From assembly GCF_030295425.1 (NCBI RefSeq), contig NZ_AP027081.1, positions 1,984,001-2,048,000 of the forward strand: a stretch of 64,000 nt of DNA, written 5' to 3'. The stretch is from Mesoterricola sediminis (GTDB lineage Bacteria > Acidobacteriota > Holophagae > Holophagales > Holophagaceae). Made by a program: the position numbers and the translations under genes. The notes below the pieces were generated by a model. It was not told where the DNA came from. It saw only the letters and a list, made by a program, of their open reading frames with translations, and did no database searches. This document shows positions 1-64,000 of the stretch, piece after piece. Position 1 is the stretch's first letter; each line of letters starts with the position of its first letter.

Positions 1-339
1 CGCTGGGACTTCGGTGGCGGCCACGGCCTGATGGCCCGGGCCGACCTGGGGCTCTACGCCTCCAAGGACGGCGCCAGCACCAACAGCTTCGGCGCGGCCG
101 CCGACTACACGTACCACGTCGACCACAACCGTCGGGGCCTCTACCTCCTGGTCGGCGTGTCCTTCATGAACTACAGTATCAGCCGCGGCGCTTCGGCCTC
201 CCGCAGCGGGTTCGGGCCCGATCTCGGCATCGGCTACGACCTGAACCGGAACCTGGGCCTCCAGGCCCGCTACACCACCCACAGCCTGGACGGGGCGACC
301 ATGGGCAGCCTCAACCTCGGCGCCACCTGGACCTTCTGA
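1..339 (+). CDS. Outer-membrane beta-barrel protein, C-terminal part
   Basis: The reading frame is open from the first base, so the N-terminus lies outside the window; 112 residues are visible. They alternate polar and hydrophobic or aromatic residues in strand-sized stretches rich in Gly and Tyr, and the chain ends in GATWTF. A C-terminal aromatic residue at the end of a beta strand is the usual sorting signal of outer-membrane barrels. An OmpA/OprF-like or porin-like barrel of 8 or more strands is likely; the substrate is unknown. It converges on the response regulator that follows, with a GC-rich hairpin between them. Confidence 0.6.
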   Translation, partial: RWDFGGGHGLMARADLGLYASKDGASTNSFGAAADYTYHVDHNRRGLYLLVGVSFMNYSISRGASASRSGFGPDLGIGYDLNRNLGLQARYTTHSLDGATMGSLNLGATWTF

Positions 340-362
340 TCCGATCCAGGCAGCCAGTCCAT

Positions 363-388
363 GGGGCCGGCCTCTCCGGGGGCCGGCC
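363..388. terminator. GC-rich hairpin between convergent genes
   Basis: Perfect 8-bp arms GGCCGGCC (365-372 and 381-388) enclose an 8-base loop. It sits exactly between the stop of the barrel gene and the stop of the convergent receiver gene. There is no T-tract on either side, so it is a candidate bidirectional or Rho-assisted terminator, not a textbook intrinsic one. Confidence 0.4.
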
Positions 389-1168
389 TCAGCCCTGCAG
401 GAGGCCCGACCGCACCGCCTCCACGAGATCATCGGGGCGGACGGGCTTGAACAGGACCTCCACGCCGCCCAGGGGCACGAGGAGGGTCTGGATCTCGTCG
501 GCGCGGTGGGCGGTGACGACGAGCACCGGGACGCCCTGCAGGGCCTCCCGGGCGCGGATGGCCCGGATGAGCGCGTCGCCGTTGAACTCGGTCATGAGGT
601 AGTCGACCACGAGCAGGTCGGGCTGCTCGGCCTCGATGGCGACCACGGTCTCCAGGAGGCCGCCGGGCTCGATGGGCACCGGCCGGAACCCGGCCTTGCG
701 CAGCACCGCGGCATGGAAGGCGCGGCTGAGATGGCTGTCGTCCACCACGGCGATGGTCCCCCTGCAGGCCAGGGACCACCCGGGATCGGGCTCGGTGCCC
801 GGTGCCAGCACCTGGTCCACGCACTCGGCGAGCATGGTGGGGGACACGGGCTTGGCCAGGTAGTGGGTCCCGCCCATCTGCTGGAGGAAGAGCCCCAGGG
901 CGGCGTCCCCATGGGCGGTCAGCAGGAGGATGCGCACGTCGCGGAGATGGGCATCCTCCCGGCAGAGCCGGATGAGGGTGTGCCCGGGGCAATCGGGCAT
1001 GACCAGGTCCGTGATCAGGAGGTCGGGGGGATCCTCGTGGAGGGCCTTGAAGACCTCGAAGAGGCAGGTGGGCTCCAGTTCCCGGGCCTCGTGGCCGCCC
1101 TTGGCCAGGGCCGCCAGGATGAAGGCGCGGGTCCCGGGGCTGTCGTCGACGACGGCGATGCGGGCCAT
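389..1168 (-). CDS. Dual receiver-domain response regulator
   Basis: The 259 residues form two CheY-like receiver domains in tandem and nothing else. The first (about 3-118) has acidic pair D8/D9, phosphoacceptor D54 (LLITDLVMP) and conserved K106 in YLAKP. The second (about 137-257) has D143/D144, D189 (LLVVDYLM) and K241 in FKP. There is no output domain, so it probably acts through protein-protein contact or as a phosphorelay intermediate. No histidine kinase is adjacent. Both sites look intact, which implies two phosphorylation inputs or intramolecular competition. Confidence 0.85.
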   Translation of the reverse strand: MARIAVVDDSPGTRAFILAALAKGGHEARELEPTCLFEVFKALHEDPPDLLITDLVMPDCPGHTLIRLCREDAHLRDVRILLLTAHGDAALGLFLQQMGGTHYLAKPVSPTMLAECVDQVLAPGTEPDPGWSLACRGTIAVVDDSHLSRAFHAAVLRKAGFRPVPIEPGGLLETVVAIEAEQPDLLVVDYLMTEFNGDALIRAIRAREALQGVPVLVVTAHRADEIQTLLVPLGGVEVLFKPVRPDDLVEAVRSGLLQG

Positions 1169-1303
1169 GGTCAGGATGCCCCGTGGCCGCGGGGCGCAGC
1201 GGGTCGGCGGGCTGGCGTGAGCCGGGGAAGGCGGTGCATGGGAGGAACCTCGGGCCGGAATTCCCAGTATGACGGTTTGCAGACGGGACGGCGAGGGAAC
1301 GGT

Positions 1304-2641
1304 CTACTTGGGCCGGCCGGCTCCGGCCTGCGGGCGGCCGGTTGGAAAGTCCAGAGAGTCACCAAGGCGGGCGATGGCCCGAAGCGCTCGCTCCCACGGA
1401 GCCTCGGCCGGAGCCAGGTCCAGGAGGGGGCGGGGCCGGGGCGGCGCGTCCCCCTGGCGGCGCTCCAGTTCCTCCAGGTCGGTGGCAGGCCAGGCGAGGG
1501 GAAGGCCCTCGCAGGCCTGGCGGGCGGCAGTCAGGAAGGCAGGGGGCACGGGTTCCCCGCCCAGGTGGGCCGCGCAGGCGGCGAGGGCCTGGGCCAGGGG
1601 GCCGAGGCCCGCGGGGGGCGGCGTGCCGAGCACCGGGCCCGGCGCGCCGTCCAGGACGGTGCAGAGGCGGAGCAGGAGGGCGCCCAGCGGCCCTGTGCGG
1701 GCGGCCGCTTCCGCCTGGCGGCGCGCGAGGGCCGGGGCCTGGGCCCGGCGGGACCCCAGGAGGGCGAGGATGTGGAAGGGGGCGTGCAAGGGGGGCAGGG
1801 GGCCTGAGCTCCGGTCCAGGGCCTCCTGGTAGCGGGCGGCGGCTTCGGCCGGCTCCCCCGCGGCCAGGGCCGCGAGGCCTTCCAGGGCGGGCCACCCGGC
1901 ATGGCGGCGCGCGGCCTCGGGTTGGGCGCCCATCCAGGCGCGGGCGGCGTCCAGGCGGCCCTGGAGGACGAGGAAGGCGATGAGGGCGGGGGCGAGGGGC
2001 CCGGGCCCGGGGACGGCGGCGCGCGCCTCCATCCAGGCCATCCAGCCGAGGTCCCTCCGGCCCTGGAGGACGTGGTCCGTGAGGAGGGCCTGGGCGCCGA
2101 GGGCCCGGGCCTCGGGCCCCAGGGCTTCGAACCAGGCTGGTTCGAAGGGGCCGCCGCACACGAGGGCCAGGGGGTCGCGGCCGGCCAGGGCCTCCGCGAA
2201 GGCCTCCCGGAAGCGCTCCCGGAGGGGCAGCCAGGATCCGGGTCGGCCCTCGACGAGGGCGATCCGGAGCTCCGCGCGGCTCCGCATGGCGCCGTCGGGG
2301 ATGGTGCCGGCCCCCGGGGCCACGCCGCGGAAGAGGGGGCCCAGGAGGCCGCGCGCCTGGGCGAGGCGGGCGGCGGATTCCAGGCAGGCCTCGCGGCAGT
2401 GCCAATAGCCGCGCCGCTCCGCGGCGAGGCCGCGCTCCCGGAGGCGTTCCAGGACCGTCTGGACGCGCCGGGGATTGGCCGCCCAGGCCTCGGCCTCGGG
2501 GTGGGCGCGGACCCGCAGGAGGGCCTGGGCCAGGTGGGCGTTGGTGGCCGGCAGGCCCAGGCCCGCCAGGCCCATGAGCGCGGCGGCCTCCGGCGCGGGA
2601 AGGCGCCGGAGGCCGTCGAGGGTGATGGGACCGGGCTCCAT
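1304..2641 (-). CDS. Conserved hypothetical protein, alpha-helical, unknown function
   Basis: 445 residues, very rich in Ala, Leu, Arg and Pro, with an N-terminal winged-helix-like stretch (about 25-110) followed by TPR-like helical pairs. No signal peptide or membrane span is seen. The layout loosely recalls the N-terminal region of very large SNF2-type helicases of other bacteria, but no helicase motif follows, so it is either an independent protein or a shortened relative. It starts 34 bp after the aceA stop on the same strand and may be read through from the glyoxylate operon. Function is not assigned. Confidence 0.55.
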   Translation of the reverse strand: MEPGPITLDGLRRLPAPEAAALMGLAGLGLPATNAHLAQALLRVRAHPEAEAWAANPRRVQTVLERLRERGLAAERRGYWHCREACLESAARLAQARGLLGPLFRGVAPGAGTIPDGAMRSRAELRIALVEGRPGSWLPLRERFREAFAEALAGRDPLALVCGGPFEPAWFEALGPEARALGAQALLTDHVLQGRRDLGWMAWMEARAAVPGPGPLAPALIAFLVLQGRLDAARAWMGAQPEAARRHAGWPALEGLAALAAGEPAEAAARYQEALDRSSGPLPPLHAPFHILALLGSRRAQAPALARRQAEAAARTGPLGALLLRLCTVLDGAPGPVLGTPPPAGLGPLAQALAACAAHLGGEPVPPAFLTAARQACEGLPLAWPATDLEELERRQGDAPPRPRPLLDLAPAEAPWERALRAIARLGDSLDFPTGRPQAGAGRPK

Positions 2642-2674
2642 GCGGGGGCGCCTCCGTCCCCTACTTTAGCCGCC

Positions 2675-3916
<1,242 letters not shown>

Positions 3917-3924
3917 GGATCACC

Positions 3925-5529
3925 TCAGGTGAGGACCGGCTCCAGGAGCAGGTCGTAGGCGGGGACGGTGAGGAAGGGCTGGGGGACGCGGTCCAGGACG
4001 AGCGTCTCGAAGAGGTCGGCGGCCTCCAGGTAGCGGCCGTCCTCGAAGGCGTCCTCGCCGACTTCGGCGCGGATCTGGTGGAGGGAGAAGTCCACGAGGG
4101 CGTGGAAGAGGGGACGGTCCAGGCGGCCCAGGCCCTCGACGTCGGCCTGGTGGTTGATCCACTGCCAGGTCTGCATGCGGCAGATCTCGGCGGTGGCGGC
4201 GTCCTCCATGAGCCCGTAGAGGGCGACGCAGCCGTGGCCGCGCAGCCAGGATTCCAGGTACCGGATGCCGACCTTGAGGTTGTGGCGGAGGCCCCGCTCC
4301 GTGCGGGGGCCTGAGGGGACTTCCAGGAGTTCGGCCGCGGCCACGGGGCCGGGCACCACGTGGAGCTGGTTGGGGCCCCGGAGGGCCTCGTCGAAGGGAC
4401 CCTGGGCGACGGGGACGAGGGCGGGGTGGGCCACCCAGGTGCCGTCGCAGCCGTCGGCCGCTTCGCGGCGCTTGTCGGCGCGGACCTGGTCGAAGGCGCG
4501 GGCCGTGCCCTCCTCGTCGCCGCGCTGGGGCACGAAGGCGCTCATGCCACCCATGGCCAGGCAGCCCCGGCGGTGGCAGGTGCGGACCAGGAGCCGCGCG
4601 TAGGCCTTCATGCAGGGCAGGTCCATGCGCACCTCGCCGCGATCGGGCAGCACGGCGCCGGGGTCCATGCGGCGGGTCTTGATGGTGGAGAAGATGTAGT
4701 CCCAGCGGCCCAGGTTGAGGCCCGCGGCCCGGGTCCGGTGCGCGTGCAGGAACTCGTCCATCTGGAAGGCGGCGGGGAGGGTCTCGATGAGCATCGTCGT
4801 GCGCACGCACCCCGGGGGCAGGCCCAGGCCTTCCTCGATGGCGTCGAGGACGTCGTTCCACCAGCGGGCCTCCAGGTGGTGCTCCAGCTTGGGGAGGTAG
4901 AGGGCGGGCACCGCGCCCCGGGCCAGCTGGGCCGCGGCGTTGTGCCAGAGGAAGAGCCCCGCGTCGAAGAGGGGGGCGGGGACGGGCCTGCCGTCCACCA
5001 GCAGGTTCCGCTCGGGCAGGTGCAGGCCCCGGGGGCGCACCATGAGGGCGGCGGTCCGGGCCTCCATGGCGTAGCGCCGGCCGGAGGCGGGATCCACGTG
5101 CGCCAGGGTGCCGCGCACGGCCTCCGCCAGGTTGCGCTGGCCGTCCAGCAGGTTCTCCAGGGAGGGGGCCAGGCTGTCCTCGAAGTCGGCCATGTAGACC
5201 CGGGCGCCGCTGTTGAGGGCGTTGATGAGCATCTTCCGCTCGGGGGGACCGGTGATCTCGACCCGCCGGTCCAGGAGGACCTCGGGGAGGGGGGCCACCT
5301 TCCAGGCGCCGGCGCGGAGCTCCGCCGTTTCGGGCAGGAAGCCGGGGAGTTCGCCCCGGTCGAAGGCCTCCTGGCGGTGCCGGCGCTGTTCGAGCAAACG
5401 ATCGAGCTCAGGCTGGAACCGGCGGACGAGGCTCGCGATGAAGTCCAGGGCGGCGGGGGTGAGGATGGGGGAATCATGACCGGAGGCCAGGGACACGCCT
5501 CCGAGGGTGGGGACTGACGTGTGGTTCAT
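3925..5529 (-). CDS. aceB: Malate synthase A
   Basis: AceB condenses glyoxylate with acetyl-CoA to malate, completing the shunt. The chosen start (MNHTSVPTLG) gives 534 residues, the usual size of isoform A, and has GGAG about 10 bases upstream; the frame stays open for 19 further codons without a better site. The malate synthase signature GLNLGRWDYIFS is present, and the conserved ITGPPERKML and MADFEDS segments fit the TIM barrel. It is first gene of the aceB-aceA operon and reads away from the regulator across a 147-bp promoter region. With aceA it indicates growth on acetate, fatty acids or other C2 sources. Confidence 0.97.
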   Translation of the reverse strand: MNHTSVPTLGGVSLASGHDSPILTPAALDFIASLVRRFQPELDRLLEQRRHRQEAFDRGELPGFLPETAELRAGAWKVAPLPEVLLDRRVEITGPPERKMLINALNSGARVYMADFEDSLAPSLENLLDGQRNLAEAVRGTLAHVDPASGRRYAMEARTAALMVRPRGLHLPERNLLVDGRPVPAPLFDAGLFLWHNAAAQLARGAVPALYLPKLEHHLEARWWNDVLDAIEEGLGLPPGCVRTTMLIETLPAAFQMDEFLHAHRTRAAGLNLGRWDYIFSTIKTRRMDPGAVLPDRGEVRMDLPCMKAYARLLVRTCHRRGCLAMGGMSAFVPQRGDEEGTARAFDQVRADKRREAADGCDGTWVAHPALVPVAQGPFDEALRGPNQLHVVPGPVAAAELLEVPSGPRTERGLRHNLKVGIRYLESWLRGHGCVALYGLMEDAATAEICRMQTWQWINHQADVEGLGRLDRPLFHALVDFSLHQIRAEVGEDAFEDGRYLEAADLFETLVLDRVPQPFLTVPAYDLLLEPVLT

Positions 5530-5557
5530 GATAGGGCTCCAGGGAGAATTGATCTCA

Positions 5558-5660
5558 GTCACAAATTGACTTAATCTGGGTCCCACGCAAGGGTTCCTTC
5601 ATTTCCAGTCCGTTGATTTGTCATAAACGGCAAAGTCCACCTCCCCGGTTTTGTAAAACC
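5558..5660. promoter_or_regulatory. Divergent aceB / regulator control region with operator-like palindrome
   Basis: This region lies between the divergent aceB and RamB/ScfR-like genes and is AT-rich for this genome. The best element is GGTTTTGTAAAACC at 5647-5660: 6-bp arms in perfect inversion around a 2-base centre, lying 5 bases before the regulator's ribosome site. Its core TTTGTAAA differs by one base from TTTGCAAA, the core of the known actinobacterial RamB site. A weaker GTCA-N5-TGAC inversion lies at 5558-5570 near aceB. Autoregulation and control of aceBA are inferred. Confidence 0.5.
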
Positions 5661-5676
5661 TGTCAAAGGAGTGCCC

Positions 5677-7122
5677 ATGCAGGACGCCACCCCGAACCGC
5701 CCGGCTCCCCGCCTAGGGGCCAAGGTCCGGGCCCTCCGCCGGCAGGAGGGCCTGACCCAGACGGACATGGCCCAGCGCCTGGGCATCAGCCCCAGCTACC
5801 TGAACCTCATCGAGGCCAACAAACGGCCGCTCACCGCCCCCCTCCTCATCCAGCTGGCGCAGGCCTTCAAGGTGGACTTCCGCACCTTCGCCCCCCAGGA
5901 GGACGTGCGGATGGCCGACGACCTCATGGAGGCCTTCGGCGATCCCCTCTTCGACAACCTGGACCTGCCCGCCGCCGAGGTCCGGGAACTGGCCCAGGCC
6001 TGCCCGAGCATCGCCCGGGCGGTCTTCCTCCTTTACCAGGCGCACCGGGAAGGGAGCCGTCGACTGGAGGCGCTGGCGGACCAGCTCAGCGACGGGCAGG
6101 GCTTCCCGCCCGCGGCCTCGCCCCTGCCCTCGGAGGCGGCGGGGGATTTCATCCAGCGGGCCATGAACCACTTCCCCGACCTGGAGGCCGCGGCGGAGGA
6201 GCTGTGGGAGCGCCACGGGCTGGACCAGGACATGCTCTACCTCAAGCTGGTGGACGCCTTCCGTTCCCGGGGGATCGCCGTGCGCGTGCACCGGGCCTCG
6301 GAGATGCCGGGCATCCTCCGCCGCTTCGATCCCCACGGGGGCTCCCTCAGCCTCTCCGAACTGCTGCCGCTGCGGAGCCGGGCCTTCCAGCTGGCCCACC
6401 AGTGGGCCCTCCTGGCCCTGGACGGGGTGCTGGACGGCCTGACCCGGGATCCCCTCCTGCCCGAGGGCGCGGCCCGGTCCATGGCGCGGGTCGCGCTGGC
6501 CAACTACTTCGCGGGGGCGGTGCTCATGCCCTACGGGCCCTTCCTCAAGGGGGCCCGGAACGCGCGGTACGACATCGAACTCCTGGCCCGACGCTTCCAG
6601 GTCAGCTTCGAGCAGGTCTGCCACCGCCTCACGAGCCTGCGAAGGCCCGGGGAGGAAGGCGTGCCCTTCCACTTCCTCCGCATCGACATCGCCGGGAACA
6701 TCTCCAAGAGCTTCTCCGGCTCGGGCATCCGCTTCGCGCGCTATTCGGGCTGCTGTCCCCGCTGGAACGTCCACGCCTCCTTCCTGACGCCGGGGCTCAT
6801 CCGGACCCAGATCAGCCAGATGCCAGACGGGGTCCGCTATTTCTGCATCGCGCGGACCCTCCAGAAGGACACGGGCGCCTACCGGGGCCAGCACGCCATG
6901 CAGGCCGTGGGCCTCGGCTGCGACATCGCCCACGCCCGGGAACTGATCTACGCGGACGGCCTGCTCCTGGACCAGCCCCCGGTGCCCATCGGGGTCACCT
7001 GCCGCCTCTGCGACCGCACCGACTGCGAGCAGCGCGCGTTCCCGCCGCTCCACCAGGGCATCCGGGTCCAGGAGGAGGTGAGGCGCAGCAGCTTCTTCGC
7101 GCACCTGGGCAAGGGCGATTGA
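5677..7122 (+). CDS. XRE-family short-chain acyl-CoA regulator (RamB/ScfR/MccR type)
   Basis: 481 residues: an N-terminal Cro/CI helix-turn-helix (about 12-67, with LTQTDMAQRLGISPSYLNLI), a central IrrE/ImmA-like region (about 190-310) whose metal motif is degenerate (LAHQWALL, no HExxH), and a C-terminal domain ending in the Cys-rich segment CRLCDRTDCEQRAFPP. This layout is that of RamB, which controls acetate and glyoxylate genes, and of related regulators of propionate and methylcitrate genes. The ATG is favoured because AAAGGAG ends 5 bases upstream; the GTG six bases earlier overlaps that site. Divergence from aceBA makes those its likely targets. Confidence 0.88.
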   Translation: MQDATPNRPAPRLGAKVRALRRQEGLTQTDMAQRLGISPSYLNLIEANKRPLTAPLLIQLAQAFKVDFRTFAPQEDVRMADDLMEAFGDPLFDNLDLPAAEVRELAQACPSIARAVFLLYQAHREGSRRLEALADQLSDGQGFPPAASPLPSEAAGDFIQRAMNHFPDLEAAAEELWERHGLDQDMLYLKLVDAFRSRGIAVRVHRASEMPGILRRFDPHGGSLSLSELLPLRSRAFQLAHQWALLALDGVLDGLTRDPLLPEGAARSMARVALANYFAGAVLMPYGPFLKGARNARYDIELLARRFQVSFEQVCHRLTSLRRPGEEGVPFHFLRIDIAGNISKSFSGSGIRFARYSGCCPRWNVHASFLTPGLIRTQISQMPDGVRYFCIARTLQKDTGAYRGQHAMQAVGLGCDIAHARELIYADGLLLDQPPVPIGVTCRLCDRTDCEQRAFPPLHQGIRVQEEVRRSSFFAHLGKGD

Positions 7123-7182
7123 TCGCCCCGTAAGCGGATGGGCCTGCAATAATGCAACATCCAGAATCCCCTCCAGGCCCCC

Positions 7183-10100
7183 ATGTCCGGTTCGAACAGC
7201 TTCACCAAGACCCTGGTCCGCGTCCTCCTGGCCGCGGCCCTGGGCTCGGGCGCCGCCGCGCAGGAGCCCGAGCCCCCCGGGATGCGTCCCGTGAAGGTCT
7301 TCCGGGAGGCCGAGGGCCTGCCCCAGATGGCCATCTACGCGCTCGCGGCGGACCGGGGCGGCCACCTCTGGGCGGGCACGATGGCAGGGATCGCCCGGTT
7401 TGACGGGCACCGGTGGCAGTCCGTGGAGGCGCCGCCCAACGGCTACGCCCTGATGGCGAACGCCAACGCCATGACCGGCACCTCGGACGGGGCCATGTGG
7501 GTGGGGACCCGCTTCCAGGGCATCCTCGAGTTCAAGGACGGCCGGTGCCGGGTCCACAACACGGCCACCGGGCTTCCGCTGGACAACGTCAACGCCGTGC
7601 TGGAGCGGTCCCGTCCCGACGCCCAGGGCAGGCCGGTGATCTACGCGGCGACCTACGGCAAGGGCCTCGCGGTCTTCGAGAACGGTGCCTGGCGGCAGGT
7701 CCCAGGGGACCTGCCTGACGGAAGGCTCCACTGCCTCTTCGAGCGGGACGGCGAGATCTGGGTGGGCACCCACAAGGGGATCTGGATCCTCGGGAGCACC
7801 GGCTGGCGCCCCTTCGAGGGGAACGGGGACCTGCCGGACGCGGTGGTGCGGTCCCTGGCCGAGACCCGGGACGCCCAGGGCGCCCGGACCCTGTGGATCG
7901 GGCTGGAGCGGGGCGGCCTCTGCGCCGTCCGCGACGGGCGGGTCACGATGCTCCCCCTCAAGGCCCGCACGGGCTGCGAAAGCGTGCGCTCCCTCCTGCC
8001 GGGTCCGGGCGGCAGCCTGTGGGTGGCCCTGTTCGGGGGCGGGCTGGTCCGCATCGACGGCGACCGGTGGGAGATCCTGAACACCCAGGCCGGCTTCCCC
8101 ACGGACCACGTGCGGTCCCTGGCGACCACCCCGGGCGGTCCCGGCGGCACCACGCTGTGGGCGGGCCTGGACGGGAAGGGGGTGCTCCGCCTCCACCCCG
8201 GCGGGTGGCGGCGCTTCGAACTGCCCTGGAAGAAGGCCGACCAGCGGATCCAGTGCTTCGCGGAGACCCGCGATCCGGCAACGGGCCGCAGCGTCCTCTG
8301 GATGGGGCACCGGGCCCTGGCGCGGCTCCAGGACGGCGGCTGGAAGGTCTACCATCCCGACCCCGAGGACAAGGCGGACTCGGTGCGGGCCCTCTTCGCC
8401 TTCCCGGGGGGGCAGGACCTCCATTTCGGCAAGGGCCAGGATCTGGTGGTCTTCTCCAACGGGCGCTTCCGCGCTTGGACGGCAGCCGATGGCCTTCCCG
8501 CCGGGCAGATCCGGGTGCTCACCGGCGTCCAGGACGGGGCGGGACACCGGCAACTCTACATCGGGACGAGCCGGGGCCTGGCCGTCTGGGACGGACGGTC
8601 GGTGCGGGTCCTGGACCCGCCGCCGGGGGACCCGGAATGCGCGGTTCGGGCCCTGGCCGTGGACGGCCCGCGCCTGTGGGTCGGCACCGACCGGGGTCTG
8701 GCCTGCCTGGAGGCGGGGGCCTGGGTGCGGCCGCCGGGCCTGAACGGCCTGCCGTCCGTAGGCGTCCACGCCATCCTGCCCTTCCCCAGCCGGAGCGGCC
8801 GGGGCCTCCTGGTGGGCACCTTCGGCTCGGGGCTGTGGGTGCTGGAGGACGCGGACCGCACCTCGCCGCCCCAGTGCTTCAACACCCGGAACACGCCGGC
8901 GCTGCGCCACGACTTGATCTACGACATCGTCGCCGACGGCCAGGGCCGCTACCTGGTGGACGGTCCCCGCGGCGTGGCGCGCCTGGACCCCGCCGGCTGG
9001 GCCTGGGACACCTTCACGGTCGAGGACGGGCTGCCCGGGACCGAGTGCCTCAAGGGGGCGCTCTTCCGCGACGCCGCCGGCAGGGTCTGGATCGGCACCG
9101 AGGACGGTCCGGCCTGGGCCGATCCCCGCGAGATGCCCCCGGACCGGACGCCCAAGGCGCTGGTGCTGGAATCGGCCACCGCCGGGGGCGCTCCGATCGG
9201 GCCCGGGGCGGGCCTGCCCCACGACGTCCGGGACGTGATCTTCTCCTTCCGGCTCCTGACCGGCCACCGGGAGCGGGACAGCCTCTTCCGGACCCGGCTC
9301 GCCGGGCTCCAGGACGCGCCGGGCGAATGGTCCCCGGAACCCGCCGCCCACTTCACGAGCCTGCCCTCCGGCGCCTACACCCTGGAGGTCTGGGGACGCG
9401 ACTACGCGGGCAACGAGACCGGGCCGCTCCGGTTCAGCTTCCGGGTCGCGCGGCCCTGGTGGAACCGGCCCTGGGCATGGGTCCTCTACGCCGCCGCCGC
9501 CGCCGCCGCGGTGCAGGGGCTCCTGATGCTGCGCACCCGCCTCCTGGCGGACCGCAACCGGGACCTGGAGGCCCGGGTGGCCGAGGCCACCGACGAGATC
9601 CGCCGTCAGCAGGAGGAGGCCGAGGCCCTCAACCGCGAGCTCATCCAGCTCAACCTGGAGAAGAACAAGCTCCTGGGCATCGCAGCCCACGACCTGCGCA
9701 GCCCCCTGAACACCATCAGCCTCGTCTCCGAGGGGCTGGTCACCGGCGACCTGATGGATTGCCCGCCCGATCTGCAGCCCTGGATCCGGAAGATCTCCAC
9801 TTCGGCCCGGCACATGACCGAGCTGATCGGCGCCTTCCTGGACGTGGCCGCCCTGGAGAGCGGCCGGCTGCTGCCGAAGCCCGCGGCCGTGCCGGTCGCC
9901 GAAGTCCTGGAACCGCTGGCGAGCCTCTTCCAGCCCCGGCTGGACGCCAAGGGGCAGCACCTGCGGATCGAGGCCGGGGAGCCGGGGTGCCGGGTGCTGG
10001 CCGACCCCAGCCACCTGCGGCAGATCCTCGACAACCTGCTCTCCAACGCCTCCAAGTTCTCCCCTGCCGGGGCCGACCTGGGCCTCGGCGCGCGGCGGTC

Positions 10101-10365
10101 GGGGGCCCTCGTCCTGTTCGAGGTCGCGGACCAGGGCCCGGGCCTGAAGGACGAGGACCAGGCCAAGCTGTTCCGCCGCTTCGCCAAGCTCTCCGCGCGC
10201 CCCACCGCCGGTGAGGCCTCCTCCGGCCTGGGCCTCTCCATCGTCAAGCAGCTGGTCGACGCGAACCACGGCCGGATCTGGGCCGAGAACCTCCCCGCGG
10301 GGGGCTGCGTGTTCCGGGTGGAGATGCCGGCGGCCGACTTTCCTGAGCGCGATGGTCGGGGTTGA
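7183..10365 (+). CDS. Periplasmic beta-propeller sensor histidine kinase
   Basis: A 1060-residue membrane kinase. A signal peptide ending near AAAQ (about 10-27) leads to a long periplasmic region of repeated propeller blades (WAGTMAGIARFDG, WVGTRFQGILEF, WIGTEDG and similar, about 40-650), then a Y_Y_Y-type Ig-like domain (about 670-750). One membrane span lies at about 762-783, followed by a coiled coil (about 790-825) and a kinase core with H836 in AAHDLRSP, N-box ILDNLLSNASKF near 947, and G-boxes near 983 and 1015. Unlike Bacteroides HTCS hybrids it has no receiver or AraC domain. Such propellers usually sense polysaccharide fragments; the ligand and partner regulator are unknown. xdhA follows after 101 bp with its own promoter. 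Confidence 0.9.
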   Translation: MSGSNSFTKTLVRVLLAAALGSGAAAQEPEPPGMRPVKVFREAEGLPQMAIYALAADRGGHLWAGTMAGIARFDGHRWQSVEAPPNGYALMANANAMTGTSDGAMWVGTRFQGILEFKDGRCRVHNTATGLPLDNVNAVLERSRPDAQGRPVIYAATYGKGLAVFENGAWRQVPGDLPDGRLHCLFERDGEIWVGTHKGIWILGSTGWRPFEGNGDLPDAVVRSLAETRDAQGARTLWIGLERGGLCAVRDGRVTMLPLKARTGCESVRSLLPGPGGSLWVALFGGGLVRIDGDRWEILNTQAGFPTDHVRSLATTPGGPGGTTLWAGLDGKGVLRLHPGGWRRFELPWKKADQRIQCFAETRDPATGRSVLWMGHRALARLQDGGWKVYHPDPEDKADSVRALFAFPGGQDLHFGKGQDLVVFSNGRFRAWTAADGLPAGQIRVLTGVQDGAGHRQLYIGTSRGLAVWDGRSVRVLDPPPGDPECAVRALAVDGPRLWVGTDRGLACLEAGAWVRPPGLNGLPSVGVHAILPFPSRSGRGLLVGTFGSGLWVLEDADRTSPPQCFNTRNTPALRHDLIYDIVADGQGRYLVDGPRGVARLDPAGWAWDTFTVEDGLPGTECLKGALFRDAAGRVWIGTEDGPAWADPREMPPDRTPKALVLESATAGGAPIGPGAGLPHDVRDVIFSFRLLTGHRERDSLFRTRLAGLQDAPGEWSPEPAAHFTSLPSGAYTLEVWGRDYAGNETGPLRFSFRVARPWWNRPWAWVLYAAAAAAAVQGLLMLRTRLLADRNRDLEARVAEATDEIRRQQEEAEALNRELIQLNLEKNKLLGIAAHDLRSPLNTISLVSEGLVTGDLMDCPPDLQPWIRKISTSARHMTELIGAFLDVAALESGRLLPKPAAVPVAEVLEPLASLFQPRLDAKGQHLRIEAGEPGCRVLADPSHLRQILDNLLSNASKFSPAGADLGLGARRSGALVLFEVADQGPGLKDEDQAKLFRRFAKLSARPTAGEASSGLGLSIVKQLVDANHGRIWAENLPAGGCVFRVEMPAADFPERDGRG

Positions 10366-10391
10366 AAATAATTTCAGGCATTTGAAAAAAA

Positions 10392-10420
10392 TTGATTGAG
10401 ACTGCGGCCCCCCGCATACT
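10392..10420 (+). promoter_or_regulatory. Putative sigma70 promoter of xdhABC
   Basis: TTGATT (10392-10397) and CATACT (10415-10420) are separated by exactly 17 bp, in an AT-rich patch that stands out from the surrounding sequence and 46 bp before the xdhA start. Just upstream TGAAA-N4-TTTCA (10363-10376) forms a short inverted repeat that overlaps the kinase stop codon and could be an operator. Confidence 0.5.
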
Positions 10421-10466
10421 TGAGGGATCCCCCATCCGGGCTGTCCCCTGCCATCCGAGGTGCCGC

Positions 10467-12782
10467 ATGGATCACAACGTCGTGGGCAAGAGCGTCCGAA
10501 GGCTGGACGCCGTCGCCAAGGTCACGGGCCGGGCCCAGTACACGGACGACTTCCACGAGCGCGACATGCTCGTGGGCAAGGTCCTGCGCAGTCCCCACGC
10601 CCACGCGCTGGTGAAGCGCATGGACACGAGCAGGGCCAAGGCCCTGCCGGGCGTGGTCGCCGTCATCACCCCCGACGACCTGCCGAAGATCAAGTTCGCC
10701 ACCGCCGGCCACCCCTGGTCCCTGGATCCCGGTCACCGGGACGTCGAGGACCGGCTGATCCTGGCGGACAAGGCCCGCTTCGTGGGCGACGCCGTCGCCG
10801 CCGTGGTGGCCGAGGACGCCCTCACCGCGGAGAAGGCCCTCAAGCTCATCGAGGTCGAGTGGGAGGTGCTTCCCCACGTGCTCACAGCCGAGGACGCGAT
10901 GAAGGAGGGGGCGCCCCTCATCCACGAATCCCGGCCGGGCAACGTCGTGAGTTCCTTCGGCGTCCAGTTCGGGGACATCGAGGCGGAACTGCGCGGGGCC
11001 GACCACGTCATCGAGGGCGACTACGAGACGAGCATCGTCCAGCACTGCCACATCGAGTCCATGAGCGCCTTCGCCTACGTGGACACCGACGGCCGCGTGG
11101 TGGTCAACTCCTCCACCCAGATCCCGCACATCGTGCGCCGGATCGTCGCCCAGTCCCTGGGCCTGCCCTGGGGGCGCGTCAAGGTGGTCAAGCCCTACAT
11201 CGGCGGCGGCTTCGGCAACAAGCAGGACGTCTGCGTGGAACCCCTCGCCGCGGCCATGAGCCTGGCCGCCCACGGCCGGCCCGTGCGCTACTGCCTCACC
11301 CGGGAGGAGGTCTTCATCGACACCCGCACCCGGCACGCCATGAAGCTCCACCTGAAGACGGCCGTGACCCGGGACGGCGAGCTCCGCGGCATCCACGTCC
11401 AGGTCCTGAGCAACACGGGGGCCTACGCCAGCCACGGCCATTCCATCGCGATGTCGGCGGGCGGCAAGTTCAGGCCCCTCTATGACTTCAAGGCGATCAA
11501 GTACGAGCCCCGGACCGTCTACACGAACCTGCCGGTGGCCGGCGCCATGCGGGGCTACGGCACGCCCCAGATCTTCTTCGCGCTGGAGAGCCACCTGGAC
11601 GACATCGCCCGCAAGCTGGGCATGGACCCGGTCGCCCTCCGCCTCAAGAACCTCATCCAGGTCGGGCACCAGGATCCGCTCACCCGGAACGTGGTGCGCT
11701 CCTTCGGCATCCCCGAGTGCATCCGGAAGGGGATGGAGGCCATCCGCTGGGAGGAGAAGCGCAAGGCCCTGGGGCGCCAGGACGGCCCCGTCCGCAAGGG
11801 CCTGGGCATGGCCCTCTTCGCCTACGCGTCGGGGACCCACCCCGTCGCCCTGGAGCTGGCGGGGGCCCGCATCGTCATGAACCAGGACGGCTCCGTCACC
11901 CTGCAGGTGGGCGCGACGGAGATCGGGCAGGGCAGCGACACGGTCTTCGCGCAGATCACCGCCGAGGTCCTGGGGCTCCCCGTGGACATGGTGCACGTAG
12001 TCACCACGCAGGACACCGACGTGGCCCCCTGGGACTCGGGCGCCTACGCCTCCCGCCAGACCTTCGTCACCGGCATCGCCGTCCGGAAGGCGGCCCTGGA
12101 GGTCCGGGCCAAGGTGCTCCAGGTGGCCGCGCGCCGCACGGGGCTGAACCCCGACGAGATGGACCTGAGGGACCGGAAGGTGGTGGAGACCTCGCTTGGC
12201 CGGGAGGTCTGCGCCCTCGAGGACGTGGCCATGGACGCCTTCTACGACCGGATCCTCGCCGCGCCCATCACCAGCGACACCAGCGCCAACGTCCGCATCA
12301 ACGCCATGAGCTACGGCGCCACCTTCGTGGAGGTGGACGTGGACACGGAGACGGGCAAGGTCGAGGTCGCCGAGATCTGGAACGTCCACGACAGCGGCAC
12401 CATCATCAACCCGCGTCTGGCCGAGGGCCAGGTCCACGGCGGGGTCAGCATGGCGCTGGGCTACGCGCTGCTCGAGCAGATGCTCTTCGACCCCCAGACC
12501 GGGAAACCCCTCAACAACAACCTGTTGGACTACAAGCTGCCCACCCTCCTGGACACCCCGAAGATCAACGCCGCCTTCGTCGAGACCTACGACGCGGCCG
12601 GCTCCTTCGGCGCCAAGAGCCTGGGCGAGTGCCCGGTGATCTCCCCCGCGCCCGCCGTGCGCAACGCCGTGCTGGACGCCACGGGGGTCGCCTTCCACCG
12701 GATTCCCCTTTATCCCCAGGCGGTCTTCGAGAAATTCCGGGAGGTTGGGCTGACCGCCCAGAGGAGCGTGGAGCATGTTTGA
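10467..12782 (+). CDS. xdhA: Xanthine dehydrogenase-type molybdenum-binding subunit
   Basis: 771 residues of the molybdenum hydroxylase large subunit. The start MDHNVVGKSVRRLDAVAKVTG closely follows the E. coli XdhA N-terminus and has GAGG 6 bases upstream. The N-terminal a/b hammerhead domain (about 15-125) precedes two Mo-cofactor domains; conserved pieces are GGGFGNKQD, the ATEIGQGSDT segment and, near the C-terminus, KSLGECPV, where the Glu is the expected active-site base. Together with xdhB and xdhC it forms an enzyme that hydroxylates a purine or other N-heterocycle. The order Mo-FAD-FeS matches E. coli xdhABC. The true substrate cannot be read from sequence alone. Confidence 0.9.
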   Translation: MDHNVVGKSVRRLDAVAKVTGRAQYTDDFHERDMLVGKVLRSPHAHALVKRMDTSRAKALPGVVAVITPDDLPKIKFATAGHPWSLDPGHRDVEDRLILADKARFVGDAVAAVVAEDALTAEKALKLIEVEWEVLPHVLTAEDAMKEGAPLIHESRPGNVVSSFGVQFGDIEAELRGADHVIEGDYETSIVQHCHIESMSAFAYVDTDGRVVVNSSTQIPHIVRRIVAQSLGLPWGRVKVVKPYIGGGFGNKQDVCVEPLAAAMSLAAHGRPVRYCLTREEVFIDTRTRHAMKLHLKTAVTRDGELRGIHVQVLSNTGAYASHGHSIAMSAGGKFRPLYDFKAIKYEPRTVYTNLPVAGAMRGYGTPQIFFALESHLDDIARKLGMDPVALRLKNLIQVGHQDPLTRNVVRSFGIPECIRKGMEAIRWEEKRKALGRQDGPVRKGLGMALFAYASGTHPVALELAGARIVMNQDGSVTLQVGATEIGQGSDTVFAQITAEVLGLPVDMVHVVTTQDTDVAPWDSGAYASRQTFVTGIAVRKAALEVRAKVLQVAARRTGLNPDEMDLRDRKVVETSLGREVCALEDVAMDAFYDRILAAPITSDTSANVRINAMSYGATFVEVDVDTETGKVEVAEIWNVHDSGTIINPRLAEGQVHGGVSMALGYALLEQMLFDPQTGKPLNNNLLDYKLPTLLDTPKINAAFVETYDAAGSFGAKSLGECPVISPAPAVRNAVLDATGVAFHRIPLYPQAVFEKFREVGLTAQRSVEHV

Positions 12783-13656
12783 CATCTGCGAACTGCATGA
12801 GCCGGCCACCCTCCGGGAGGCCAAGGAACGGCTCCAGGCCGCGCCGGACCTCCGGGTCGTGGCGGGGGGCACCGACGTCCTGATCCGCCTCCAGCACGGC
12901 CACCTCGCCGGGGCGGGCCTGCTGAGCCTGCGCCGCGTGCCGGGGCTGGACGCCATCCGGATGCTGGACGACGGCACCCTGGAGGTGGGCGCCATGGCCC
13001 CCTTCACCCGGATCTTCGAGGATCCCCTCGTGCGGGCCCACGCGCCGGTCCTGGCCGAGGCCTCGGTGTCCATGGGCGGGCCCCAGATCCGCAACGTGGC
13101 GACGATCGGCGGCAACATCTGCAACGGCGCCGTCAGCGCGGACAGCGCCAGCACCCTCTTCGCCCTGGACGCCCTCCTGCGCCTGGAGACGCTGGAGGAC
13201 GCGCGCGTCATTCCCATCGCCGACTTCTACGCGGGTCCCGGCAAGGTCAACCTTCGCCCGGGCGAGCTGCTGACGGCGGTGCTGATCCCGCGCGAAGGCT
13301 ACGCCGGCATGGGCGGGCACTACATCAAGTACGCCATGCGGAAGGCCATGGACATCGCCACCCTCGGCGTCGCGGCCCTGGCCAAGGTCCGGGAGGGCCG
13401 CTTCGTGGAGCTCCGCATCGGGCTCGGCGTCGCGGCGCCCGTGCCGATCCGCTGCGCCGAGGCGGAAGCCTGGGCCCCGGGGAAGCAGGTCACCCTGGAC
13501 ACCCTGGCGGAGATCGCCGCCCTGGCGGTGAAGCCCTCCCGGGCCCGCACGTCCTGGAGGGCCTCCAAGGACTACCGGGAGCACCTGATCGAGGTCCTCG
13601 TCCAGAGGGCCGTGGCCGAGGCCGTGAAACGCGCGGGGGACTGCTGTGCTGACTAG
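12775..13656 (+). CDS. xdhB: Xanthine dehydrogenase-type FAD-binding subunit
   Basis: 293 residues of the CO-dehydrogenase flavoprotein/XDH medium subunit family. FAD contacts are visible as VVAGGTDVLIRLQHG (about 29-43) and RNVATIGGNICNGAVSADSA (about 105-124). A C-terminal CODH_C domain follows. It overlaps the xdhA stop by 8 bp, so translation is coupled. It carries electrons from the 2Fe-2S centres of XdhC to NAD+ or another acceptor. Confidence 0.92.
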   Translation: MFDICELHEPATLREAKERLQAAPDLRVVAGGTDVLIRLQHGHLAGAGLLSLRRVPGLDAIRMLDDGTLEVGAMAPFTRIFEDPLVRAHAPVLAEASVSMGGPQIRNVATIGGNICNGAVSADSASTLFALDALLRLETLEDARVIPIADFYAGPGKVNLRPGELLTAVLIPREGYAGMGGHYIKYAMRKAMDIATLGVAALAKVREGRFVELRIGLGVAAPVPIRCAEAEAWAPGKQVTLDTLAEIAALAVKPSRARTSWRASKDYREHLIEVLVQRAVAEAVKRAGDCCAD

Positions 13657-14155
13657 GAACAACGCCGGAACGGCAACCCTGAGGAAGATCTCGTTCACCG
13701 TCAACGGGAGGCCCGTCGCCATCGAGATCGACGTGCGGGAATCGCTCCTGGACGTCCTCCGCGACCGGCTCGAGTACACGGGCGTCAAGCAGGGCTGCTC
13801 CGTGGGCGAGTGCGGGGCCTGCACGGTCCTCATCGACGGGACGCCCGTCAACAGCTGCATCTACCTGGCGGCCTGGGCCGACGGGAAGGAGGTCCGGACC
13901 ATCGAGGGCATCGCCCAGGACGGCCAGCTGTCGCCGGTCCAGGAGGCCTTCGTGGACGAGGGCGCCATCCAGTGCGGCTTCTGCACCCCCGGGGTCGTCC
14001 TGTCCGCCACGGCCATGGTCGAGAGCGGGAAGCGCTTCACCCACGCCGAGGTCCGGCGGGAACTGAGCGGGCACCTGTGCCGCTGCACGGGCTACCAGAA
14101 GATCGTGGACGCCGCGGAGCGCGCCCTGCGGGAAGCCAAGCAGCTGGACGAATAG
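13646..14155 (+). CDS. xdhC: Xanthine dehydrogenase-type 2Fe-2S subunit
   Basis: 169 residues with the two [2Fe-2S] domains of the small subunit: a plant-type ferredoxin fold with GCSVGECGACTVLIDG and a later Cys, then a helical domain with QCGFCTPG and CRCTGYQ. The GTG start lies inside the last codons of xdhB (11-bp overlap), indicating coupled translation. It passes electrons from the molybdenum centre to the flavin. No accessory factor for Mo-cofactor sulfuration is encoded next to the operon. Confidence 0.93.
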   Translation: MLTRNNAGTATLRKISFTVNGRPVAIEIDVRESLLDVLRDRLEYTGVKQGCSVGECGACTVLIDGTPVNSCIYLAAWADGKEVRTIEGIAQDGQLSPVQEAFVDEGAIQCGFCTPGVVLSATAMVESGKRFTHAEVRRELSGHLCRCTGYQKIVDAAERALREAKQLDE

Positions 14156-14161
14156 GCGGTC

Positions 14162-14860
14162 ATGGCCCGATCCCAGCTTTCCACCGGGGGCCGGATTTGG
14201 GATCCTGGAAGCACGATGGCATTCAGGACCACCAAGGCTTTCGACTGCTTCATGGCCGGACTCGACCCCGCGGCCCGGGAACGGGCCGCGGGGGAGCTCG
14301 AGGCCCAGGTACGGGCCCTGGGGGCGCTCCCGCCCGGGCCGGATCGGGCCCGGGAACTGCACCGGCGGGTGGACGCGGCCCAGGCGCGCTTCGCCGCCCT
14401 GAGGCCGGACGTGGCCTCCCGGGTCCGCTGCGGCAAAGGCTGCGCCCACTGCTGCCGCGTGTGGGTGGGCGTCACCCGGGAGGAGGCGGCGCTCCTGGCC
14501 CGACGGGTGGAGGCCGGGACCGCCGTGCCGGATCCGCGCCGGCTGCGGGCCCAGCAGGCCTGGACGTCCCCCTCGGACTTCATGGGGAAGGACCCGGCCG
14601 ACGCGGCCTGCGTCTTCCTGGACGGGGCGGGGGCCTGCGCGGTCCACGCGGACCGGCCCGCCATCTGCCGCGCGGTGCTCGTGGCCAGTGATCCGGAGCT
14701 CTGCCGCCTCGGCGACGCCGCGAGCCGGGTCACGGCGGTGCTCAACCCCTACGTCGAGGTCCTCGTCTCGGCGGCCCTCACCCTCGACGGGGAGGACGCC
14801 CCGGCCCCGGGGCGGCACCTCGCCCACGAACTCGCTCGCCTGTTAGGAGACACGCCATGA
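14162..14860 (+). CDS. YkgJ-type cysteine-cluster protein
   Basis: 232 residues, or 214 if the second ATG (14216) is used; neither has a convincing ribosome site. The core holds RCGKGCAHCCRVWVGV (about 90-105) and a later CVFLDGAGACAVHADRPAICR segment. These Cys positions define the YkgJ/UPF0153 family, thought to bind Zn or an Fe-S cluster. It starts 6 bp after xdhC and overlaps the ClC gene by 4 bp (ATGA), so it belongs to the same transcription unit. A role in maturation of the hydroxylase is possible but unproven. Confidence 0.75.
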   Translation: MARSQLSTGGRIWDPGSTMAFRTTKAFDCFMAGLDPAARERAAGELEAQVRALGALPPGPDRARELHRRVDAAQARFAALRPDVASRVRCGKGCAHCCRVWVGVTREEAALLARRVEAGTAVPDPRRLRAQQAWTSPSDFMGKDPADAACVFLDGAGACAVHADRPAICRAVLVASDPELCRLGDAASRVTAVLNPYVEVLVSAALTLDGEDAPAPGRHLAHELARLLGDTP

Positions 14861-16131
14861 TTCCGCTGCCCTGGGACCTCCTGCCGGGCCGGAACCAGCG
14901 GCTCCGCCTCCTCGCGCACACCCGCCAGATCCTGGCGGTGATGCTGCCCCTGGGCGCCCTGGTGGGCTTCCTCGTCGGCCTCGCCCTGAAGGGGCTGGAC
15001 GCCCTGGAGCCGCGCATCGCGAACACCGCGGGCCATGCGTGGCCGGCCCTGGCCCTGCCGGCGGTGGGCCTCCTCCTCAACGCCTTCTGGCTGCGGGGCA
15101 CGGGCATCGGCGAGGTGAGCCTCTTCAACGACCTGGATCTCGCTCGGCGGGACCCCTACCAGGTCTTCCCCTTCCACCGCTCCATCGGCAAGGTGGTGGG
15201 CTGCGTGCTCACGATCGGCTTCGGCGGCAGCGCGGGGGTGGAAGGCCCCGGAAAGTGGTTCGGCGCGGCCGTGGGCCTCCAGTGCCACCGGGTGCTCCGC
15301 TTCCTGTCCTCCAGGGCGGGCGTCGTGCGCCGCCTGGCGAGGCCTCCCATCGTCATGGTGCGGGGCGGGGCCGCGGCCGCCCTCGCGGCGGTGTTCCGCG
15401 CCCCCCTTTCGGGGGCCCTCATGGCGGCGGAGCACGACGGGCGCCTCGCCGCGGGCTCCACCCTGCCGTGCCTGGTCTCGGCGGCCACCGGCTACTTCTT
15501 CTTCACCCGCGTCATGGGCACGCGGCCCCTCCTGCCGATCCCCGGCGCCTATCCCTTCGCCCTGCGGGGGCGGGAGATCCTCTGGGCCCTGGTCCTGGGC
15601 CTGATGTGCGGGTTCGCCGCCACGCTGTACCTGTGGCTGCGGGAGCAGCTGGGCCGGATCCTGGCGCGGCATCCGCTGCCCCTGCGGGCCCTGGTCGCCG
15701 GCATCGGCCTGACCCTCCTGGCCCTGCCCAGCCACCTCCTGTGGCACGGCTTCCCGGTCACCCAGGGCGGCGGCCTGGACATGGTGCGCCATCTGGTGCA
15801 GGGGGAGACGCTCCCGGCCGAGGCGGTGGCCTTCCTGGCCCTCAAGCTCGCCGCCACCGCCCTGACCTTCGCGGGCGGCGGCATCGGCGGCCTCTGGCTG
15901 CCGTCCCTGGCCATGGGGGCCGCCGTCGGCGCCGCCTTCGACGCCTGGGTGGGCCTGGGCCAGACCGGCTACTTCACCCTACTGGGCGCCGCCTCCGTGG
16001 CCGGGGCGACCCACGGCACCCTCCTGGTGCCCGTGGTCTTCCTGGCCGAGACGACGGGCCAGACCATGCTCGTGGTGCCCGCGCTGCTGGGGACGACGGT
16101 CTCGTACCTGGTGGCCCGGGAAGGCTCCTAG
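14857..16131 (+). CDS. ClC-family chloride channel or antiporter
   Basis: 424 residues with about ten hydrophobic segments and ClC signatures: GFGGSAGVEGPGKW (about 124-137) in place of the GREGP ion-binding loop, FRAPLSGALMAAE (about 178-190), and GGGIGGLWLPSLAMG (about 341-355). It is short and has no CBS domains. The selectivity motif is diverged from E. coli ClcA (GSGIP is not seen), so it may carry another anion such as fluoride or nitrate, or be a divergent channel. Its ATG overlaps the stop of the Cys-cluster gene. Confidence 0.85.
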   Translation: MIPLPWDLLPGRNQRLRLLAHTRQILAVMLPLGALVGFLVGLALKGLDALEPRIANTAGHAWPALALPAVGLLLNAFWLRGTGIGEVSLFNDLDLARRDPYQVFPFHRSIGKVVGCVLTIGFGGSAGVEGPGKWFGAAVGLQCHRVLRFLSSRAGVVRRLARPPIVMVRGGAAAALAAVFRAPLSGALMAAEHDGRLAAGSTLPCLVSAATGYFFFTRVMGTRPLLPIPGAYPFALRGREILWALVLGLMCGFAATLYLWLREQLGRILARHPLPLRALVAGIGLTLLALPSHLLWHGFPVTQGGGLDMVRHLVQGETLPAEAVAFLALKLAATALTFAGGGIGGLWLPSLAMGAAVGAAFDAWVGLGQTGYFTLLGAASVAGATHGTLLVPVVFLAETTGQTMLVVPALLGTTVSYLVAREGS

Positions 16132-16138
16132 TTCAGGC

Positions 16139-16310
16139 CGATCGAATCACCTCGAATCACCTCGAATCACCGGGACGGCCTTGTTCCGATCCTTCGTGCT
16201 GGCGAGGGTGAGTAGAAAACCTCGGCGCACTCGGCGTACGGGCTCTTTACTTGCCCTTGCCGTTGCGAAGGTTTGGGACACGATCGTTCCTGTGATTCGA
16301 TCTACCTGCA
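16139..16310. repeat. Two opposed copies of a dispersed intergenic repeat
   Basis: Two related units lie head to head. 16139-16218 is in minus orientation and shares the core TTCCGATCCTTCGTGCTGG; 16219-16310 is in plus orientation with CTCGGCGCACTCGGCGTACG and ending GTGATTCGATCTACC. Both match units at 58791-58814, 60108-60330, 60521-60779 and 60812-60961. The outer end of the first unit is expanded to three tandem copies of TCGAATCACC (16142-16171). Before the insertions this pair would have separated the convergent ClC and phosphofructokinase genes. No ORF is convincing here. Confidence 0.8.
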
Positions 16311-16314
16311 CTAG

Positions 16315-17803
16315 CACTACTGTGTCAATAATCAAGCGCATTGGCCCCTCCCGCACGCCGGGCAACAGGATAGAGAGCGAATCAGAATTCGCTCAAGGCG
16401 CCTGCGCAGCGTCGTGATTGAGTAGGGCGAATGGCGTTCAGGCCGGAACGGGCCCATGTCCTCTAGGAAGGGGTCTGGCTCCTGGGGGTGCATGGACGAA
16501 CTCAAAGATGGATTGGATCGTAGGGGGGGAAAGGCGGCTACGTTCCGCCACGATGAAGGCATAAGTGGCGGCGCATAGGCTCAGGTGGTGGTGAAGGCCC
16601 CTCCATCCGCGACCTTCGTAATGATCTAGGCCAAGCTCGTCCTTCATTTCTTGGTAGTCCCGTTCGATTCTCCAGCGGAGCTTTGTTGTTCTGACGAGTT
16701 GGGCAATCGGTGTATTGCTGGGAAGGGTGGAGAGCCAGTATTTCGTCGGCTCAGCCTCTTTCTCGGGCCATTCGATGAGAAGCCACTCCTCTGGGCGCAA
16801 TTCTGCTTTCTCGTATCCCCTCCTCGCAGAATGAACGCGCAGCGCCACGAATCGAGATTCCATGAGACCGCGAGTGCCCTCTCCCCAGACCACCCGCTGC
16901 CAATCCTTTTTCGGCGTGCTTTCCGCCAAGGCTTTAACGGAGACGGGCTGGTGCTCATCATCGCGGCGCAGATTCTGTCCTGGACGCCCCTTTCCGCCAC
17001 GCCCTCTCGCCGGCAGAGGGGCATTTCCATTAGCCCATACCAAAGCTGTTTTCGCGATGCCTACGGCATAGACCAAATTGCGCTCGGATAACGCTTCACG
17101 AAATGCGCCGCAGTCTCCATATCCAGCATCCGCCAACACGGGGAGGTCGGGGACCTGATCCTGTCTTTGGGCATCGATCAGCGCCAACGCTATCTGCCAC
17201 TTGGGCATGAACACGACTTCCTTTGGAACCCCAGCCCCATCACGCCGGTCCCGGTCATTCGCCCAGGCTTCTGGAAGGTACAGGCGGAAACCCACCGGCA
17301 CGCTGGCCCAGCGAGAGGCCATGGACAAGCTGACCACGTTCTGGCAATTGGCCGTCTTTCCGAATGGACCGCAATACTGGTGGCCAACTCCGACTGAATG
17401 CGTTCCTTTTTTCGGGAATGCAGTGTCGTCAACGATCCACGCCTCGATAGGCCCTTGGATTTCCATGGCCTCGCGGGCATAGGACCTGACAACACGAAGA
17501 ACTGCTTCATCGCTCCAGGACGCTTGGGCCACCAAGTGATGCAGGGACTGGTGCCGAGCCTGAACGTGGGCCGGATCCAACCTGGCAGCCATTGGCTCGA
17601 TGCTCTTTCTGTCTCCCGGAAGAATCAAGCCCTGACAATACAACGTCAAAGGAGCCCGCCGATCGGCATGGCCAACAGCCTTAACTAACTGATCAGCGTA
17701 TGCATCAAACCGCGCCCGACTTTCGATGGATTCGCTCATAGATAGCCCCACCTTAGAACATAGGCAGGACGTTCTGCTCGTCAAGCTTTATGACACAGTA
17801 GTG
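16315..17803 (-). mobile_element. Complete IS701-family insertion sequence
   Basis: 1489 bp bounded by inverted ends CACTACTGTGTCA (left at 16315, right complement ending at 17803) and flanked on both sides by CTAG (16311-16314, 17804-17807), the 4-bp target duplication expected of this family. It holds one intact transposase gene on the minus strand. Base composition is visibly lower in GC than the host genes. Perfect ends, target duplication and an intact ORF suggest a recent, possibly active insertion. Its right CTAG is also the left target copy of the IS5-family element that follows. Confidence 0.92.
16438..17739 (-). CDS. IS701-family transposase
   Basis: DDE transposase of 433 residues from the start MSESIESRARFDAYADQL, which has AAGGTGGGG upstream; 15 extra codons lie upstream in frame but extend towards the terminal repeat. 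The family motif WIVDDTAFPKKGTHSVGV carries the first catalytic Asp, VLADAGYGD the second region and RWRIERDYQEMKDELGLDHYEG-type sequence the Glu region. It is uninterrupted. It is unrelated to the surrounding host genes. Confidence 0.93.
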   Translation of the reverse strand: MSESIESRARFDAYADQLVKAVGHADRRAPLTLYCQGLILPGDRKSIEPMAARLDPAHVQARHQSLHHLVAQASWSDEAVLRVVRSYAREAMEIQGPIEAWIVDDTAFPKKGTHSVGVGHQYCGPFGKTANCQNVVSLSMASRWASVPVGFRLYLPEAWANDRDRRDGAGVPKEVVFMPKWQIALALIDAQRQDQVPDLPVLADAGYGDCGAFREALSERNLVYAVGIAKTALVWANGNAPLPARGRGGKGRPGQNLRRDDEHQPVSVKALAESTPKKDWQRVVWGEGTRGLMESRFVALRVHSARRGYEKAELRPEEWLLIEWPEKEAEPTKYWLSTLPSNTPIAQLVRTTKLRWRIERDYQEMKDELGLDHYEGRGWRGLHHHLSLCAATYAFIVAERSRLSPPTIQSIFEFVHAPPGARPLPRGHGPVPA

Positions 17804-17895
17804 CTAGGCTGTGTTCGGAATCTATAGATTAGATAAATAGTTGACTTGTACTCATACGTAAAGGCTCGTACACCACGAATTTTCCTGGGGTAACG

Positions 17896-18282
17896 ATGCC
17901 GAGACGTTTCCTGACCGATGCCATGTGGGCAAAGCTTGAACCGCTCCTTCCGCCAGAGCGTGGAGGGATGGGGCGATCCCGTCACCCCAACCGTCCCATG
18001 GTGGAGGCGATCCTGTGGAGGCACAGGACTGGGGCGCCGTGGAGGGACCTGCCGGAGGAATTTGGACCTTGGAGAAGCGTGTACACGCGATTTGAGGCCT
18101 GGACCAAGCGCGGCGTGTGGCAAAGGATCCTGGAGTTCCTGCGCAAGGAAGCCGACCTGGAGTGGGTCATGCTGGATGGCACCATCATTCGCGCTCATCA
18201 ACCTTCAGCAGGCAAAAGGGGGGGCTCTGGAACCAGGCGCTCGGACGATCTCGGGGTGGATGCTCGACCAGGATCCATTTGA
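17896..18282 (+). CDS. IS5-family transposase, orfA
   Basis: The zero frame starts MPRRFLTDAMWAKLEPLLPP, the typical N-terminus of IS5/IS427 transposases, and runs through the first catalytic Asp region (VMLDGTIIRAHQ). It then reaches a homopolymer A4G7 at 18214-18224 and soon runs into an unrelated tail. Continuation in the -1 frame restores the family sequence (orfB). This arrangement is characteristic of IS427-group elements, which make the full transposase by -1 frameshifting. Confidence 0.88.
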   Translation: MPRRFLTDAMWAKLEPLLPPERGGMGRSRHPNRPMVEAILWRHRTGAPWRDLPEEFGPWRSVYTRFEAWTKRGVWQRILEFLRKEADLEWVMLDGTIIRAHQPSAGKRGGSGTRRSDDLGVDARPGSI

Positions 18283-18650
18283 TCTGCGATGCCCACGGTA
18301 ATCCTTTGGATTTCCTGGTCACTCCGGGGCAAGCCCATGAAAGCCGGTCTGCTGAAGGATTGCTGTGCGGTTGGCAGGCAGAGTACGGGTTCGGAGATCG
18401 GGCCTACGATGGGAACCCGGTAAGGAAGGCGATCGAGGCCATGGGTGCGACAGCCGTCATCCCACCTCATCCCCGGCGCAAGAATCCGGCGGCCTGGGAC
18501 TCACACCTATACAAGGCCCGCCATGCCATCGAGCATGGGTTCGCCAAGCTCAAACAGTTCAGGGCGCTGGCCACCAGGTTCGACAAAACGGCGCGAAGTT
18601 TCTCAGCCCAGGTGGCTTTGGCCTGCATCGTGATCTGGCTGAGGCTATGA
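18117..18650 (+). CDS. IS5-family transposase, orfB (by -1 frameshift)
   Basis: The open frame extends from 18117, but only the part after the A4G7 run (from about 18216) is real transposase: GLWNQALGRSRGGCSTRIHL, then GDRAYDGNPVRKAIE with the second Asp and the C-terminal segment with ARHAIEHGFAKLKQF, where the Glu lies. It is in the -1 frame relative to orfA. A fused orfAB protein would be about 250 residues. The frame is intact to its stop. Confidence 0.88.
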   Translation: MAKDPGVPAQGSRPGVGHAGWHHHSRSSTFSRQKGGLWNQALGRSRGGCSTRIHLICDAHGNPLDFLVTPGQAHESRSAEGLLCGWQAEYGFGDRAYDGNPVRKAIEAMGATAVIPPHPRRKNPAAWDSHLYKARHAIEHGFAKLKQFRALATRFDKTARSFSAQVALACIVIWLRL

Positions 18651-18688
18651 GCGGAGGGTGACAAGCGTTCCGGATCCTCATTGATCCT

Positions 18689-18988
18689 ATGAAACGCGGA
18701 GGCGCGGAGGATCTCGCAGAGGGTCGCGGAGGAAAGCGCTCCTGGAACCTGCCCCTGGATATCGAGTGGAGGGGGCTTGTGGTTGAGCGGGCCTACCGGC
18801 TGGATTTGCTGGTTGACGACCTCGTGGTCGTGGAGGCTAAGGCGGTCGAGAAACTGATGGATGCCCACTTCGCGCAACTGAACACCCAGCTGCGTTTCAG
18901 CGGAATGGAGGTCGGCCTGCTCCTCAATTTCCATCAGTGGCCTTTCAAAGACGGTGGAATCAAGCGGGTGATACATCCAAGGGCTTGA
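18689..18988 (+). pseudogene. GxxExxY-family protein fragment carried inside the IS5-family element
   Basis: From about residue 22 this 99-residue ORF matches the C-terminal two thirds of GxxExxY proteins (ERAYRLDLLVDDLVVVEAKA, QLRFSGMEVGLLLNFH, GGIKRVI). The N-terminal part that contains the naming G-x-x-E-x-x-Y motif is absent and replaced by residues encoded by a GC-rich repeat (MKRGGAEDLAEGRGG). The same roughly 45-bp repeat recurs inverted just after the ORF, at about 18984-19039. The ORF is therefore a fragment framed by inverted repeats and hitch-hiking in the transposon. Its function is unknown; the family has a PD-(D/E)XK-like look. Confidence 0.65.
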
Positions 18989-19039
18989 TCCTTTCTCCGC
19001 GAGCCTCAGCGAGATCCTCCGCGCCTCCGCGTTCCAATA
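18690..19039. repeat. Inverted GC-rich repeat pair around the GxxExxY fragment
   Basis: The left copy (about 18692-18740) reads ACGCGGAGGCGCGGAGGATC and continues with a CTCGC-GAGG-type run. The right copy (about 18984-19035) is its near-perfect reverse complement, containing GATCCTCCGCGCCTCCGCGT. The unit has an internal period of about 10-12 bases built on CGCGGAGG. The pair is conserved in the second IS copy (58931-58985 and 59175-59225). It may fold into a long hairpin or mark a separate mobile module captured by the IS. Confidence 0.7.
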
Positions 19040-19156
19040 GGATGCTGCGAATGCGCGGCGCCATCAGGCACTGCAGCACAGACTCACTATTCCAGCTCCT
19101 TCATGCTCCGGCACGGATGGGTATTAGCCATTACTATCCTAGATTACGAACACACC

Positions 19157-20311
19157 CTAGTAGAGGAACATGGGTTTCCCCTCGACATGCCGGACCTTGG
19201 GGCGGTAGTTCTCCTTGTCGTAGAGTTCGGCGACGTCCACGCGCTTGAGGCCCTGGGTGATGGTCGACATGGGGACGCTGGTGTAGGTGCCGTTGCGCAG
19301 GGCCACGAGGCGGTTGCGCTCGCCGCCCTTGATGATGTTGATGGCGACGTTGGCGAAGTTGACGGCGACCATGAGGTCCAGGCTGTCGGGGGCCCCGGAG
19401 CGCATGAGGTAGCTCACCTGCTGGTTGAGCACGTCCTGGCCGGTGAGCTTCTTCATGGCCTCGCCCAGGATGTGGCCGATGCCGCCGAGCTTCTTGTGGC
19501 CGTAGGCGTCCTCCTCCCCGTACTCCACGGGGACGCCACCGGCCATGTGGGCGCCCTCGCTCACGGTGATCATGGCGTAGTTGCTGGGGTTGTTCCGCTT
19601 GTCGGACATGATCTTCTCGGCGACCCTCACGGGGTCGAAGGGGACCTCGCTGATGAGGGCCCGGTCGACGCCGGCGAGGTACGAGGCGAGAAGGGAGGTC
19701 TCCCCGGAGTTCCGGCCGAAGAGCTCCACGATGGCGATGCGCTCGTGGGAGCCCGCGGAGGTGCGGAGCTGGTGGATGAACTCGACGCTCCGGGTGACGG
19801 CGGTGGAGAAGCCGATGCAGTAGTCCGTCCCGAAGATGTCGTTGTCCATGGTCTTGGGGATGGCGACGGTGGAGACGCCCTCCTGGTGCATCCGCTCGCC
19901 GTACGACAGGGTGTCGTCCCCGCCGATGGGGATGAGGATGTCGATGCCCAGGTGCTCGATCACCTTGAGGACGTGATCGGTGAAGTCGAAGGGCCCCTGC
20001 TGGTCGAGCTCGATCCGGCCCTTGAGGAAGTCGGGGACGTCCTTGAGGCGGACCTTGGCGGGGTTGGTGCGGCTGGTGTGGAGGAAGGTGCCGCCGGTGC
20101 GGTCCACGGTGCGCGTGTTCAGCTTGTCCAGCGTCATCACGCAGCGGAAGTGGGATTCGGGGTCGTCCAGGTTGTATTCCAGGAGGCCCGCCCAGCCCCG
20201 GCGGATGCCGAGGACCTCGAAGCCCTCCTCGTTGGCGCGCTGGACGAGCATCTTGATGCAGGGATTCAGGCCGGGGACATCGCCTCCGCCGGTCAGGACG
20301 CCGATGCGCAT
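19157..20311 (-). CDS. 6-phosphofructokinase, probably PPi-dependent
   Basis: 384 residues of the PfkA superfamily, close in length and ending (KPMFLY) to the actinobacterial long form. It phosphorylates fructose 6-phosphate at C1. Two residues decide the phosphoryl donor: GGDDT at 130-134 has Asp133 where ATP enzymes have Gly (GGDGS), and PKTMDND at 152-158 has Lys153 where E. coli has Gly. That Asp plus Lys pair is typical of PPi-dependent enzymes, so a reversible glycolytic/gluconeogenic role is predicted. The stop TAG lies within the CTAG target of the adjoining IS, so the protein is complete despite the insertion. Confidence 0.9.
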
Positions 20312-20335
20312 GGGTCGCCTCCTCGAGAGCCTATG

Positions 20336-21322
20336 CTACCCGTTCACGTGGCGGAGGGTGGCCTCCGGATACCGGAGCCCGGCGGCGGCCCCCATGGGGA
20401 GGATCGCCTCGAGGCCCGCCAGGTCCTCGGGGGTCAGCCGGAGGTCCAGCGCCGCCACGTTCTGGGCCAGGTGGGCCCGCTTCGTGGTGCCGGGGATGGG
20501 CACGATGTCCTCGCCCTGGGCCAGCACCCAGGCCAGGGCCAGCTGTCCGGCCCCCACGCCCCGGGCCGCGGCCAGGCGCTCCACCTCGGCCACCAGGGCC
20601 AGGTTGCGCCCGAAGTTCTCGCCCTGGAAGCGGGGGGCGTTCCGCCGGTAGTCGCCCTCGGGCAGGTCCTCGGGGCGCTTGAACCGGGCCGTCAGGAAGC
20701 CCCGGCCGAGGGGGCTGTAGGCCACGAAGGTGACGCCGAGCTCGCGGCAGGCGGGGAGGATCTCCGCCTCGGGGTCGCGGGTCCAGAGGGAGTACTCGGT
20801 CTGCAGGGCGGCGATGGGATGGACGGCGTGGGCCCGGCGGAGGGTCGCGGGGGAGGCCTCGGACAGGCCGAGGAAGCGCACCTTGCCCGCCGCCACCAGG
20901 TCGGCCATGGCCCCCACGGTCTCCTCGATGGGCACGGTGCGGTCCACCCGGTGCTGGTAGTAGAGGTCGATGACGTCCACGCCGAGGCGGCGCAGGCTGG
21001 CGTCGCAGCAGGCCTTGACGTAGTCGGGGCGCCCGTTCACGCCCAGGAAGGCCCCGTCCTCCCCCCGCACGTTGCCGAACTTGGTGGCCAGCACCACCTC
21101 CCGCCGGCGGCCCCGGATCGCGCGGCCCACCAGCTCCTCGTTGGTCCAGGGGCCGTACATGTCCGCGGTGTCCAGGAAGGTGACGCCCAGGTCCAGGGCC
21201 TGGTGCAGGGTGGCCACGGATTCGGCTTCGTCCGCCCCCTTGTAGAACTCGCTCATGCCCATGCACCCCAGGCCGAGGGCCGAAACCCGCAGGCCGGTGC
21301 GTCCAAGCGCTCGCATTTCCAT
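20336..21322 (-). CDS. Aldo/keto reductase
   Basis: 328 residues, a TIM-barrel NADPH-dependent oxidoreductase of the AKR11-13-like group. The catalytic tetrad is visible: Asp and Tyr in [11 protein letters not shown], Lys in VLATKFG, His in LYYQHRVD. The C-terminal region with [15 protein letters not shown] fits the cofactor loop. The start [19 protein letters not shown] has GGAGG 8 bases upstream; the longer frame upstream lacks such a site and overlaps the divergent antitoxin region. Substrate unknown; such enzymes reduce aldehydes or detoxify reactive carbonyls. It is 24 bp upstream of the phosphofructokinase gene and may be co-transcribed. Confidence 0.92.
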
Positions 21323-21413
21323 GGGATCCTCCGGGATTCGCGCGAGCAGCATAGCAAAAAGGCAGCTCATTAAGACTTTAATGGATACACTGGGGGCTTC
21401 CGGGAGGTGGGGG

Positions 21414-21677
21414 ATGGCGCTCGCTCGGTCCAGGATCACAGCGCAGGGACAGGTGTCCGTGCCAGCGGCGGTCATGCGCAAGTTCGGGCTGGCGCCGGGG
21501 GATTACATCGACTGGGAGGGCCGGGACGGCCAGCTGCAGGTTCGCAAGGTCGGCGCCTTCTCCCTGGGCGATGTGGCCACGGCCCTGGGCATCCAGGAGG
21601 GCGTCCTCCACAAGACGGGGCCGGAGCTGCTGGAAGGGGTCAAGGAACGCATGAGGCGGCGCCATGCGCTCCGTTGA
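21414..21677 (+). CDS. AbrB/SpoVT-type antitoxin (VapB-like)
   Basis: 87 residues. The N-terminal swapped-hairpin DNA-binding domain reads [20 protein letters not shown] and continues with [12 protein letters not shown], the standard AbrB layout. The C-terminal half should wrap the toxin. GGAGG lies 7 bases before the ATG. It overlaps the following PIN-domain gene by 14 bp, which is typical of toxin-antitoxin operons, and probably represses its own promoter in the AT-rich stretch at 21352-21395. Confidence 0.82.
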
Positions 21678-22044
21678 CGCCTCCCTCCTCGTGGCGGCCC
21701 TCGCGGGCGGCCCCGGCGGCGCCGCCGCCGAGGCCTTCATCCGGACCGAGGGGCCGGTGTGGATCTCCCAGGTGGTGCTGGCCGAGGCGGTGCGGGTCCT
21801 GGAGGGGGGCTACGGCCGCACCCGGGACCAGCTGGGGCTGGCCCTGGAGCGGCTGCTGGACAACCGGGACCTGGTCGTGGACGAGCCCGGCTCCGCCCGG
21901 GCGGCCCTGGCCCTCTACCGGCAGGGCCTGGATTTCGAGGACGCCCTGGCCCTGGAGACGGCGCGGCGGGCGGGTCATCTGCCCATGGCCACCCTGCGGA
22001 CGGCCCTGGGGGGCGTTGCGGGCGCCTTCATCCCTGGGGCATAG
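21664..22044 (+). CDS. PIN-domain ribonuclease toxin (VapC-like)
   Basis: 126 residues of the PIN fold. The first metal-binding Asp is in [12 protein letters not shown], a conserved Glu in VVLAEAVRVLEGGY, and an Asp in LDFEDALALE near the C-terminus. VapC toxins cut tRNA or rRNA. The start lies inside the antitoxin gene. The downstream cyclophilin starts 20 bp later with its own AGGAGG, so some read-through is likely. Confidence 0.82.
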   Translation: MRSVDASLLVAALAGGPGGAAAEAFIRTEGPVWISQVVLAEAVRVLEGGYGRTRDQLGLALERLLDNRDLVVDEPGSARAALALYRQGLDFEDALALETARRAGHLPMATLRTALGGVAGAFIPGA

Positions 22045-22064
22045 TGGGGACATCAGGAGGACCC

Positions 22065-22655
22065 ATGCGAATCCGTGCCCTGGCCCTGGCCCTGGCGGCC
22101 GTCTCCGCCTTCGCCGCCAACCCCAAGGTCAAGTTCACCACCACCCTCGGCGCCTTCACCGTGGAGCTGGCCCCGGAGGCCGCCCCGAAGACCGTCGAGA
22201 ACTTCCTCGGCTATGTGAAGAGCGGCCACTACAAAGGCACCACGTTCCACCGGGTCATCTCCAAGTTCATGATCCAGGGCGGCGGGATGACCAAGGACGG
22301 GGTCGAGAAGCCCACCCGGAAGCCCGTGGAGAACGAGGCCCGGGCCTCCAAGGAGAAGGGCCTCCTCAACGTGCGGGGCTCCCTCGCCATGGCCCGCACC
22401 CGGGACCCCCACAGCGCCACGGCCCAGTTCTTCGTGAACGTGGTGGACAATCCCTTCCTGGACAGCCCCGGGCAGGACGGCTGGGGCTACTGCGTCTTCG
22501 GCAAGGTGGTCGAGGGCATGGAGACGGTGGACAGGATCAAGGCCGTCAAGACCCTCCCCGGCGACCGCCCGGAGACCCCCGTGGTCATCACCGACGCGCG
22601 CATCGAGGGCGCCCCCGCCCCGGCGAAGAAGGCCCCGGGGAGGAAGCGCAAGTAG
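22065..22655 (+). CDS. Cyclophilin-type peptidyl-prolyl isomerase, exported
   Basis: 196 residues: a signal peptide (MRIRALALALAAVSAFAA) followed by a single cyclophilin domain with KTVENFLGYVKSGHYKGTTFHRVI, the active-site Arg in FHRVI, and QFFVNVVDNPFLD. AGGAGG ends 4 bases before the ATG. It should catalyse prolyl cis-trans isomerisation in the periplasm and assist folding of secreted or outer-membrane proteins. The tail is Lys/Pro-rich (PAPAKKAPGRKRK). Confidence 0.93.
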   Translation: MRIRALALALAAVSAFAANPKVKFTTTLGAFTVELAPEAAPKTVENFLGYVKSGHYKGTTFHRVISKFMIQGGGMTKDGVEKPTRKPVENEARASKEKGLLNVRGSLAMARTRDPHSATAQFFVNVVDNPFLDSPGQDGWGYCVFGKVVEGMETVDRIKAVKTLPGDRPETPVVITDARIEGAPAPAKKAPGRKRK

Positions 22656-22664
22656 GGTCGGGGC

Positions 22665-25600
22665 TCAGGCCCCTTCCAGGCGGAACCGGCTGACGGAGGC
22701 CCGCAAGGTCTCCGCGAGCCGGGCCAGGTCGTTGGAGGCGTTGCGGATCTCGGCCACGCCCCGGGCCGAGGCCTGGGACGAGCTCCGCACCACCCCCACG
22801 CTGCCGGCCACGTCGGCGACGGCCGCCGAAGCGCCCTGGCCGCTGGTGGCCATGCTGGCGGTGCCGCCGGCCAGGGCCCGCATGCGCCCGGCGATCCCCC
22901 GCACGCCCAGGACCGCGTCCTGGAGGTTCCGGCTCAGCTCCTGGGCCCCCAGGGTCACCTCCCGCAGGTTGTGGCTGACCGCCCGGGCCCCCTCGGCCAC
23001 GTCGGTGACGCTGCGGGCCACCTGGCCGGCGCTGCCCGCGGCCTGGCCCACGTTGCGGGCGATGATGGCCGTGCTGGTGTGCTGCTCCTCCACGGCCGAG
23101 GCGATGCTGCCGGAAATCCCGGCGATGCGCTCGATCACCCGGACCACGTCGCCGATGGCCTGGACGGCCCTGTCGGTGCTCTCCTGGATGGCGGCGATGC
23201 GGGTGCCCACCTCGTCGGTGGCCTGGGCGGTCTGCTTGGCCAGGGCCTTCACCTCCCCGGCCACCACGGCGAAGCCGCGGCCGGCCTCCCCGGCGCTGGC
23301 GGCCTCGATGGTGGCGTTGAGGGCCAGGAGGTTCGTCTGGTCGGCGATGCCCTTGATCAGGTCGACGACGGAGCCGACCTGCCGGGCATGGTCGCCAAGG
23401 CGGGCCATTTGGCCGGCGGCGGTTTCGGCGGCCCCGGTGGCTTCGGCGGCGATGCCGGCGGCGGACGCGGCGTTGCCGGCCACGGCCTGGAGGCTCGCCT
23501 CCATCTCCCGGATGGCGGAGGCCACCGAGTCCACGGCCCCGGTCATGGTCCCCGTGGAGTCGGAAATGGCGTTCATGTGCTCGGAGATGCGGCGGACCGA
23601 GCCGTCCACGGTGGCGAGGCTCACGCTCATCTCCTCCACCGCGGCCCCGGCGGAATCCAGGCGGCTGTTGACCTGTTCGGCCCCCGTGGCCACGCCGTCG
23701 GCCTGCTCCCGGATGGCCTCCACGCCGCCGGCCAGATCCTTCACACCGGTGCTGGCCTCCCGGACGCCGGCGGAGGCCCGGTCGGCCTGGGCCAGCAGCT
23801 CCTCGGCGTTGCCGGCGATGACGGCGGCGCTGGTGGAGAGTTCCTCGGAGGCGGCGGCCAGGGTGTGGGAGGCCCGGGCGATCTCCTGGAGGGTGTCCGC
23901 CAAGCGGGCGATGGACTGGTTCATGGCCTCGCTGAGGCCCCGGTAGTCGCCCAGGTAGGCGCCCTCCACCCGCTGGGTCAGGTCGCCCCCCTGGAGGGCC
24001 CCGACGACCCGGATCACGTCCTGGATGGGTTCCACCACGGCGTCGAGGGTGGCGTTGAGGCCCAGGAGCAGGCCCCGATAGGCGCCGGCCAGGTCCCCGG
24101 GCTCGGCCCGCACCTGGAGGCGGCCCTCCCGGGCCGCGGCGATGATGCGCTCCATCTCCGTCACCAGGAGGGCGATGGAGGCCACGCAGGTGTTGAGGTT
24201 GTCCTTGATGTCGTTGAAGTCGCCCCGGTAGTCGGCGGTGATGGGCGGGGGGATCTCCCCGCGGGAAAGGCGGCCGACGGTGGCCGCGGCCACGTGGAGC
24301 GGACCGATGACCGCGTCCAGGCAATCGTTGACCCCCTGGACGATGCGCCGGAAGTCCCCCTGGTGCCGTTGGGCGTCGGCCCGGACCGACAGGCGGCCTT
24401 CGACCCCGGCCCGGCTCAGGGTGCCCGCGTCCTCGACGAGGGCCTGGACGGCGTCGATGCAGCGGTTCAGGCTGTCCCGCAGGGCGGCGAAATCGCCGGG
24501 GTAGTCCTGGGTGATGCGCGGGGGCACGTCCCCCTTGGAGATGCGGTCCACATACCGGGCCGCCACGTCCAGGGGGCCGAGGAAGGCGTCCAGGCAGTCG
24601 TTGACGCCCTGGACGATGCGGCGGAAATCCCCCTGGTGGCCCTGGACGTCCGCCCGGGCCGAAAGGCGCCCCTCCACGCCGGCCCGGCTGAGCATGCCGG
24701 CGTCCCGCACGAGGGCGTTGACGGCGTCGATGCAGCGGTTCAGGTTGCCCCGCATCTCCTCGAATTCGCCGTAGAAGGTCGCCTCCACCCGCGGGGGGAT
24801 GTCCCCCGCGGAAAGGCGCTGGAGGGCGGCGTCGCAGACGGCGAGGGGCCGCACGATGTCCCGGGCGAAGCGGGCCGCCAGGACCACGGACAGGCCGAGG
24901 GCCAGGACCATGATGCCCACCGCCAGGGCCAGCTGCTGGAAGGCCTGGGCACGGGCGGCCTGGACCCGGGTCCGGAGGTCGGCGCCCAGGCGGTCCTCCA
25001 CCGCCTTGAGCGCGTCGATGCGCGCCGTGGCCGCGCTGAACCAGCGGGCGGGATCCGCGCCGGGTCCGCCCAGGGCGCCGCCGGCGAAGGCCAGGGCGCG
25101 GTACCGTGCCACCTCGGCGGCGAAGGACCCGGCGAGGCAGGTGTCCAGGTAGGCCTGCTGGCCGGGATCCGCCAGGGTCCGCACGGTGAGGAGGCCCGCG
25201 GTCTGCTGGCCCACGAGGGTGGCGAAGCGCTGGAAGAGGCCCTCCTGGAAGCGTCCGGCCGTGAGGGCGGAATTGAGGGTCGCGCGCTCGATGCCGGCGT
25301 CCTCCTTGACGCGCATGAGCTGGAGGTAGGTCTGGGCCGCGGTGTACAGCCCCAGGTCCCGGGTGCCCCGGGGGATCTCCTCCACGACGCCCAGCAGGGC
25401 GCCGATCAGGCCTGAGTAGTTGGCCAGGTGCTCGGGCACGGGCACCGCACGGTCATCGGCCCGGCGTCTCCAGGCCGCCAGGTCCGCCAGGCGGGCCTCG
25501 GCGAGCCGCATCTTCTCGGCGACGGCGGGGGCGGAGAGGCCGGATTCCCGGGCGGCGGAGGCCAGCCGGCGGAGGGCCTCGTCCGCTTTCTCCCGGGCGG

Positions 25601-25856
25601 CGGTCTTTTCCGGCCCGAAGGCGCTGCCGCCGCTGGCCAGGAAGCCGGCGGTGGCGCCCCGCTCCTTCTGGAGTTCGTGGACGGCGTCGCCCACCCGGAG
25701 GCAGACCCGGCCCAGTTCCTGGGCGGCCTGGGCCTCCCGGTAGGCCTGGAGGCCGTTCCAGGCGCCGGCCACGCAGAACCCGACGAGGAAGACGATGGGC
25801 ACGCCGACCATGGCCGCGAGCCGCCCGCGGGTGCGGAAACGGTCCAGGATGCCCAT
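22665..25856 (-). CDS. Methyl-accepting chemotaxis protein with NIT-like sensor and HAMP array
   Basis: 1063 residues. TM1 is at about 12-34. A periplasmic NIT-like (nitrate/nitrite-sensing) region (about 50-295) contains the family signature [17 protein letters not shown]2 lies near 303-328. Then comes an array of HAMP and HAMP-like repeats (about 330-640) in which a block of about 95 residues recurs almost word for word ([36 protein letters not shown]-type). The signalling hairpin tip is near 835-875 ([35 protein letters not shown]). No CheR-tethering pentapeptide is seen. No che genes lie nearby, so it must feed a remote array. Confidence 0.9.
23960..24860 (-). repeat. Internal near-identical coding repeats of the HAMP array
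   Basis: Within the chemoreceptor gene a roughly 285-bp unit is repeated in tandem, most clearly at 24310-24500 against 24590-24770, where the encoded [21 protein letters not shown] segments are nearly the same. Part of a third unit at about 23960-24240 is more diverged. This suggests recent unequal duplication or gene conversion within one gene. Confidence 0.7.
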
Positions 25857-25914
25857 GGGTCACCTCCGGTTCGGGAATGTTGGGCGGCATTCTAGCCTGG
25901 AATGCCCCGCCGGG

Positions 25915-26679
25915 TCAGGCGATGAAGCTCCGGGCGCCCAGGAACCGGTCCCGGTAGTAGGGGTCGCTGAGGCGGTCCCGGCTGATGCGGCGGCCGCGGC
26001 TGGGGGCGTGGATGAATGTGTCATCGCCCACGTAGATGCCCACGTGGGAGACCTCGCCCCGGGCGCCGGTGGCGAAGAACACGAGGTCGCCGGGGCGGAG
26101 GCGGTCCGTGTCGACGCGGACGCCGGCCTCGTACTGCTCCCGGCTGCTGCGGGGCAGCTTCAGGCCGTTGAGGCGGTACACCGCCATGGCCAGGCCGCTG
26201 CAGTCGAAGCCCCGGCTCGTGGTGCCCCCCCACAGGTAGGGGACGCCCAGGTAGCTGCGGGCGGTCTCGGCGAGGTTGGTCCGCAGGCCCCGGGCGTCGC
26301 GGGGGGGCGCCGGCGCGACGACGGGCTCCTCCGGCGCCACCAGGTAGTAGGTCTGGATGGTGCCCGCGGCCTTCAGGGCCTCGGCCCGGGCGCGGGCGGC
26401 CTCCCGGGTGGGGAAGTCGCCGAAGCGCACCCGGTAGAACCCGCCGCCGGCGTAGTAGACCGCGTCCAGGCCCCGCGCCTGGAGGGTCTCCGCGAGGCGG
26501 GAGGCGTTCTCCACCCGGGCGAAGGCGCCGGCCTGGATCGTCCAGCCCACGCGGGCCAGGGGCGCGGGACGGGGCTCGGGGGCTGGGCGCGCCGGCTCCA
26601 CCCGCGGCGCCGCCGTCCGCGGCCCGGCGCAGGCCAGCAGCAGGAGGCCGGCGAGGGCGGCGATGGGGCGTGGGCGCAT
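25915..26679 (-). CDS. NlpC/P60 peptidoglycan hydrolase lipoprotein with SPOR domain
   Basis: 254 residues. The start MRPRPIAALAGLLLLACAG gives a lipoprotein signal with the lipidated Cys in LLAC; GGGAG lies just upstream. A SPOR domain (about 45-112, GWTIQAGAFARVENASRLAE) binds denuded glycan strands. The C-terminal NlpC/P60 domain (about 133-254) has the catalytic Cys in FDCSGLAMAVY, His in EVSHVGIYVGDD and the third polar residue in FIHAPSRG. It should cut D-Glu/DAP-type stem peptides at division sites or during envelope growth. It follows the ABC exporter genes on the same strand. Confidence 0.92.
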   Translation of the reverse strand: MRPRPIAALAGLLLLACAGPRTAAPRVEPARPAPEPRPAPLARVGWTIQAGAFARVENASRLAETLQARGLDAVYYAGGGFYRVRFGDFPTREAARARAEALKAAGTIQTYYLVAPEEPVVAPAPPRDARGLRTNLAETARSYLGVPYLWGGTTSRGFDCSGLAMAVYRLNGLKLPRSSREQYEAGVRVDTDRLRPGDLVFFATGARGEVSHVGIYVGDDTFIHAPSRGRRISRDRLSDPYYRDRFLGARSFIA

Positions 26680-26711
26680 GGGACTCCCGGATGGGGCCCA
26701 TTCTACCTGGA

Positions 26712-27758
26712 TCAGGCCCAGCTGAACTTCCGGAGGGCCACGCCAAAGCAGAGGGCTGTCCAGACGCCCACCAGCGCCAGTTCCAGCCCGTGTCCGGCCA
26801 GGCCGGCGCCGTCGTTGAAGACGGCCCGGAGGGCCTTCAGGTAGGGGGAGAGGGGCAGGGCGACCACCGCCTGCTGCATCCAGCGCGGCGCCGCGTCCAG
26901 GGTGAAGTAGACGCCGGACAGGAACATCATGGGCAGGAAGACCACGTTGGACAGCGCGCCGTAGCCCTCGCTGGTCCGGGCGAAGCCGGCCAGGGCGAAG
27001 CCCATGGACATGAAGCAGGCGGTGCCCAGGACCAGGAGCAGGCCCAGGAGGGCGTACGAACCCTGGTTGGCGATGCCGAAGACCAGGCGGCCCACGGCCA
27101 GCATCACCAGCACCTGGAGCAGCACCACGGTGAGCCGGTGCAGCACCTGGCCCGCCAGGAAGACCCACTTGGGCAGGGGCGTCACCGCCAGGCGCCGGAA
27201 CTTGCCCTTCTCCCGATAGGAGACGTTGACCATCCCCACGCTGAAGAGACCCGTGCTCATGAGGTTCACCCCCAGGAGCCCCGGCAGGAGGAAGGCGGCG
27301 TAGTTGGCGGCGTGGGCGTTCCCGGGGCTCTCCATGGCCACGGGGAGGAACTGGGGCTCCTGGCCGCTCCGGACCACCTGCAGGGCGAGGTTGGCCTGCT
27401 GCACGATCTGGGCGGTGACCTGGCCCTGGGAGACGAGGTAGGTGTTCACCTTGAGGCGGGGGCCCGCGGGGCCCTCCTCGAGCTGGGCGGCGGTGTCGCC
27501 CTTCCGCCAGCGGGCCTGGGCCTCGGCGTCGGAGAGCAGGAGGGGCTTCACGGGGGTCCGCTCCAGGGCCTTGAGCACGCCCGCGGAACGCTCCGCCGCC
27601 TGGCCCGACACCACCAGGGTGAGGGTGGGGGTGGACCCGGACCGGAAGATCGTCCCGAAGCCGAGGAGCATCAGCACGGGGAAGGCGAAGGTCCAGAACA
27701 TGGCCGCCCGGTCCCGGGAGAACAGCTTCCATTCGATGATGAACTGGCGGAAGAGCAT
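26712..27758 (-). CDS. ABC-2 type transporter permease
   Basis: 348 residues with one N-terminal span (about 22-42), a long extracytoplasmic loop (about 45-160) and five further spans towards the C-terminus, the layout of YhhJ/DrrB-like ABC-2 permeases. SYREKGKFRRLAVTPLP is the conserved coupling-helix region. It is 9 bp downstream of its ATPase. Such pairs export drugs, lipids or polymers; the cargo cannot be told. Confidence 0.9.
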   Translation of the reverse strand: MLFRQFIIEWKLFSRDRAAMFWTFAFPVLMLLGFGTIFRSGSTPTLTLVVSGQAAERSAGVLKALERTPVKPLLLSDAEAQARWRKGDTAAQLEEGPAGPRLKVNTYLVSQGQVTAQIVQQANLALQVVRSGQEPQFLPVAMESPGNAHAANYAAFLLPGLLGVNLMSTGLFSVGMVNVSYREKGKFRRLAVTPLPKWVFLAGQVLHRLTVVLLQVLVMLAVGRLVFGIANQGSYALLGLLLVLGTACFMSMGFALAGFARTSEGYGALSNVVFLPMMFLSGVYFTLDAAPRWMQQAVVALPLSPYLKALRAVFNDGAGLAGHGLELALVGVWTALCFGVALRKFSWA

Positions 27759-27767
27759 GGGGTCCTT

Positions 27768-28691
27768 CTAGTCGCGCAGGCTGCGACCCGTCAGGTGGAG
27801 GAAGACGTCCTCGAGCGTGGCCCGGCGGACGTGGATCTGCTGGTAGGGGACGGCGCGGCGCTCCGCGGCCTCCAGGATCGCCGGCAGCGAGGCCTTGGGG
27901 TCCGAGGTGGGGATCTCCCACAGGTCGCCCCGGACCGACACCTGGAGCCCGGGTCCCGCCTCGAAGCCCGCGGGGTCCGGCGCGGCCCCGGCGAAGGCCA
28001 GCTCCACCACGCTGGGGATGCCCAGGTCCTGGATGAGGCCCATGGGGCTTCCCGTCCGCAGGATGCGGCCGTGGTCCATGATGGCGAGCCGGTCGCACAG
28101 GACCTCGGCCTCGTCCATGTAGTGGGTGGTGAGGATGACGGTGCGCCCCTCGGCGCGGATGCGGCGGACCACGTCCCAGAGGCTCCGGCGGGCCTGGGGG
28201 TCCAGGCCCGTGGTGGGCTCGTCCAGGAAGACGAGCTCGGGCTCGTTCACGAGGGCGAGGGCCAGGGCCAGGCGCTGCATCTGTCCGCCCGAGAGGGTGA
28301 CGTGGTAGGCGTCGGCCTTGTCCGTGAGCTGGACGAGCTCCAGGAGCTCCGCGGACCCGCGGCTCCGGGGATAGTAGCTGCCGTAGAGGTCCAGGGCCTC
28401 CCGGGGGGTGATCTTGTTGAAGAGGCTCGTGCTCTGGAGCTGCACGCCGATGCGGGAGCGGATCTCCCGGCCCTGCCGGCGCAGGTCCAGCCCCAGCACC
28501 CGGATCTCCCCCTCGTCGGGGGGCGTCAGGCCCTCGATGACCTCGAGGGTGGTGGTCTTGCCCGCCCCGTTGGGGCCGAGGAGGCCGAAGACCTCCCCGC
28601 GGGCGACCTCCAGGTCCACGCCGTCGACGGCGGTGACCTTCGGGTAGCGCTTCCTGAGCTGTCGGACCTCGAGGGCGGGGGTCTCTGTCAT
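27768..28691 (-). CDS. ABC transporter ATP-binding protein
   Basis: 307 residues with Walker A GPNGAGKTT (about 40-48), signature LSGGQMQRLALALAL, Walker B LVFLDEPTTGLD and switch His in TTHYMDEAE. The start MTETPALEVRQL has GAGG about 6 bases upstream; a start seven codons earlier is possible. The C-terminal extension matches the CcmA/DrrA-like export ATPases. It energises the adjacent permease. Confidence 0.95.
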   Translation of the reverse strand: MTETPALEVRQLRKRYPKVTAVDGVDLEVARGEVFGLLGPNGAGKTTTLEVIEGLTPPDEGEIRVLGLDLRRQGREIRSRIGVQLQSTSLFNKITPREALDLYGSYYPRSRGSAELLELVQLTDKADAYHVTLSGGQMQRLALALALVNEPELVFLDEPTTGLDPQARRSLWDVVRRIRAEGRTVILTTHYMDEAEVLCDRLAIMDHGRILRTGSPMGLIQDLGIPSVVELAFAGAAPDPAGFEAGPGLQVSVRGDLWEIPTSDPKASLPAILEAAERRAVPYQQIHVRRATLEDVFLHLTGRSLRD

Positions 28692-28737
28692 GCGGGCCTC
28701 GCGTTCCAGCATGCCAGAGCCCGCCCCGGATTGGCCA

Positions 28738-29109
28738 TCAGGCCAGGGAGTGCAGGCCGAACATGTTCCCGTCCGGATCCTGGGCCAGGGCGATGAAGCC
28801 GAATTCGCCGATGGAGAACTTGGGCTTGAAGATCTTGCCGCCGAAGGCCTCCACCCGGCCCGCCTCCACGGCGGCGTCGCGGCAGGAGAAATAGACCAGG
28901 GTCCCGTTCCCGCCGGAAGGCACGCCCTCCATGCGGCAGATGGCCCCGGACGTGCCGGGCTGGGCCATGTCGGAGGGGAAGGTGTAGTAGTCCGCGAGCC
29001 CGCCGGGAAGGGGCTCCAGCTTCACCTGGAGCACGCCCTCGTAGAAGGCCCGGGCCCGGGGCATGTCCTGCACGTAGATCTCGAACCAGCAGACCGGATT
29101 CTGGGGCAT
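28738..29109 (-). CDS. VOC-family (glyoxalase/bleomycin-resistance fold) protein
   Basis: 123 residues forming a beta-alpha-beta-beta-beta pair of modules: PVCWFEIYVQDMPRARAFYE at the N-terminus and EFGFIALAQDPDGNMFGLHS at the C-terminus, both typical of the VOC fold. A metal-binding Glu in WFEIYV and a possible ligand near the C-terminus are present, but the substrate is unknown. Many homologues are small stand-alone enzymes or binding proteins. It lies alone between the ABC unit and ispE. Confidence 0.85.
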   Translation of the reverse strand: MPQNPVCWFEIYVQDMPRARAFYEGVLQVKLEPLPGGLADYYTFPSDMAQPGTSGAICRMEGVPSGGNGTLVYFSCRDAAVEAGRVEAFGGKIFKPKFSIGEFGFIALAQDPDGNMFGLHSLA

Positions 29110-29184
29110 GGGGCCTCCTCGGATGGTGTCTGCTTGGATGCTCCGGCGGGGCGGTCCGTTCTTGATAAAAAAAAGATTCCCGGC

Positions 29185-30015
29185 TCAGACCGCCCAGAAC
29201 GTCCAATCGGAACGGGTGCCGGACAGCAGGGCCCGGGCCGCGTCCCGGGCCATGGGGGTGGCGTAGCGCGCCGCCCAGCAGCTCCCGGAGCCGCACAGGA
29301 GGGGGTCGCCGCCGGTGCCCACCAGGGCGGCCTTGACCTCGGACAGGGCGGGGCAGGCGAAGATCGCCGCGCCGGTGAGGTCGTTGCGCCAGGGGGGGGC
29401 CTCCCCGCCCAGGAGGCTCGGGCAGGCCGAGGGGAAGGGGTAGCCCACCTGGGAGATGGACTTGTAGACGCTGGGGGTGGCCACGTGCAGGCCGGGATGG
29501 ACGAGGAGGATGGGTTCGAGGGGCACCGGGCGCAGGGGGTAGACCCGCTCGCCCCGGCCCAGGCCCAGGACCGTCCCGCCCAGGAGGAAGAGGGGGACGT
29601 CGCTGCCCAGCTCCGCGGCGAGCCGCAGGAGGACGGCGTCGGAGAGCTCCAGCCCGTGGAGGTCCCGGCCCAGGCGCAGCGCCGCGGCCGCGTCGCTGGA
29701 ACCGCCGCCGAGCCCGCCCCCGGCGGGGATGCGCTTCACGAGGCGGAGCCGCGCGGGAAGCTCCCGGCCGGCCTCGCGCTCCAGGAGGCGCCAGGCCCGG
29801 ACCACCAGGTTGCTGTCGTCGGCCCTCAGGCCCGCGGCGGCGGGCCCTTCCAGCTCCAGGGAGAACCGGTCGGCGGTCTCCGCGTCCAGGTCGTCCCGCA
29901 GGTCCTCGACGCCTTCCAGGACCGTGGTCACGAGCTCCAGCTCGTGGAACCCGTCCGGGAACCGGCCCAGGACCGCCAGGAACCGGTTCAGCTTGGCCCA
30001 GGCCGTCGCGCGCAT
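29185..30015 (-). CDS. ispE: 4-diphosphocytidyl-2-C-methyl-D-erythritol kinase
   Basis: IspE phosphorylates CDP-ME at the 2-hydroxyl in the MEP isoprenoid pathway. The 276 residues show AKLNRFLAVLGRFPDGFHEL at the N-terminus (substrate-binding Lys and Asn) and the GHMP-kinase ATP loop PAGGGLGGGSSDAAAALRL. The ATG overlaps the stop of map by one base (TGATG), so the pair is translationally coupled. A T-rich run lies just beyond the stop on the coding strand (29163-29177), but no strong stem is evident. Confidence 0.93.
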   Translation of the reverse strand: MRATAWAKLNRFLAVLGRFPDGFHELELVTTVLEGVEDLRDDLDAETADRFSLELEGPAAAGLRADDSNLVVRAWRLLEREAGRELPARLRLVKRIPAGGGLGGGSSDAAAALRLGRDLHGLELSDAVLLRLAAELGSDVPLFLLGGTVLGLGRGERVYPLRPVPLEPILLVHPGLHVATPSVYKSISQVGYPFPSACPSLLGGEAPPWRNDLTGAAIFACPALSEVKAALVGTGGDPLLCGSGSCWAARYATPMARDAARALLSGTRSDWTFWAV

Positions 30016-30809
30016 CAGAAGCCGTCCTCGAGCTCGAACTCGGGGTCGGGCGTGCTCAGGATCAGGGGGCCGTCCTTGGTGATGGCCACGGCGTGCTCGA
30101 ACTGGGCCGAGAGGCTGCCGTCGGCGGTGCGCACCGTCCAGCCGTCGGGCTCCACCACGCAGCGGTGGCTCCCCATGTTGAAGATGGGCTCGATGGTGAT
30201 GGTCATGCCCACCTCCATGCGGAACCCGGTGCCGGGGCGCACGTCGGCGTAGACCACCTGCGGATCCTCGTGGAGCTCGCGGCCGAGGCCGTGTCCGATG
30301 TACTCCCGGACGATGCTGTAGCCCAGGCCCTCGCCGAAGGTCTGCACGGCCGTGGCCATGTCGCCCAGGCGGTACCCGACCCGGCAGTACTCGATGCCCT
30401 TGAACATGGCGAGCTGGTTGGCCTGGAGCAGGCGCCGGGCCTCCTCCGTGATCGTGCCGACCCCCACGGAGAGGCAGGTGTCGCCGTGGAAGCCGTCCAG
30501 CTTGGCCCCGCAGTCGATGGCGATGATGTCGCCGTCCCGCAGGACGTAGCTGGAGGGGATCCCGTGCACCACCCGGTCGTTCACGGACGTGCAGAGGGTG
30601 GCCGGGAAGCCGTGGTACCCCTTGAAGTTGGGGACGCCGCCGTTCTTGCGGATGTAGAGCTCGGCCAGCTTGTCGAGTTCGAGAAGGGAGACGCCCGGCT
30701 TGGCAGCCCGGGCGGCGACCCGCAGCGCATTTGCGGCCAAACGGCCGGCCTCACGGAGCTTCTCGATCTCCTTCCTGGATTTGTAGCGTATCTGTTCTCG
30801 GATGGGCAA
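30015..30809 (-). CDS. map: Methionine aminopeptidase, type I
   Basis: Removes the N-terminal Met from nascent proteins. From a TTG start the protein is 264 residues, the standard type I size, beginning MPIREQIRYKSRKEIEKLRE. GGAGG lies 5 bases before this TTG; the only upstream in-frame ATGs lack such a site and would add non-homologous residues. Metal ligands are visible in AIDCGAKLDGFHGDTCLSVG (two Asp), GHGLGRELHEDP (His) and the two Glu segments ITIEPIFN and near the C-terminus FEHAVAIT. It is coupled to ispE. Confidence 0.93.
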   Translation of the reverse strand: MPIREQIRYKSRKEIEKLREAGRLAANALRVAARAAKPGVSLLELDKLAELYIRKNGGVPNFKGYHGFPATLCTSVNDRVVHGIPSSYVLRDGDIIAIDCGAKLDGFHGDTCLSVGVGTITEEARRLLQANQLAMFKGIEYCRVGYRLGDMATAVQTFGEGLGYSIVREYIGHGLGRELHEDPQVVYADVRPGTGFRMEVGMTITIEPIFNMGSHRCVVEPDGWTVRTADGSLSAQFEHAVAITKDGPLILSTPDPEFELEDGF

Positions 30810-30870
30810 TTTCGCCTCCAGGACATAGTTTACCCGAAGGCGATAGAATCCCAGGGTCATGGAGCCGCGT

Positions 30871-31200
30871 ATGATCCGACGTTCTGTTGCCCTCGCCCTC
30901 GTGCTGGCCGGTCTGGCTTGTGGGCCCCGCATCCCCCCCAAGCCGGCCGGCGTGCCCGCCACCGCCTTCTGGGCCGGGGATGGCAAGGCGGGCGTCTTCG
31001 TGGCCATCGGCGTGCCCGATCATGAGGGGTGGCAGGTCCAGCTCTACGACGACCGCTCCGGAGCCGTGGTGGCCCAGGGCCTCTACGTCATCCACCAGGG
31101 CACGGCCCGGCCGTCCTTCAAGCAGGAGGACTTCGCGGGGTGGGATGGGCATGCTGTCCGGCTGACCGGTGGCGGCGTGCTGGAGCCCAAGACCCGCTGA
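30871..31200 (+). CDS. Small putative lipoprotein, unknown function
   Basis: 109 residues. The start MIRRSVALALVLAGLACGP is preferred over the ATG 12 bases upstream because GGAG lies 6 bases before it and the signal peptide then has a normal length; the lipidated Cys would be C17. The mature part is a single small beta-rich domain (AVFVAIGVPDHEGWQVQLYDD-like). It is divergent from map and overlaps the next gene by TGATG. No family recognised. Confidence 0.65.
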   Translation: MIRRSVALALVLAGLACGPRIPPKPAGVPATAFWAGDGKAGVFVAIGVPDHEGWQVQLYDDRSGAVVAQGLYVIHQGTARPSFKQEDFAGWDGHAVRLTGGGVLEPKTR

Positions 31201-31811
31201 TGCCGTACACCCGGGAAGAACTGGATTGGATCGAGGCCGAGTGGGCCTTTCACCTGCATGGCCGCCAGGCCTTCATGAGCCGCGAGGACTTCCTCCAGCT
31301 CCAGCAATGGGAGGGCGAGAACATCCAGGCCGACGCCATCGTGGCGGCCATGGAAGCCTACTTCCAGCGCCGGGCCCGGCGGGAGAAGCCGCGGAGCTTC
31401 GTGCAGCTGGCGCACCTGGCCAAGGACGTGGCCCGCGCGACCCAGCTCCGGGCCGCCCTGGACCGGACGGAAGCGCCCGCCGGGGACCTGGCCGGCTGGG
31501 AGCGGGTCAAGGAACCCCTCCGCGCCGACCCCCGCGCCCGGGCCGCCTTCGAGGCCTGGCAGCGCTGCCGCGCCCAGGCCCCGGCCCCGGACAGCCCCGG
31601 TTTCCTGGACCACTTCGACGCGGAGCGGACCCGCCTGAAGGAGCTGACCACGCTGGCCGAGGCGGCCCTGGGTCCCCGCGCGGCGGCCCTCAAGGCCGAG
31701 CTGGAGGCCCGCCTCGCGGAAGCCCGGCTCGAGCCCGGCAGCCTCGTGTGGACGCGGGCCTGGGACCACCACTGGGGGCGCCTCGTACGGGACGCCTGGG
31801 GGATCGAATGA
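31200..31811 (+). CDS. Conserved hypothetical protein
   Basis: 203 residues, no signal peptide or membrane segment, mostly alpha-helical with charged heptad-like stretches (about 135-185). It begins MPYTREELDWIEAEWAFHLH and ends in a Trp-rich tail (WTRAWDHHWGRLVRDAWG). Coupled to its neighbours at both ends: TGATG at the start and ATGA at the end. No recognised family. The tight packing suggests that the lipoprotein, this gene and the next act together. Confidence 0.7.
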   Translation: MPYTREELDWIEAEWAFHLHGRQAFMSREDFLQLQQWEGENIQADAIVAAMEAYFQRRARREKPRSFVQLAHLAKDVARATQLRAALDRTEAPAGDLAGWERVKEPLRADPRARAAFEAWQRCRAQAPAPDSPGFLDHFDAERTRLKELTTLAEAALGPRAAALKAELEARLAEARLEPGSLVWTRAWDHHWGRLVRDAWGIE

Positions 31812-33127
31812 GCGACGCCTGGCTCACGGAACTGGCCAGCCCCACCGCGGGCTTCTTCCCGGCCTTCGCGCGGCGCGCCTCCGGCCCGGAGGGCCCCCGG
31901 GACGCGGCCCGGGACGCCGTGCGCAACCTCCTTCCCCGGGTGGACTGGGCGGCCTACCTCCCCCACGTGCCCCACGGCCTCCTGGGGCTGTCGGCGGTGT
32001 TCCGCCTGCGGCCCCTCCTGGGCGGGCGCAGCTTCCTGCGCATCCTCGCCACCCAGATCCACGCCTTCGCCCACGAGGGCCGGAGCCCCGAAGGGCAGGG
32101 CCTCGCCGCGGCCGGCGCGGGCTCCGGCCACCGGGGCAACCTGGCCATGGCCCTGGACACCCTCCGGCCCGGCATCGCCTGGGGCGAGGCCCTCGGCATC
32201 CCGGCGCCGGACCTGGGCGACTTCCTGGCCATCGAGGCCCGCCTGGAGGCGGACATGGCCAATGTGGGGCACAAGGGGATCATGGCGCGCCACCTGGGCG
32301 AACTGCACGTGGCCCTGGGCCGGCCGAAGACCGGCGGCCCCCTCCTCCTCGCCCTGGCCGCCTGGCTTGGGGCCAGCGAGCCCCGGGACACCTTCTGGAA
32401 CCAACGCGCCGGCAGGCGCCTGGAAGGCGTTCCCCCGGTGCCCCGGACCCCCGCGGTCCTGGGCCTGGAAGACTGGACGCCGGCCGCGCGGGAGATCTGC
32501 GATTGCGGGTTGGTGGAACTCCTCGACCGTTTCTGCGGCCGGATCAAGGCCGGCACGGGGCGGGGCGACCTCCTCGCGGCCCTCGTCCTGGCCGCCGCCG
32601 AGAAGCAGCTGGACGCCCGCAGGGACCTGGAGGGCAAGACCAGCTGGAACTTCGTGCACCTGGCCCGCCTCGCCCGGCACGGGGCGGAGGCCGGCGAACT
32701 GCCGCCGGCGGCCTGGGCCCAGGCCGCGGCCCTGGTGAACCTCTTCCCCACCGACGAGCCGGAGGACCGGCCCCGGTCCAAGGCGCCCCGGCGCCCGATC
32801 GATGACCCCGCGGCGGGCCTCCTGGACGCGATCCTCGACGCGGAGCCCCTGGAGGCCATGCATTACGCCGAGCGCCTCCTGGACGCCGGCGCCGGGGCGG
32901 AGGCCCTGGCCGTCCTGGCCGAGGCGGCCGCCACCAACGATCCCGCCTTCAACCACAGCCACCCCCTCCTGGCCGTGGCCGCCGCCGCGGACCTCGCGCC
33001 CCAGGTGCCCGAACCGGTGGTCCGGGCGATGCTGGTGGCCCTCGCCAAGGCCCTTGCGAACAGCCAGGGAAGCACGGACCTGGGGGCCCAGGCGGAGCGG
33101 GCCTTGACAGCCGTCGCTATAAACTAA
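31808..33127 (+). CDS. Conserved hypothetical protein, His-rich helical
   Basis: 439 residues without signal peptide. Numerous His residues lie in helices (AYLPHVPHGLLGL, ILATQIHAFAHEG, WNFVHLARLARHG, FNHSHPLL), which could bind a metal or haem, as in questin-oxidase-like helical proteins, but the resemblance is not firm enough to name. Start overlaps the previous gene by ATGA. The last codons overlap a promoter-like element for the following gene. Confidence 0.65.
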   Translation: MSDAWLTELASPTAGFFPAFARRASGPEGPRDAARDAVRNLLPRVDWAAYLPHVPHGLLGLSAVFRLRPLLGGRSFLRILATQIHAFAHEGRSPEGQGLAAAGAGSGHRGNLAMALDTLRPGIAWGEALGIPAPDLGDFLAIEARLEADMANVGHKGIMARHLGELHVALGRPKTGGPLLLALAAWLGASEPRDTFWNQRAGRRLEGVPPVPRTPAVLGLEDWTPAAREICDCGLVELLDRFCGRIKAGTGRGDLLAALVLAAAEKQLDARRDLEGKTSWNFVHLARLARHGAEAGELPPAAWAQAAALVNLFPTDEPEDRPRSKAPRRPIDDPAAGLLDAILDAEPLEAMHYAERLLDAGAGAEALAVLAEAAATNDPAFNHSHPLLAVAAAADLAPQVPEPVVRAMLVALAKALANSQGSTDLGAQAERALTAVAIN

Positions 33128-33133
33128 TTATAG
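33104..33133 (+). promoter_or_regulatory. Promoter-like element with palindrome before the secreted JAMM-like gene
   Basis: A consensus -35 hexamer TTGACA (33104-33109) is followed at 18 bp by TTATAG (33128-33133). The -10 region lies in the inverted repeat CTATAA-N5-TTATAG (33117-33133), a plausible operator that would block the promoter when bound. It overlaps the end of the upstream gene and lies 38 bp before the ATG at 33171. Confidence 0.5.
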
Positions 33134-33170
33134 TCCCACGGACCGGCTCCCGGCTCCGGCCGGGGGACGC

Positions 33171-33764
33171 ATGGCAAGAATTCAATTCGTGGCCGCATGG
33201 ATGTTGTGCGGCCTCCTCCCCGCCTTCGAGGCGGCCCCGGGCCCCCTGTTCGAGGTGTGCGGGCGTCAGGAATATTTCAAGGGGAAGCATGGCTTCCAGA
33301 GCGTGGGGCGCGCCAGCGAACACGCCTACAAGGAGTTCCGGGCCCTGAGCCGGGCCGAGCAGATCCACCCCCAGAATGATGAATATTTCAGTTACATCCT
33401 CCGCTGGGAGCCCGAGGACGGCCCACCCCTCTACCTCCACACGGCCTGGCAGCGGGCCTCTGGAGGGGAGCGGGAAGGCAACCAGGTCCTCTTCCAGGTG
33501 GCGTGTCCCGTGCACACCACGGACACCCTGAGGGTCTACACCCTGATGCACTCCCACCCGACGGCCTGGGGGAGTCCCGGGCCGTCCTGGATGGATCTGG
33601 AGACGGCCACCCGGTACACCAACCCGGACGGCAGCTTCCGCCATCTCTACCTGATCAACAACCGCGGCCAGCTGGTGGCCTTCAAGGCAAAACGAAGCGG
33701 CGGGCAGACGGGCCGAATCCGGCACGCCCACCCGCCCCGTCGAAACCTGGACTGGCTGGACTGA
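33171..33764 (+). CDS. Secreted JAMM/MPN-like protein, unknown function
   Basis: 197 residues with an N-terminal signal peptide (MARIQFVAAWMLCGLLPAFEA). The central part contains VYTLMHSHPTAWGSPGPSWMDL, a His-x-His ... Ser-x-x-Asp pattern like the zinc-binding JAMM signature (usual spacing between second His and Ser is 7-10; here 9), followed by a strand pair YLINNRGQLVAFK. DUF4329-type and other bacterial JAMM proteins share this plan. A secreted metallo-isopeptidase or amidase is possible, but the conserved upstream Glu is not clearly identifiable. It has its own promoter-like element. Confidence 0.6.
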   Translation: MARIQFVAAWMLCGLLPAFEAAPGPLFEVCGRQEYFKGKHGFQSVGRASEHAYKEFRALSRAEQIHPQNDEYFSYILRWEPEDGPPLYLHTAWQRASGGEREGNQVLFQVACPVHTTDTLRVYTLMHSHPTAWGSPGPSWMDLETATRYTNPDGSFRHLYLINNRGQLVAFKAKRSGGQTGRIRHAHPPRRNLDWLD

Positions 33765-33767
33765 GGT

Positions 33768-34367
33768 TCACTCCCCCAGGAAGAGGGGGGTGTCCTGGTT
33801 GATGGCCTCCATGGCGGCCCAGATGAGGGACACGTCGTTGGCCATGACGAGCAGGTCGCGCTTGATGCCCCCCAGGTCCATGACGTGGTGGGGCAGCACC
33901 GCCTCCTTGTGGAAGCCGAGCTTCTCGAACGTCTTCCGGGCCCCGAGCTGGTTCTCGACCACCTGGACGATGAGCTTCTCGATGCCCAGGTCCGTGGCGA
34001 GCTTCACCAGGGTGCTGGCGAGGACGGTGCCCAGGCCCTTCCGGCGGAGGTCCCGGTGGCAGGCGAGGCGCAGCTCGCCCACGTGGCGCATCCAGCCGTT
34101 GAAGGTGCGGTAGAGGGTCCCTTCGCCCACGATGTGGCCGCCCTTGACGGCCACCAGGCTGATCACCTCGCCCGTGCCCAGGCGCTGCATGAACCGCATC
34201 GCCCACTCGGGGGTGGTGACGTCGTCCTTCAGGACCATCCGCTCCTCCTCGGGGAGGCCGCGGTAGAAGGCCTGGAGGTCGGCCATATCGCCGGGCTTCA
34301 GGGGCTGGAGGGTGACGGCGGTGCCGTCACGCAGGGTGACGGCGCGGGGGAAGCACTCGGGACCCAT
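33768..34367 (-). CDS. GNAT-family N-acetyltransferase
   Basis: 199 residues with the acetyl-CoA-binding motif A as LACHRDLRRKGLGTVLASTL and motif B GARKTFEKLGFHKEAVLP. Start MGPECFPRAVTL has AAAGGGG upstream; the longer open frame overlaps korC and is not used. It lies 2 bp downstream of korC in the same direction, so it is the last gene of the kor operon. Substrate unknown; a regulator or modifier of a metabolic enzyme cannot be excluded. Confidence 0.88.
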   Translation of the reverse strand: MGPECFPRAVTLRDGTAVTLQPLKPGDMADLQAFYRGLPEEERMVLKDDVTTPEWAMRFMQRLGTGEVISLVAVKGGHIVGEGTLYRTFNGWMRHVGELRLACHRDLRRKGLGTVLASTLVKLATDLGIEKLIVQVVENQLGARKTFEKLGFHKEAVLPHHVMDLGGIKRDLLVMANDVSLIWAAMEAINQDTPLFLGE

Positions 34368-34369
34368 CG

Positions 34370-34930
34370 TCACCCCTTTCCGGCCGCGGCCTGCTCGCGG
34401 CCGTATTCGTAGCCCTTGCGCAGGGCCTTGAGGTTCAGGTCCTCGGTGCCGCGGGGCACGGAATCCAGCACGGCCTTCTCGACGGCCTCGAAGGGCACCA
34501 GGCCCGTGACGCCCGCGAAGAAGCCGACCATGACGATGTTGAGGACGAGGCGGCGGCCCAGCTCCTCGGCGAAGCGGGTGGCGGGCACGCCCATGGCCCG
34601 GGCGCCTTCGGGAAGGCGGCCGTCGGGGTTCACGAGCTCGGCCTCGTAGAGGACCATGCCGCCGGGCTTGAGCTTCGGCACGAACTGGTTGTAGGCGTCC
34701 TGGCTCATGAGGACCAGGATGTCGGGGTTCTTGACGTAGGGGTACCCGATCACCTCGTCCGAGACCGTCACCTGCGCGCTGCACGCGGAGCCGCGCGCCT
34801 CGGGACCGAAGGCCTGGATCAGGGTGGCCTGCTTGCCGCCGTGGATGGCCGCGGCCTTGCCGATGATGGAGCCGCAGAGGATGACGCCCTGGCCGCCCAG
34901 GCCGCCGACGCGGATTTCAGTCTTCGCCAT
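34370..34930 (-). CDS. korC: 2-oxoacid:ferredoxin oxidoreductase, gamma subunit
   Basis: 186 residues, the catalytic-domain III subunit with EIRVGGLGGQGVILCGSIIG at the N-terminus and GPEARGSACSAQVTVSD, which contacts CoA and the partner subunit. It starts 3 bp after korB. The four-gene order D-A-B-C matches 2-oxoglutarate:ferredoxin oxidoreductases more than pyruvate ones, though specificity is inferred. Confidence 0.92.
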   Translation of the reverse strand: MAKTEIRVGGLGGQGVILCGSIIGKAAAIHGGKQATLIQAFGPEARGSACSAQVTVSDEVIGYPYVKNPDILVLMSQDAYNQFVPKLKPGGMVLYEAELVNPDGRLPEGARAMGVPATRFAEELGRRLVLNIVMVGFFAGVTGLVPFEAVEKAVLDSVPRGTEDLNLKALRKGYEYGREQAAAGKG

Positions 34931-34933
34931 GGA

Positions 34934-35818
34934 TCAGCCTCCGTAGGTCTGGAACTTGTCGCCCAGGACCTTGCCGAAATGTTCGTTCATGGAGTCCAGC
35001 CAGGTGGGGCGTTCGCGGTCCACGAACTTGCCGACCACGATGTCGCCCTGGAAGGTGAGCCCGACGTCCTTGGTCTCGGCGCCGTTCTTGATCTGGGAGC
35101 GCTCCTTGTAGTACTTCACCTGGTCCACGCCGTCGCCCAGGCGGTTGCGGCGGGAGTAGAGGGTGGGGCAGGGCGCCATCACCTCGATGAAGACGAAGCC
35201 CTTCTTCTGGAGGCCCTCCTTCATGGCCTTGGCCAGCTGCCGCACGTGGTAGACCGTCCAGCGGGCCACGTAGACCGCGCCGCAGGCGTCGGCCAGGAAC
35301 GGCAGGTTGAACCCGTTCTCGAAATTGCCGTAGGGCATCGTGGTCTGGGTGGGGCCCAGGGGCGTGGTCGGGGCCACCTGGCCGCCGGTCATGCCGTACG
35401 TGAAGTTGTTCACGCAGACGACCATGAGGTCCATGTTGCGCCGCGCGGCGTGCATGAAGTGGTTGCCGCCGATGGCGGTGAGGTCGCCGTCGCCGGAGTA
35501 GACGACCACCTTGAGGTTGGGGTTGGCCAGCTTCAGGCCCGTGGCAAAGGGAATGGCCCGGCCGTGGGTGGTGTGGAAGCTGTCCAGGTTCAGGTAGCCC
35601 GCCGTGCGCCCCGTGCAGCCGATGCCGCTGACGATGGCGATCTGGTCCATGTCCATGCCGGAGTCGGCGAGGGCCCGGCAGAAGCTGTTGAGGGAGGTGC
35701 CGATGCCGCAGCCGGGGCACCAGATGTGGGGGATGCGGTCCTTGCGCAGGAAGGGCAGGACCGGGTTGTCCATCCCGTATTCGAGCTCCTCGGAGGAGGG
35801 ATCCATCAGAAGGGTCAT
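34934..35818 (-). CDS. korB: 2-oxoacid:ferredoxin oxidoreductase, beta subunit (TPP-binding)
   Basis: 294 residues. IWCPGCGIGTSLNSF supplies cluster Cys residues and GDGDLTAIGGNHFMHAARRN is the thiamine diphosphate/Mg2+ motif. MDLMVVCVNNFTYGMTGGQ continues the TPP domain. Its start overlaps the korA stop (ATGA at 35815-35818). With KorA it forms the active site that oxidatively decarboxylates a 2-oxoacid to acyl-CoA, or does the reverse with reduced ferredoxin. Confidence 0.94.
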   Translation of the reverse strand: MTLLMDPSSEELEYGMDNPVLPFLRKDRIPHIWCPGCGIGTSLNSFCRALADSGMDMDQIAIVSGIGCTGRTAGYLNLDSFHTTHGRAIPFATGLKLANPNLKVVVYSGDGDLTAIGGNHFMHAARRNMDLMVVCVNNFTYGMTGGQVAPTTPLGPTQTTMPYGNFENGFNLPFLADACGAVYVARWTVYHVRQLAKAMKEGLQKKGFVFIEVMAPCPTLYSRRNRLGDGVDQVKYYKERSQIKNGAETKDVGLTFQGDIVVGKFVDRERPTWLDSMNEHFGKVLGDKFQTYGG

Positions 35819-36975
35819 CGGGAGGCCTCCATGATCGCGGAAAGGATGGTCTCGACGTCGTGCACGGAGCCGCCGGCGTGGGGCACGGAGACGACCTTGG
35901 CCACGCCAGCGACCGCTCGTTCGACTTCCTGCACCATCTGGCCCATGTTCATTTCGGGCACCACGAACACCTTGGCGGTCCGGGCCAGCTCCTGCATGCG
36001 CTTGGCGGGGAAGGGCCAGGCGATGACGAGGCGGGCGCTGCCCACCTTGACGCCCTTGGCGCGGGCCTGCTCGATGGCGGCCATGGCCACGCGGCTGGTG
36101 ATGCCGTAGGAGACGACGACGACGTCGGCGTCCTCGGTGCGGTCCTCGCGGACGTCCACGAGCTGGTCGGCGTTCTGCTGGATCTTGCCGATGAGCCGGC
36201 CCAGCATGCGCTCCTGGTTGGGGACGCTCATGTCGGGGTAGCCCTTCTCGTTGTGGGTCAGGCCCGTCACGTGGATGCGATGGCCGTCGCCGGCCTTCGT
36301 CATCTCGGGGACCAGGTCCTCGGGCGTCGTGCCGTAGACCTGGTACTCGCCCGGACGCTTATTCGTCCACTTGCGCTCCACGACCTCGATGTCCTCGGGC
36401 CTGGGGATGTCCACGCGCTCCGTCATGTGGCCCACCACCTCGTCCATCATGAGGAACACGGGCACGCGCCAGGTCTCGGTCAGGTTGAAGGCGCGGACGG
36501 TGAGGTCGAAGCACTCCTGGGGGCTGTTCGGGCAGAGGGCGATGATCTGGAAGTCGCCGTGGGAGCCCCACTTCACCTGCATCATGTCGTGCTGGGCCGG
36601 GCCGGTGGGGACGCCGGTGGAGGGGCCGCAGCGCTGGACGTCGATCCACACGCAGGGGGTCTCCGTGATGAAGGCGTAGCCCAGGTGCTCCATCATGAGG
36701 GACAGGCCGGGGCCGCTGGTCACGTTCATGACCTTCTTCCCGCCCCAGGCGGCGCCCTGGATGGCGATGCTCGCGGCGAGCTCGTCCTCCATCTGGATGA
36801 AGACGCCGCCCACCTTGGGAATGCGGGCCGCGAAGCGCTCCACGATCTCGGTGGAGGGGGTGATGGGATATCCGGCCACGAACCGGCAGCCGGCGGCGAG
36901 GGCGCCTTCACAGGCGGCGTGGTCGCCGTCGATGAAGTGGACGCCCGTCAGGACTCCTTTGGGATCAGCGTGCAA
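35815..36975 (-). CDS. korA: 2-oxoacid:ferredoxin oxidoreductase, alpha subunit
   Basis: 386 residues containing the pyrimidine-binding domain (GCRFVAGYPITPSTEIVERF, VFIQMEDELAASIAIQGAAW) and a transketolase C-terminal-like domain. STGVPTGPAQHDMMQVKWGSHGDF is the family signature. The length and separate gamma subunit fit KorA of 2-oxoglutarate synthase, which links succinyl-CoA and 2-oxoglutarate in oxidative or reductive TCA flow with ferredoxin. It follows the korD ferredoxin after 30 bp. Confidence 0.93.
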   Translation of the reverse strand: MHADPKGVLTGVHFIDGDHAACEGALAAGCRFVAGYPITPSTEIVERFAARIPKVGGVFIQMEDELAASIAIQGAAWGGKKVMNVTSGPGLSLMMEHLGYAFITETPCVWIDVQRCGPSTGVPTGPAQHDMMQVKWGSHGDFQIIALCPNSPQECFDLTVRAFNLTETWRVPVFLMMDEVVGHMTERVDIPRPEDIEVVERKWTNKRPGEYQVYGTTPEDLVPEMTKAGDGHRIHVTGLTHNEKGYPDMSVPNQERMLGRLIGKIQQNADQLVDVREDRTEDADVVVVSYGITSRVAMAAIEQARAKGVKVGSARLVIAWPFPAKRMQELARTAKVFVVPEMNMGQMVQEVERAVAGVAKVVSVPHAGGSVHDVETILSAIMEASR

Positions 36976-37005
36976 GGTCTGCCTCCGCTACGGGGATGTG
37001 CGTCA

Positions 37006-37272
37006 TTACGCGTTCTGCGCCTTCTTCGCGTCGATGTCCTTCCACCGGGCTCCGTAGATCGCGAAGTCCGGGCAGTAGAGGCCGCAGTTGTCGCAGCCCG
37101 TGCAGTCCTCGGGACGCTCGAGGACCGGGAAGTGGTAGCCCTTCGCGTTGAATTCGCGCGAGAACTGCAGGGCGTGGGTGGGGCAGAAGTCGATGCAGTA
37201 GGAGCAGCCTTTGCAGACCTCCTGCTTCACCCACACGGTGCCCCGGCCTTTTCGTTCCTGTCCTTCGCTCAT
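37006..37272 (-). CDS. korD: 2-oxoacid:ferredoxin oxidoreductase, delta subunit (2x[4Fe-4S])
   Basis: 88 residues with two four-Cys motifs: EVCKGCSYCIDFCP (about 18-31) and CTGCDNCGLYCPDFA (about 57-71), so two [4Fe-4S] clusters. It begins MSEGQERKGRGTVWVKQEVC. It delivers electrons between the KorAB active site and soluble ferredoxin. It is the first gene of korDABC plus the acetyltransferase. Confidence 0.94.
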   Translation of the reverse strand: MSEGQERKGRGTVWVKQEVCKGCSYCIDFCPTHALQFSREFNAKGYHFPVLERPEDCTGCDNCGLYCPDFAIYGARWKDIDAKKAQNA

Positions 37273-37314
37273 GTGAATGGCCCCCCGGGATTGATAGGAT
37301 GAGGTGATCGTAGT

Positions 37315-38202
37315 CTATGCGTTGCCGCAGGCGCCGCGACAAGAGTCACAACCGGGGGCGGGCAGTGACGCGAGTCCGCCCCGCGCCGTTTCGCGAAATT
37401 CTTCCGGAATGCGCCGTCCGACGCGGCCCATCGTCTCGATGACCTGGTCCGCGGTGAAGGCGCTCTCCACGCCCGCCAGCGCGATCTCCGCGCTCACGAC
37501 GGCGTTGGCCGCGCCCATGGCGTTGCGGTAGACGCAGGGCACCTCCACGAGTCCCTGGACGGGATCGCAGATGAGCCCCATGACGTTGGAGAGGGCGAAG
37601 GCGACGGCGTGGTCCACCTGGAGCGGGGTCCCGCCCATGAGCTCCACGAGCCCGCCGGCCGCCATCGCGGAGGCCGAGCCCACCTCGGCCTGGCAGCCTC
37701 CTTCGGCGCCCGAGAGGGAGGCGAGGTGCTCGATCACGAGGCCGACCCCGCCCGCGGTGAAGAAGGCGCGCACGAGCTCCTCCTCGCTGCGGCCCTTCTC
37801 GTCCGCGACGGTGAACAGGGCCGCGGGCAGCACGCCGCAGGCGCCGGCCGTGGGCGCGGCGACGATGCGGCCCATGCAGGCGTTCACTTCCGCCACCGCC
37901 AGGGCCGTGGCCGCGAGGCGCGTGAAGGCGGGCCCCAGGAGCGAGGCGCCGCTGTCCATCCACGCGGCCATCCGGTGGGCGCCGCCGCGGATGAGGCCGC
38001 TCCGGGACATCTGGGGGTTGCCGAGCCCGCGCGCCGCGGACTGGCGCATCACCCGGATGCGCTCGCGCATGAGCGCCTCCAGGGCGGACGGATCACGGCC
38101 GCTCTGCGCGGCCTCCTCCGCCAGGAACACGGACCAGAGGGGCGCGTCCCGCTCGAGGGCGGCGGCGCGATAGGCGGAGAGGGTTCCGGCGACCAGGGTC
38201 AT
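37315..38202 (-). CDS. sdaAA: L-serine dehydratase, iron-sulfur alpha subunit
   Basis: 295 residues. Deaminates L-serine to pyruvate with a [4Fe-4S] cluster. The cluster Cys residues are in APTAGACG, EGGCQAEVGSA and CDPVQGLVEVPC. GLGNPQMSRSGLIRGGAHRM near the N-terminus is the conserved substrate loop. It begins directly at the base after the sdaAB stop. Product pyruvate can feed the neighbouring ferredoxin-linked pathways. The tail CDSCRGACGNA carries extra Cys residues of unknown role. Confidence 0.95.
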   Translation of the reverse strand: MTLVAGTLSAYRAAALERDAPLWSVFLAEEAAQSGRDPSALEALMRERIRVMRQSAARGLGNPQMSRSGLIRGGAHRMAAWMDSGASLLGPAFTRLAATALAVAEVNACMGRIVAAPTAGACGVLPAALFTVADEKGRSEEELVRAFFTAGGVGLVIEHLASLSGAEGGCQAEVGSASAMAAGGLVELMGGTPLQVDHAVAFALSNVMGLICDPVQGLVEVPCVYRNAMGAANAVVSAEIALAGVESAFTADQVIETMGRVGRRIPEEFRETARGGLASLPAPGCDSCRGACGNA

Positions 38203-38871
38203 TCAGCCTCCGAAGCCCAGGCGGGGCACGAAGCGGACCTGCTCCATGTAGGGCAGGTGCCGAAGAGCGTTGAGGATGCCCACCGCGGGCGTGTGGTCGA
38301 GTTCCACCGTCATCAGGGCCTGGCCCCCCCGGGAGTCCCGGTGCGCCTTGATGGTGGCGATGTTCATGCCGGCGTTCCCCAGGATGGTGGTCACCATGGC
38401 GAGCATGCCGGGACGGTCCGGGTAGACCAGGAGCACCGTCGGATAGACGCCCTCCAGGAACACCGGGAACCCGTCCAGGCCCCACACCTGGATGCGGCCG
38501 CCGCCCACGCTGCTGGCGCGCAGCTCCAGGGCGGCGTCCTCCCCCTTGAGGGCCATGCGCACGGAATTGGGGTGGACCTCGCCGAGGTCCGTCGTCTCGA
38601 ACCGGAAGTCCAGGCCGCGCTCCCGGGCGATCTCCATCGCCGCGGGAATGCCCTCGTCGTCGGGGTCCATGCCCAGGAGCCCCGCCAGGAGGGCCAGGGG
38701 CGTGCCGTGCCCCTCCCCGGTGGCCGCGAAGGAGCCGTGGAGGCCGATGACGGCGCGCCCGGGCTCCTCGCCCAGGAGCAGGCGTCCGAATTGTCCGATC
38801 CGCACGGCGCCCGCCGTGTGGGAACTGCTGGGGCCCACCATGACGGGGCCGAGGATGTCGAAGATGCCCAC
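38203..38871 (-). CDS. sdaAB: L-serine dehydratase, beta subunit
   Basis: 222 residues. The N-terminal domain has the family signature GPVMVGPSSSHTAGAVRIGQ; the C-terminal ACT domain (about 148-218, TVLLVYPDRPGMLAMVTTIL) may sense serine. It precedes sdaAA, as in Gram-positive split enzymes. The 283 bp upstream to the small membrane-protein gene contains ATCCGGT-N8-ACCGGAT (38931-38952) and two GACCCTATC copies (near 38904 and 39050). Confidence 0.95.
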   Translation of the reverse strand: MGIFDILGPVMVGPSSSHTAGAVRIGQFGRLLLGEEPGRAVIGLHGSFAATGEGHGTPLALLAGLLGMDPDDEGIPAAMEIARERGLDFRFETTDLGEVHPNSVRMALKGEDAALELRASSVGGGRIQVWGLDGFPVFLEGVYPTVLLVYPDRPGMLAMVTTILGNAGMNIATIKAHRDSRGGQALMTVELDHTPAVGILNALRHLPYMEQVRFVPRLGFGG

Positions 38872-38930
38872 AGATCTCGCCTCGCTCGATGTCCGTTCCG
38901 GAAGACCCTATCGTACGCGGGCGGGCCGGG

Positions 38931-38952
38931 ATCCGGTGAAAGGTGACCGGAT
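38931..38952. promoter_or_regulatory. Inverted repeat upstream of the serine dehydratase operon
   Basis: Perfect 7-bp arms ATCCGGT and ACCGGAT with an 8-base spacer, 60 bp before the sdaAB start on its 5' side. It could be an operator or a leader hairpin. The rest of the gap 38872-39154 holds no credible gene. Confidence 0.35.
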
Positions 38953-39154
38953 CCACGGAAGGGGGCCCCCGGGGGCGCCCGGTCCATGGAAGGGACGGCG
39001 GTGAGACGTGGACCCGTTCTCGGAACGGGCGGGGGGAGCTTTCGGACAGACCCTATCTGCTGACGATCGCCGTGATGTCGGCGACCACCCCCTGCTCCCC
39101 GAACGGGCATTGTTGGCGATGACGCGCCATGAAAGTCCCAAGAACCGCTGGCGC

Positions 39155-39391
39155 CTAGGCCAGCTTCCCGGCGACGGCGGCCAGGAGGTAGCCCGCCAGA
39201 TATACGAGGGCCGGGGCCCGGTAGTGGCTGTCCCAGCCCGAGCGGTACCAGATGTACAGGCCCACGACGGGGAACGGCACGAGGAGGAGCGCGAGGGCCC
39301 AGATCAGGTCCTCCTCCTGGAAGACCTTCACGGCGAACCAGACGCTGCCGAGCGTCAGGAAGACGATGGCCAGCAGGGCGAGGGAGTTCAT
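39155..39391 (-). CDS. Small two-span membrane protein
   Basis: 78 residues from MNSLALLAIVFLTLGSVWFA, with GAGG 8 bases upstream. Hydrophobic segments at about 3-22 and 30-49 plus a third weaker one at 58-75 are separated by EEDLIW and YRSGWDSHYRAP. Function unknown. It lies downstream of truA (86 bp) on the same strand. Confidence 0.65.
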   Translation of the reverse strand: MNSLALLAIVFLTLGSVWFAVKVFQEEDLIWALALLLVPFPVVGLYIWYRSGWDSHYRAPALVYLAGYLLAAVAGKLA

Positions 39392-39477
39392 GGGCGCGCC
39401 TCGGGGGAATCGGGAAGCCTGGGAGGGAGATCCCCAGGATACCAGCGGGTGGGCGAGGGCAGGCCGGGGCGGGCCCG

Positions 39478-40284
39478 TCAGCGGACGCCGGCGGCGCGGA
39501 GGGGGCCGGGACCGGGGTCGCCGGGATAGGCGACATGCTCCAGGAAGAGGCCGGCGGCGGGGGCGGCGAGGGCGCCCCAGGCGAGGTTGGCCTCGGGGGT
39601 GGGCCGGGCGAGGTCGCCGCGGAGGGCCTCGATCCGGGCCTTGCCCTGGGCGCAGGCGACGGCGGCCCCCACCATCCGGCGCACCTGGCGATGGAGGAAA
39701 TGGTCGGCGGTGACCCGCAACAGGGCCAGGGACCCGTCCTCGACGCAGTCGATGGCGGTGACGCCGCAGCGCGGGTCGTCGCCCCTGGACAGATCGGCGA
39801 AGGCGGACACGTCGTGGGTGCCCTCGAAGGCCATCCAGGCCTCCCGGAGGCGGGCCAGGTCCAGCGCCCCCTTCACCCACCACACGAAGGGCTTCGCGAG
39901 CGCGGTGCGGCGCAGGGCGATCTGGTACAGGTAGGTCCGCGTCAGGGCGTCGTGGCGCGCGTGGAAGGCGGCGGGGCATGGGGCGATGGACCGCACCGCG
40001 ATGTCGTGGGGCAGGCCTTCGTCCAGGATGCGCTGGAGTTCGAAGGGCTTGACGGGCCTTCCGTCCAGGTGGAGGTGGGCCACCTGGCCCAGGGCGTGGA
40101 CGCCGGCGTCGGTGCGTCCGGAGCCCCCCAGGGTCGAGACGCTGAGTCCGGCCTCGAAGAGCACCCGCTCCAGGGTGCCGGCCACGGTGCGGACGCCCTG
40201 CGCGGTCTGCCGCGGTCCCTGTTTCTGCCAGCCCTGGTAGCGGCTTCCGTCGTATTCCAGCAGGAGGCGGAAGGCCGTCTTCAT
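39478..40284 (-). CDS. truA: tRNA pseudouridine(38-40) synthase TruA
   Basis: 268 residues. Isomerises U38-U40 in the anticodon arm of tRNAs. The catalytic Asp is in GGSGRTDAGVHALGQVAH; RTYLYQI and FLHRQVRRMVGAAVA are further TruA signatures. The start overlaps the upstream receiver gene by 4 bp (ATGA), so the two are coupled although functionally unrelated. Confidence 0.95.
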   Translation of the reverse strand: MKTAFRLLLEYDGSRYQGWQKQGPRQTAQGVRTVAGTLERVLFEAGLSVSTLGGSGRTDAGVHALGQVAHLHLDGRPVKPFELQRILDEGLPHDIAVRSIAPCPAAFHARHDALTRTYLYQIALRRTALAKPFVWWVKGALDLARLREAWMAFEGTHDVSAFADLSRGDDPRCGVTAIDCVEDGSLALLRVTADHFLHRQVRRMVGAAVACAQGKARIEALRGDLARPTPEANLAWGALAAPAAGLFLEHVAYPGDPGPGPLRAAGVR

Positions 40285-40679
40285 GCGGGGAAGACCCGGT
40301 TCACCTCGGCCAGGAAGTGGTCCGGGTCGTGGAGGGGCTTGGCGAGGTAGTGCTCGGCGCCCGTCTCGGCCAGGAACCGCTCCCGGTCCCCGGTCATGGC
40401 GTGGGCGGTGGCGAGGATGACGGGGATGCCCCGGGTGGCGGGGTCGGCCTTCAGGAGGCGGGTGATGTAGATGCCGTCCACGTTGCGGCCCTCATGCACG
40501 GACCGGGTCAGGCTGATGTCCATGATCACGGCCGAAAGGGTGCCGGAGCGCGCCAGGTCGAGGATCTCGTACACGTCCTCGGACACCACGACCTCGAACC
40601 CGCCCTTCCGGACGAGGACGACCTTCATGAATTTGACGTTGATCGGATCATCCTCGACGATCAGGATCTTTCGGCTCAT
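40281..40679 (-). CDS. Single-domain response regulator (CheY-like)
   Basis: 132 residues, one receiver domain: ILIVEDDPINVKFMK with the acidic pocket, phosphoacceptor in LSAVIMDISLTRS, and Lys in YLAKPLHDPDHF. The loop after the phospho-Asp is longer than usual (LTRSVHEGRNVDG). No output domain. GAGG lies about 10 bases before MSRKILIVEDD. It is downstream of the PHP gene by 26 bp and overlaps truA. Confidence 0.88.
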   Translation of the reverse strand: MSRKILIVEDDPINVKFMKVVLVRKGGFEVVVSEDVYEILDLARSGTLSAVIMDISLTRSVHEGRNVDGIYITRLLKADPATRGIPVILATAHAMTGDRERFLAETGAEHYLAKPLHDPDHFLAEVNRVFPA

Positions 40680-40705
40680 GGGTGCTGTCCTCGGCTGCCC
40701 TTCCA

Positions 40706-41554
40706 CTATACCGCGCATCCGGGGCGGCGCCCCTTCAACTGGTCCAGGACGGCGTCGGGCACGTGCAGGGAGCCCGTCCCGACGCCCAGGTGCTGGCCGG
40801 GCTTGTGGCCGCCGTGGTAGTCGCTGCCGCCGGAGGCCACCATGTCCAGGTCCGCCGCCAGGTCCAGGAAGTAGCGGTGCTCCTGGGGGCCGTAGTCGGG
40901 GTAGTGGGCCTCCAGGCCCGCCATGCCCGCGGCCTTGAGCTCCGCCATGGCCTCGTCCCAGCGGAAGGCGCGGCTGGTGAAGCGCCCGGGGTGCGCGACG
41001 ACGGCCACGCCGCCCGCGTCCCGGATCCACGCGGCGGCCTCGCCGGGGGTGAGGTCCCGGAGGGGGACGAAGGCGGGGCCGTCGTCCCCGATGTAGCGCC
41101 GGAAGGCGTCCTGGGGGCTGCCGGCGGCGCCCCGCGCCACCAGGGCCCGGGCGAAGTGGGTCCGGCTCACGGTGTCCGTGGGGGCCAGGGCGGCCACCTC
41201 CTCCCAGGTGATGGGGACGCCCAGCTCGCGGAGGCGGGCCACCATCGCGCGGTTGCGCTCCACGCGGCGGTCCCGCATGTCCTGGATGCGGGCCCGGAAG
41301 GCCGGATCCAGGGGATCGACGAAGAGCCCGAGCACGTGGAGGACCCGGCCCAGGTAGCGGCAGCTCAGCTCCACGCCGGGCACCAGCTCCACGCCGGTGC
41401 GGGGTTGACACGCGAGGAACCGGTCGAGCCCCTCCAGGGTGTCGTGGTCCGTGAGGGCCAGGGCCGTGAGGCCTGCCTGTTCGGCCAGCTCCACGAGCCG
41501 CTCCGGGGTATCGGTGCCATCGGAATAGATGGAATGGGCATGAAGGTCGATCAC
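40706..41554 (-). CDS. PHP-domain phosphoesterase (YciV/TrpH-like)
   Basis: 282 residues. Metal-binding motifs of the PHP fold: IDLHAHSIYSDGTDTPE at the N-terminus, TALALTDHDTLEG, VPGVELSC, VVAHPGRF and the final ASGGSDYHGG. This matches RNase AM/nucleoside 3',5'-bisphosphate phosphatases. The start is a GTG whose GTGA overlaps the stop of the FlhB-like gene, with AGGAG upstream. It probably recycles nucleotides or trims 5' ends of RNA. Confidence 0.88.
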   Translation of the reverse strand: MIDLHAHSIYSDGTDTPERLVELAEQAGLTALALTDHDTLEGLDRFLACQPRTGVELVPGVELSCRYLGRVLHVLGLFVDPLDPAFRARIQDMRDRRVERNRAMVARLRELGVPITWEEVAALAPTDTVSRTHFARALVARGAAGSPQDAFRRYIGDDGPAFVPLRDLTPGEAAAWIRDAGGVAVVAHPGRFTSRAFRWDEAMAELKAAGMAGLEAHYPDYGPQEHRYFLDLAADLDMVASGGSDYHGGHKPGQHLGVGTGSLHVPDAVLDQLKGRRPGCAV

Positions 41555-41835
41555 GGGGCGGGTGCTCCTGCGTTGGCCCGGTAAATGGCGGCCAGCATGA
41601 TGGCGACCGCCTGGAAGAGCTCGGGGGGGATGATCTGGTCCAGGTCCAGGGGGGCGAGGGCGGCCAGCAGGTCGGGATCCCGCTCGACGGGAATCCCGTG
41701 CTCCCGGGCCAGGGCCAGGATCCGGTCCGCCAGCATCCCCTCCCCCTTGGCGACCAGCCGGGGGGCGATGTCCCCGAAGGGGGCCTCGGGAGCGTAGCGG
41801 AGCGCCACGGCTCCTTTGCGGCGGGGGACGGCCAT
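41551..41835 (-). CDS. FlhB C-terminal-like protein (FlhX type)
   Basis: 94 residues matching only the cytoplasmic C-terminal domain of FlhB/YscU: ALRYAPEAPFGDIAPRLVAKGEGMLADRILALAREHGIPVERDPDLLAALAPLDLDQIIPPELFQAVA. The self-cleaving NPTH motif of full FlhB is missing (no NPxH before VALRY). Such stand-alone domains occur in flagellated bacteria and can substitute for the FlhB tail. No other flagellar gene is in the window. Confidence 0.85.
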   Translation of the reverse strand: MAVPRRKGAVALRYAPEAPFGDIAPRLVAKGEGMLADRILALAREHGIPVERDPDLLAALAPLDLDQIIPPELFQAVAIMLAAIYRANAGAPAP

Positions 41836-41870
41836 GCTCCAGCCTACGGCATCCCGCGGGGCCCGGCGCC

Positions 41871-41899
41871 AAAAAAACGCCGGCCACGGGGGCCGGCGT
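41871..41899 (-). terminator. Intrinsic terminator of the glycosyltransferase gene
   Basis: On the minus strand, ACGCCGGCC pairs with GGCCGGCGT around a 5-base loop (41877-41899) and is followed by seven T residues (41871-41877). It is 22 bp after the glycosyltransferase stop. It separates that gene from the FlhB-like/PHP/truA unit. Confidence 0.88.
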
Positions 41900-41920
41900 T
41901 CGCTTGGAGAAGGGAAGGAC

Positions 41921-43450
41921 CTACTGGACGAGGCTGCTCTGGGTCTCGTCGTCCTCGAGCTCGTCCATGGCCAGGCGGCGGAAGATCTTGACGTCGGCGA
42001 GGGACATGAAGCTGATGTAGGCGAAGCCGGAGAAGAACAGCCAGAGGAAGGGGACCGAGGCCCACTTGCGGATGTAGATGGCCACGCAGACGGCGCCGAA
42101 GTAGTAGACGGCGAAGGCGGCCTCGAGGATCGTCATGACGCTCTTGGGAACCTTGTAGGCGCGGGCCTTGCCGGGGACGGTGGCCTTGCCCTTCTCGTCG
42201 ACGCCGAGCTTGGGGGTGCGCTTGAACTCGATGTCGTCGGTGAAGAAGCCCTCGAGCACGGCCTTGGCCTGGTTGAGGCAGAGGCCGATGCCCAGGCTCA
42301 TGAGGCCGGGGACGTACTTCAGGCGGCTGGTCCAGTTCTTGTTGTTGTAGACCTCACGCTGGGACAGGCCGAAGTAGAGGCCGACGCTGACGGCGTTGAG
42401 CAGGAAGAAGGGGCCGTCGGTGAGGAGGAGGACCTTGGCGGGGGTGCCGGCCCGGAAGTACATCGAGGGCACCATGATGACGGCCAGGACGACCATCAGC
42501 ATGTAGTTGCAGTTGGCGGTGAGGTGGAACCAGCACTCGGCCTTGGTGTGGAGGCTCTCCTTGCTGGTGAGGATGGTCTTCATGAGCTTGCGGATGACCT
42601 GGGCGTTGCCCTTGGCCCAGCGGTGCTGCTGGCTCTTGAAGGCGTTGACCTCGACGGGCAGCTCGGCGGGGACGACCATGTCCTTGAGGTAGACGCCCTT
42701 CCAGCCCTTGAGCTGGGCGCGGTAGGACAGGTCGGCGTCCTCGGTGATGGTGTCGTGCTCCCAGCCGCCGGCGTCGGCGATGGCGGAGACGCGCCACATG
42801 CCCGCGGTGCCGGAGAAGTTGAAGAAGGCATGGGAGCGGTTGCGGGCGGTGTGCTCGAAGACGAAGTGGCCGTCCAGCAGGATGGCCTGGACCTGGGTCA
42901 GGAGGCTGAAGTCGCGGTTCAGGTGGTCCCAGCAGCCCTGGATGAAGGCGATCTTGTCATCCTTGAAGTGGGGGACGGCCTTGCGGAGGAAGTCCTCGGT
43001 GGGCAGGAAGTCGGCGTCGAACATGGCGACGAACTCGCCCTTGGCGGTCTTCAGGCCGTTGTCCAGGGCGCCGGCCTTGAAGCCGGTGCGGTCGGTGCGG
43101 TGGATGTAGGAGATGTCCCAGCCGAGGTTGCGGTACTTCTCGCAGACGGCCTGGGCGACCTTGACGGTGTCGTCCGTGGAGTCGTCGAGCATCTGGATCT
43201 CGAGCTTCTCCTTGGGCCAGTCCATGCGGACGACGTAGTCCATGAGGCGTTCGACCACGTTCATCTCGTTGAAGACGGCAAGCTGGACGGTGACCATGGG
43301 CTCGAAGCTGCGGTCGCCGGCGGGCTGGGGGGGCTGATGCTTGTGGCGGAAATAGAGGATCAGCATCCACAGCCGATGAGCACCGTAGATGCTCAGGATC
43401 GTGAGGATGGTGAAGTAGGTGGCCAGGGTCGCCGTCTTGAGCACTTCCAT
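41921..43450 (-). CDS. Family 2 processive glycosyltransferase (cellulose synthase/CslA-like)
   Basis: 509 residues from MEVLKTATLATYF, preceded by a GGAGAAGGA site. One N-terminal span (about 8-30), a GT-A domain with MLDDSTDDT, FDADFLP (second Asp), ITEDADLSYR (TED) and QQHRWAKGN (QxxRW), then four or five C-terminal spans. These are the motifs of processive beta-glycosyltransferases; overall it resembles CslA-like glucomannan or mannan synthases and bacterial homologues more than BcsA, as no PilZ domain is present. It would make and extrude a beta-linked exopolysaccharide. Confidence 0.9.
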   Translation of the reverse strand: MEVLKTATLATYFTILTILSIYGAHRLWMLILYFRHKHQPPQPAGDRSFEPMVTVQLAVFNEMNVVERLMDYVVRMDWPKEKLEIQMLDDSTDDTVKVAQAVCEKYRNLGWDISYIHRTDRTGFKAGALDNGLKTAKGEFVAMFDADFLPTEDFLRKAVPHFKDDKIAFIQGCWDHLNRDFSLLTQVQAILLDGHFVFEHTARNRSHAFFNFSGTAGMWRVSAIADAGGWEHDTITEDADLSYRAQLKGWKGVYLKDMVVPAELPVEVNAFKSQQHRWAKGNAQVIRKLMKTILTSKESLHTKAECWFHLTANCNYMLMVVLAVIMVPSMYFRAGTPAKVLLLTDGPFFLLNAVSVGLYFGLSQREVYNNKNWTSRLKYVPGLMSLGIGLCLNQAKAVLEGFFTDDIEFKRTPKLGVDEKGKATVPGKARAYKVPKSVMTILEAAFAVYYFGAVCVAIYIRKWASVPFLWLFFSGFAYISFMSLADVKIFRRLAMDELEDDETQSSLVQ

Positions 43451-43600
43451 CTCTGTATCCTTCTCCAAGCGGGCTTGCCCAAGGCGCAAGCGATGCTTTA
43501 TCCTGCCAGTCTGCCAGGAAAGATCAATAAATCCATAGGTATTTCACCCTTTTTTCGTCACAATTGAGCCACAATAACTGCATTGCCTGGACCTTCCTGC

Positions 43601-45514
43601 ATGGCCGAAGTCGAAAATTTCCCTAACCAGATCGGACGCTACGAGATCAAGGGGCTGCTCGGCGCCGGGGCCATGGGGGCGGTGTATCTGGCGGAAGATC
43701 CCCGGATCAAGCGCAAGCTGGCGATCAAGGTGGTGAAACTCAACGCCATCGGCAGCGAGCAGGAGCGGAAGGAGTTCCTGGCCCGCTTCCAGCGCGAGGC
43801 GGAGGTCTCCGGGGTGCTGAACGACCCGGGCATCGTCACCATCTACGATGTGGGCGACAGCGAGCTCGGGCCCTTCCTGGCCATGGAGTACGTCCAGGGG
43901 CAGACCCTGGACGCCCTCATGAAGGGCGGAACCCCGCTGGGGCTGAGGGAGAAGCTGACCATCGCCGCGGGCATCGCGGCCGCCCTCGACCACGCCCATG
44001 ACAAGGGCATCGTCCACCGGGACGTCAAGCCCGGCAACGTGATGATCACCGAGGACCTCAAGCCCAAGCTCATGGACTTCGGCATCGCCAAGCGCGAGGA
44101 CGCGAGCCTCACCCAGACCGGCACCTTCCTGGGGACGCCCAGCTACGCCAGCCCCGAGCAGATCCGGGAGGGCACGGCCCAGGCGGCCTCCGACGTCTTC
44201 AGCTTCGGGGTCCTCACCTTCGAGCTGCTCAGCGGCAGCCTCCCGTTCCCCGGCACCAGCATCAACACCATCCTCTACCGGATCGTCAACGAGGCCCCCG
44301 TGGAGATCAAGCCCCCGGTGGAGGGCCTCCTGCCCGAGGCCTGGGACCGGGTCTTCGCCAAGGTCCTGGCCAAGGATCCCGCCGACCGCCACGCCTCCTG
44401 CTCCGCCTTCGTGCGCGACCTGCTGGAGGGGGCCAGGGACCTGGGCCGGACCGACCGGATGCGCCTCCTGGGCGGGCTCAAGCCCGACCAGGCCGGGACG
44501 CAGCGGCGGGTGCTCCCCCCCCTGGAGGCCGGCGAGGACCATCCGGAGATCCGGTCGGTGGTCGCGGCGCCCCGGGGCCGGGCCGGGCGGTACCTCGCGG
44601 CGGCCGGGGCCCTGGTGCTCCTCCTCGCCGCCGGCGGCTATGCGCTGACCCGCAGGAGCGGCAGCGTCCAGGTGGCCCTGGAGACCACGCCAGCGGGCGT
44701 CCGGGCCATCGTTTCCGGCAAGGAGGCCGGGGTGACCCCCCTCCCGCTGACCCTCCGGAACGGGGAGGTGGTGCGACTGGAGAAGAAGGGCTACAAGCCT
44801 CTCGACTGGCGCTTCCAGGGGGACGCGACCCCCCGGCTCAGCCTGGAGCCGGTCCGGACCTCCGAGACGATCCGCACCTACCCGGAAGGCGCGACCGTGG
44901 TCCTGGACACCGTGAAGCTGGAAGGCACGACCCCCCTGACGATCCCGGACTGGGACCAGTCTGTGAAGCACGACCTGACCTGCACCAAGGGGGACCTGGG
45001 CCTGGCCACCACGTTCAACGAGGGGGAGGCCCCGGGCTCCCAGGTCTTCACCCTCGCGCCGGCCTCCCAGATGCGCGCCACGGCCGTGGCGCCCTCGGTG
45101 GACCTGAAGGCTCCAGGCACCCTGCGCTTCTCGGCCCCCTATCCCGTCCGCGTCAAGGTGGACGGCAAGGACCTGGGCGAGGTGCGCGAGGGCGGATCCC
45201 TCAGCGTCCCCCCCGGGAGCCACCGGCTGGAGCTGAGCAACCCCCGCGTCTTCCTGCGGGAGTCCGTGACGGTCACCCTCAGCCCCGGCCAGCCCACCTC
45301 GGTGGGGCTGCCGGGCCTGTGCAGCCTCACGGTCAACACCTTCCCCAATTCGGGGGCGGTGATCATCGACGGGATCCCCACCTCGGTCGAGAGCGACGGC
45401 GCCACCCCCATCCAGGTGGTGAAGGGCCGGCACACGGTGAACGTCCAGGGCCGCAGCGGCGGGAACCAGACGGTGGACCTCACCGCCGACTACAAGTTGA
45501 ACATGCGATATTGA
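43601..45514 (+). CDS. Membrane Ser/Thr protein kinase with PEGA repeats
   Basis: 637 residues. The Hanks-type kinase domain (about 14-290) has GAGAMGAVY, Lys43 in AIKVV, HRDVKPGN at 139-146 and DFG at 159-161. A membrane span lies at about 327-348. The outer part (about 352-637) holds two or more PEGA-type repeats (SVQVALETTPAGVRAIVSG, LTVNTFPNSGAVIIDGIPTS). Start is MAEVENFPNQIGRYEI; a TTG 18 bases upstream is less likely. PEGA kinases are common in soil Acidobacteria and Myxococcota; the partner is unknown. It is divergent from the glycosyltransferase. Confidence 0.92.
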   Translation: MAEVENFPNQIGRYEIKGLLGAGAMGAVYLAEDPRIKRKLAIKVVKLNAIGSEQERKEFLARFQREAEVSGVLNDPGIVTIYDVGDSELGPFLAMEYVQGQTLDALMKGGTPLGLREKLTIAAGIAAALDHAHDKGIVHRDVKPGNVMITEDLKPKLMDFGIAKREDASLTQTGTFLGTPSYASPEQIREGTAQAASDVFSFGVLTFELLSGSLPFPGTSINTILYRIVNEAPVEIKPPVEGLLPEAWDRVFAKVLAKDPADRHASCSAFVRDLLEGARDLGRTDRMRLLGGLKPDQAGTQRRVLPPLEAGEDHPEIRSVVAAPRGRAGRYLAAAGALVLLLAAGGYALTRRSGSVQVALETTPAGVRAIVSGKEAGVTPLPLTLRNGEVVRLEKKGYKPLDWRFQGDATPRLSLEPVRTSETIRTYPEGATVVLDTVKLEGTTPLTIPDWDQSVKHDLTCTKGDLGLATTFNEGEAPGSQVFTLAPASQMRATAVAPSVDLKAPGTLRFSAPYPVRVKVDGKDLGEVREGGSLSVPPGSHRLELSNPRVFLRESVTVTLSPGQPTSVGLPGLCSLTVNTFPNSGAVIIDGIPTSVESDGATPIQVVKGRHTVNVQGRSGGNQTVDLTADYKLNMRY

Positions 45515-45537
45515 GCGCCCGATGGTAGTTTCGTGGA

Positions 45538-46479
45538 ATGGAGATGTCCGCACCGACCCCTGAACCGATGCCCCGGGACGAGGAGACCCCCAGCCCCCAG
45601 GGGCCGTGGCGCTACCTGGCCGGCGCCGTCCGGGGCGGGCTGTCCGGGTGGACCCTCCAGTTCCTCGGCGCCTGGCTCTGCTTCCATGTGCTGACGAGCG
45701 CCTTCTGGGCCCTCCACCTCCAGCGCCTGGCGGGAGCGAGCGGCCTGCCCGCCTACTGGGGCGAGCTGGTGACGGCCCGGGACCTCTGGGAACTGTTCGA
45801 GAACGGCGGGCTCAAGGACCACCTCCTGGGCTTCGGCGCCCCCGCCGCGGCCGTCCTGGCTTTCGCTTGGTCGCTTTGGGCCGGCTGGAAGCTCCAGGCC
45901 AGGGCCGCCGGGGTTCCCGCCACCTTCCGCGCCTGGATCTGGGGGTTCGCGGACGCCCTCCTGATCGGGGCCCTGCCCGTGGGCTGTCTGGCCTGGCTCG
46001 TCCTTGCCTGCCTGTCGGGCTTGGCCTCCACCGGCATCCAGGGCCTCGGCTGGCTCGACTGGATCGGCGGCACGATCCTTCGGCTCGCCTTCCTCTCCAC
46101 CTTCTTCCTCCAGGCCTGGATCTGCCGGCTGGGCCGGGCCGGCCACGCCACCTGGGGGATGGGCTCCTGGGAGGCCCTGCGCGGCCACCTGGTCCGGAGC
46201 TTCCTGCGCCTGTGGACCCACCCCATCCAGTGGCCCGCCCTCGTCGTGGCGGGTTCCGCGGTCCGGGCTGGCCTGCCCTTCCTGGTGGTGATCCTGGGCT
46301 GGCGCATGGGCGGCGGGACGCCTGGTCGTGTGGTCCTCCTCCTCCTCCTTCAGGCGGCCGCCGTGCTCGCCTCCGCCTGGCTCATGACCTGGTTCCTCCG
46401 CGTCACGGCCCTCTACTGGCGCAACGACGCCCGGGTCCGGGCGGCGATCCGGGAGCTGGAATCCGGGGCGCGGAGCTGA
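45538..46479 (+). CDS. Six-span integral membrane protein, unknown function
   Basis: 313 residues with about six hydrophobic segments (near 38-62, 92-118, 136-162, 172-195, 225-248, 255-285) after a Pro/Glu-rich N-terminal tail. Positively charged short loops and a C-terminal soluble helix. No family motif seen. It starts 23 bp after the kinase gene and ends 2 bp before the tautomerase gene, so it sits in a five-gene run. Confidence 0.65.
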   Translation: MEMSAPTPEPMPRDEETPSPQGPWRYLAGAVRGGLSGWTLQFLGAWLCFHVLTSAFWALHLQRLAGASGLPAYWGELVTARDLWELFENGGLKDHLLGFGAPAAAVLAFAWSLWAGWKLQARAAGVPATFRAWIWGFADALLIGALPVGCLAWLVLACLSGLASTGIQGLGWLDWIGGTILRLAFLSTFFLQAWICRLGRAGHATWGMGSWEALRGHLVRSFLRLWTHPIQWPALVVAGSAVRAGLPFLVVILGWRMGGGTPGRVVLLLLLQAAAVLASAWLMTWFLRVTALYWRNDARVRAAIRELESGARS

Positions 46480-46481
46480 CC

Positions 46482-46853
46482 ATGCCCCACACGCTGCTCG
46501 AATACACGGCCAACGTGGCCGAATCCCCCGACCTCCAGGCTTTCTGGGAGCGCCTCCACCGCCACCTCGAGGCGACGGCCCCCTGCCGGATCCAGGACAT
46601 CAAGAGCCGCGCCCGGCGCTGCGAGGACTTCCGCATGGGCGCCGGCGGCGGCCACGCCTTCGTGCACCTGACCATCCAGCTCATGGAGGGGCGCACGCCC
46701 GAGACCCTGGCCCAGGTGGGGCAGGGGGCCCTGGCCCTCCTCCGGGAGGCCTTCCCGCGCACCCTGGCGGAGCGGGAGGCGGACCTCACCGTGGAGATCC
46801 GCGGCATGCGGAAGGACAGCTACTTCAAGACCACCTCCGTGAAGGCCCCGTGA
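46482..46853 (+). CDS. Tautomerase-fold isomerase (5-carboxymethyl-2-hydroxymuconate isomerase-like)
   Basis: 123 residues starting MPHTLLEYTANV: after Met removal Pro1 would be the catalytic base, as in CHMI. The rest (IQDIKSRARRCEDFRMG, FVHLTIQLMEGRTPETLAQV) matches CHMI. The classical role is in homoprotocatechuate degradation, but no other gene of that route is here, so the substrate may differ. It overlaps dusB by GTGA. Confidence 0.85.
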   Translation: MPHTLLEYTANVAESPDLQAFWERLHRHLEATAPCRIQDIKSRARRCEDFRMGAGGGHAFVHLTIQLMEGRTPETLAQVGQGALALLREAFPRTLAEREADLTVEIRGMRKDSYFKTTSVKAP

Positions 46854-47830
46854 CGTTCCCGCATTCCTCCTTCAGCATCGGCCCCCATGTCATCCAGCCG
46901 CCCCTGGTCATGGCCCCCCTCCACGAGATCACGGACCAGCCCTTCCGGCGCATGATCCGCCAGGTGGGCGGGGTCGGCCTCACCGTCTCGGAGATGATCA
47001 GCAGCGAGGCCCTCATCCGGCATGCCCGGAAGGCGGAGCGCATGATGGCCGGGGAGGGGGAGCGGCCCTTCGCCATGCAACTGGCGGGGAGCGTCCCCGA
47101 GCATCTGGGCGAGGCCGCGGCCCTGGCCCAGGCCGCCGGCGCCGACATCGTGGACATCAACATGGGCTGTCCGGCCAGCAACGTGACCCGGGGCGGGGCG
47201 GGCTCGGCCCTCCTGCGCGACATCCGGCTCGCCGAGGCGGTGGTGAAGGCGGTCGTGAAGGCCGTGGACGTGCCCGTGACCGTCAAGATGCGGGCCGGCT
47301 GGGACAACAGCCAGAAGGAGCGGGCCGACTACCTGGACTTCCTCCGCATGTTCGAGGCCAACGGGGTCCGCGCCCTGGCCATCCACCCCCGCACCCGGGC
47401 CCAGCAGTACGAAGGCCACGCGGACTGGAGCCTCATCGCCCGGGCCGTGGAGGCCGGCACGGCCTTCCCCATCATCGGCAACGGCGACGTGAACACCCCC
47501 GAGGACGCCTTCCGCATGGTGGCCGAGACCGGATGCCACGGCGTGATGGTCGGGCGCGCCGCGCTCACCAACCCCTGGATCTTCCGGCAGATCCTGGAGC
47601 CCGGCCTCCAGGTGACCGAACTCCAGCGCATCGAGCTCTGCCTGGATTTCATGCGCCTCCTCCAGGACCTGCTCGAGCCCCGGGAGGCCCTGCACAAGAT
47701 GAAGAAGATCGGCGGCTGGTTCACCAAGGGCATCCCCGGAGGGAGCGCCTTCCGCCAGAACCTCCACGAGATCTCCGCCCCCGAGGAGATCCTGGAGAAG
47801 CTCGAGGCGCTGCGGTCCCGGGCCCGGTAG
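46850..47830 (+). CDS. dusB: tRNA-dihydrouridine synthase (DusB type)
   Basis: 326 residues. Reduces uridine in tRNA with FMN and NADPH. Signatures are VMAPLHEITDQPFR, DINMGCPASNVTRGGAGSAL with the catalytic Cys, HPRTRAQQYEGHADW, and IGNGDVNTPED. The GTG start overlaps the previous stop. The C-terminal helical domain is present. FMN-binding residues look intact. Confidence 0.93.
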   Translation: MTFPHSSFSIGPHVIQPPLVMAPLHEITDQPFRRMIRQVGGVGLTVSEMISSEALIRHARKAERMMAGEGERPFAMQLAGSVPEHLGEAAALAQAAGADIVDINMGCPASNVTRGGAGSALLRDIRLAEAVVKAVVKAVDVPVTVKMRAGWDNSQKERADYLDFLRMFEANGVRALAIHPRTRAQQYEGHADWSLIARAVEAGTAFPIIGNGDVNTPEDAFRMVAETGCHGVMVGRAALTNPWIFRQILEPGLQVTELQRIELCLDFMRLLQDLLEPREALHKMKKIGGWFTKGIPGGSAFRQNLHEISAPEEILEKLEALRSRAR

Positions 47831-47884
47831 GGGTGCCGCCCCCGTGGTAGAGTCGGAGCTTCCGACCCTCTTCCTGGATGTGCC

Positions 47885-48328
47885 GTGGCCCCTCTCCGCC
47901 TGTCCCTGCTGCTGCTCCTGCTTCCCCTGGCCTGCAAGGGCCCGGACGGTTCCGGCTATGGCCGGGCGCCCATCGCGCCGCCGGACGCGGTTCGGCTGGC
48001 CGCGAAGTCCCCGGACGGGGTGAAGGGGGTGTTCGAGGTGACGATCCTGCGGGCCGAGGCCACCCGGGGCATGGTGTATCTCAATTCCGAGGCGGACTAC
48101 CGGGACCCGCGCTGCCTGACCGTGGCGGTGACCCCGTCCGTCGCCGGGACGCTCATGGCCCGCCTGGGGGTCAAGCGCGTGGAGGACCTGCGGAACCGGA
48201 CCCTGCGGGTGAAGGGCACGGCCCGCCAGGTGAAGATCCATTTCGTGGACAACGGCCGGGTGACCGACCGGTACTATTTCCAGACCCACGTGTTCGTGGA
48301 CGGCGCCAGCCAGGTGAGCTTCCTGTAG
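47885..48328 (+). CDS. Small putative lipoprotein
   Basis: 147 residues from a GTG start: MAPLRLSLLLLLLPLACKGP gives a lipoprotein signal with lipidated Cys17. The mature domain is beta-rich and contains LRVKGTARQVKIHFVDNGR, which recalls small OB-like domains that bind or shield. Family not recognised. The EamA transporter begins at the next base after its stop. Confidence 0.65.
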   Translation: MAPLRLSLLLLLLPLACKGPDGSGYGRAPIAPPDAVRLAAKSPDGVKGVFEVTILRAEATRGMVYLNSEADYRDPRCLTVAVTPSVAGTLMARLGVKRVEDLRNRTLRVKGTARQVKIHFVDNGRVTDRYYFQTHVFVDGASQVSFL

Positions 48329-49204
48329 ATGTCCGCCTCGGCCCGCTTCGTCCTGGTCATGCTCCTGCACACCACGTTCGCGGCGGGGGTGTACCTCATC
48401 GGCAAGCCCGCGACCGTGACCATCCCGATCCCCGTCCTGGCCCTGTTCCGGGGGGCGGTGGCGGCGGTGGGCTTCCTGGGCATCGCCCGGGCCCGCGGAC
48501 TGGACCTGGCCGGAGCCTTCCGCGCGGACCGGCGCGCCTTCCTCCTGGCGGCCTTCCTGGGGGTGGCCGTGAACCAGGTGGTGTTCCTGTACGGGCTCCG
48601 GTACACCCTGGGCTCCCACGCCGCCCTCCTCTACGCCCTCACCCCGACCCTGGTGCTGCTGATCGGCTGGGTCCGGGGCGTGGAGCGCCCGAGCCTGCGC
48701 AAGGCGGCGGGCATCGCCCTGGCCTTCGGCGGGGTGCTGGCGCTTTTCCTGGACCGCGCCGGCGCGGCCCTGCCGCCGCGCTGGCTCCTGGGGGACCTCC
48801 TGGTCCTGGCGGCGGTCCTGGCCTGGGCGGCCTACACCGTGGCGAGCCGGCCCCTGTCCATCCGCCACGGCGCGGCCACGTCCACGGCCCTGGTGATGCT
48901 GCTCGGCTTCGCCATGATGCTGCCCCTGGGCTGCCTCGGGCTCGCCGGGTTCCGGCCCTCCGGGGTGCCGGCGGCGGGCTGGGTGGGGGCGGTCTACCTG
49001 GGCGTCGTCGCCAGCGTCGTGATGTACCTCCTCTGGGTCCACGCCCTCTCGCTGAAGGAGCCCAGCCGCGTGGCCATCGCCGCCAACGGGCAGCCCGTGC
49101 TCACGGCCCTCCTGGCCTGGGCCTTCCTGGGCCAGCCGGTCACCCCGCACTTCCTCCTGGGGGCCGCGCTCGTGGTCTCGGGCGTCGTCCTCAGTCATGC
49201 CTGA
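48329..49204 (+). CDS. EamA-family (DMT) transporter
   Basis: 291 residues with ten hydrophobic segments in two five-span EamA repeats (about 5-135 and 150-288). The second repeat has VVASVVMYLLWVHALSLKEPSRVAIAANGQPVLTALLAWAFLGQPVTP, the typical DMT half. Members export amino acids, nucleosides or other metabolites; the substrate is unknown. It converges with the GAF kinase, overlapping it by 10 bp at the 3' end. Confidence 0.9.
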   Translation: MSASARFVLVMLLHTTFAAGVYLIGKPATVTIPIPVLALFRGAVAAVGFLGIARARGLDLAGAFRADRRAFLLAAFLGVAVNQVVFLYGLRYTLGSHAALLYALTPTLVLLIGWVRGVERPSLRKAAGIALAFGGVLALFLDRAGAALPPRWLLGDLLVLAAVLAWAAYTVASRPLSIRHGAATSTALVMLLGFAMMLPLGCLGLAGFRPSGVPAAGWVGAVYLGVVASVVMYLLWVHALSLKEPSRVAIAANGQPVLTALLAWAFLGQPVTPHFLLGAALVVSGVVLSHA

Positions 49205-50487
49205 GGGGACGGCAGGGGTTGGGGCAGGTCGAAGGCGAACTCGGCCCAGGCCCCTTCCTGGCTCTGGGCGTCCATGCGCCCCCCGTGGAGGTTCACGATG
49301 CGCCAGGCGGTGTAGAGGCCCACGCCGGTGCCCTTGCGGCCCTGGAGGGCGGGCGTCTGGAGCCGGCTGAACTTCCGGAAGAGGCGGGTGCGCTCCGAGG
49401 CGGGGAAGCCGGGCCCCTCGTTCCAGACGGCGAAGGCGATGCGGTCCGGATGGCGTTCGACGGTCACGCGCAGCAGGCCGCCCTCGGCGCCGTATTTCAC
49501 GGCGTTGCCCAGCAGGTTGACGAGGACGATGCGGATGAGGGAGGGGTCGCAGGCCACGGGGGCGGGGTCCGGAGGCAGGTGGCGCTCCACGCGCATGCGC
49601 CGGGCCTCGGCCAGGGGCTGGACGACGTCGAGGGCGGATTCCACCAGGGCGCCCAGGGGCGCCTCCTCGGGCCGGAGGACCATGTGGCCCCCCTCCATGC
49701 GGGCCAGGTCCAGGTACTCCCTCACCAGGTCGAGCAGGTAGTTGCCCTTCTCGATGAGGCGGTCGAGCTTCTGGATCTGGCGGGGCTCCAGGTCGCCCAG
49801 GTAGCCCCCGGTGAGGACCCGGGCGTCGGTGATCATGCTGGCGACGGGGTTCTTCAGCTCGTGGCTGACGAAGGCGAGCATCTCGTTGTAGGCCTGGTTG
49901 GCGGCGGTGAGCTGTTCGATCCGCCAGGCCTTCTCCACGGCCTGGGACAGGCGTTCCGCCAGCTCCATCCACAGCTGGACGTGGTAGGGGGTGTAGGCGC
50001 GGGGTTCCCTGGAACTGAGGAAGAGGACGCCCACCGACCGGTCCTTCACCCGCAGGGGGCAGGTGAGGGAACTGCGGACCCCCTCCCGGATGAGCAGCCG
50101 GGTGGATTGGCTGCGGGGGTGTTCGGCCAGGTAGCGCGGCAGGTCGTAGATGACCCGGGCGCAGTTGGTCTCCAGGACGCGCTGGAGGCTGCTCCCGGCC
50201 AGGTCCTCGTGGTAGCCGTCCCGGAGGAGCACGGGCTCGTACAGGGCGCGGTACCGCTGGGCGACGATGCGGCGGCCCTCGTCCTCGGCCAGGGCCAGGC
50301 CGATGCGGTCGCAGGGGTACAGTTCGCGCACCCCCTGGAACAGCAGGTCCAGGAGGTCGTCCAGGGAACTTTCCCCGGCGACCTTCTGGTTGAGCCGGTC
50401 GAGGACGGCCTGCTCCTCCGCGTCGAACGCGCGTCCCGGCGCCCCGGTCGGGGCCAGGAAGTGGAGGATCGGGTGGTTGTCCGCCAT
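49195..50487 (-). CDS. GAF-domain sensor histidine kinase
   Basis: 430 residues, no membrane span. A GAF domain (about 25-185) precedes the HisKA domain with H-box AFVSHELKNPVASM and the ATPase domain with N-box IVLVNLLGNAVKYGAEGG, G1 WNEGPGFP and G2 GTGVGLYTAW. Start MADNHPILHFLAPTG has GGTGG just upstream. It senses a small cytoplasmic ligand or redox state. No response regulator adjoins; it is divergent from the binding lipoprotein (68 bp). Confidence 0.9.
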   Translation of the reverse strand: MADNHPILHFLAPTGAPGRAFDAEEQAVLDRLNQKVAGESSLDDLLDLLFQGVRELYPCDRIGLALAEDEGRRIVAQRYRALYEPVLLRDGYHEDLAGSSLQRVLETNCARVIYDLPRYLAEHPRSQSTRLLIREGVRSSLTCPLRVKDRSVGVLFLSSREPRAYTPYHVQLWMELAERLSQAVEKAWRIEQLTAANQAYNEMLAFVSHELKNPVASMITDARVLTGGYLGDLEPRQIQKLDRLIEKGNYLLDLVREYLDLARMEGGHMVLRPEEAPLGALVESALDVVQPLAEARRMRVERHLPPDPAPVACDPSLIRIVLVNLLGNAVKYGAEGGLLRVTVERHPDRIAFAVWNEGPGFPASERTRLFRKFSRLQTPALQGRKGTGVGLYTAWRIVNLHGGRMDAQSQEGAWAEFAFDLPQPLPSPQA

Positions 50488-50555
50488 TTGCCACCAGGAT
50501 ACCCTGTCCCGCAAGGGAAGACGCAACGCCTGAAACTTGGGTCGAAAGGCTGCAT

Positions 50556-51536
50556 ATGCGGAAGTTGACAGTTCTGGCCGCCCTCCTCCCATGTCTGCTC
50601 GGATGCGGCAGCCGCGGCCTGGGGCCCCGGACCGCGGCGCCGCGCATCCAGGTGGCCTGCACCGTCCAGCCCCAGAGCGCCCTCGTCCACGTGGCCCTGG
50701 CCCGCGGCTACTTCGCCGCGGAGGGCCTGGAGGTCAGGCCGACCCTCCACGGATTCGGCAAGGCGGCCCTCCAGGACATGCTGGAGGGCCGGGCCCAGTT
50801 CGCCACGGTCGCCGAGACGCCGATCATGTTCAGCGCCCTCAAGGGGGACGACCTCCAGGTGGTGGCCGGGGTGGAGGCGAGCACGCTCAACAACGCCATC
50901 ATCGCGCGCCGCAGCGCAGGCGTCGCCGTCCCCGCGGCCCTGCGCGGCAAGCGCGTCGCCTTCACCCCCGGCACGACCTCGGAATTCTTCCTGGACTCCA
51001 TCCTCACCACCCTCGGCCTCACCCGCCGCGACCTGGTGGCCGTCCCCTGCCGGCCGGAGGACATGCAGGACGCCCTCGTTTCCCGCCGCGTGGATGCGGC
51101 CTCCTGCTGGAACTACCCCCTCGCCGGCATCCGGCGGGCCCTGGGGACGGACGCCTTCCTCATCCAGGACCGGGAGATCTACACCGAGATCTTCACCCTC
51201 GTCGCCCCGCGCTCCTTCATCAACGCCAATCCCGGCGTGGTGCGGAGGTTCCTCCGGGCCCTGCTCCGGGCCGAGAAGGACGTCGCCCGCGACCCCGCGG
51301 GGGCCCAGGCCGTCGTCTCCCGCGCCTCGGGCGCGCCGCTGGAGCTGGTCAAGGAAGTGTGGGGCGCGTTCGACCACCGCCTCGGCCTCGACCAGGGCCT
51401 GCTGGTGGCCCTGGAGGACGAGACCCGCTGGGCCATGAAGAACGGCCTCGTTCCCGGCGGGCCGATGCCGGACTACCGGAAGCTCCTGTACCCGGACGGC
51501 CTCCGCGCCGTGGCCCCCACGGCCGTGAAGCTCTGA
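50556..51536 (+). CDS. NMT1/SsuA-type substrate-binding lipoprotein without transporter
   Basis: 326 residues with a lipoprotein signal (MRKLTVLAALLPCLLGCGS) and a periplasmic binding fold of the NMT1/SsuA/TauA type: HVALARGYFAAEGLEVRPTL, FATVAETPIMFSAL, GKRVAFTPGTTSEFFLDSIL. AAAGG lies 6 bases before ATG. No ABC permease or ATPase accompanies it. Instead a membrane hybrid kinase starts one base after its stop, so it is more likely the ligand-capturing part of a sensory pair than an importer component. Confidence 0.88.
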   Translation: MRKLTVLAALLPCLLGCGSRGLGPRTAAPRIQVACTVQPQSALVHVALARGYFAAEGLEVRPTLHGFGKAALQDMLEGRAQFATVAETPIMFSALKGDDLQVVAGVEASTLNNAIIARRSAGVAVPAALRGKRVAFTPGTTSEFFLDSILTTLGLTRRDLVAVPCRPEDMQDALVSRRVDAASCWNYPLAGIRRALGTDAFLIQDREIYTEIFTLVAPRSFINANPGVVRRFLRALLRAEKDVARDPAGAQAVVSRASGAPLELVKEVWGAFDHRLGLDQGLLVALEDETRWAMKNGLVPGGPMPDYRKLLYPDGLRAVAPTAVKL

Positions 51537-51537
51537 C

Positions 51538-53799
51538 ATGAAGGTCACCAGCCGCCTCTCCCTGCTTTCGGCCCTCTCGCTGGGGATCCTGGTCGCCATG
51601 GTGGTCGCCGTCGCCTGGGGCACCCAGGACTTCCGCCAGGCGAAGGCGGGCTACGCCCTCGCCAGCGAGCTGAAGATCGCCGTGCTCGAAGGCAATGCGA
51701 TCCGGGACCAGTACTTCCTCCACCGGGAGGCCCGCCACCGGGACCTGTGGCTGGCATCCCTGGGGCGGGCCGAGGGCCTCCTCGCCCGGGCCGAGCCGCG
51801 GTTCACCGGGGGCGCGGACCCGGATCTGGTCGATGAGATCCGGGACGACCTGGGCGCCTCCGGCGCCATCTTCCGCCGCATCGTCGACAACACCGCGGCC
51901 CTGCAGGGGGCCGGGGAACGGAAGGCCGTCTTCGAGGAGCTGGACCGGCGCCTCTCCAGTCAGATGCTCCTGCGGGGCGGCTACGCCTTCGACAGCGCCA
52001 GCGCCCTGGTGGAGGCCTGGGAGGGGCGGGTCGAGGCCACCTACCGCAACCTCGCCGTCCTCGCCTGCGGCTTCGCGGCGGGGCTGGCCCTCTCGGCCAT
52101 CCTCATCCTCCGCCACACCGTGCGCACCATCCGGGGGCGCCTCCTGCCCCTCCACGCGGGCGTCAACCAGGTCGCCGGCGGGGACCTGGCCTGCCGCCTC
52201 CCGGCCGATGGCTCCGATGAGTTTTCGGACCTGGCCCGCGCCATCAACGCCATGACCGAGCGGCTGGAGGCCTCCCAGCGGCTCCTGGGCGAGGAGATCC
52301 GGCGCCGCATGCTGGCCCAGGCGCGCCAGGAGAGCGAGGCCCGCTTCAAGGCCTGGTTCGACATCCCCCTCGTGGGCATCAGCGTGACCACCCCGGAGAA
52401 GGGCTGGCTGGAGGTGAACCCCCACCACTGCGCCATGCTGGGCTACACCCGGGAGGAGCTCATGCGCATGTCGTGGGCGGACGTGACGCACCCCGAGGAC
52501 CTCCCCGCCGAGCTGGAGGTGTTCGAGCGGGTCCTGGCCGGGGACCTGGAGGGCTACACCCGGGAGAAGCGGTTCATCCGCAAGGACGGGACGATCCTCC
52601 ACGCCGAACTGGCCCGCCGGTGCATCCGCAGGCCGGACGGCAGCGTGGAGGCCCTCGTGGGCGTCGTGCTGGACGTCAGCGAGCGGAAGCGCGCCGAGGA
52701 GGAGCAGCGCCGGCTCACGGAGCAACTGCAACAGTCCCAGAAGCTGGATAGCCTTGGCAGCCTGGCGGGGGGCGTCGCCCACGACATGAACAACGTCCTC
52801 GGCGCCATCCTGAGCCTGGCGACGGCCCACCTGGAGCTCCAGGAGCCCGGCAAGCCGGTCCACAAGGCCTTCGAGACCATCGCCAAGGCGGCGACCCGCG
52901 GCCGGGACCTGGTGGCCCGGCTCCTGGGTTTCGCCCGGCGGAGCCTGGCCCGGGAGGCGGAGCTGGACCTGAACGCCCTGGTGCGGGAGGTGGCGGGGAT
53001 CCTGGAGCGGACCACCCTGGGCCGGGTCCGGGTGGAGCTGGACCTGGCCCCGGACGCGCCGCTGATCCTGGGCGACGGCGGGGCCCTCGCCACGGCCCTC
53101 ATGAACGTCTGCGTGAACGGGGTCGAAGCCATGCCCGGAGGCGGGCTCCTCACCCTGCGCACCCTCGTCGGCGACGGGGGCTGGACGGAGGTCCACGTGG
53201 AGGACACCGGGACCGGGATGCCCAAGGAGATCCTGGACCGCGCCCTGGATCCCTTCTTCACCACCAAGGAGGTCGGGAAGGCCACGGGCCTGGGGCTCTC
53301 CCTCGTCTACACCACCGTCAAGGCCCACCGGGGCCGCCTGGAGCTCCGCAGCGAGCCCGGGCGGGGCACCCGGGTCCGCCTGGCCTTCCCGCCCTGCGCG
53401 CCGGCGCCGCCGAGCCGGGAACCCGCCCCCTCCGAGTCCCGCACCGTCGCCTGCCGGCGGGTGCTCCTGGTGGACGACGACCCCCTGGTCCGGGAGGCCA
53501 CCGCCTCCCTCCTGGACATCCTGGGCGTCGAGGCCTTCCTCGCCTCCGACGGGGCGGAGGCCCTGGCCCGCCTCGAGGCCGGCCTCGATCCGGACGTGGT
53601 GATCCTGGACATGAACATGCCGGGGCTCGACGGGGCCGCCACCCTCCCGCGCCTGCGGGAGCTGCGGCCAGGCCTGCCGGTCCTCCTCGCGACGGGGCGG
53701 ATGGACCAGAGCGCCCTGGACCTGGCCGAGGCCTACCCCGGGGTCGCCCTCATGTCCAAGCCCTTCACGGCGGACGAACTGCGCCGCGCCCTGGGGTAG
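51538..53799 (+). CDS. Hybrid sensor histidine kinase (TM-HAMP-PAS-HisKA-HATPase-REC)
   Basis: 753 residues. TM1 about 8-28, a periplasmic helical region (about 30-170), TM2 about 172-196, HAMP to about 245, PAS with PAC (about 270-390, RFKAWFDIPLVGISVTTPEKGW). H415 is in GGVAHDMNNVLGAIL; ATPase boxes are ALMNVCVNGVEAMPGGG and GLGLSLVYTTV. A receiver domain at the C-terminus (about 640-752) has D691 in VVILDMNMPG. H-box type HDMNN is that of the HisKA_4-like hybrid kinases. With the adjacent binding lipoprotein it could sense a nutrient. Confidence 0.92.
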   Translation: MKVTSRLSLLSALSLGILVAMVVAVAWGTQDFRQAKAGYALASELKIAVLEGNAIRDQYFLHREARHRDLWLASLGRAEGLLARAEPRFTGGADPDLVDEIRDDLGASGAIFRRIVDNTAALQGAGERKAVFEELDRRLSSQMLLRGGYAFDSASALVEAWEGRVEATYRNLAVLACGFAAGLALSAILILRHTVRTIRGRLLPLHAGVNQVAGGDLACRLPADGSDEFSDLARAINAMTERLEASQRLLGEEIRRRMLAQARQESEARFKAWFDIPLVGISVTTPEKGWLEVNPHHCAMLGYTREELMRMSWADVTHPEDLPAELEVFERVLAGDLEGYTREKRFIRKDGTILHAELARRCIRRPDGSVEALVGVVLDVSERKRAEEEQRRLTEQLQQSQKLDSLGSLAGGVAHDMNNVLGAILSLATAHLELQEPGKPVHKAFETIAKAATRGRDLVARLLGFARRSLAREAELDLNALVREVAGILERTTLGRVRVELDLAPDAPLILGDGGALATALMNVCVNGVEAMPGGGLLTLRTLVGDGGWTEVHVEDTGTGMPKEILDRALDPFFTTKEVGKATGLGLSLVYTTVKAHRGRLELRSEPGRGTRVRLAFPPCAPAPPSREPAPSESRTVACRRVLLVDDDPLVREATASLLDILGVEAFLASDGAEALARLEAGLDPDVVILDMNMPGLDGAATLPRLRELRPGLPVLLATGRMDQSALDLAEAYPGVALMSKPFTADELRRALG

Positions 53800-53829
53800 G
53801 CGCCTATAATGCCTTCCGGAGCCTCCCCC

Positions 53830-54036
53830 ATGGAAACCCTCATCAACAGTCCCTTCATCATCCCCCTGGGCGCCTTCGCCATGGTCGCGATCGTGGTGTC
53901 GGTGGGAGCCTGGGCCAAGGTCAGGAACCGGGAGATCCAGTCCCAGCACGAGCTCCGGCTGCGCCAGATGGAGCACGAGCAGAAGATGAAGGCCCTCGAG
54001 GTCGAGCGCATCAAGGCCGGGGGCGGCCAGGCCTGA
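53830..54036 (+). CDS. Small membrane protein with coiled-coil tail
   Basis: 68 residues: METLINSPFIIPLGAFAMVAIVVSVGAWAKV gives one span (about 8-28), followed by a charged helix with QHELRLRQMEHEQKMKALEVER. GGAG 8 bases upstream decides for this ATG; the ATG at 53809 overlaps a TATAAT that may be its -10 box. It resembles single-span linker proteins of unknown role. It overlaps the next gene by TGATG. Confidence 0.7.
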   Translation: METLINSPFIIPLGAFAMVAIVVSVGAWAKVRNREIQSQHELRLRQMEHEQKMKALEVERIKAGGGQA

Positions 54037-54434
54037 TGGACGTCTGGGCCAAGCTCAACCTGAAGGGCCAGACCCGCATCGCCGTCCTGGGCGCGCCGCC
54101 CTCCTTCGAGCCCGCGCTCGCGGCCCTGGACGGGGTCCAGGTGGAGCGGGAGGCCGTCGCGCCCCTCGCGTTCGCCCTGGCCTTCGCCGAACGGCGCTCC
54201 CAGCTCGACGCCGCGGCCCGGGACCTGGCCGGGAAGGCCGAGGGCGACGCCATCCTCTGGTTCGCCTACCCCAAGCGATCGTCCCGGCGCTACGCCTGCG
54301 ACTTCGACCGGGACCACGGCTGGGAGGTCCTCCGGGAGGCCGGCTGGGACAGCGTCCGCATGGTGGCCCTGGACGAGGACTGGTCGGCCCTGCGCTTCCG
54401 GCGCAAGGCCTTCATCCGGAAGGCCGGGGGCTGA
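54036..54434 (+). CDS. Conserved hypothetical cytosolic protein
   Basis: 132 residues, no signal. The conserved middle and C-terminal part, ILWFAYPKRSSRRYACDFDRDHGWEVLREAGWDSVRMVALDEDWSALRFRR, is of a kind found in many bacteria as a stand-alone unknown. Aromatic and basic residues dominate. Coupled to the small membrane protein and converging with hydA (10 bp apart). Confidence 0.7.
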   Translation: MDVWAKLNLKGQTRIAVLGAPPSFEPALAALDGVQVEREAVAPLAFALAFAERRSQLDAAARDLAGKAEGDAILWFAYPKRSSRRYACDFDRDHGWEVLREAGWDSVRMVALDEDWSALRFRRKAFIRKAGG

Positions 54435-54443
54435 GGCCCCGGC

Positions 54444-56366
54444 TCACTCGATGTAGCGGCCCCTTTCCGTGTAGTGGGTGTGCAGCAGCTCGTGGCTGCG
54501 GTGGCCGCAGGGGCCCTCGGTGAGGAACTCCTCGTAGATCCGGAGGACGTCGGGATTCTCGTGGCTCTTCCGCACCTCGTAGGCGGCGTCCTCGGCGTAG
54601 ATGGCGTGGGCGCGCGCCTTCCGGATCTCCGGGGAGGTGGGGATGGGCTGGCCGCCGCCGCCGATGCAGCCGCCGGGGCAGCCCATGAACTCGATGAAGT
54701 GGCATTGGCTGAAGACGCCGCCGGCCTTGATGTCCTCCATCACCTTCCGGGCGTTGGCCGTGCCGTGGGCGACGGCCACCTTGAGGGTGGCGCCCCGGAG
54801 GAAGTTCCAGTCCTGGAACAGCCCGGCCAGGATGGGCGGCACCGGGCCGACCTCCGGGATGGGGAGCTCGGCGTACTTGACGCCCTCGAAACCGCGCACG
54901 GGCTTGATGTCCGCGTTCTCGAAGAGGGTCTCGACCTTGAGGCCGGTCACCACCTCGATGACGGTGCGGAGGGCGGCCTCCATCACGCCGCCCGTGGCCC
55001 CGAAGATGACGCCCGACCCGGTGGCGGTGCCGAAGGGCGCGTCGAAGCCGGACCTGGGCAGGCGCGGGAGGTCGAGGCCCGTCTCGCTGATCATCTTGGC
55101 CAGCTCGCGGGTGGTGAGGCCGTAGTCCACGTCCTTGAAGCCGGAGTCGTCCATCTCGGGCCGGTTGCACTCGAACTTCTTGGCCGAGCAGGGCATGAGG
55201 GCCACGGTGACGATGTCGGCGGGGTCGATGCCGTGCTTCCGGGCATAGTAGGTCTTGATGACGGCCCCGAACATCTGCTGGGGACTCTTCGCGGTGCTCA
55301 GGTTGGGGATGTACTCGGGGTAGAAGTGCTCCAGGTACTTCACCCATCCCGGCGAGCAGCTGGTGAACTGCGGGAAGGCGGCCTCGCCGCCGTCGGCCAG
55401 GGCGGTCTTGAGGCGGAGCAGGAGCTCGGTGCCCTCCTCGAGGATCGTCAGGTCGGCGGTGAAGTTGGTGTCGAAGACCCGGTCGAACCCGCACATGCGG
55501 AGGGCGGTGTTCAGCTCGAAGGTCATGGGCGTTCCGGGCTCGCACCCGAAGCATTCGCCGATGGCGGCGCGGGGGCTGGGCGCGGTCTGGATCACCACGT
55601 GCTTCTTCGGGTCGTGGATGGCCTCCCAGACCTCGTCGGTGGGATCGTTGGCGCGGAGGGCGCCCGTGGGGCAGCGGTTGATGCACTGGCCGCAGTTGAT
55701 GCAGACGACGGAACCCAGGGGCTTCTCCATGAAGGAGGCGATGTGGGCCTTGTCGGAGCGGCCCAGCACCTCGATGGTGCCGACTTCCTGGAGGTCGATG
55801 CAGGTGCGGACGCAGCGCCGGCACATCACGCACTTGTTGTTGTCCCGGACCACCGAATAGGAGGAGAGGTCGATGTCCCACCGGGGCTTCTCGGGATGGC
55901 CGAAGCGGAAGAAGTCGACGCCGTATTCCTTGGAAAGGGCCTGGAGCTCGCAGTTGTTGTTCCGGCCGCAGGCGTAGCATTCGCCGTAGTGCTCGCTCAG
56001 GAGCAGGTCGACGATGTGCCGGCGGGCCATGCGCACCTTGCGGGTGTGGGTCCAGACCTTGAGCGGGCTGGTGACGGGGAAGGCGCAGGCGGCCTGGAGG
56101 GTGCGCATGCCCTCCACTTCCACCGAGCAGACCCGGCAGACCCCGGCCACGCAGAGATCGGGGTGGTGGCAGAGGGTGGGGATCTTGATGCCGATGCGCC
56201 GGGCGGCCTCGAGGATCGTGGTGCCCAGGGGCACCTTGAGCTCCTGCCCGTCGATGGAGAGGGAGACGGAACCACCGATGGCGGTGGCGCTGGCGGGGAC
56301 GGCGGGGACCGAAGCCTGCTGGCTCACGGGGGCCCGGCGGGACATTTCGCTGGAGGGAACGGTCAT
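54444..56366 (-). CDS. hydA: [FeFe]-hydrogenase catalytic subunit
   Basis: 640 residues. Layout: NuoG-type [2Fe-2S] domain (C66, C77, C80, C94), His-Cys cluster (H126, C130, C133, C139), two [4Fe-4S] motifs (about 179-194 and 222-232), H-cluster domain (about 250-600) and a small-subunit tail. H-cluster motifs are L1 TSCSPGW (335-341; second Cys of the usual TSCCPxW is Ser), L2 MPCSAKKFE (391-399) and L3 EFMGCPGGCIGGGGQP (559-574) with C563 and C567. It takes or gives electrons through NuoF/NuoE-like partners. GGAG is 8 bases before the ATG. It is the last gene of the operon. Confidence 0.95.
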   Translation of the reverse strand: MTVPSSEMSRRAPVSQQASVPAVPASATAIGGSVSLSIDGQELKVPLGTTILEAARRIGIKIPTLCHHPDLCVAGVCRVCSVEVEGMRTLQAACAFPVTSPLKVWTHTRKVRMARRHIVDLLLSEHYGECYACGRNNNCELQALSKEYGVDFFRFGHPEKPRWDIDLSSYSVVRDNNKCVMCRRCVRTCIDLQEVGTIEVLGRSDKAHIASFMEKPLGSVVCINCGQCINRCPTGALRANDPTDEVWEAIHDPKKHVVIQTAPSPRAAIGECFGCEPGTPMTFELNTALRMCGFDRVFDTNFTADLTILEEGTELLLRLKTALADGGEAAFPQFTSCSPGWVKYLEHFYPEYIPNLSTAKSPQQMFGAVIKTYYARKHGIDPADIVTVALMPCSAKKFECNRPEMDDSGFKDVDYGLTTRELAKMISETGLDLPRLPRSGFDAPFGTATGSGVIFGATGGVMEAALRTVIEVVTGLKVETLFENADIKPVRGFEGVKYAELPIPEVGPVPPILAGLFQDWNFLRGATLKVAVAHGTANARKVMEDIKAGGVFSQCHFIEFMGCPGGCIGGGGQPIPTSPEIRKARAHAIYAEDAAYEVRKSHENPDVLRIYEEFLTEGPCGHRSHELLHTHYTERGRYIE

Positions 56367-56382
56367 GGCGTCAGCTCCGGAT

Positions 56383-57558
56383 TCAGGCGTGGGAGGGGAT
56401 CCGGCCCATGATCTCGTCGCGGAAATGCTCCACGACCGAGAGGAAGGCGTTGGGGCTGCTCTGGCCCAGGCCGCACTTGGAGGCGACCTGCATGGTCTCT
56501 CCGAGCTGGCAGAGCTCCCTCAGGTAGGCCATGCTGCACGTGCCGGCCCGCAGCTTCTCCAGCCCCTCGAGGAGCTTGGCGTTGCCCAGGCGGCAGGGCG
56601 TGCACTGCCCGCAGGATTCGTCCACGAAGAACTCCAGGAAGTTGTGGAGCACCTCGAGCATGTCGCGGTGGGGCCCGAAGACGATGACCGAGCCGCCGGT
56701 GGGGATGTCCTCGAAGGCGATCGTCCGCCCGAAGTCCTTGGCGGGCACGCACTGGCCCGAGGCCCCGCCGATCTGGCAGGCCTTGGCCCCTTCGCCGCCC
56801 ACCTCCTTCAGGAGGTCCGAGACGCTGATGCCCAGGGGGAACTCGTACACGCCGGGGCGGGCGCAGTCGCCCGAGACGCTGAAGATCTTGATGCCCGTGG
56901 ACCGTTCGGTCCCCACGCGGCGGAACCAGTCCGCCCCGTTGCCCAGGATGCAGGCCGTCCAGGCCAGGGTCTCCACGTTGTTGACCACCGTCGGGCAGTC
57001 CAGGAAGCCGGTGTTGACGGGGAAGGGGGGGCGGTTGCGGGGCTCGCCCCGGAAGCCCTCCAGGGCCTCGATGAGGGCGGTCTCCTCGCCGCAGATGTAG
57101 GCGCCGGCCCCCATGAAGATGCGGATGTCGAAGTCCAGGGGGGAGCCGAGGACCCCCTTCCCGAGCAGGCCCGCCTCGCGGCGCCGGGCCAGGACCGCCT
57201 CCAGGTGGCCACGGAGGTACGTGTACTCCCCGCGCAGGAAGAGGACGCCTTCCTTCGCGCCGATGGCGCGGGCGGCGATGGTCATGCCCTCGAAGACGAG
57301 GTCGGCGTGCTCCTGGAGGATGACCCGGTCCTTGAAGGTCCCGGGCTCGCCCTCGTCGGCGTTGCAGATCACGAACTTCCGGTCGCCCCGGGCGGCGGCG
57401 GCGAAGTTCCATTTCACGCCGGTGGGGAAGCCGGCGCCGCCCCGGCCCTTGAGGCCCGAATCGGAGACGGCCTTGATGATGGCGGTGCGCTCGCAGGCCA
57501 GGGCGGCCTTGAGCCCCGCTTCCGGGAGCTGGGAGGCGTAGGTGGACAGGGGGCTCAT
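56383..57558 (-). CDS. hydB: NuoF-like NAD(H)-binding hydrogenase subunit
   Basis: 391 residues covering only the NuoF core: FMN/NADH sites GRGGAGFPTGVKW, NADEGEPGTFKDR and GAGAYICGEETALIEALEG, then the N3-type cluster Cys residues in ESCGQCTPCRLG and KCGLG. It lacks the N-terminal [2Fe-2S] domain and C-terminal ferredoxin extension of the bifurcating T. maritima HydB, which makes a simpler NADH-linked enzyme likely. It overlaps the NuoE-like gene by 4 bp and precedes hydA by 16 bp. Confidence 0.92.
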   Translation of the reverse strand: MSPLSTYASQLPEAGLKAALACERTAIIKAVSDSGLKGRGGAGFPTGVKWNFAAAARGDRKFVICNADEGEPGTFKDRVILQEHADLVFEGMTIAARAIGAKEGVLFLRGEYTYLRGHLEAVLARRREAGLLGKGVLGSPLDFDIRIFMGAGAYICGEETALIEALEGFRGEPRNRPPFPVNTGFLDCPTVVNNVETLAWTACILGNGADWFRRVGTERSTGIKIFSVSGDCARPGVYEFPLGISVSDLLKEVGGEGAKACQIGGASGQCVPAKDFGRTIAFEDIPTGGSVIVFGPHRDMLEVLHNFLEFFVDESCGQCTPCRLGNAKLLEGLEKLRAGTCSMAYLRELCQLGETMQVASKCGLGQSSPNAFLSVVEHFRDEIMGRIPSHA

Positions 57559-58076
57559 CGGATCACCACTTCCTTGGATTCCTTGGCGTGGACGCCGAAG
57601 ACCCGGCGGCAGGCCTCGAGGATCTCGTGGACCTTCTCGGGGGTGACGCGGGTGTAGACCTGGTCGTTGACGAGGAGGGCGGGGCCCTGGTCGCACATGC
57701 CCATGCAGTTGGCCCACTCCAGGGTGAACTTGCCGTCCGCCGTCGTCTGGCCGAAGGTGATGCCCAGGTCGTTCTCCAGCTGCCGGCTGACCCGGCGCTT
57801 GCCCTGCATGTCGCAGGAGATGGTGCGGCAGAGCCGGATGACGAACCGGCCCTGGCGGCCGCTGCCCAGGAAGGCGTAGAAGGAGGCCACGCTGTTGACC
57901 TCCACGGGGTGGATGCCCAGGTGGTCCGCGATCACCTGGAGGGCGAAGGCGTCGAGGGTGTGGTACTTCCGCTTCACCTCCAGGAGGATGGGGATCAGGG
58001 AGGTGCGGTCCCGCCCCAGGCGGTCCGCGAGCGCGTCCACCTCCTGGCCCAGCCGGTGGCGTTCGGTCATGAGCAT
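57555..58076 (-). CDS. hydC: NuoE-like [2Fe-2S] hydrogenase subunit
   Basis: 173 residues: N-terminal helical bundle (about 5-80, with ALQVIADHLGIHPVEVNSVASFYAF) and a thioredoxin-like [2Fe-2S] domain with IRLCRTISCDMQGK and WANCMGMCDQGPA, giving four Cys. It shuttles electrons between NuoF-like FMN and the catalytic subunit. Starts 9 bp downstream of the receiver gene; overlaps hydB (ATGA). Confidence 0.93.
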   Translation of the reverse strand: MLMTERHRLGQEVDALADRLGRDRTSLIPILLEVKRKYHTLDAFALQVIADHLGIHPVEVNSVASFYAFLGSGRQGRFVIRLCRTISCDMQGKRRVSRQLENDLGITFGQTTADGKFTLEWANCMGMCDQGPALLVNDQVYTRVTPEKVHEILEACRRVFGVHAKESKEVVIR

Positions 58077-58085
58077 GGGATCCTC

Positions 58086-58475
58086 CTATCGACCAGGCGT
58101 GGATGGAGCGGCGAGGAGGCGCGCGACCTTGGCGACCAGCTCGGCCGGTTCGACGGGCTTGGCGGTGAAGTCGTCCACCGGGACCATCTCGTCGTCCTTG
58201 CCGAAGGCCAGGCCGGAGGCCGTGGCCACCGACGTGAGCATGAGGATGGGCAGCGTGTGACCCGCCCGCCGGAGGTCCTGGGCCATGCGGAAGCCGTCGT
58301 CGGGCTGCTCCATCATCACGTCCAGGATCAAGAGATCGGGCTTGAAGGTCGCCATGGCCTCCATGCCTTCCGGCCTGCTGTACGCCGCGCCGACCGTGTG
58401 GCCCTCCTTCTCGAGGAAAAGGGTGCCGGCCTCCACGATATCCGGGTCGTCGTCCACGATGAGGATGCGCGCCAT
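58086..58475 (-). CDS. Response regulator receiver protein at the head of the hydrogenase operon
   Basis: 129 residues, single receiver domain: ARILIVDDDPDIVEAG, phosphoacceptor in LLILDVMMEQPDDG and conserved Lys in DDFTAKPVEPAELV. An extra loop (TASGLAFGKDDEM) is inserted before the Lys strand. No output domain. Being first gene of the receiver-hydC-hydB-hydA unit, it implies a two-component input to hydrogenase assembly or activity; the cognate kinase is not here. Confidence 0.88.
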   Translation of the reverse strand: MARILIVDDDPDIVEAGTLFLEKEGHTVGAAYSRPEGMEAMATFKPDLLILDVMMEQPDDGFRMAQDLRRAGHTLPILMLTSVATASGLAFGKDDEMVPVDDFTAKPVEPAELVAKVARLLAAPSTPGR

Positions 58476-58595
58476 GGGTCACTCCCTTGCCGGCCAAGCC
58501 GGGAACGGTGGATACGCGGGTGGGGGGGATGCGCCCAAAGTCTAGGGCCGGCTCCAGGGGCTGTCGATCAAAAATGCGCGAATGGCGCGCCGCGC

Positions 58596-58617
58596 CTTCG
58601 TTCTTTTTGTAACGAAG
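58596..58617. promoter_or_regulatory. Inverted repeat upstream of the hydrogenase operon
   Basis: CTTCGTT and AACGAAG form perfect 7-bp arms with an 8-base spacer, about 120 bp before the receiver gene of the hydrogenase operon. The inner 16 bases (58599-58614, CGTTCTTTTTGTAACG) closely resemble the complement of 62919-62935 in front of rex. It may be a shared regulatory site. Confidence 0.45.
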
Positions 58618-58727
58618 CCGGGCCGCCGAACGGAGCGGCCGCGATCCGAGGCCCAGAGCCCCCATCCGATGCGCGGAACCGTTTCCGCTGATCCGATCGG
58701 CCTGTACGCGGGTGGGTTCAGAGGCGG

Positions 58728-58793
58728 TTCAAGGTGAGCAACGATCCAGGTTTCGAAGAGAAGCTGGTGGACATCGTAGCCCTTCATCTGGAT
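58728..58793 (+). pseudogene. IS630-family transposase fragment
   Basis: The 22 codons encode FKVSNDPGFEEKLVDIVALH, close to the FKxSNDPxFxEKxxDIVGLYL segment just before the catalytic Asp of IS630 transposases. Nothing of the gene remains on either side: the following bases merge into the dispersed repeat (GATCGAATCACC). This is a decayed remnant. A second piece, from the N-terminal helix-turn-helix region, lies at 60336-60488 on the other strand. Confidence 0.6.
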
Positions 58794-58814
58794 CGAATCA
58801 CCGGAACCGCCTAG
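58791..58814 (-). repeat. Part of a dispersed repeat unit split by the IS5-family element
   Basis: GATCGAATCACCGGAACCGC followed by CTAG matches the end of the dispersed unit (complement of GGCGGTTCCCGTGATTCGATC at 60755-60775). The rest of the unit resumes at 60108 on the far side of the IS. Removing 58815-60111 restores one continuous unit, which fixes the target duplication as CTAG. Confidence 0.8.
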
Positions 58815-58999
58815 GGTGTGTTCGTAATCTAGGATAGTAATGGCTAATACCCATCCGTGCCGGAGCATTGAGGAGCTGGAATAGTGAGTCTGTGCTGCAG
58901 TGCCTGATGGCGCCACGCATTCGCAGGATCCTATTGGAACGCGGAGGCGCGGAGGATCTCGCTGAGGCTCGCGGAGAAAGGATCAAGCCCTTGTATGTA

Positions 59000-59224
59000 T
59001 CACCCGCTTGATTCCACCGTCTTTGAAAGGCCACTGACGGAAATTGAGGAGCAGGCCGACCTCCATTCCGCCTTAGCCTCCACGACCACGAGGTCGTCTA
59101 CCAGCAAATCCAGCCGGTAGGCCCGCTCAACCACAAGCCCCCTCCACTCGATATCCAGGGGCAGGTTCCAGGAGCGCTTTCCTCCGCGACCCTCTGCGAG
59201 ATCCTCCGCGCCTCCGCGTTTCAT
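59000..59224 (-). pseudogene. GxxExxY fragment, further truncated
   Basis: Same ORF as at 18689-18988 through VVVEAKA, then a 58-bp deletion removes the KAVEKLMDAHFAQLNTQLRF region and shifts the frame, giving an unrelated tail of 74 residues in total. The deletion joins at short GCGG-type matches. It lies between the same inverted GC-rich repeats. Confidence 0.75.
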
Positions 59225-59262
59225 AGGATCAATGAGGATCCGGAACGCTTGTCACCCTCCGC

Positions 59263-60019
59263 TCATAGCCTCAGCCAGATCACGATGCAGGCCAAAGCCA
59301 CCTGGGCTGAGAAACTTCGCGCCGTTTTGTCGAACCTGGTGGCCAGCGCCCTGAACTGTTTGAGCTTGGCGAACCCATGCTCGATGGCATGGCGGGCCTT
59401 GTATAGGTGTGAGTCCCAGGCCGCCGGATTCTTGCGCCGGGGATGAGGTGGGATGACGGCTGTCGCACCCATGGCCTCGATCGCCTTCCTTACCGGGTTC
59501 CCATCGTAGGCCCGATCTCCGAACACGTACTCTGCCTGCCAACCGCACAGCAATCCTTCAGCAGACCGGCTTTCATGGGCTTGCCCCGGAGTGACCAGGA
59601 AATCCAAAGGATTACCGTGGGCATCGCAGATCAAATGGATCTTGGTCGAGCATCCACCCCGAGATCGTCCGAGCGCCTGGTTCCAGAGCCCCCCCCCTTT
59701 TGCCTGCTGAATGTTGATGAGCGCGAATGATGGTGCCATCCAGCATGACCCACTCCAGGTCGGCTTCCTTGCGCAGGAACTCCAGGATCCTTTGCCACAC
59801 GCCGCGCTTGGTCCAGGCCTCAAATCGCGTGTACACGCTTGTCCAAGGTCCAAATTCCTCCGGCAGGTCCCTCCACGGCGCCCCAGTCCTGTGCCTCCAC
59901 AGGATCGCCTCCACCATGGGACGGTTGGGGTGACGGGATCGCCCCATCCCTCCACGCTCTGGCGGAATGAGCGGTTCAAGCTTTGCCCACATGGCATCGG
60001 TCAGGAAACTTCTCGGCAT
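59263..60019 (-). pseudogene. IS5-family transposase of copy 2, frameshift run altered
   Basis: orfA (60019 to 59612) and orfB (59997 to 59263 as open frame; real part from about 59697) match copy 1 almost residue for residue. The frameshift run has nine G instead of seven (A4G9 on the coding strand, 59692-59704), so a -1 slip no longer joins orfA to orfB; a +1 or -2 slip or transcriptional slippage would be needed. All catalytic regions are otherwise intact. An extra-G sequencing error cannot be excluded. Confidence 0.7.
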
Positions 60020-60110
60020 CGTTACCCCAGGAAAATTCGTGGTGTACGAGCCTTTACGTATGAGTACAAGTTAACTATTTATCTAATCTATAGATTCCGA
60101 ACACAGCCTA

Positions 60111-60330
60111 GTTCCGATCCTTCGTGCTGGCAAGGGTGAGTAAAAATCCCGTACGCTGAGTGCGCCGAGAAGCCGAGTCACGCTGAGCCAGCTTCGCGAT
60201 CCACCGCGCCGACCAGGCCCTGGCCCGCTGGCGCGGGCCGCGATGCTGCGCATCGCCCGGCTGGGGGCTCCGGGCCTTCCGCATGCACGCCTGTGGGTGC
60301 CCTGCGCCCCCAGCCTTGGACGGGCCTGGG
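60111..60330 (-). repeat. Left arm of a long inverted repeat
   Basis: About 220 bp that pairs with 60521-60751 at roughly 95% identity, with one 12-base gap (near 60215) and scattered changes. The outer half is the dispersed repeat family (TTCCGATCCTTCGTGCTGGC); the inner half, ending CCTTGGACGGGCCTGGG, is specific to this locus. No convincing ORF. Confidence 0.85.
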
Positions 60331-60335
60331 CTCAG

Positions 60336-60488
60336 CCCCGAGGCCTTGGCCATGGTGGTCATCCGCACGATCTCGGCCTTGCGCTCCGCCGTGCGGGTGG
60401 CCTTTCGCCCCCGGCCCGGAGCAGCCTGGTCGATACCCTGGCATCCGGCCTCCAGGAACCGGTACCGTCGGACGGGGTTGTAACCCAC
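60336..60488 (-). pseudogene. IS630-family transposase remnant in the inverted-repeat loop
   Basis: Minus-strand codons give VGYNPVRRYRFLEAGCQGID, then QAAPGRGRKATRTAERKAEIVRM, matching the helix-turn-helix linker region of IS630 transposases (RRFLEEGLxGLxDxPRPGRK, followed by an Ile-Val helix). Only about 50 residues survive. The remnant fills the loop between the two arms of the long inverted repeat. Confidence 0.6.
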
Positions 60489-60520
60489 CTGGAGCTGGTC
60501 GAAGGTGGGCCGAACCTCCG

Positions 60521-60779
60521 ACCCAGGCCCGTCCAAGGCTGGGGGCGCAGGGCACCCACAGGCATGCATGCGGAAGGCCCGGAGCCCCCAGCCGGGCGAT
60601 GCGCAGCATCGCGGCCCGCGCCAGCGGGCCAGGGCCTGGGTGGTATGGGTCGGCGCGGTGGATCGCGAAGCTGGCTCAGCGTAACCCGGCGTCTCGGCGC
60701 ACTCGGCGTACGGGTTTTTTACTCACCCTCGCCAGCACGAAGGATCGGAACAAGGCGGTTCCCGTGATTCGATCTACCG
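60521..60779 (+). repeat. Right arm of the long inverted repeat plus dispersed unit
   Basis: 60521-60751 mirrors 60111-60330. From 60626 to 60779 the sequence is the full plus-orientation dispersed unit: GGCCTGGGTGGTATGGGTCG through CTCGGCGCACTCGGCGTACG and TACTCACCCTCGCCAGCACG to GTGATTCGATCTACC. It is the best preserved copy in the window. Confidence 0.85.
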
Positions 60780-60811
60780 ACACGAGCCCAGCTGGGTCAG
60801 GAGGCGATTGA

Positions 60812-60961
60812 GGGCCAAGGCCTGGGTGGCATGGGTCGGCGTGCTGAACCGCGAAGCTGGCTCAGCGTGACGCGGCGTCTCGGCGAACTCGGCGTACGGG
60901 TTTTTTACTCACCCTCGCCAGCACGAAGGATCGGGACCCGATCGTTCAGGTGATTCGATCC
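60812..60961 (+). repeat. Dispersed repeat unit, direct copy
   Basis: A 150-bp direct repeat of 60626-60779 at about 88-90% identity, 32 bp downstream of it, ending GTGATTCGATCC 7 bp before the hydG stop. The whole interval 60112-60968 therefore holds only repeats and a transposase remnant; no gene is supported. Confidence 0.85.
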
Positions 60962-60968
60962 AACGGCC

Positions 60969-62396
60969 CTAGAAACGGAGGTCGCGCTCGCCGGCGCGGA
61001 TGCGCTCCAGGTAGGCTTCGGCGGCGGTGCGCGCCTTGGGGTTGGGGATGGTGGCCAGCTCCTTGGCGATGATGGCCTCGCCCAGGCCGCGCAGCTCGGT
61101 GTCGCCGTAGTCCTCGATGTACTCCATGAGGGTGAGGAGGGCGTTGGGCTGGCAGACGTTGGCGATCTGGCCGCTCTTGGCGAGCTTCATGAACCGGTCG
61201 CCGGTGCGGCCTTCCCGGTAGCAGGCGGTGCAGTAGCTGGGGATGTAGCCGTCCCGCAGCAGGTCCTTGAGGACCTCGGTGGGGCTGCGGTGGTCGGCGG
61301 GCTCGAACTGGGGCACGGGCTCGGGCTCGCCCAGCTTGTGGGTCTGGGCGTAGCCGCCCACGCCGGTGCAGGAGCCGGCGCTGACCTGGGAGATGCCCAG
61401 GGCGATGACCTCCTCGCGGTAGCCCATGGGCTCGCGGGTGGAGAGGATCATGCCGGTGTAGGGCACGGCGAGGCGGAGCACGGCGACCACCTTCTTGAAG
61501 TCGTCGTCCCCGACCAGGTGCGGGAACTGGCTGGCGGTGACGCCGCTGGCGCTGCGGATGCGGGGCACGGACAGGGTGTGGGGGCCCACGCCCAGGGCCG
61601 CTTCCAGGTGCTCCCCGTGCATGAGCATGGCGACGGTGTCGTAGCGCCAGTCGTAGAGGCCGTAGAGCACGCCCAGACCGACGTCGTCGATGCCGGCCTT
61701 CATGGCGCGGTCGTGGGCCGTGGTGTGCCATTCGTAGTTGCGCTTGGGCCCGCCCCGGTGGACGGTCTGGTACGTGGGCTTGTGGTAGGTCTCCTGGAAG
61801 AGGATGTAGGTGCCGATGCCCGCGTCCTTCAGGCGCCGGTAGTCCTCCTCCGTGGTGGCGGCCACGTTCACGTTCACGCGGCGGATGGCGCCGTTGTCGA
61901 ACTTGAGGGAATAGATGGTGGAGATGCACTCCAGGACGTAGTCGAGGGGGCAGTTGACGGGATCCTCGCCGACCTCCAGGGCCAGGCGCTTGTGGCCGAG
62001 GCCTTCGAGGACGCGGACCTCCTCGGCCAGCTCCGCCTGGTCCAGGCGCCGGCGGGGCATGGGATTGCCGTGGTTGTAGCCGCAGTACGAGCACTGGTTG
62101 ACGCAGAAGTCGGAGAGGTAGAGGGGGGCGAACATGACGATCCGCCGGCCGTAGATGTGCTCCTTGACGTGGCGGGCCAGCCTGAAGACCTCCTCCAGCA
62201 CCTGCGGGTCCTGGACGTCCAGGAGCACGGCGGCCTCGCGGTGGGTGAGCCCCCCGAAGCCGGCCGCCTTGTCCAGGATCGCCCGCACCCGGGCGGGGTC
62301 CTGGGCCGCGGTCCGGGCCGCCTCCAGCGTCTCCAGGATCTCTCCGTCGTGGATGAAGATCGCGGGGTCCATGGATGAGGGGTCGTAGGCGGTCAT
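60969..62396 (-). CDS. hydG: [FeFe]-hydrogenase maturation radical SAM enzyme HydG
   Basis: 475 residues. HydG cleaves tyrosine to supply CO and CN ligands of the H-cluster. The radical SAM motif is FCVNQCSYCGYNH (C-x3-C-x2-C), and the C-terminal auxiliary cluster motif is YCTACYREGRTGDRF followed by a Cys in QIANVCQPNA. LALEVGEDP and ETYHKPTY are further HydG features. Start MTAYDPSSMDP overlaps the upstream TM1266-type gene by ATGA. HydE and HydF are not in the window. Confidence 0.96.
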   Translation of the reverse strand: MTAYDPSSMDPAIFIHDGEILETLEAARTAAQDPARVRAILDKAAGFGGLTHREAAVLLDVQDPQVLEEVFRLARHVKEHIYGRRIVMFAPLYLSDFCVNQCSYCGYNHGNPMPRRRLDQAELAEEVRVLEGLGHKRLALEVGEDPVNCPLDYVLECISTIYSLKFDNGAIRRVNVNVAATTEEDYRRLKDAGIGTYILFQETYHKPTYQTVHRGGPKRNYEWHTTAHDRAMKAGIDDVGLGVLYGLYDWRYDTVAMLMHGEHLEAALGVGPHTLSVPRIRSASGVTASQFPHLVGDDDFKKVVAVLRLAVPYTGMILSTREPMGYREEVIALGISQVSAGSCTGVGGYAQTHKLGEPEPVPQFEPADHRSPTEVLKDLLRDGYIPSYCTACYREGRTGDRFMKLAKSGQIANVCQPNALLTLMEYIEDYGDTELRGLGEAIIAKELATIPNPKARTAAEAYLERIRAGERDLRF

Positions 62397-62647
62397 GGCA
62401 GCTCCTTCGTCAGGGCGGATTTCACCGAGATCCCCGCGATCCGCCCCAGGCGGCCGGTGAGGGCGCTCAGCTCGTCGGAGGTGCCGTCCACGATGAGCGA
62501 CACCACGGAGACGCCCCGCTCCCGGTAGGGAAGGCCCATGCGCCCGACGATCACGGCCGCGGCCTCGTGGAGGACGGCGTTGACGGCCGGGGCCGCCTCC
62601 AGGTCCTCGACCACGATGCCCACCACGCCGAGTCGCTTGCGTTCCAT
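62393..62647 (-). CDS. TM1266-family iron-only hydrogenase system regulator
   Basis: 84 residues of the ACT/NikR-C-like TM1266 family: KRLGVVGIVVEDLEAAPAVNAVLHEAAAVIVGRMGLPYRERGVSVVSLIVDGTSDELSALTGRLGRIAGISVKSALTK. This family typically occurs beside hydrogenase maturation genes. It is coupled to hydG by ATGA and is divergent from rex across 313 bp. It may bind a metal, ligand or partner protein; the mechanism is unknown. Confidence 0.92.
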   Translation of the reverse strand: MERKRLGVVGIVVEDLEAAPAVNAVLHEAAAVIVGRMGLPYRERGVSVVSLIVDGTSDELSALTGRLGRIAGISVKSALTKELP

Positions 62648-62860
62648 GGGGCGGCCCTTTCGATGGGCCCGGCCGGCGGCATGGGAGGGCGGATGGGAAA
62701 CCCATTCGGCCTTCCGCTCGGGGTGTGCCTCGCGGTCGGGGGGGGTGGGGGTAACGACCGGCCGCGGAACGGATCCCGCGGCCCGACCCCTCCAGGTTCA
62801 GGGCGGCGGCGGGGGGCGTCAACCCATCGGTGACAAATTTAATGACCTTTAGGTCGTCTA

Positions 62861-62878
62861 TTGTGATCCCCGTCACCC
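62861..62878. promoter_or_regulatory. Rex-operator-like site
   Basis: TTGTGA-N6-TCACCC matches the Rex consensus TTGTGA-N6-TCACAA at 10 of 12 positions. It lies 83 bp before the rex start and within the divergent rex / TM1266-hydG promoter region, so it could serve both autoregulation and control of hydG. The remainder of 62648-62960 holds no gene but contains a second motif at 62919-62935. Confidence 0.6.
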
Positions 62879-62918
62879 AAAAGAAAAAGGGCTCCGAAAC
62901 CCCGGGGCGTAAAATAGT

Positions 62919-62935
62919 CGTAACAAAATGTAACG
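62919..62935. promoter_or_regulatory. Motif shared with the hydrogenase operon upstream region
   Basis: CGTAACAAAATGTAACG, 26 bp before the rex ATG; its complement CGTTACATTTTGTTACG aligns with CGTTCTTTTTGTAACG at 58599-58614. It may be an activator or repressor site, or part of a promoter class. Confidence 0.4.
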
Positions 62936-62960
62936 CTGTTCAAAATTTCACGGACTGACC

Positions 62961-63617
62961 ATGAAGCCCATTTCGGATAAGGTCATCGGCCGCCTCGCCC
63001 GCTATCGCACCCTCCTCACGGAGCAGGTGCCGGAGGGGCGCACCCACCTCTTCTCCTACGAGATCGCCGCGGCGATGCGCCTGGCGGACTCCCAGGTCCG
63101 GCGCGACCTCATGGCCGTGGGCACGCGGGGGGTCCCCCAGCACGGCTACGAGATCGAGGCCCTCAAGGCCAGGCTGGACGACGCCCTCGCCCTGGACCGG
63201 GCCCACGGGGTCGCGGTGGTGGGGGCGGGGGACCTGGGCCGCGCCCTCATCGCCTTCCTGGAGGCCCGCCGGACCACCCTGGCCATCCGGGCGGCCTTCG
63301 ACGTGGACCCCGCCAAGGTGAACCGCGTGTTCTCGGGCGTGAAGTGCCACGCCATGGCCGACCTGGAGAAGGTCGTCGCCGCGGAGGGCATCACCCTGGC
63401 CATCCTCTGCGTGCCCGCGGCGGCGGCCCAGCCCGCGGCGGACGCCCTGGTCCACGCCGGGATCCGCGGCGTCCTCAATTTCGCCCCCGTGGCCCTGCGC
63501 CTCCCGGTGCAGGTCGCCCTGGAGGAGCTCGTGATCACCACCTACCTGGAGAAGCTCGCCTACTTCACCACCCACCCAGCCAAGGAGCGCCGGAATGGCC
63601 GACATGACGCGCGTTGA
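62961..63617 (+). CDS. rex: Redox-sensing transcriptional repressor Rex
   Basis: 218 residues. N-terminal winged helix (about 1-75, FSYEIAAAMRLADSQVRRDLMAVG), then Rossmann domain with the NAD(H) loop VAVVGAGDLGRALIAF and a C-terminal swapped helix (LEELVITTYLEKLAYF). Rex leaves DNA when NADH/NAD+ rises. Overlaps the next NuoE-like gene by 23 bp, an arrangement seen where Rex controls the hydrogenase it precedes. Confidence 0.95.
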   Translation: MKPISDKVIGRLARYRTLLTEQVPEGRTHLFSYEIAAAMRLADSQVRRDLMAVGTRGVPQHGYEIEALKARLDDALALDRAHGVAVVGAGDLGRALIAFLEARRTTLAIRAAFDVDPAKVNRVFSGVKCHAMADLEKVVAAEGITLAILCVPAAAAQPAADALVHAGIRGVLNFAPVALRLPVQVALEELVITTYLEKLAYFTTHPAKERRNGRHDAR

Positions 63618-64000
63618 ATCCATCCTCGAGGGACATCCCGCCGCAGGGCGGGACCACCTCATCCCGATCCTCCAGGAGATCCAGGAAGCCGAGGGCTACC
63701 TTTCCCGGGAGGCCATCACCCGGGTGGGCGAGGCCCTCCATCTCCCGGCCAGCAAGATCTTCGGGGTGGCCACCTTCTACAACATGTTCCGGTTCCAGCC
63801 CAAGGGCGTCCACCACGTCATGGTCTGCCGGGGCACGGCCTGCCACGTGAAGGGCAGCAAGCGGGTCCTGGACCAGGTGACCCGGACCCTGCGCATCGAG
63901 CCGGGCCAGACCACCCGCGACGGGCAGTTCAGCCTGGAGGTGGTCGCCTGCATGGGGGCCTGCGGCCTCGCCCCCGTGGTCAACATCAACGGCCAGTTCC
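63595..64000 (+). CDS. NuoE-like [2Fe-2S] subunit, second copy, partial
   Basis: The frame is open to the window end: 135 codons. MADMTRVESILEGHPAAGRD begins a NuoE/HydC-like protein; helical region with EALHLPASKIFGVATFYNMF, then VCRGTACHVKGSK (two Cys) and VVACMGACGLAPVV (two Cys), a complete [2Fe-2S] site. AAGGAG is 7 bases before the ATG. It differs clearly from hydC at 57555-58076 and likely starts a second hydrogenase or NADH-oxidoreductase operon beyond the window. Confidence 0.9.
   Translation, partial: MADMTRVESILEGHPAAGRDHLIPILQEIQEAEGYLSREAITRVGEALHLPASKIFGVATFYNMFRFQPKGVHHVMVCRGTACHVKGSKRVLDQVTRTLRIEPGQTTRDGQFSLEVVACMGACGLAPVVNINGQF

Follow-up and report, generated by a model that had tools for sequence, protein, structure and literature searches.

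The GxxExxY gene carried by an IS5-family element in the window (the whole stretch of DNA that was analyzed, 64 kb out of a 4.52-Mb single-contig genome) is best read as part of a homing-type mobile cassette that spreads by itself and has turned into a dispensable passenger of the insertion sequence (IS). We give this reading a probability of about 0.6. The cassette, about 480 bp long, would consist of inverted tandem-word arms around a small gene for a putative PD-(D/E)XK nuclease and would reside mostly in short intergenic spacers. The nuclease may cut an array of words or a spacer that lacks a cassette, and the cassette would then be copied in during repair, in a homing-like manner. An IS5-type element would have acquired one such cassette just behind its transposase stop, a harmless position, and carried it to dozens of sites, and a related IS would have acquired a different one. 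Deletions would have removed the nuclease in nearly all IS copies while the IS kept multiplying, because the nuclease is not needed for transposition. From the sequence comparisons described below, we infer the capture of the cassette by the IS, the role of the nuclease as the motor of cassette movement, and homing as the route of cassette spread.

The IS5-family element in the window

Two copies of the element lie in the window. Copy 1 occupies positions 17808-19156 on the forward strand, exactly where the original prediction had placed it, between CTAG target duplications at 17804-17807 and 19157-19160 that were read directly. Copy 2 (L008) occupies 58815-60107 on the reverse strand. The IS ends, GCTGTGTTCGGAATCTA / GGTGTGTTCGTAATCTA, are near-identical terminal repeats, and CTAG stands outside both ends in both window copies and in the intact genomic copy. 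The transposase of copy 1 is encoded on the forward strand by a first frame at 17896-18282 (NF033580, 139.9 bits; PF13340) and an overlapping second frame at 18117-18650 (NF033580, 147 bits; PF01609). Both frames exceed the NF033580 cut-off of 110 bits for an IS5-type DDE transposase, which confirms the predicted family. The element resembles other members of the IS5 family in that its DDE transposase spans two overlapping frames, its terminal repeats are short, and CTAG flanks it, and its ISfinder subgroup is presumably IS427/IS1031-like. A DDE_5 (PF13546) transposase gene was also observed at 16438-17784 on the reverse strand, immediately left of copy 1.

The cargo of copy 1 follows the transposase stop (18650) and precedes the right IS end. 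Its left word arm (18690-18734) and right word arm (18992-19036), both on the forward strand and together forming inverted repeat I1, are 45 nt long, 91% complementary, and composed of CGCGGAGG-like words, so that the inverted repeats said to bracket the GxxExxY open reading frame (ORF) are indeed present. The ORF itself (18689-18988, forward strand) is a C-terminal GxxExxY (PDDEXK_3; PF13366) remnant that matches TIGR04256 with 68.4 bits (cut-off 35) over profile positions 44-116 of 116, and the GxxExxY motif and the N-terminal half are missing. The original prediction described this ORF as truncated at its 5' end. It is incomplete, but comparison with the intact genomic copy revealed an internal 214-nt deletion, with its joint near 18757, that takes the start and the motif half rather than a simple 5' truncation. 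It was also stated that both window copies carry the same cargo. Both do carry it, but not in the same state, as copy 2, with its left arm at 59179-59223 (mapped from repeat pair I1) and its right arm at 58935-58979 (mapped from repeat pair I3), both on the reverse strand, has a further 54-nt deletion in addition to the 214-nt one. The GxxExxY ORFs of the window are probably dead because the GxxExxY half with residue E25 is absent.

A second family of word arms (ACACCGAGTGCGCTGAGACACCGAG...) was found in the window at 60103-60985 and 16147-16420. These arms surround an apparent transposase fragment, no GxxExxY gene was seen there, and one window repeat of this type has IS copy 2 inserted in it. 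Inverted arms of the same type, of about 270 nt, also frame L033, a GxxExxY gene in another part of the genome.

Decay of the cargo among the IS copies of the genome

The genome holds about fifty copies of the IS. The transposase matches amount to 52 rows, some of which are two pieces of one copy, and 48 distinct copies were separated and compared; further matching places in the genome lie outside this set. A whole copy at 2,700,642-2,702,216 measures 1575 bp with its CTAGs and has, besides the transposase, a GxxExxY ORF that spans up to 146 codons, reads GLLEDPY at the motif, and scores 114.8 bits in the family test (TIGR04256 / PF13366, cut-off 35). In a second copy, the cargo ORF is whole and the transposase carries a deletion. 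Altogether, 2 of the 48 copies have an untouched cargo ORF, and the cargo of the other 46 carries deletions. The deletion ends form ten different sets, some of which may be variant alignments of a single event. The deletion seen most often occurs in 24 copies (17+4+2+1), and one additional copy is off by 3 nt. Among the 40 copies having both ends, both arms are retained in 35, with the ORF broken in 33 of those, and the transposase carries a deletion in 3. At joint 885/1428, read by eye in four copies, a 6-bp match (GATCCT) was found, and an overlap of 1-7 nt between the matching pieces is seen at most of the remaining joints.

The cargo moves inside the IS as part of the mobile unit, as had been predicted. 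It is nevertheless dispensable: its deletion in nearly all copies shows that it is not required for the IS to multiply, and inside this IS it is mostly dead weight. The element is like other insertion sequences with a passenger gene in having a non-transposase gene within the IS ends. Unlike them, its passenger is a putative nuclease cassette with arms of its own that is broken in nearly every copy, and a related IS holds a different GxxExxY subfamily.

Related insertion sequences and probable repeated capture

Transposase matches at E 1e-20 or better were obtained in 6 of 60 genomes, with the source genome counted in both numbers. The same-genus genome G001 contains two copies of a related IS, with transposases that are 52-54% identical at the amino acid level and terminal repeats of GGGCTGTCGGCAAACC. 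In both copies, a GxxExxY gene lies directly behind the transposase with different words alongside. The arms of these two cargos are weak, and the arm scan did not single them out. The G001 cargo protein is 31% identical to the cargo of the window IS, and the two meet only at the root of a midpoint-rooted tree of GxxExxY domains with 151 tips. The nearest relative of the window cargo is L033 of the same genome (55% identical), at whose locus no match to the window IS was found. Another GxxExxY gene, L031, ends in an apparent remnant of a G001-type IS end. Because the related IS has a different GxxExxY gene at the same position, two separate captures probably took place at one tolerant place in the IS.

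Among more distant relatives of the IS, three (L063, L064, and L065) have IS ends and no GxxExxY match, with a reckoned length of 832-839 bp, and one (L066) has neither clear ends nor a GxxExxY match. The possibility raised beforehand that the IS elsewhere is only ever without cargo thus applies to these three distant elements but not to the closest related IS, which carries a cassette. A pattern scan of the genome contigs for the transposase gave 107 matches with no relative among them. An IS5-like transposase, sought with a profile of five sequences, was found near 1 of 150 GxxExxY loci, and that locus had been chosen deliberately. IS capture of GxxExxY is rare, since only this locus adjoins an IS5-like transposase.

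Inverted word arms around GxxExxY genes

The arms were tested by aligning the 400 nt left of a gene with the reverse complement of the 400 nt to its right. Left and right flanks from different loci served as the control, and the 99th percentile of these mismatched pairs was used as the threshold. In the Holophagaceae set, where 67 loci were usable after 3 of 70 were dropped for short flanks, 38 loci reached the threshold and 29 fell below it; at least three of the 38 (L141, L143, and L150) are long GC-rich palindromes rather than word arms. Locus L108, from a genome of the same family as the source genome, shares its arms with L209 (Holophagaceae bacterium UBA1801). The cross-phylum set consisted of the 80 loci that best matched one subfamily alignment; 5 of them were dropped. 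Across many phyla, arms at the threshold were found in 31 of these 75 loci (44 fell below), compared with 0 of 487 neighboring ORFs. Both arms lie within 120 nt of the GxxExxY domain in 20 of the 27 cross-phylum loci that score 45 or more. The originally proposed check was to look for the repeats next to GxxExxY genes with and without the IS: the arms follow GxxExxY genes generally and are not an IS feature, and the opposite outcome, repeats unlinked to GxxExxY genes, was not found in the cross-phylum comparison.

By eye, the arms are tandem arrays of words some 8-10 nt long (for example, CACAGAGG, CGCCAAGA, CACCGATGAA, CGCGAATGG, and CAGGATTAA), and a single cassette mostly repeats one word at both sides. 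The median length of 58 strong-arm cassettes is 480 bp (quartiles 465-518). When word profiles were compared, the nearest neighbor was another GxxExxY arm in 58 of 58 selected cassettes, many of the 58 representing one site in related species. The nearest neighbor was another IVP arm in 13 of 22 IVP arms, which is a weak test. The arms were also considered as transcription terminators, and this was dropped as the pairing runs across the gene. GxxExxY was present in 8 of 72,556 plasmid records.

When 800 kb of one relative was scanned for arm-framed stretches, two scored 50 or more, and the shuffled control gave none. The arms are not high-copy repeats in this relative, because the scan gave just these two stretches, one of which is a known cassette and the other a hairpin pair around another gene. 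At L321:12388-13446 (G063:C1:172388-173446), two AACCGCAGATGACGCAGATG word hairpins flank a 302-codon ORF resembling a lyase gene.

The GxxExxY protein

We know of no function for the GxxExxY family. Searches of PADLOC and PHROG with the intact protein gave no match at E 0.01. Twenty-four GxxExxY sequences share the invariant residues E25 (in GLLE..Y), D65, E75, K77, and Q89. The structure was predicted with a pLDDT of 94.5 and a pTM of 0.87, and its best structural match (VIA) is Cas4 SSO0001 (Z 9.7, rmsd 4.4, 100 residues aligned). The next matches, at Z 8.3 and below, a range that the tool rates as common, are mostly PD-(D/E)XK proteins. With Foldseek alone, no structure reached E 0.001. 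GxxExxY therefore models as a PD-(D/E)XK nuclease fold with catalytic residues. The model is like Cas4 and the archaeal Hjc-type PD-(D/E)XK nucleases in its fold and its E-D-ExK-Q residues; unlike them, GxxExxY comprises the core domain only, and a PDB sequence search with the family profile found no relative up to E=1. GxxExxY is mentioned in passing in the accessible part of PMC8934634, and a literature search at the level of titles and abstract openings found no description of GxxExxY cassettes.

Empty, occupied, and shared sites

For five cassettes, the outer flanks were joined and searched for in 22 genomes, for which Geothrix-like is a presumed label. The sites are called pilB-pilT, pyrC, and fadB, names that we assume from the flanking translations without a family search. 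Among the matches listed, the pilB-pilT spacer is contiguous, and thus empty, in 17 of the 22 genomes and split, or occupied, in 5. At three sites, spacers occupied by GxxExxY contain 425-563 extra bases, which start and end near the arms; in L294, there are 300 extra bases and the GxxExxY cassette is broken. Another check proposed originally was whether the repeats mark precise module ends at empty sites. They do so approximately, since the extra bases begin and stop near the arms, but base-exact ends and a target duplication are not visible among the matches listed, in which empty and occupied sites are about 82-87% identical. The ends could not be placed to the base because the empty sites are too diverged from the occupied ones.

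The pyrC site harbors different inserts depending on the species. L298-L301 have a GxxExxY cassette, L302-L307 have a short word hairpin alone, and L310-L312 have other short inserts. L308 and L309 have an insert of approximately 810 bp, in which an HNH-endonuclease ORF (PF01844) lies between CACCAAGACAC arms (L308:357-1040; L309:300-983). The HNH ORF of L308 matched restriction-enzyme and HNH families in PADLOC and PHROGs.

Selection and apparent movement

L144 and L145 carry a cassette at the same site. The cassettes differ at 1 of 480 positions, whereas the flanks differ at 55 of 1405 and 59 of 1416 (114 of 2821 together), and the clean stretch stops about 50 nt beyond the arms on each side. 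This pattern suggests that the cassette seems to have been transferred recently as a unit between species; both are draft genomes, of 270 and 70 contigs, and misassembly is a possible alternative. The original suggestion of a mobile module captured by the IS is supported in part, by the empty sites, this apparent interspecies move, and the second IS with another cassette.

Free-standing homing endonuclease genes, HNH and others, are known from intergenic sites. The GxxExxY cassettes are like them in having a small nuclease gene (predicted here) and a site that is filled in some genomes and empty in others, and two relatives carry an HNH cassette with word arms in a spacer that holds GxxExxY in other species. 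The apparent transfer in L144/L145, with its abrupt change from cassette to flanks, would be a further point of likeness. The GxxExxY cassettes are unlike these genes in the predicted PD-(D/E)XK fold, the inverted word arms, and the many unrelated sites.

In 53 of 54 same-site pairs, divergence is higher in the cassette gene than in its flanks. The dS of this gene is 0.6-1.75 at pilB-pilT and pyrC, apart from the identical pair, compared with 0.1-0.6 for the flanking genes, and at three sites it is mostly about 2-5 times that of the flanking genes; the L133 and L111 rows were set aside in this comparison for a wrongly framed flank ORF. The higher divergence can mean repeated arrival from different donors, and it can also mean faster evolution in place.

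Some of these data fit another explanation, in which a resident GxxExxY gene serves the host, for example in RNA processing or DNA repair, the arms act as a regulatory or processing stem in the operon transcript, and the IS copy is only a passenger. The dN/dS of the GxxExxY gene is 0.05-0.18 at three fixed sites (two pairs were not computable), and purifying selection of this strength would suit a host function as well. The arms are still recognizable between species in which the dS of the cassette gene is around or above 1. In addition, the left and right arms of the same cassette match each other better than a left and a right arm from separate genomes at all three sites (59.2 vs 54.7, 68 vs 61.8, and 43.8 vs 23.1), and at pilB-pilT the same-side arms from different genomes match still better (66.8 and 65.6). 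Against this explanation stand the patchy distribution, with one site empty in 17 of 22 related genomes, the presence of GxxExxY, an HNH gene, or bare hairpins in one spacer depending on the species, and the apparent move as a unit in L144/L145. The lack of a PADLOC or PHROG match for the intact protein at E 0.01 also speaks against it. A host function is therefore considered unlikely, and the homing-type cassette is preferred.

Comparison with 23S rRNA intervening sequences

In 22 of 26 usable loci (4 of 30 were dropped), genes for the 23S rRNA intervening-sequence protein (S23/IVP, TIGR02436; L241-L270) are framed in the same manner by different words. The intervening sequences and the GxxExxY cassettes are alike in that a small ORF lies within a few hundred bp in an inverted-repeat frame with a patchy distribution, and the IVP framing arms are tandem words too. 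Their proteins are unlike, as IVP is a four-helix bundle whereas GxxExxY has the predicted PD-(D/E)XK fold; the words differ as well, and the GxxExxY cassettes sit here in an IS or between protein genes and not in rRNA. TIGR02436 had no match in the source genome at E 0.001. The part of PMC4990558 that was available calls the function and origin of the intervening sequences unclear and describes these elements as having paired ends and being cut by RNase III, and the 23S rRNA IVP is named in a figure legend of PMC10910872.

This likeness leads to a further explanation, a selfish element that acts at the RNA level. Its arms would pair in the transcript, RNase III would excise the insert, insertion would thereby be tolerated, and the protein would not be the motor. 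Besides the shared framing, the location of the cassettes is consistent with it: in 43 of 56 cassettes the left arm begins no more than 60 nt past the stop codon of a co-directional ORF (150 codons or longer), compared with 64 of 901 random positions. The place behind the transposase stop of the IS is the same kind of location. Yet the orientation of the neighbors, determined by longest-ORF calling, is mildly biased at most (co-directional on the left in 39 of 54, on the right in 38 of 53, and on both sides in 27 of 53), an Rfam search of 14 loci gave no match, and the protein, the arm words, and the intergenic rather than ribosomal location all differ from those of the intervening sequences. 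An RNA-level element is thus still more doubtful than a host function. It is very improbable that no mobile cassette exists and that the IS acquired a neighboring GxxExxY gene once by chance, with ordinary repeats as arms; the rarity of IS capture and the loss of the cargo from most copies would suit this, but the arms follow GxxExxY across phyla, which already contradicts it, the second IS has another subfamily at the same place, and empty sites exist.

Significance of the cassettes

A broader form of the homing-type reading is more tentative, and we put it somewhat short of even. GxxExxY cassettes may represent a widespread and apparently undescribed homing-type class, in which the arms are carried along and change together. 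The class would have hot spots in common with HNH cassettes and hairpins of IVP-type words, and it would have been captured at least twice by IS5 elements, which would serve as a second vehicle.

If the cassette is inherited as a unit together with its arms, the GxxExxY family gains a testable role as mobile nuclease cassettes behind stop codons. The IS copies provide a natural experiment on which parts of the cassette can be lost. The 23S rRNA intervening sequences may belong, together with the GxxExxY cassettes, to a wider group of arm-framed cassettes.

What the first reader, a model, noticed from the sequence alone, without database searches (positions are those of the whole stretch)
33171..33764. 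Secreted JAMM-like protein behind a palindromic promoter
A signal peptide precedes HSHP...PSWMD, a zinc-ligand pattern of JAMM/MPN proteases, in an exported 197-residue protein with no close family. The gene has a consensus TTGACA and a -10 inside CTATAA-N5-TTATAG, so tight repression is likely. A secreted isopeptidase-like enzyme or toxin-like protein would be new.
Basis: partly seen in the sequence, partly recalled or inferred. Interest (0 to 1): 0.6.

Follow-up and report, generated by a model that had tools for sequence, protein, structure and literature searches.

The report
Orphan, probably exported JAMM-type hydrolase
A soil-type bacterium and three relatives in its genus carry a small, probably exported protein with the complete zinc-binding signature and predicted fold of JAMM enzymes (the family that trims ubiquitin-like proteins), a modestly interesting orphan branch of a known enzyme superfamily whose target is unknown.

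Summary
The 197-aa ORF at 33171-33764 is a real gene. Orthologs (43-47% identity) occur at the same place in 3 of the 5 other genomes of its genus and nowhere else searched: 77 family genomes, about 300 of the phylum, viral contigs, plasmids, phages. Pfam Prok-JAB is the only family that appears, below its cut-off. A profile search of the PDB points to BRCC36. AlphaFold2 models of two orthologs are weak (pLDDT 62-66) but mostly retrieve JAMM/MPN structures.

I conclude it is an orphan JAMM-fold, probably zinc-dependent hydrolase. Export is likely, not certain: three N-termini are hydrophobic, one is not. A stand-alone toxin reading is possible; no immunity gene lies beside it. The TTGAC(N)-N16-AATNNT promoter-like element is conserved in the four and absent where the gene is missing, but the CTATAA-N5-TTATAG palindrome is not conserved, so "tight repression" is unsupported. 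Closest known relatives are Prok-JAB/M67 and DUF4329 (Tox-JAB-2), some of which are already described as secreted.

The parts
33171..33764 (+). Gene for the orphan JAMM-type protein, 197 aa (ATG start, TGA stop)
   Evidence: Orthologs in 3 of 5 other genus genomes at the syntenic position; dN/dS about 0.33 for the closest pair
33171..33236 (+). N-terminal hydrophobic segment, probable signal peptide or anchor (residues 1-22)
   Evidence: Hydrophobic stretch FVAAWMLCGLL; similar stretches in G004 and G005, not in G002; lowest pLDDT, 1-22
33300..33686 (+). JAMM-like domain, residues about 44-172
   Evidence: Aligned range in VIA-align hits to MPN/JAMM chains starts at residue 43-45
33381..33383 (+). 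E71, predicted general base Glu of JAMM (DEYFSY)
   Evidence: Invariant in four orthologs; aligned to E of an Rhs C-terminal DUF4329-like domain; at the start of the strand after helix 45-61
33549..33557 (+). H127-S128-H129, predicted zinc ligands
   Evidence: Both His invariant; at the end of strand 120-128
33585..33596 (+). S139-x-x-D142, predicted catalytic Ser and third zinc ligand
   Evidence: Invariant; helix 143-147 follows; aligned to PSHVD of BRCC36
33104..33131 (+). Promoter-like element TTGACA-N16-AATTAT
   Evidence: 10 of 12 consensus matches against 0.1 expected in shuffles; TTGAC(N)-N16-AATNNT in all four gene-bearing genomes, degenerate in G001, which lacks the gene
33117..33133 (.). 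Palindrome CTATAA-ACTAA-TTATAG
   Evidence: Unique in genome; not conserved as a sequence in orthologous loci
31805..33127 (+). Upstream gene, 440 aa, no Pfam match; its stop codon lies inside the palindrome
   Evidence: Present in all 6 genus genomes and most of the family sampled, with or without the JAMM gene

Best explanation
A genus-restricted, stand-alone JAMM/MPN-fold zinc hydrolase, most likely exported through Sec to the periplasm or outside. One zinc is held by H127, H129 and D142, E71 activates the water and S139 stabilises the transition state, to cut a peptide or isopeptide bond in an unknown extracytoplasmic target. SHOWN: a real gene, complete and invariant JAMM residue set, correct order and spacing, JAMM-like topology in two (low-confidence) models. 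INFERRED: zinc binding, peptidase (rather than nuclease) activity, export, transcription from its own sigma-70-like promoter.
For: E71, H127, H129, S139 and D142 invariant in four orthologs; the other three are only 43-47% identical to the window protein. Motif rare by chance. Prok-JAB is the only Pfam hit, in 3 of 4 members. PDB profile hit to BRCC36 on HSHP..PSxVD. hhalign to a JAMM alignment: real score 28.7, above all 150 column shuffles. Nearly all top Foldseek hits and almost all VIA rows are JAMM/MPN for the window model; the VIA rows agree for an ortholog model. E71 to H127 spacing (56) is close to that of AMSH E280-H335 (residue numbers from own knowledge). Hydrophobic N-termini in 3 of 4.
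Against: No statistically solid sequence match to any JAMM family (Pfam E 0.0096, below cut-off). Model confidence is low (pLDDT 62-66, worst around the S/D loop and C-terminus); Foldseek E above 0.01, TM about 0.3, VIA Z at most 6.2, where unrelated folds can score. For the ortholog model only about half of the Foldseek rows are JAMM/MPN. The two models share the same three sequences, so they are not independent. The G002 ortholog has no recognisable signal peptide. No ubiquitin-like partner or E1/E2 gene was recognised next door.
Confidence: 0.55

Rival explanations
1. Stand-alone effector of the Tox-JAB-2/DUF4329 kind: a secreted JAMM domain acting on competitors, perhaps as a nuclease as proposed for toxin JABs.
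For: Same residue set (E, H[ST]H, S, D in PMC3482391). Co-linear alignment over 112 columns, E to D, with the C-terminal domain of an Rhs protein in the same genome. Patchy presence, 4 of 6 genus genomes. Faster evolution than most flanking genes.
Against: No DUF4329 match in Pfam scans; the alignment score to the Rhs domain is beaten by 1 of 150 shuffles. No delivery domain and no adjacent immunity gene: downstream is a convergent GNAT gene in the window. Kept at a fixed chromosomal position rather than in mobile cassettes.
Confidence: 0.13
2. Cytoplasmic or membrane-anchored JAMM enzyme; the N-terminal hydrophobic stretch is not a cleaved signal.
For: The G002 ortholog lacks any hydrophobic N-terminus in any frame after the upstream gene. 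G004 and G005 N-termini have no positive charge; no clean AxA site in the window protein. Previously known prokaryotic JABs were intracellular (PMC3482391).
Against: Hydrophobic stretches of about 11 residues in three of four orthologs at the same place; G002 comes from a fragmented metagenome assembly, so a start-region error is possible.
Confidence: 0.18
3. Inactive MPN- or JAMM-like protein with a binding or structural role (MPN-minus type).
For: The best VIA matches are proteins known as non-catalytic MPN subunits (EMC8/9, CSN6).
Against: All five catalytic positions are present and invariant, which MPN-minus proteins lack (own knowledge).
Confidence: 0.06
4. Not JAMM; chance motif in an unrelated fold.
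For: All similarity scores are individually weak.
Against: Agreement of motif, conservation, Pfam, PDB profile, hhalign shuffles and fold models.
Confidence: 0.08

Closest known systems
Prok-JAB (Pfam PF14464; MEROPS M67-type prokaryotic JAMM)
   Same: Order and spacing of E, HxH, S, D; helix then strand carrying E; HxH at the end of a strand
   Different: Below the curated cut-off (16.2 of 25 bits); usually intracellular and next to E1/UBL or phage-tail genes (PMC1779556); here stand-alone with a probable signal peptide and an extra N-terminal segment of about 20 residues before the domain
DUF4329 / Tox-JAB-2 (Pfam PF14220)
   Same: Ligand set E(Y)..H[ST]HP..S..D; small single domain; secreted stand-alone versions are reported in viruses and a phage (PMC3482391)
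   Different: No Pfam match; not at the end of an Rhs or other polymorphic toxin; no adjacent immunity gene
BRCC36 (PDB 5cw3) and other MPN+ deubiquitinases
   Same: HSHP-x-PSxVD motif alignment; fold-level match
   Different: E 0.074 only; eukaryotic, works in complexes on ubiquitin
RadC (UPF0758)
   Same: HxHPxG-x-PSxxD motif region aligns (E 0.007)
   Different: RadC HNHP motif is HSHP/HTHP here; alignment limited to 48 columns around the motif

Membership tests
JAMM/MPN+ superfamily | Complete E...HxH...S-x2-D signature | tested here: met
   Invariant in four orthologs; rare by chance
JAMM/MPN+ superfamily | MPN (deaminase-like) fold | tested here: inconclusive
   Window-model hits almost all JAMM/MPN, but pLDDT 62-66, Foldseek E above 0.01, Z at most 6.2
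JAMM/MPN+ superfamily | Bound catalytic zinc | not testable with these tools
   Needs purified protein
Prok-JAB PF14464 | Score above the curated cut-off | tested here: not met
   16.2 bits against 25
DUF4329 / Tox-JAB-2 PF14220 | Recognised by the family profile | tested here: not met
   No match in Pfam scans of four orthologs at E up to 10
DUF4329 / Tox-JAB-2 PF14220 | E, H[ST]H, S, D residue set | tested here: met
   residue set from PMC3482391
DUF4329 / Tox-JAB-2 PF14220 | Toxin context: carrier protein and/or immunity gene | tested here: not met
   Stand-alone ORF; downstream convergent GNAT gene
Secreted protein (Sec substrate) | n-, h-, c-region signal peptide with cleavage site | tested here: inconclusive
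   h-region in 3 of 4 orthologs, weak n- and c-regions; absent in G002; no SignalP available

The most novel reading that the evidence does not exclude
An exported JAMM isopeptidase/peptidase acting in the periplasm or outside the cell on a non-ubiquitin substrate: a new extracytoplasmic branch of the JAMM superfamily with its own promoter, found in one acidobacterial genus.
Probability: 0.3. Interest if true: 0.55.

Novelty: new variant of a known kind. Interest (0 to 1): 0.35.

Why it matters
JAMM enzymes in bacteria are known mainly as intracellular partners of ubiquitin-like systems, phage-tail assembly proteins, RadC or toxin tips. A chromosomal, stand-alone, exported JAMM with a full catalytic set and no ubiquitin-like partner would ask what these enzymes cut outside the cytoplasm. 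It is a small, testable protein, but the claim is limited to one genus and no function is shown.

Tried and rejected
Rhizobium phage hit at E 1.0: the protein has no HxH, so chance. PHROG 33215 at E 0.6: not pursued. Viral contigs, plasmids: no relatives. Looked for an E1/UBL or immunity partner next door: none by Pfam. Looked for conservation of the palindrome: not found as a sequence; the dyads in G004/G005 are ATTAAT runs. Looked for a signal peptide in other frames of G002: none. RadC and DUF4329 membership considered and not adopted.

Full report
OBSERVATION. The ORF at 33171-33764 encodes 197 aa with the stated HSHP...PSWMD segment. A full JAMM pattern (E, then H[ST]HP, then SxxD at JAMM spacing) occurs once in 384 frames of the window and in 3.5e-5 of shuffles of the protein. 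TTGACA (33104) and the perfect palindrome CTATAAACTAATTATAG (33117-33133) are there; the palindrome is unique in the 4.52-Mb genome.

REAL GENE. Orthologs exist in three of five other genomes of the genus (G002, G004, G005; 43-47% identity), always directly behind the same 440-aa gene. No further match in 77 genomes of the family, about 300 genomes of the phylum, viral contigs or plasmids; of two weak phage hits the better one lacks HxH and is chance. G001 has the upstream gene followed at once by a lactate/malate dehydrogenase-like gene, and G003 has unrelated sequence, so the gene is accessory within the genus. The closest pair has dN 0.17 and dS 0.53: a fast-evolving protein under purifying selection. 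Two organism names from the public records (Holophagaceae MAGs UBA706, UBA692) place the genus in the Acidobacteriota; the genus name was not established here.

JAMM IDENTITY. In the alignment of four, over fifty positions are invariant, among them E71 (DEYF/DEFF), H127, H129, S139 and D142. Sequence libraries give only Prok-JAB, E 0.0096, under its cut-off, in 3 of 4 members. A profile search of the PDB gives BRCC36 first (5cw3, E 0.074), aligned exactly on HSHP..PSxVD. hhalign against JAMM proteins from related genomes scores 28.7 against at most 25.2 in 150 column shuffles; RadC 23.9 against at most 20.6; a DUF4329-like Rhs C-terminal domain from the same genome 19.6 with one shuffle higher, but that alignment runs co-linearly from the first helix through E to the HTHP and S/D region.

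FOLD. AlphaFold2 with three sequences gives mean pLDDT 62.4 (window) and 66.1 (ortholog), weakest in the S/D loop and the C-terminus. Foldseek E-values do not pass 0.01, but nearly all of the 50 best PDB hits of the window model are JAMM/MPN proteins, and VIA-align rows are almost only MPN chains, with a few cytidine deaminases of the related fold, with Z up to 6.2 and 5.4. The ortholog model's own Foldseek list is more mixed, about half JAMM/MPN or MPN-containing Npl4; its best viral match is an unnamed 155-aa protein at E 1.2e-3, followed by a phage JAB-domain protein. The fold is therefore likely but not proven.

EXPORT. The window protein and two orthologs have an 11-residue hydrophobic N-terminal stretch; G002 has none in any frame. 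Positive n-regions and AxA sites are weak. I rate export at about 0.65.

REGULATION. At a fixed spacing, all four gene-bearing loci keep TTGAC(N)-N16-AATNNT (AATTAT, AATATT, AATACT, AATTAT), while G001, which lacks the gene, has CTGGAC and TTAAAG. This supports a promoter of its own, although TTGAC is also part of the upstream gene's coding sequence, which may explain some of the conservation. The palindrome is not conserved as a sequence, and a 6-bp inverted repeat with gap up to 11 arises in 5% of shuffles of this stretch. Repression is thus a guess.

MECHANISM. Most likely a zinc hydrolase of JAMM type cutting a peptide or isopeptide bond outside the cytoplasm. A toxin role is possible: Tox-JAB-2/DUF4329 shows the same residues and secreted stand-alone forms (PMC3482391), and that paper also argues toxin JABs may be nucleases. 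But no immunity gene or carrier is present here. Prokaryotic JABs tied to ubiquitin-like systems sit beside E1/UBL genes (PMC1779556); the two neighbouring upstream genes and the lipoprotein-like gene have no Pfam match.

VERDICT. Interest 0.35.

Noticed in passing
window 17804-19160 and 58811-60111: Two nearly identical inverted copies (98-100% over about 1.3 kb) of an IS-like element with split transposase-like ORFs, 40 kb apart and flanking the JAMM locus; its AT-rich end AATCTATAGATTAGATAAATAGTT occurs 48 times in the genome with at most 2 mismatches. Recombination between the copies could invert the 40-kb segment.
   Followed up: partly
G000:C1 about 1943793-1949342 (-), locus L036 7794-13343: An Rhs-repeat protein (1850-aa frame) whose C-terminal domain is DUF4329-like (REYG...HTHP...SGND), below the Pfam cut-off (21.3 of 28.6 bits).
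   Followed up: partly
window 30859-33127: Three co-directional genes (lipoprotein-like, about 200 aa, 440 aa) without any Pfam match; the 440-aa one is conserved in much of the family, next to map and ispE in the genus.
   Followed up: partly
window 16438-17784 (-): Transposase-like 448-aa ORF (DDE type by eye) next to the IS copy at 17804.
   Followed up: no
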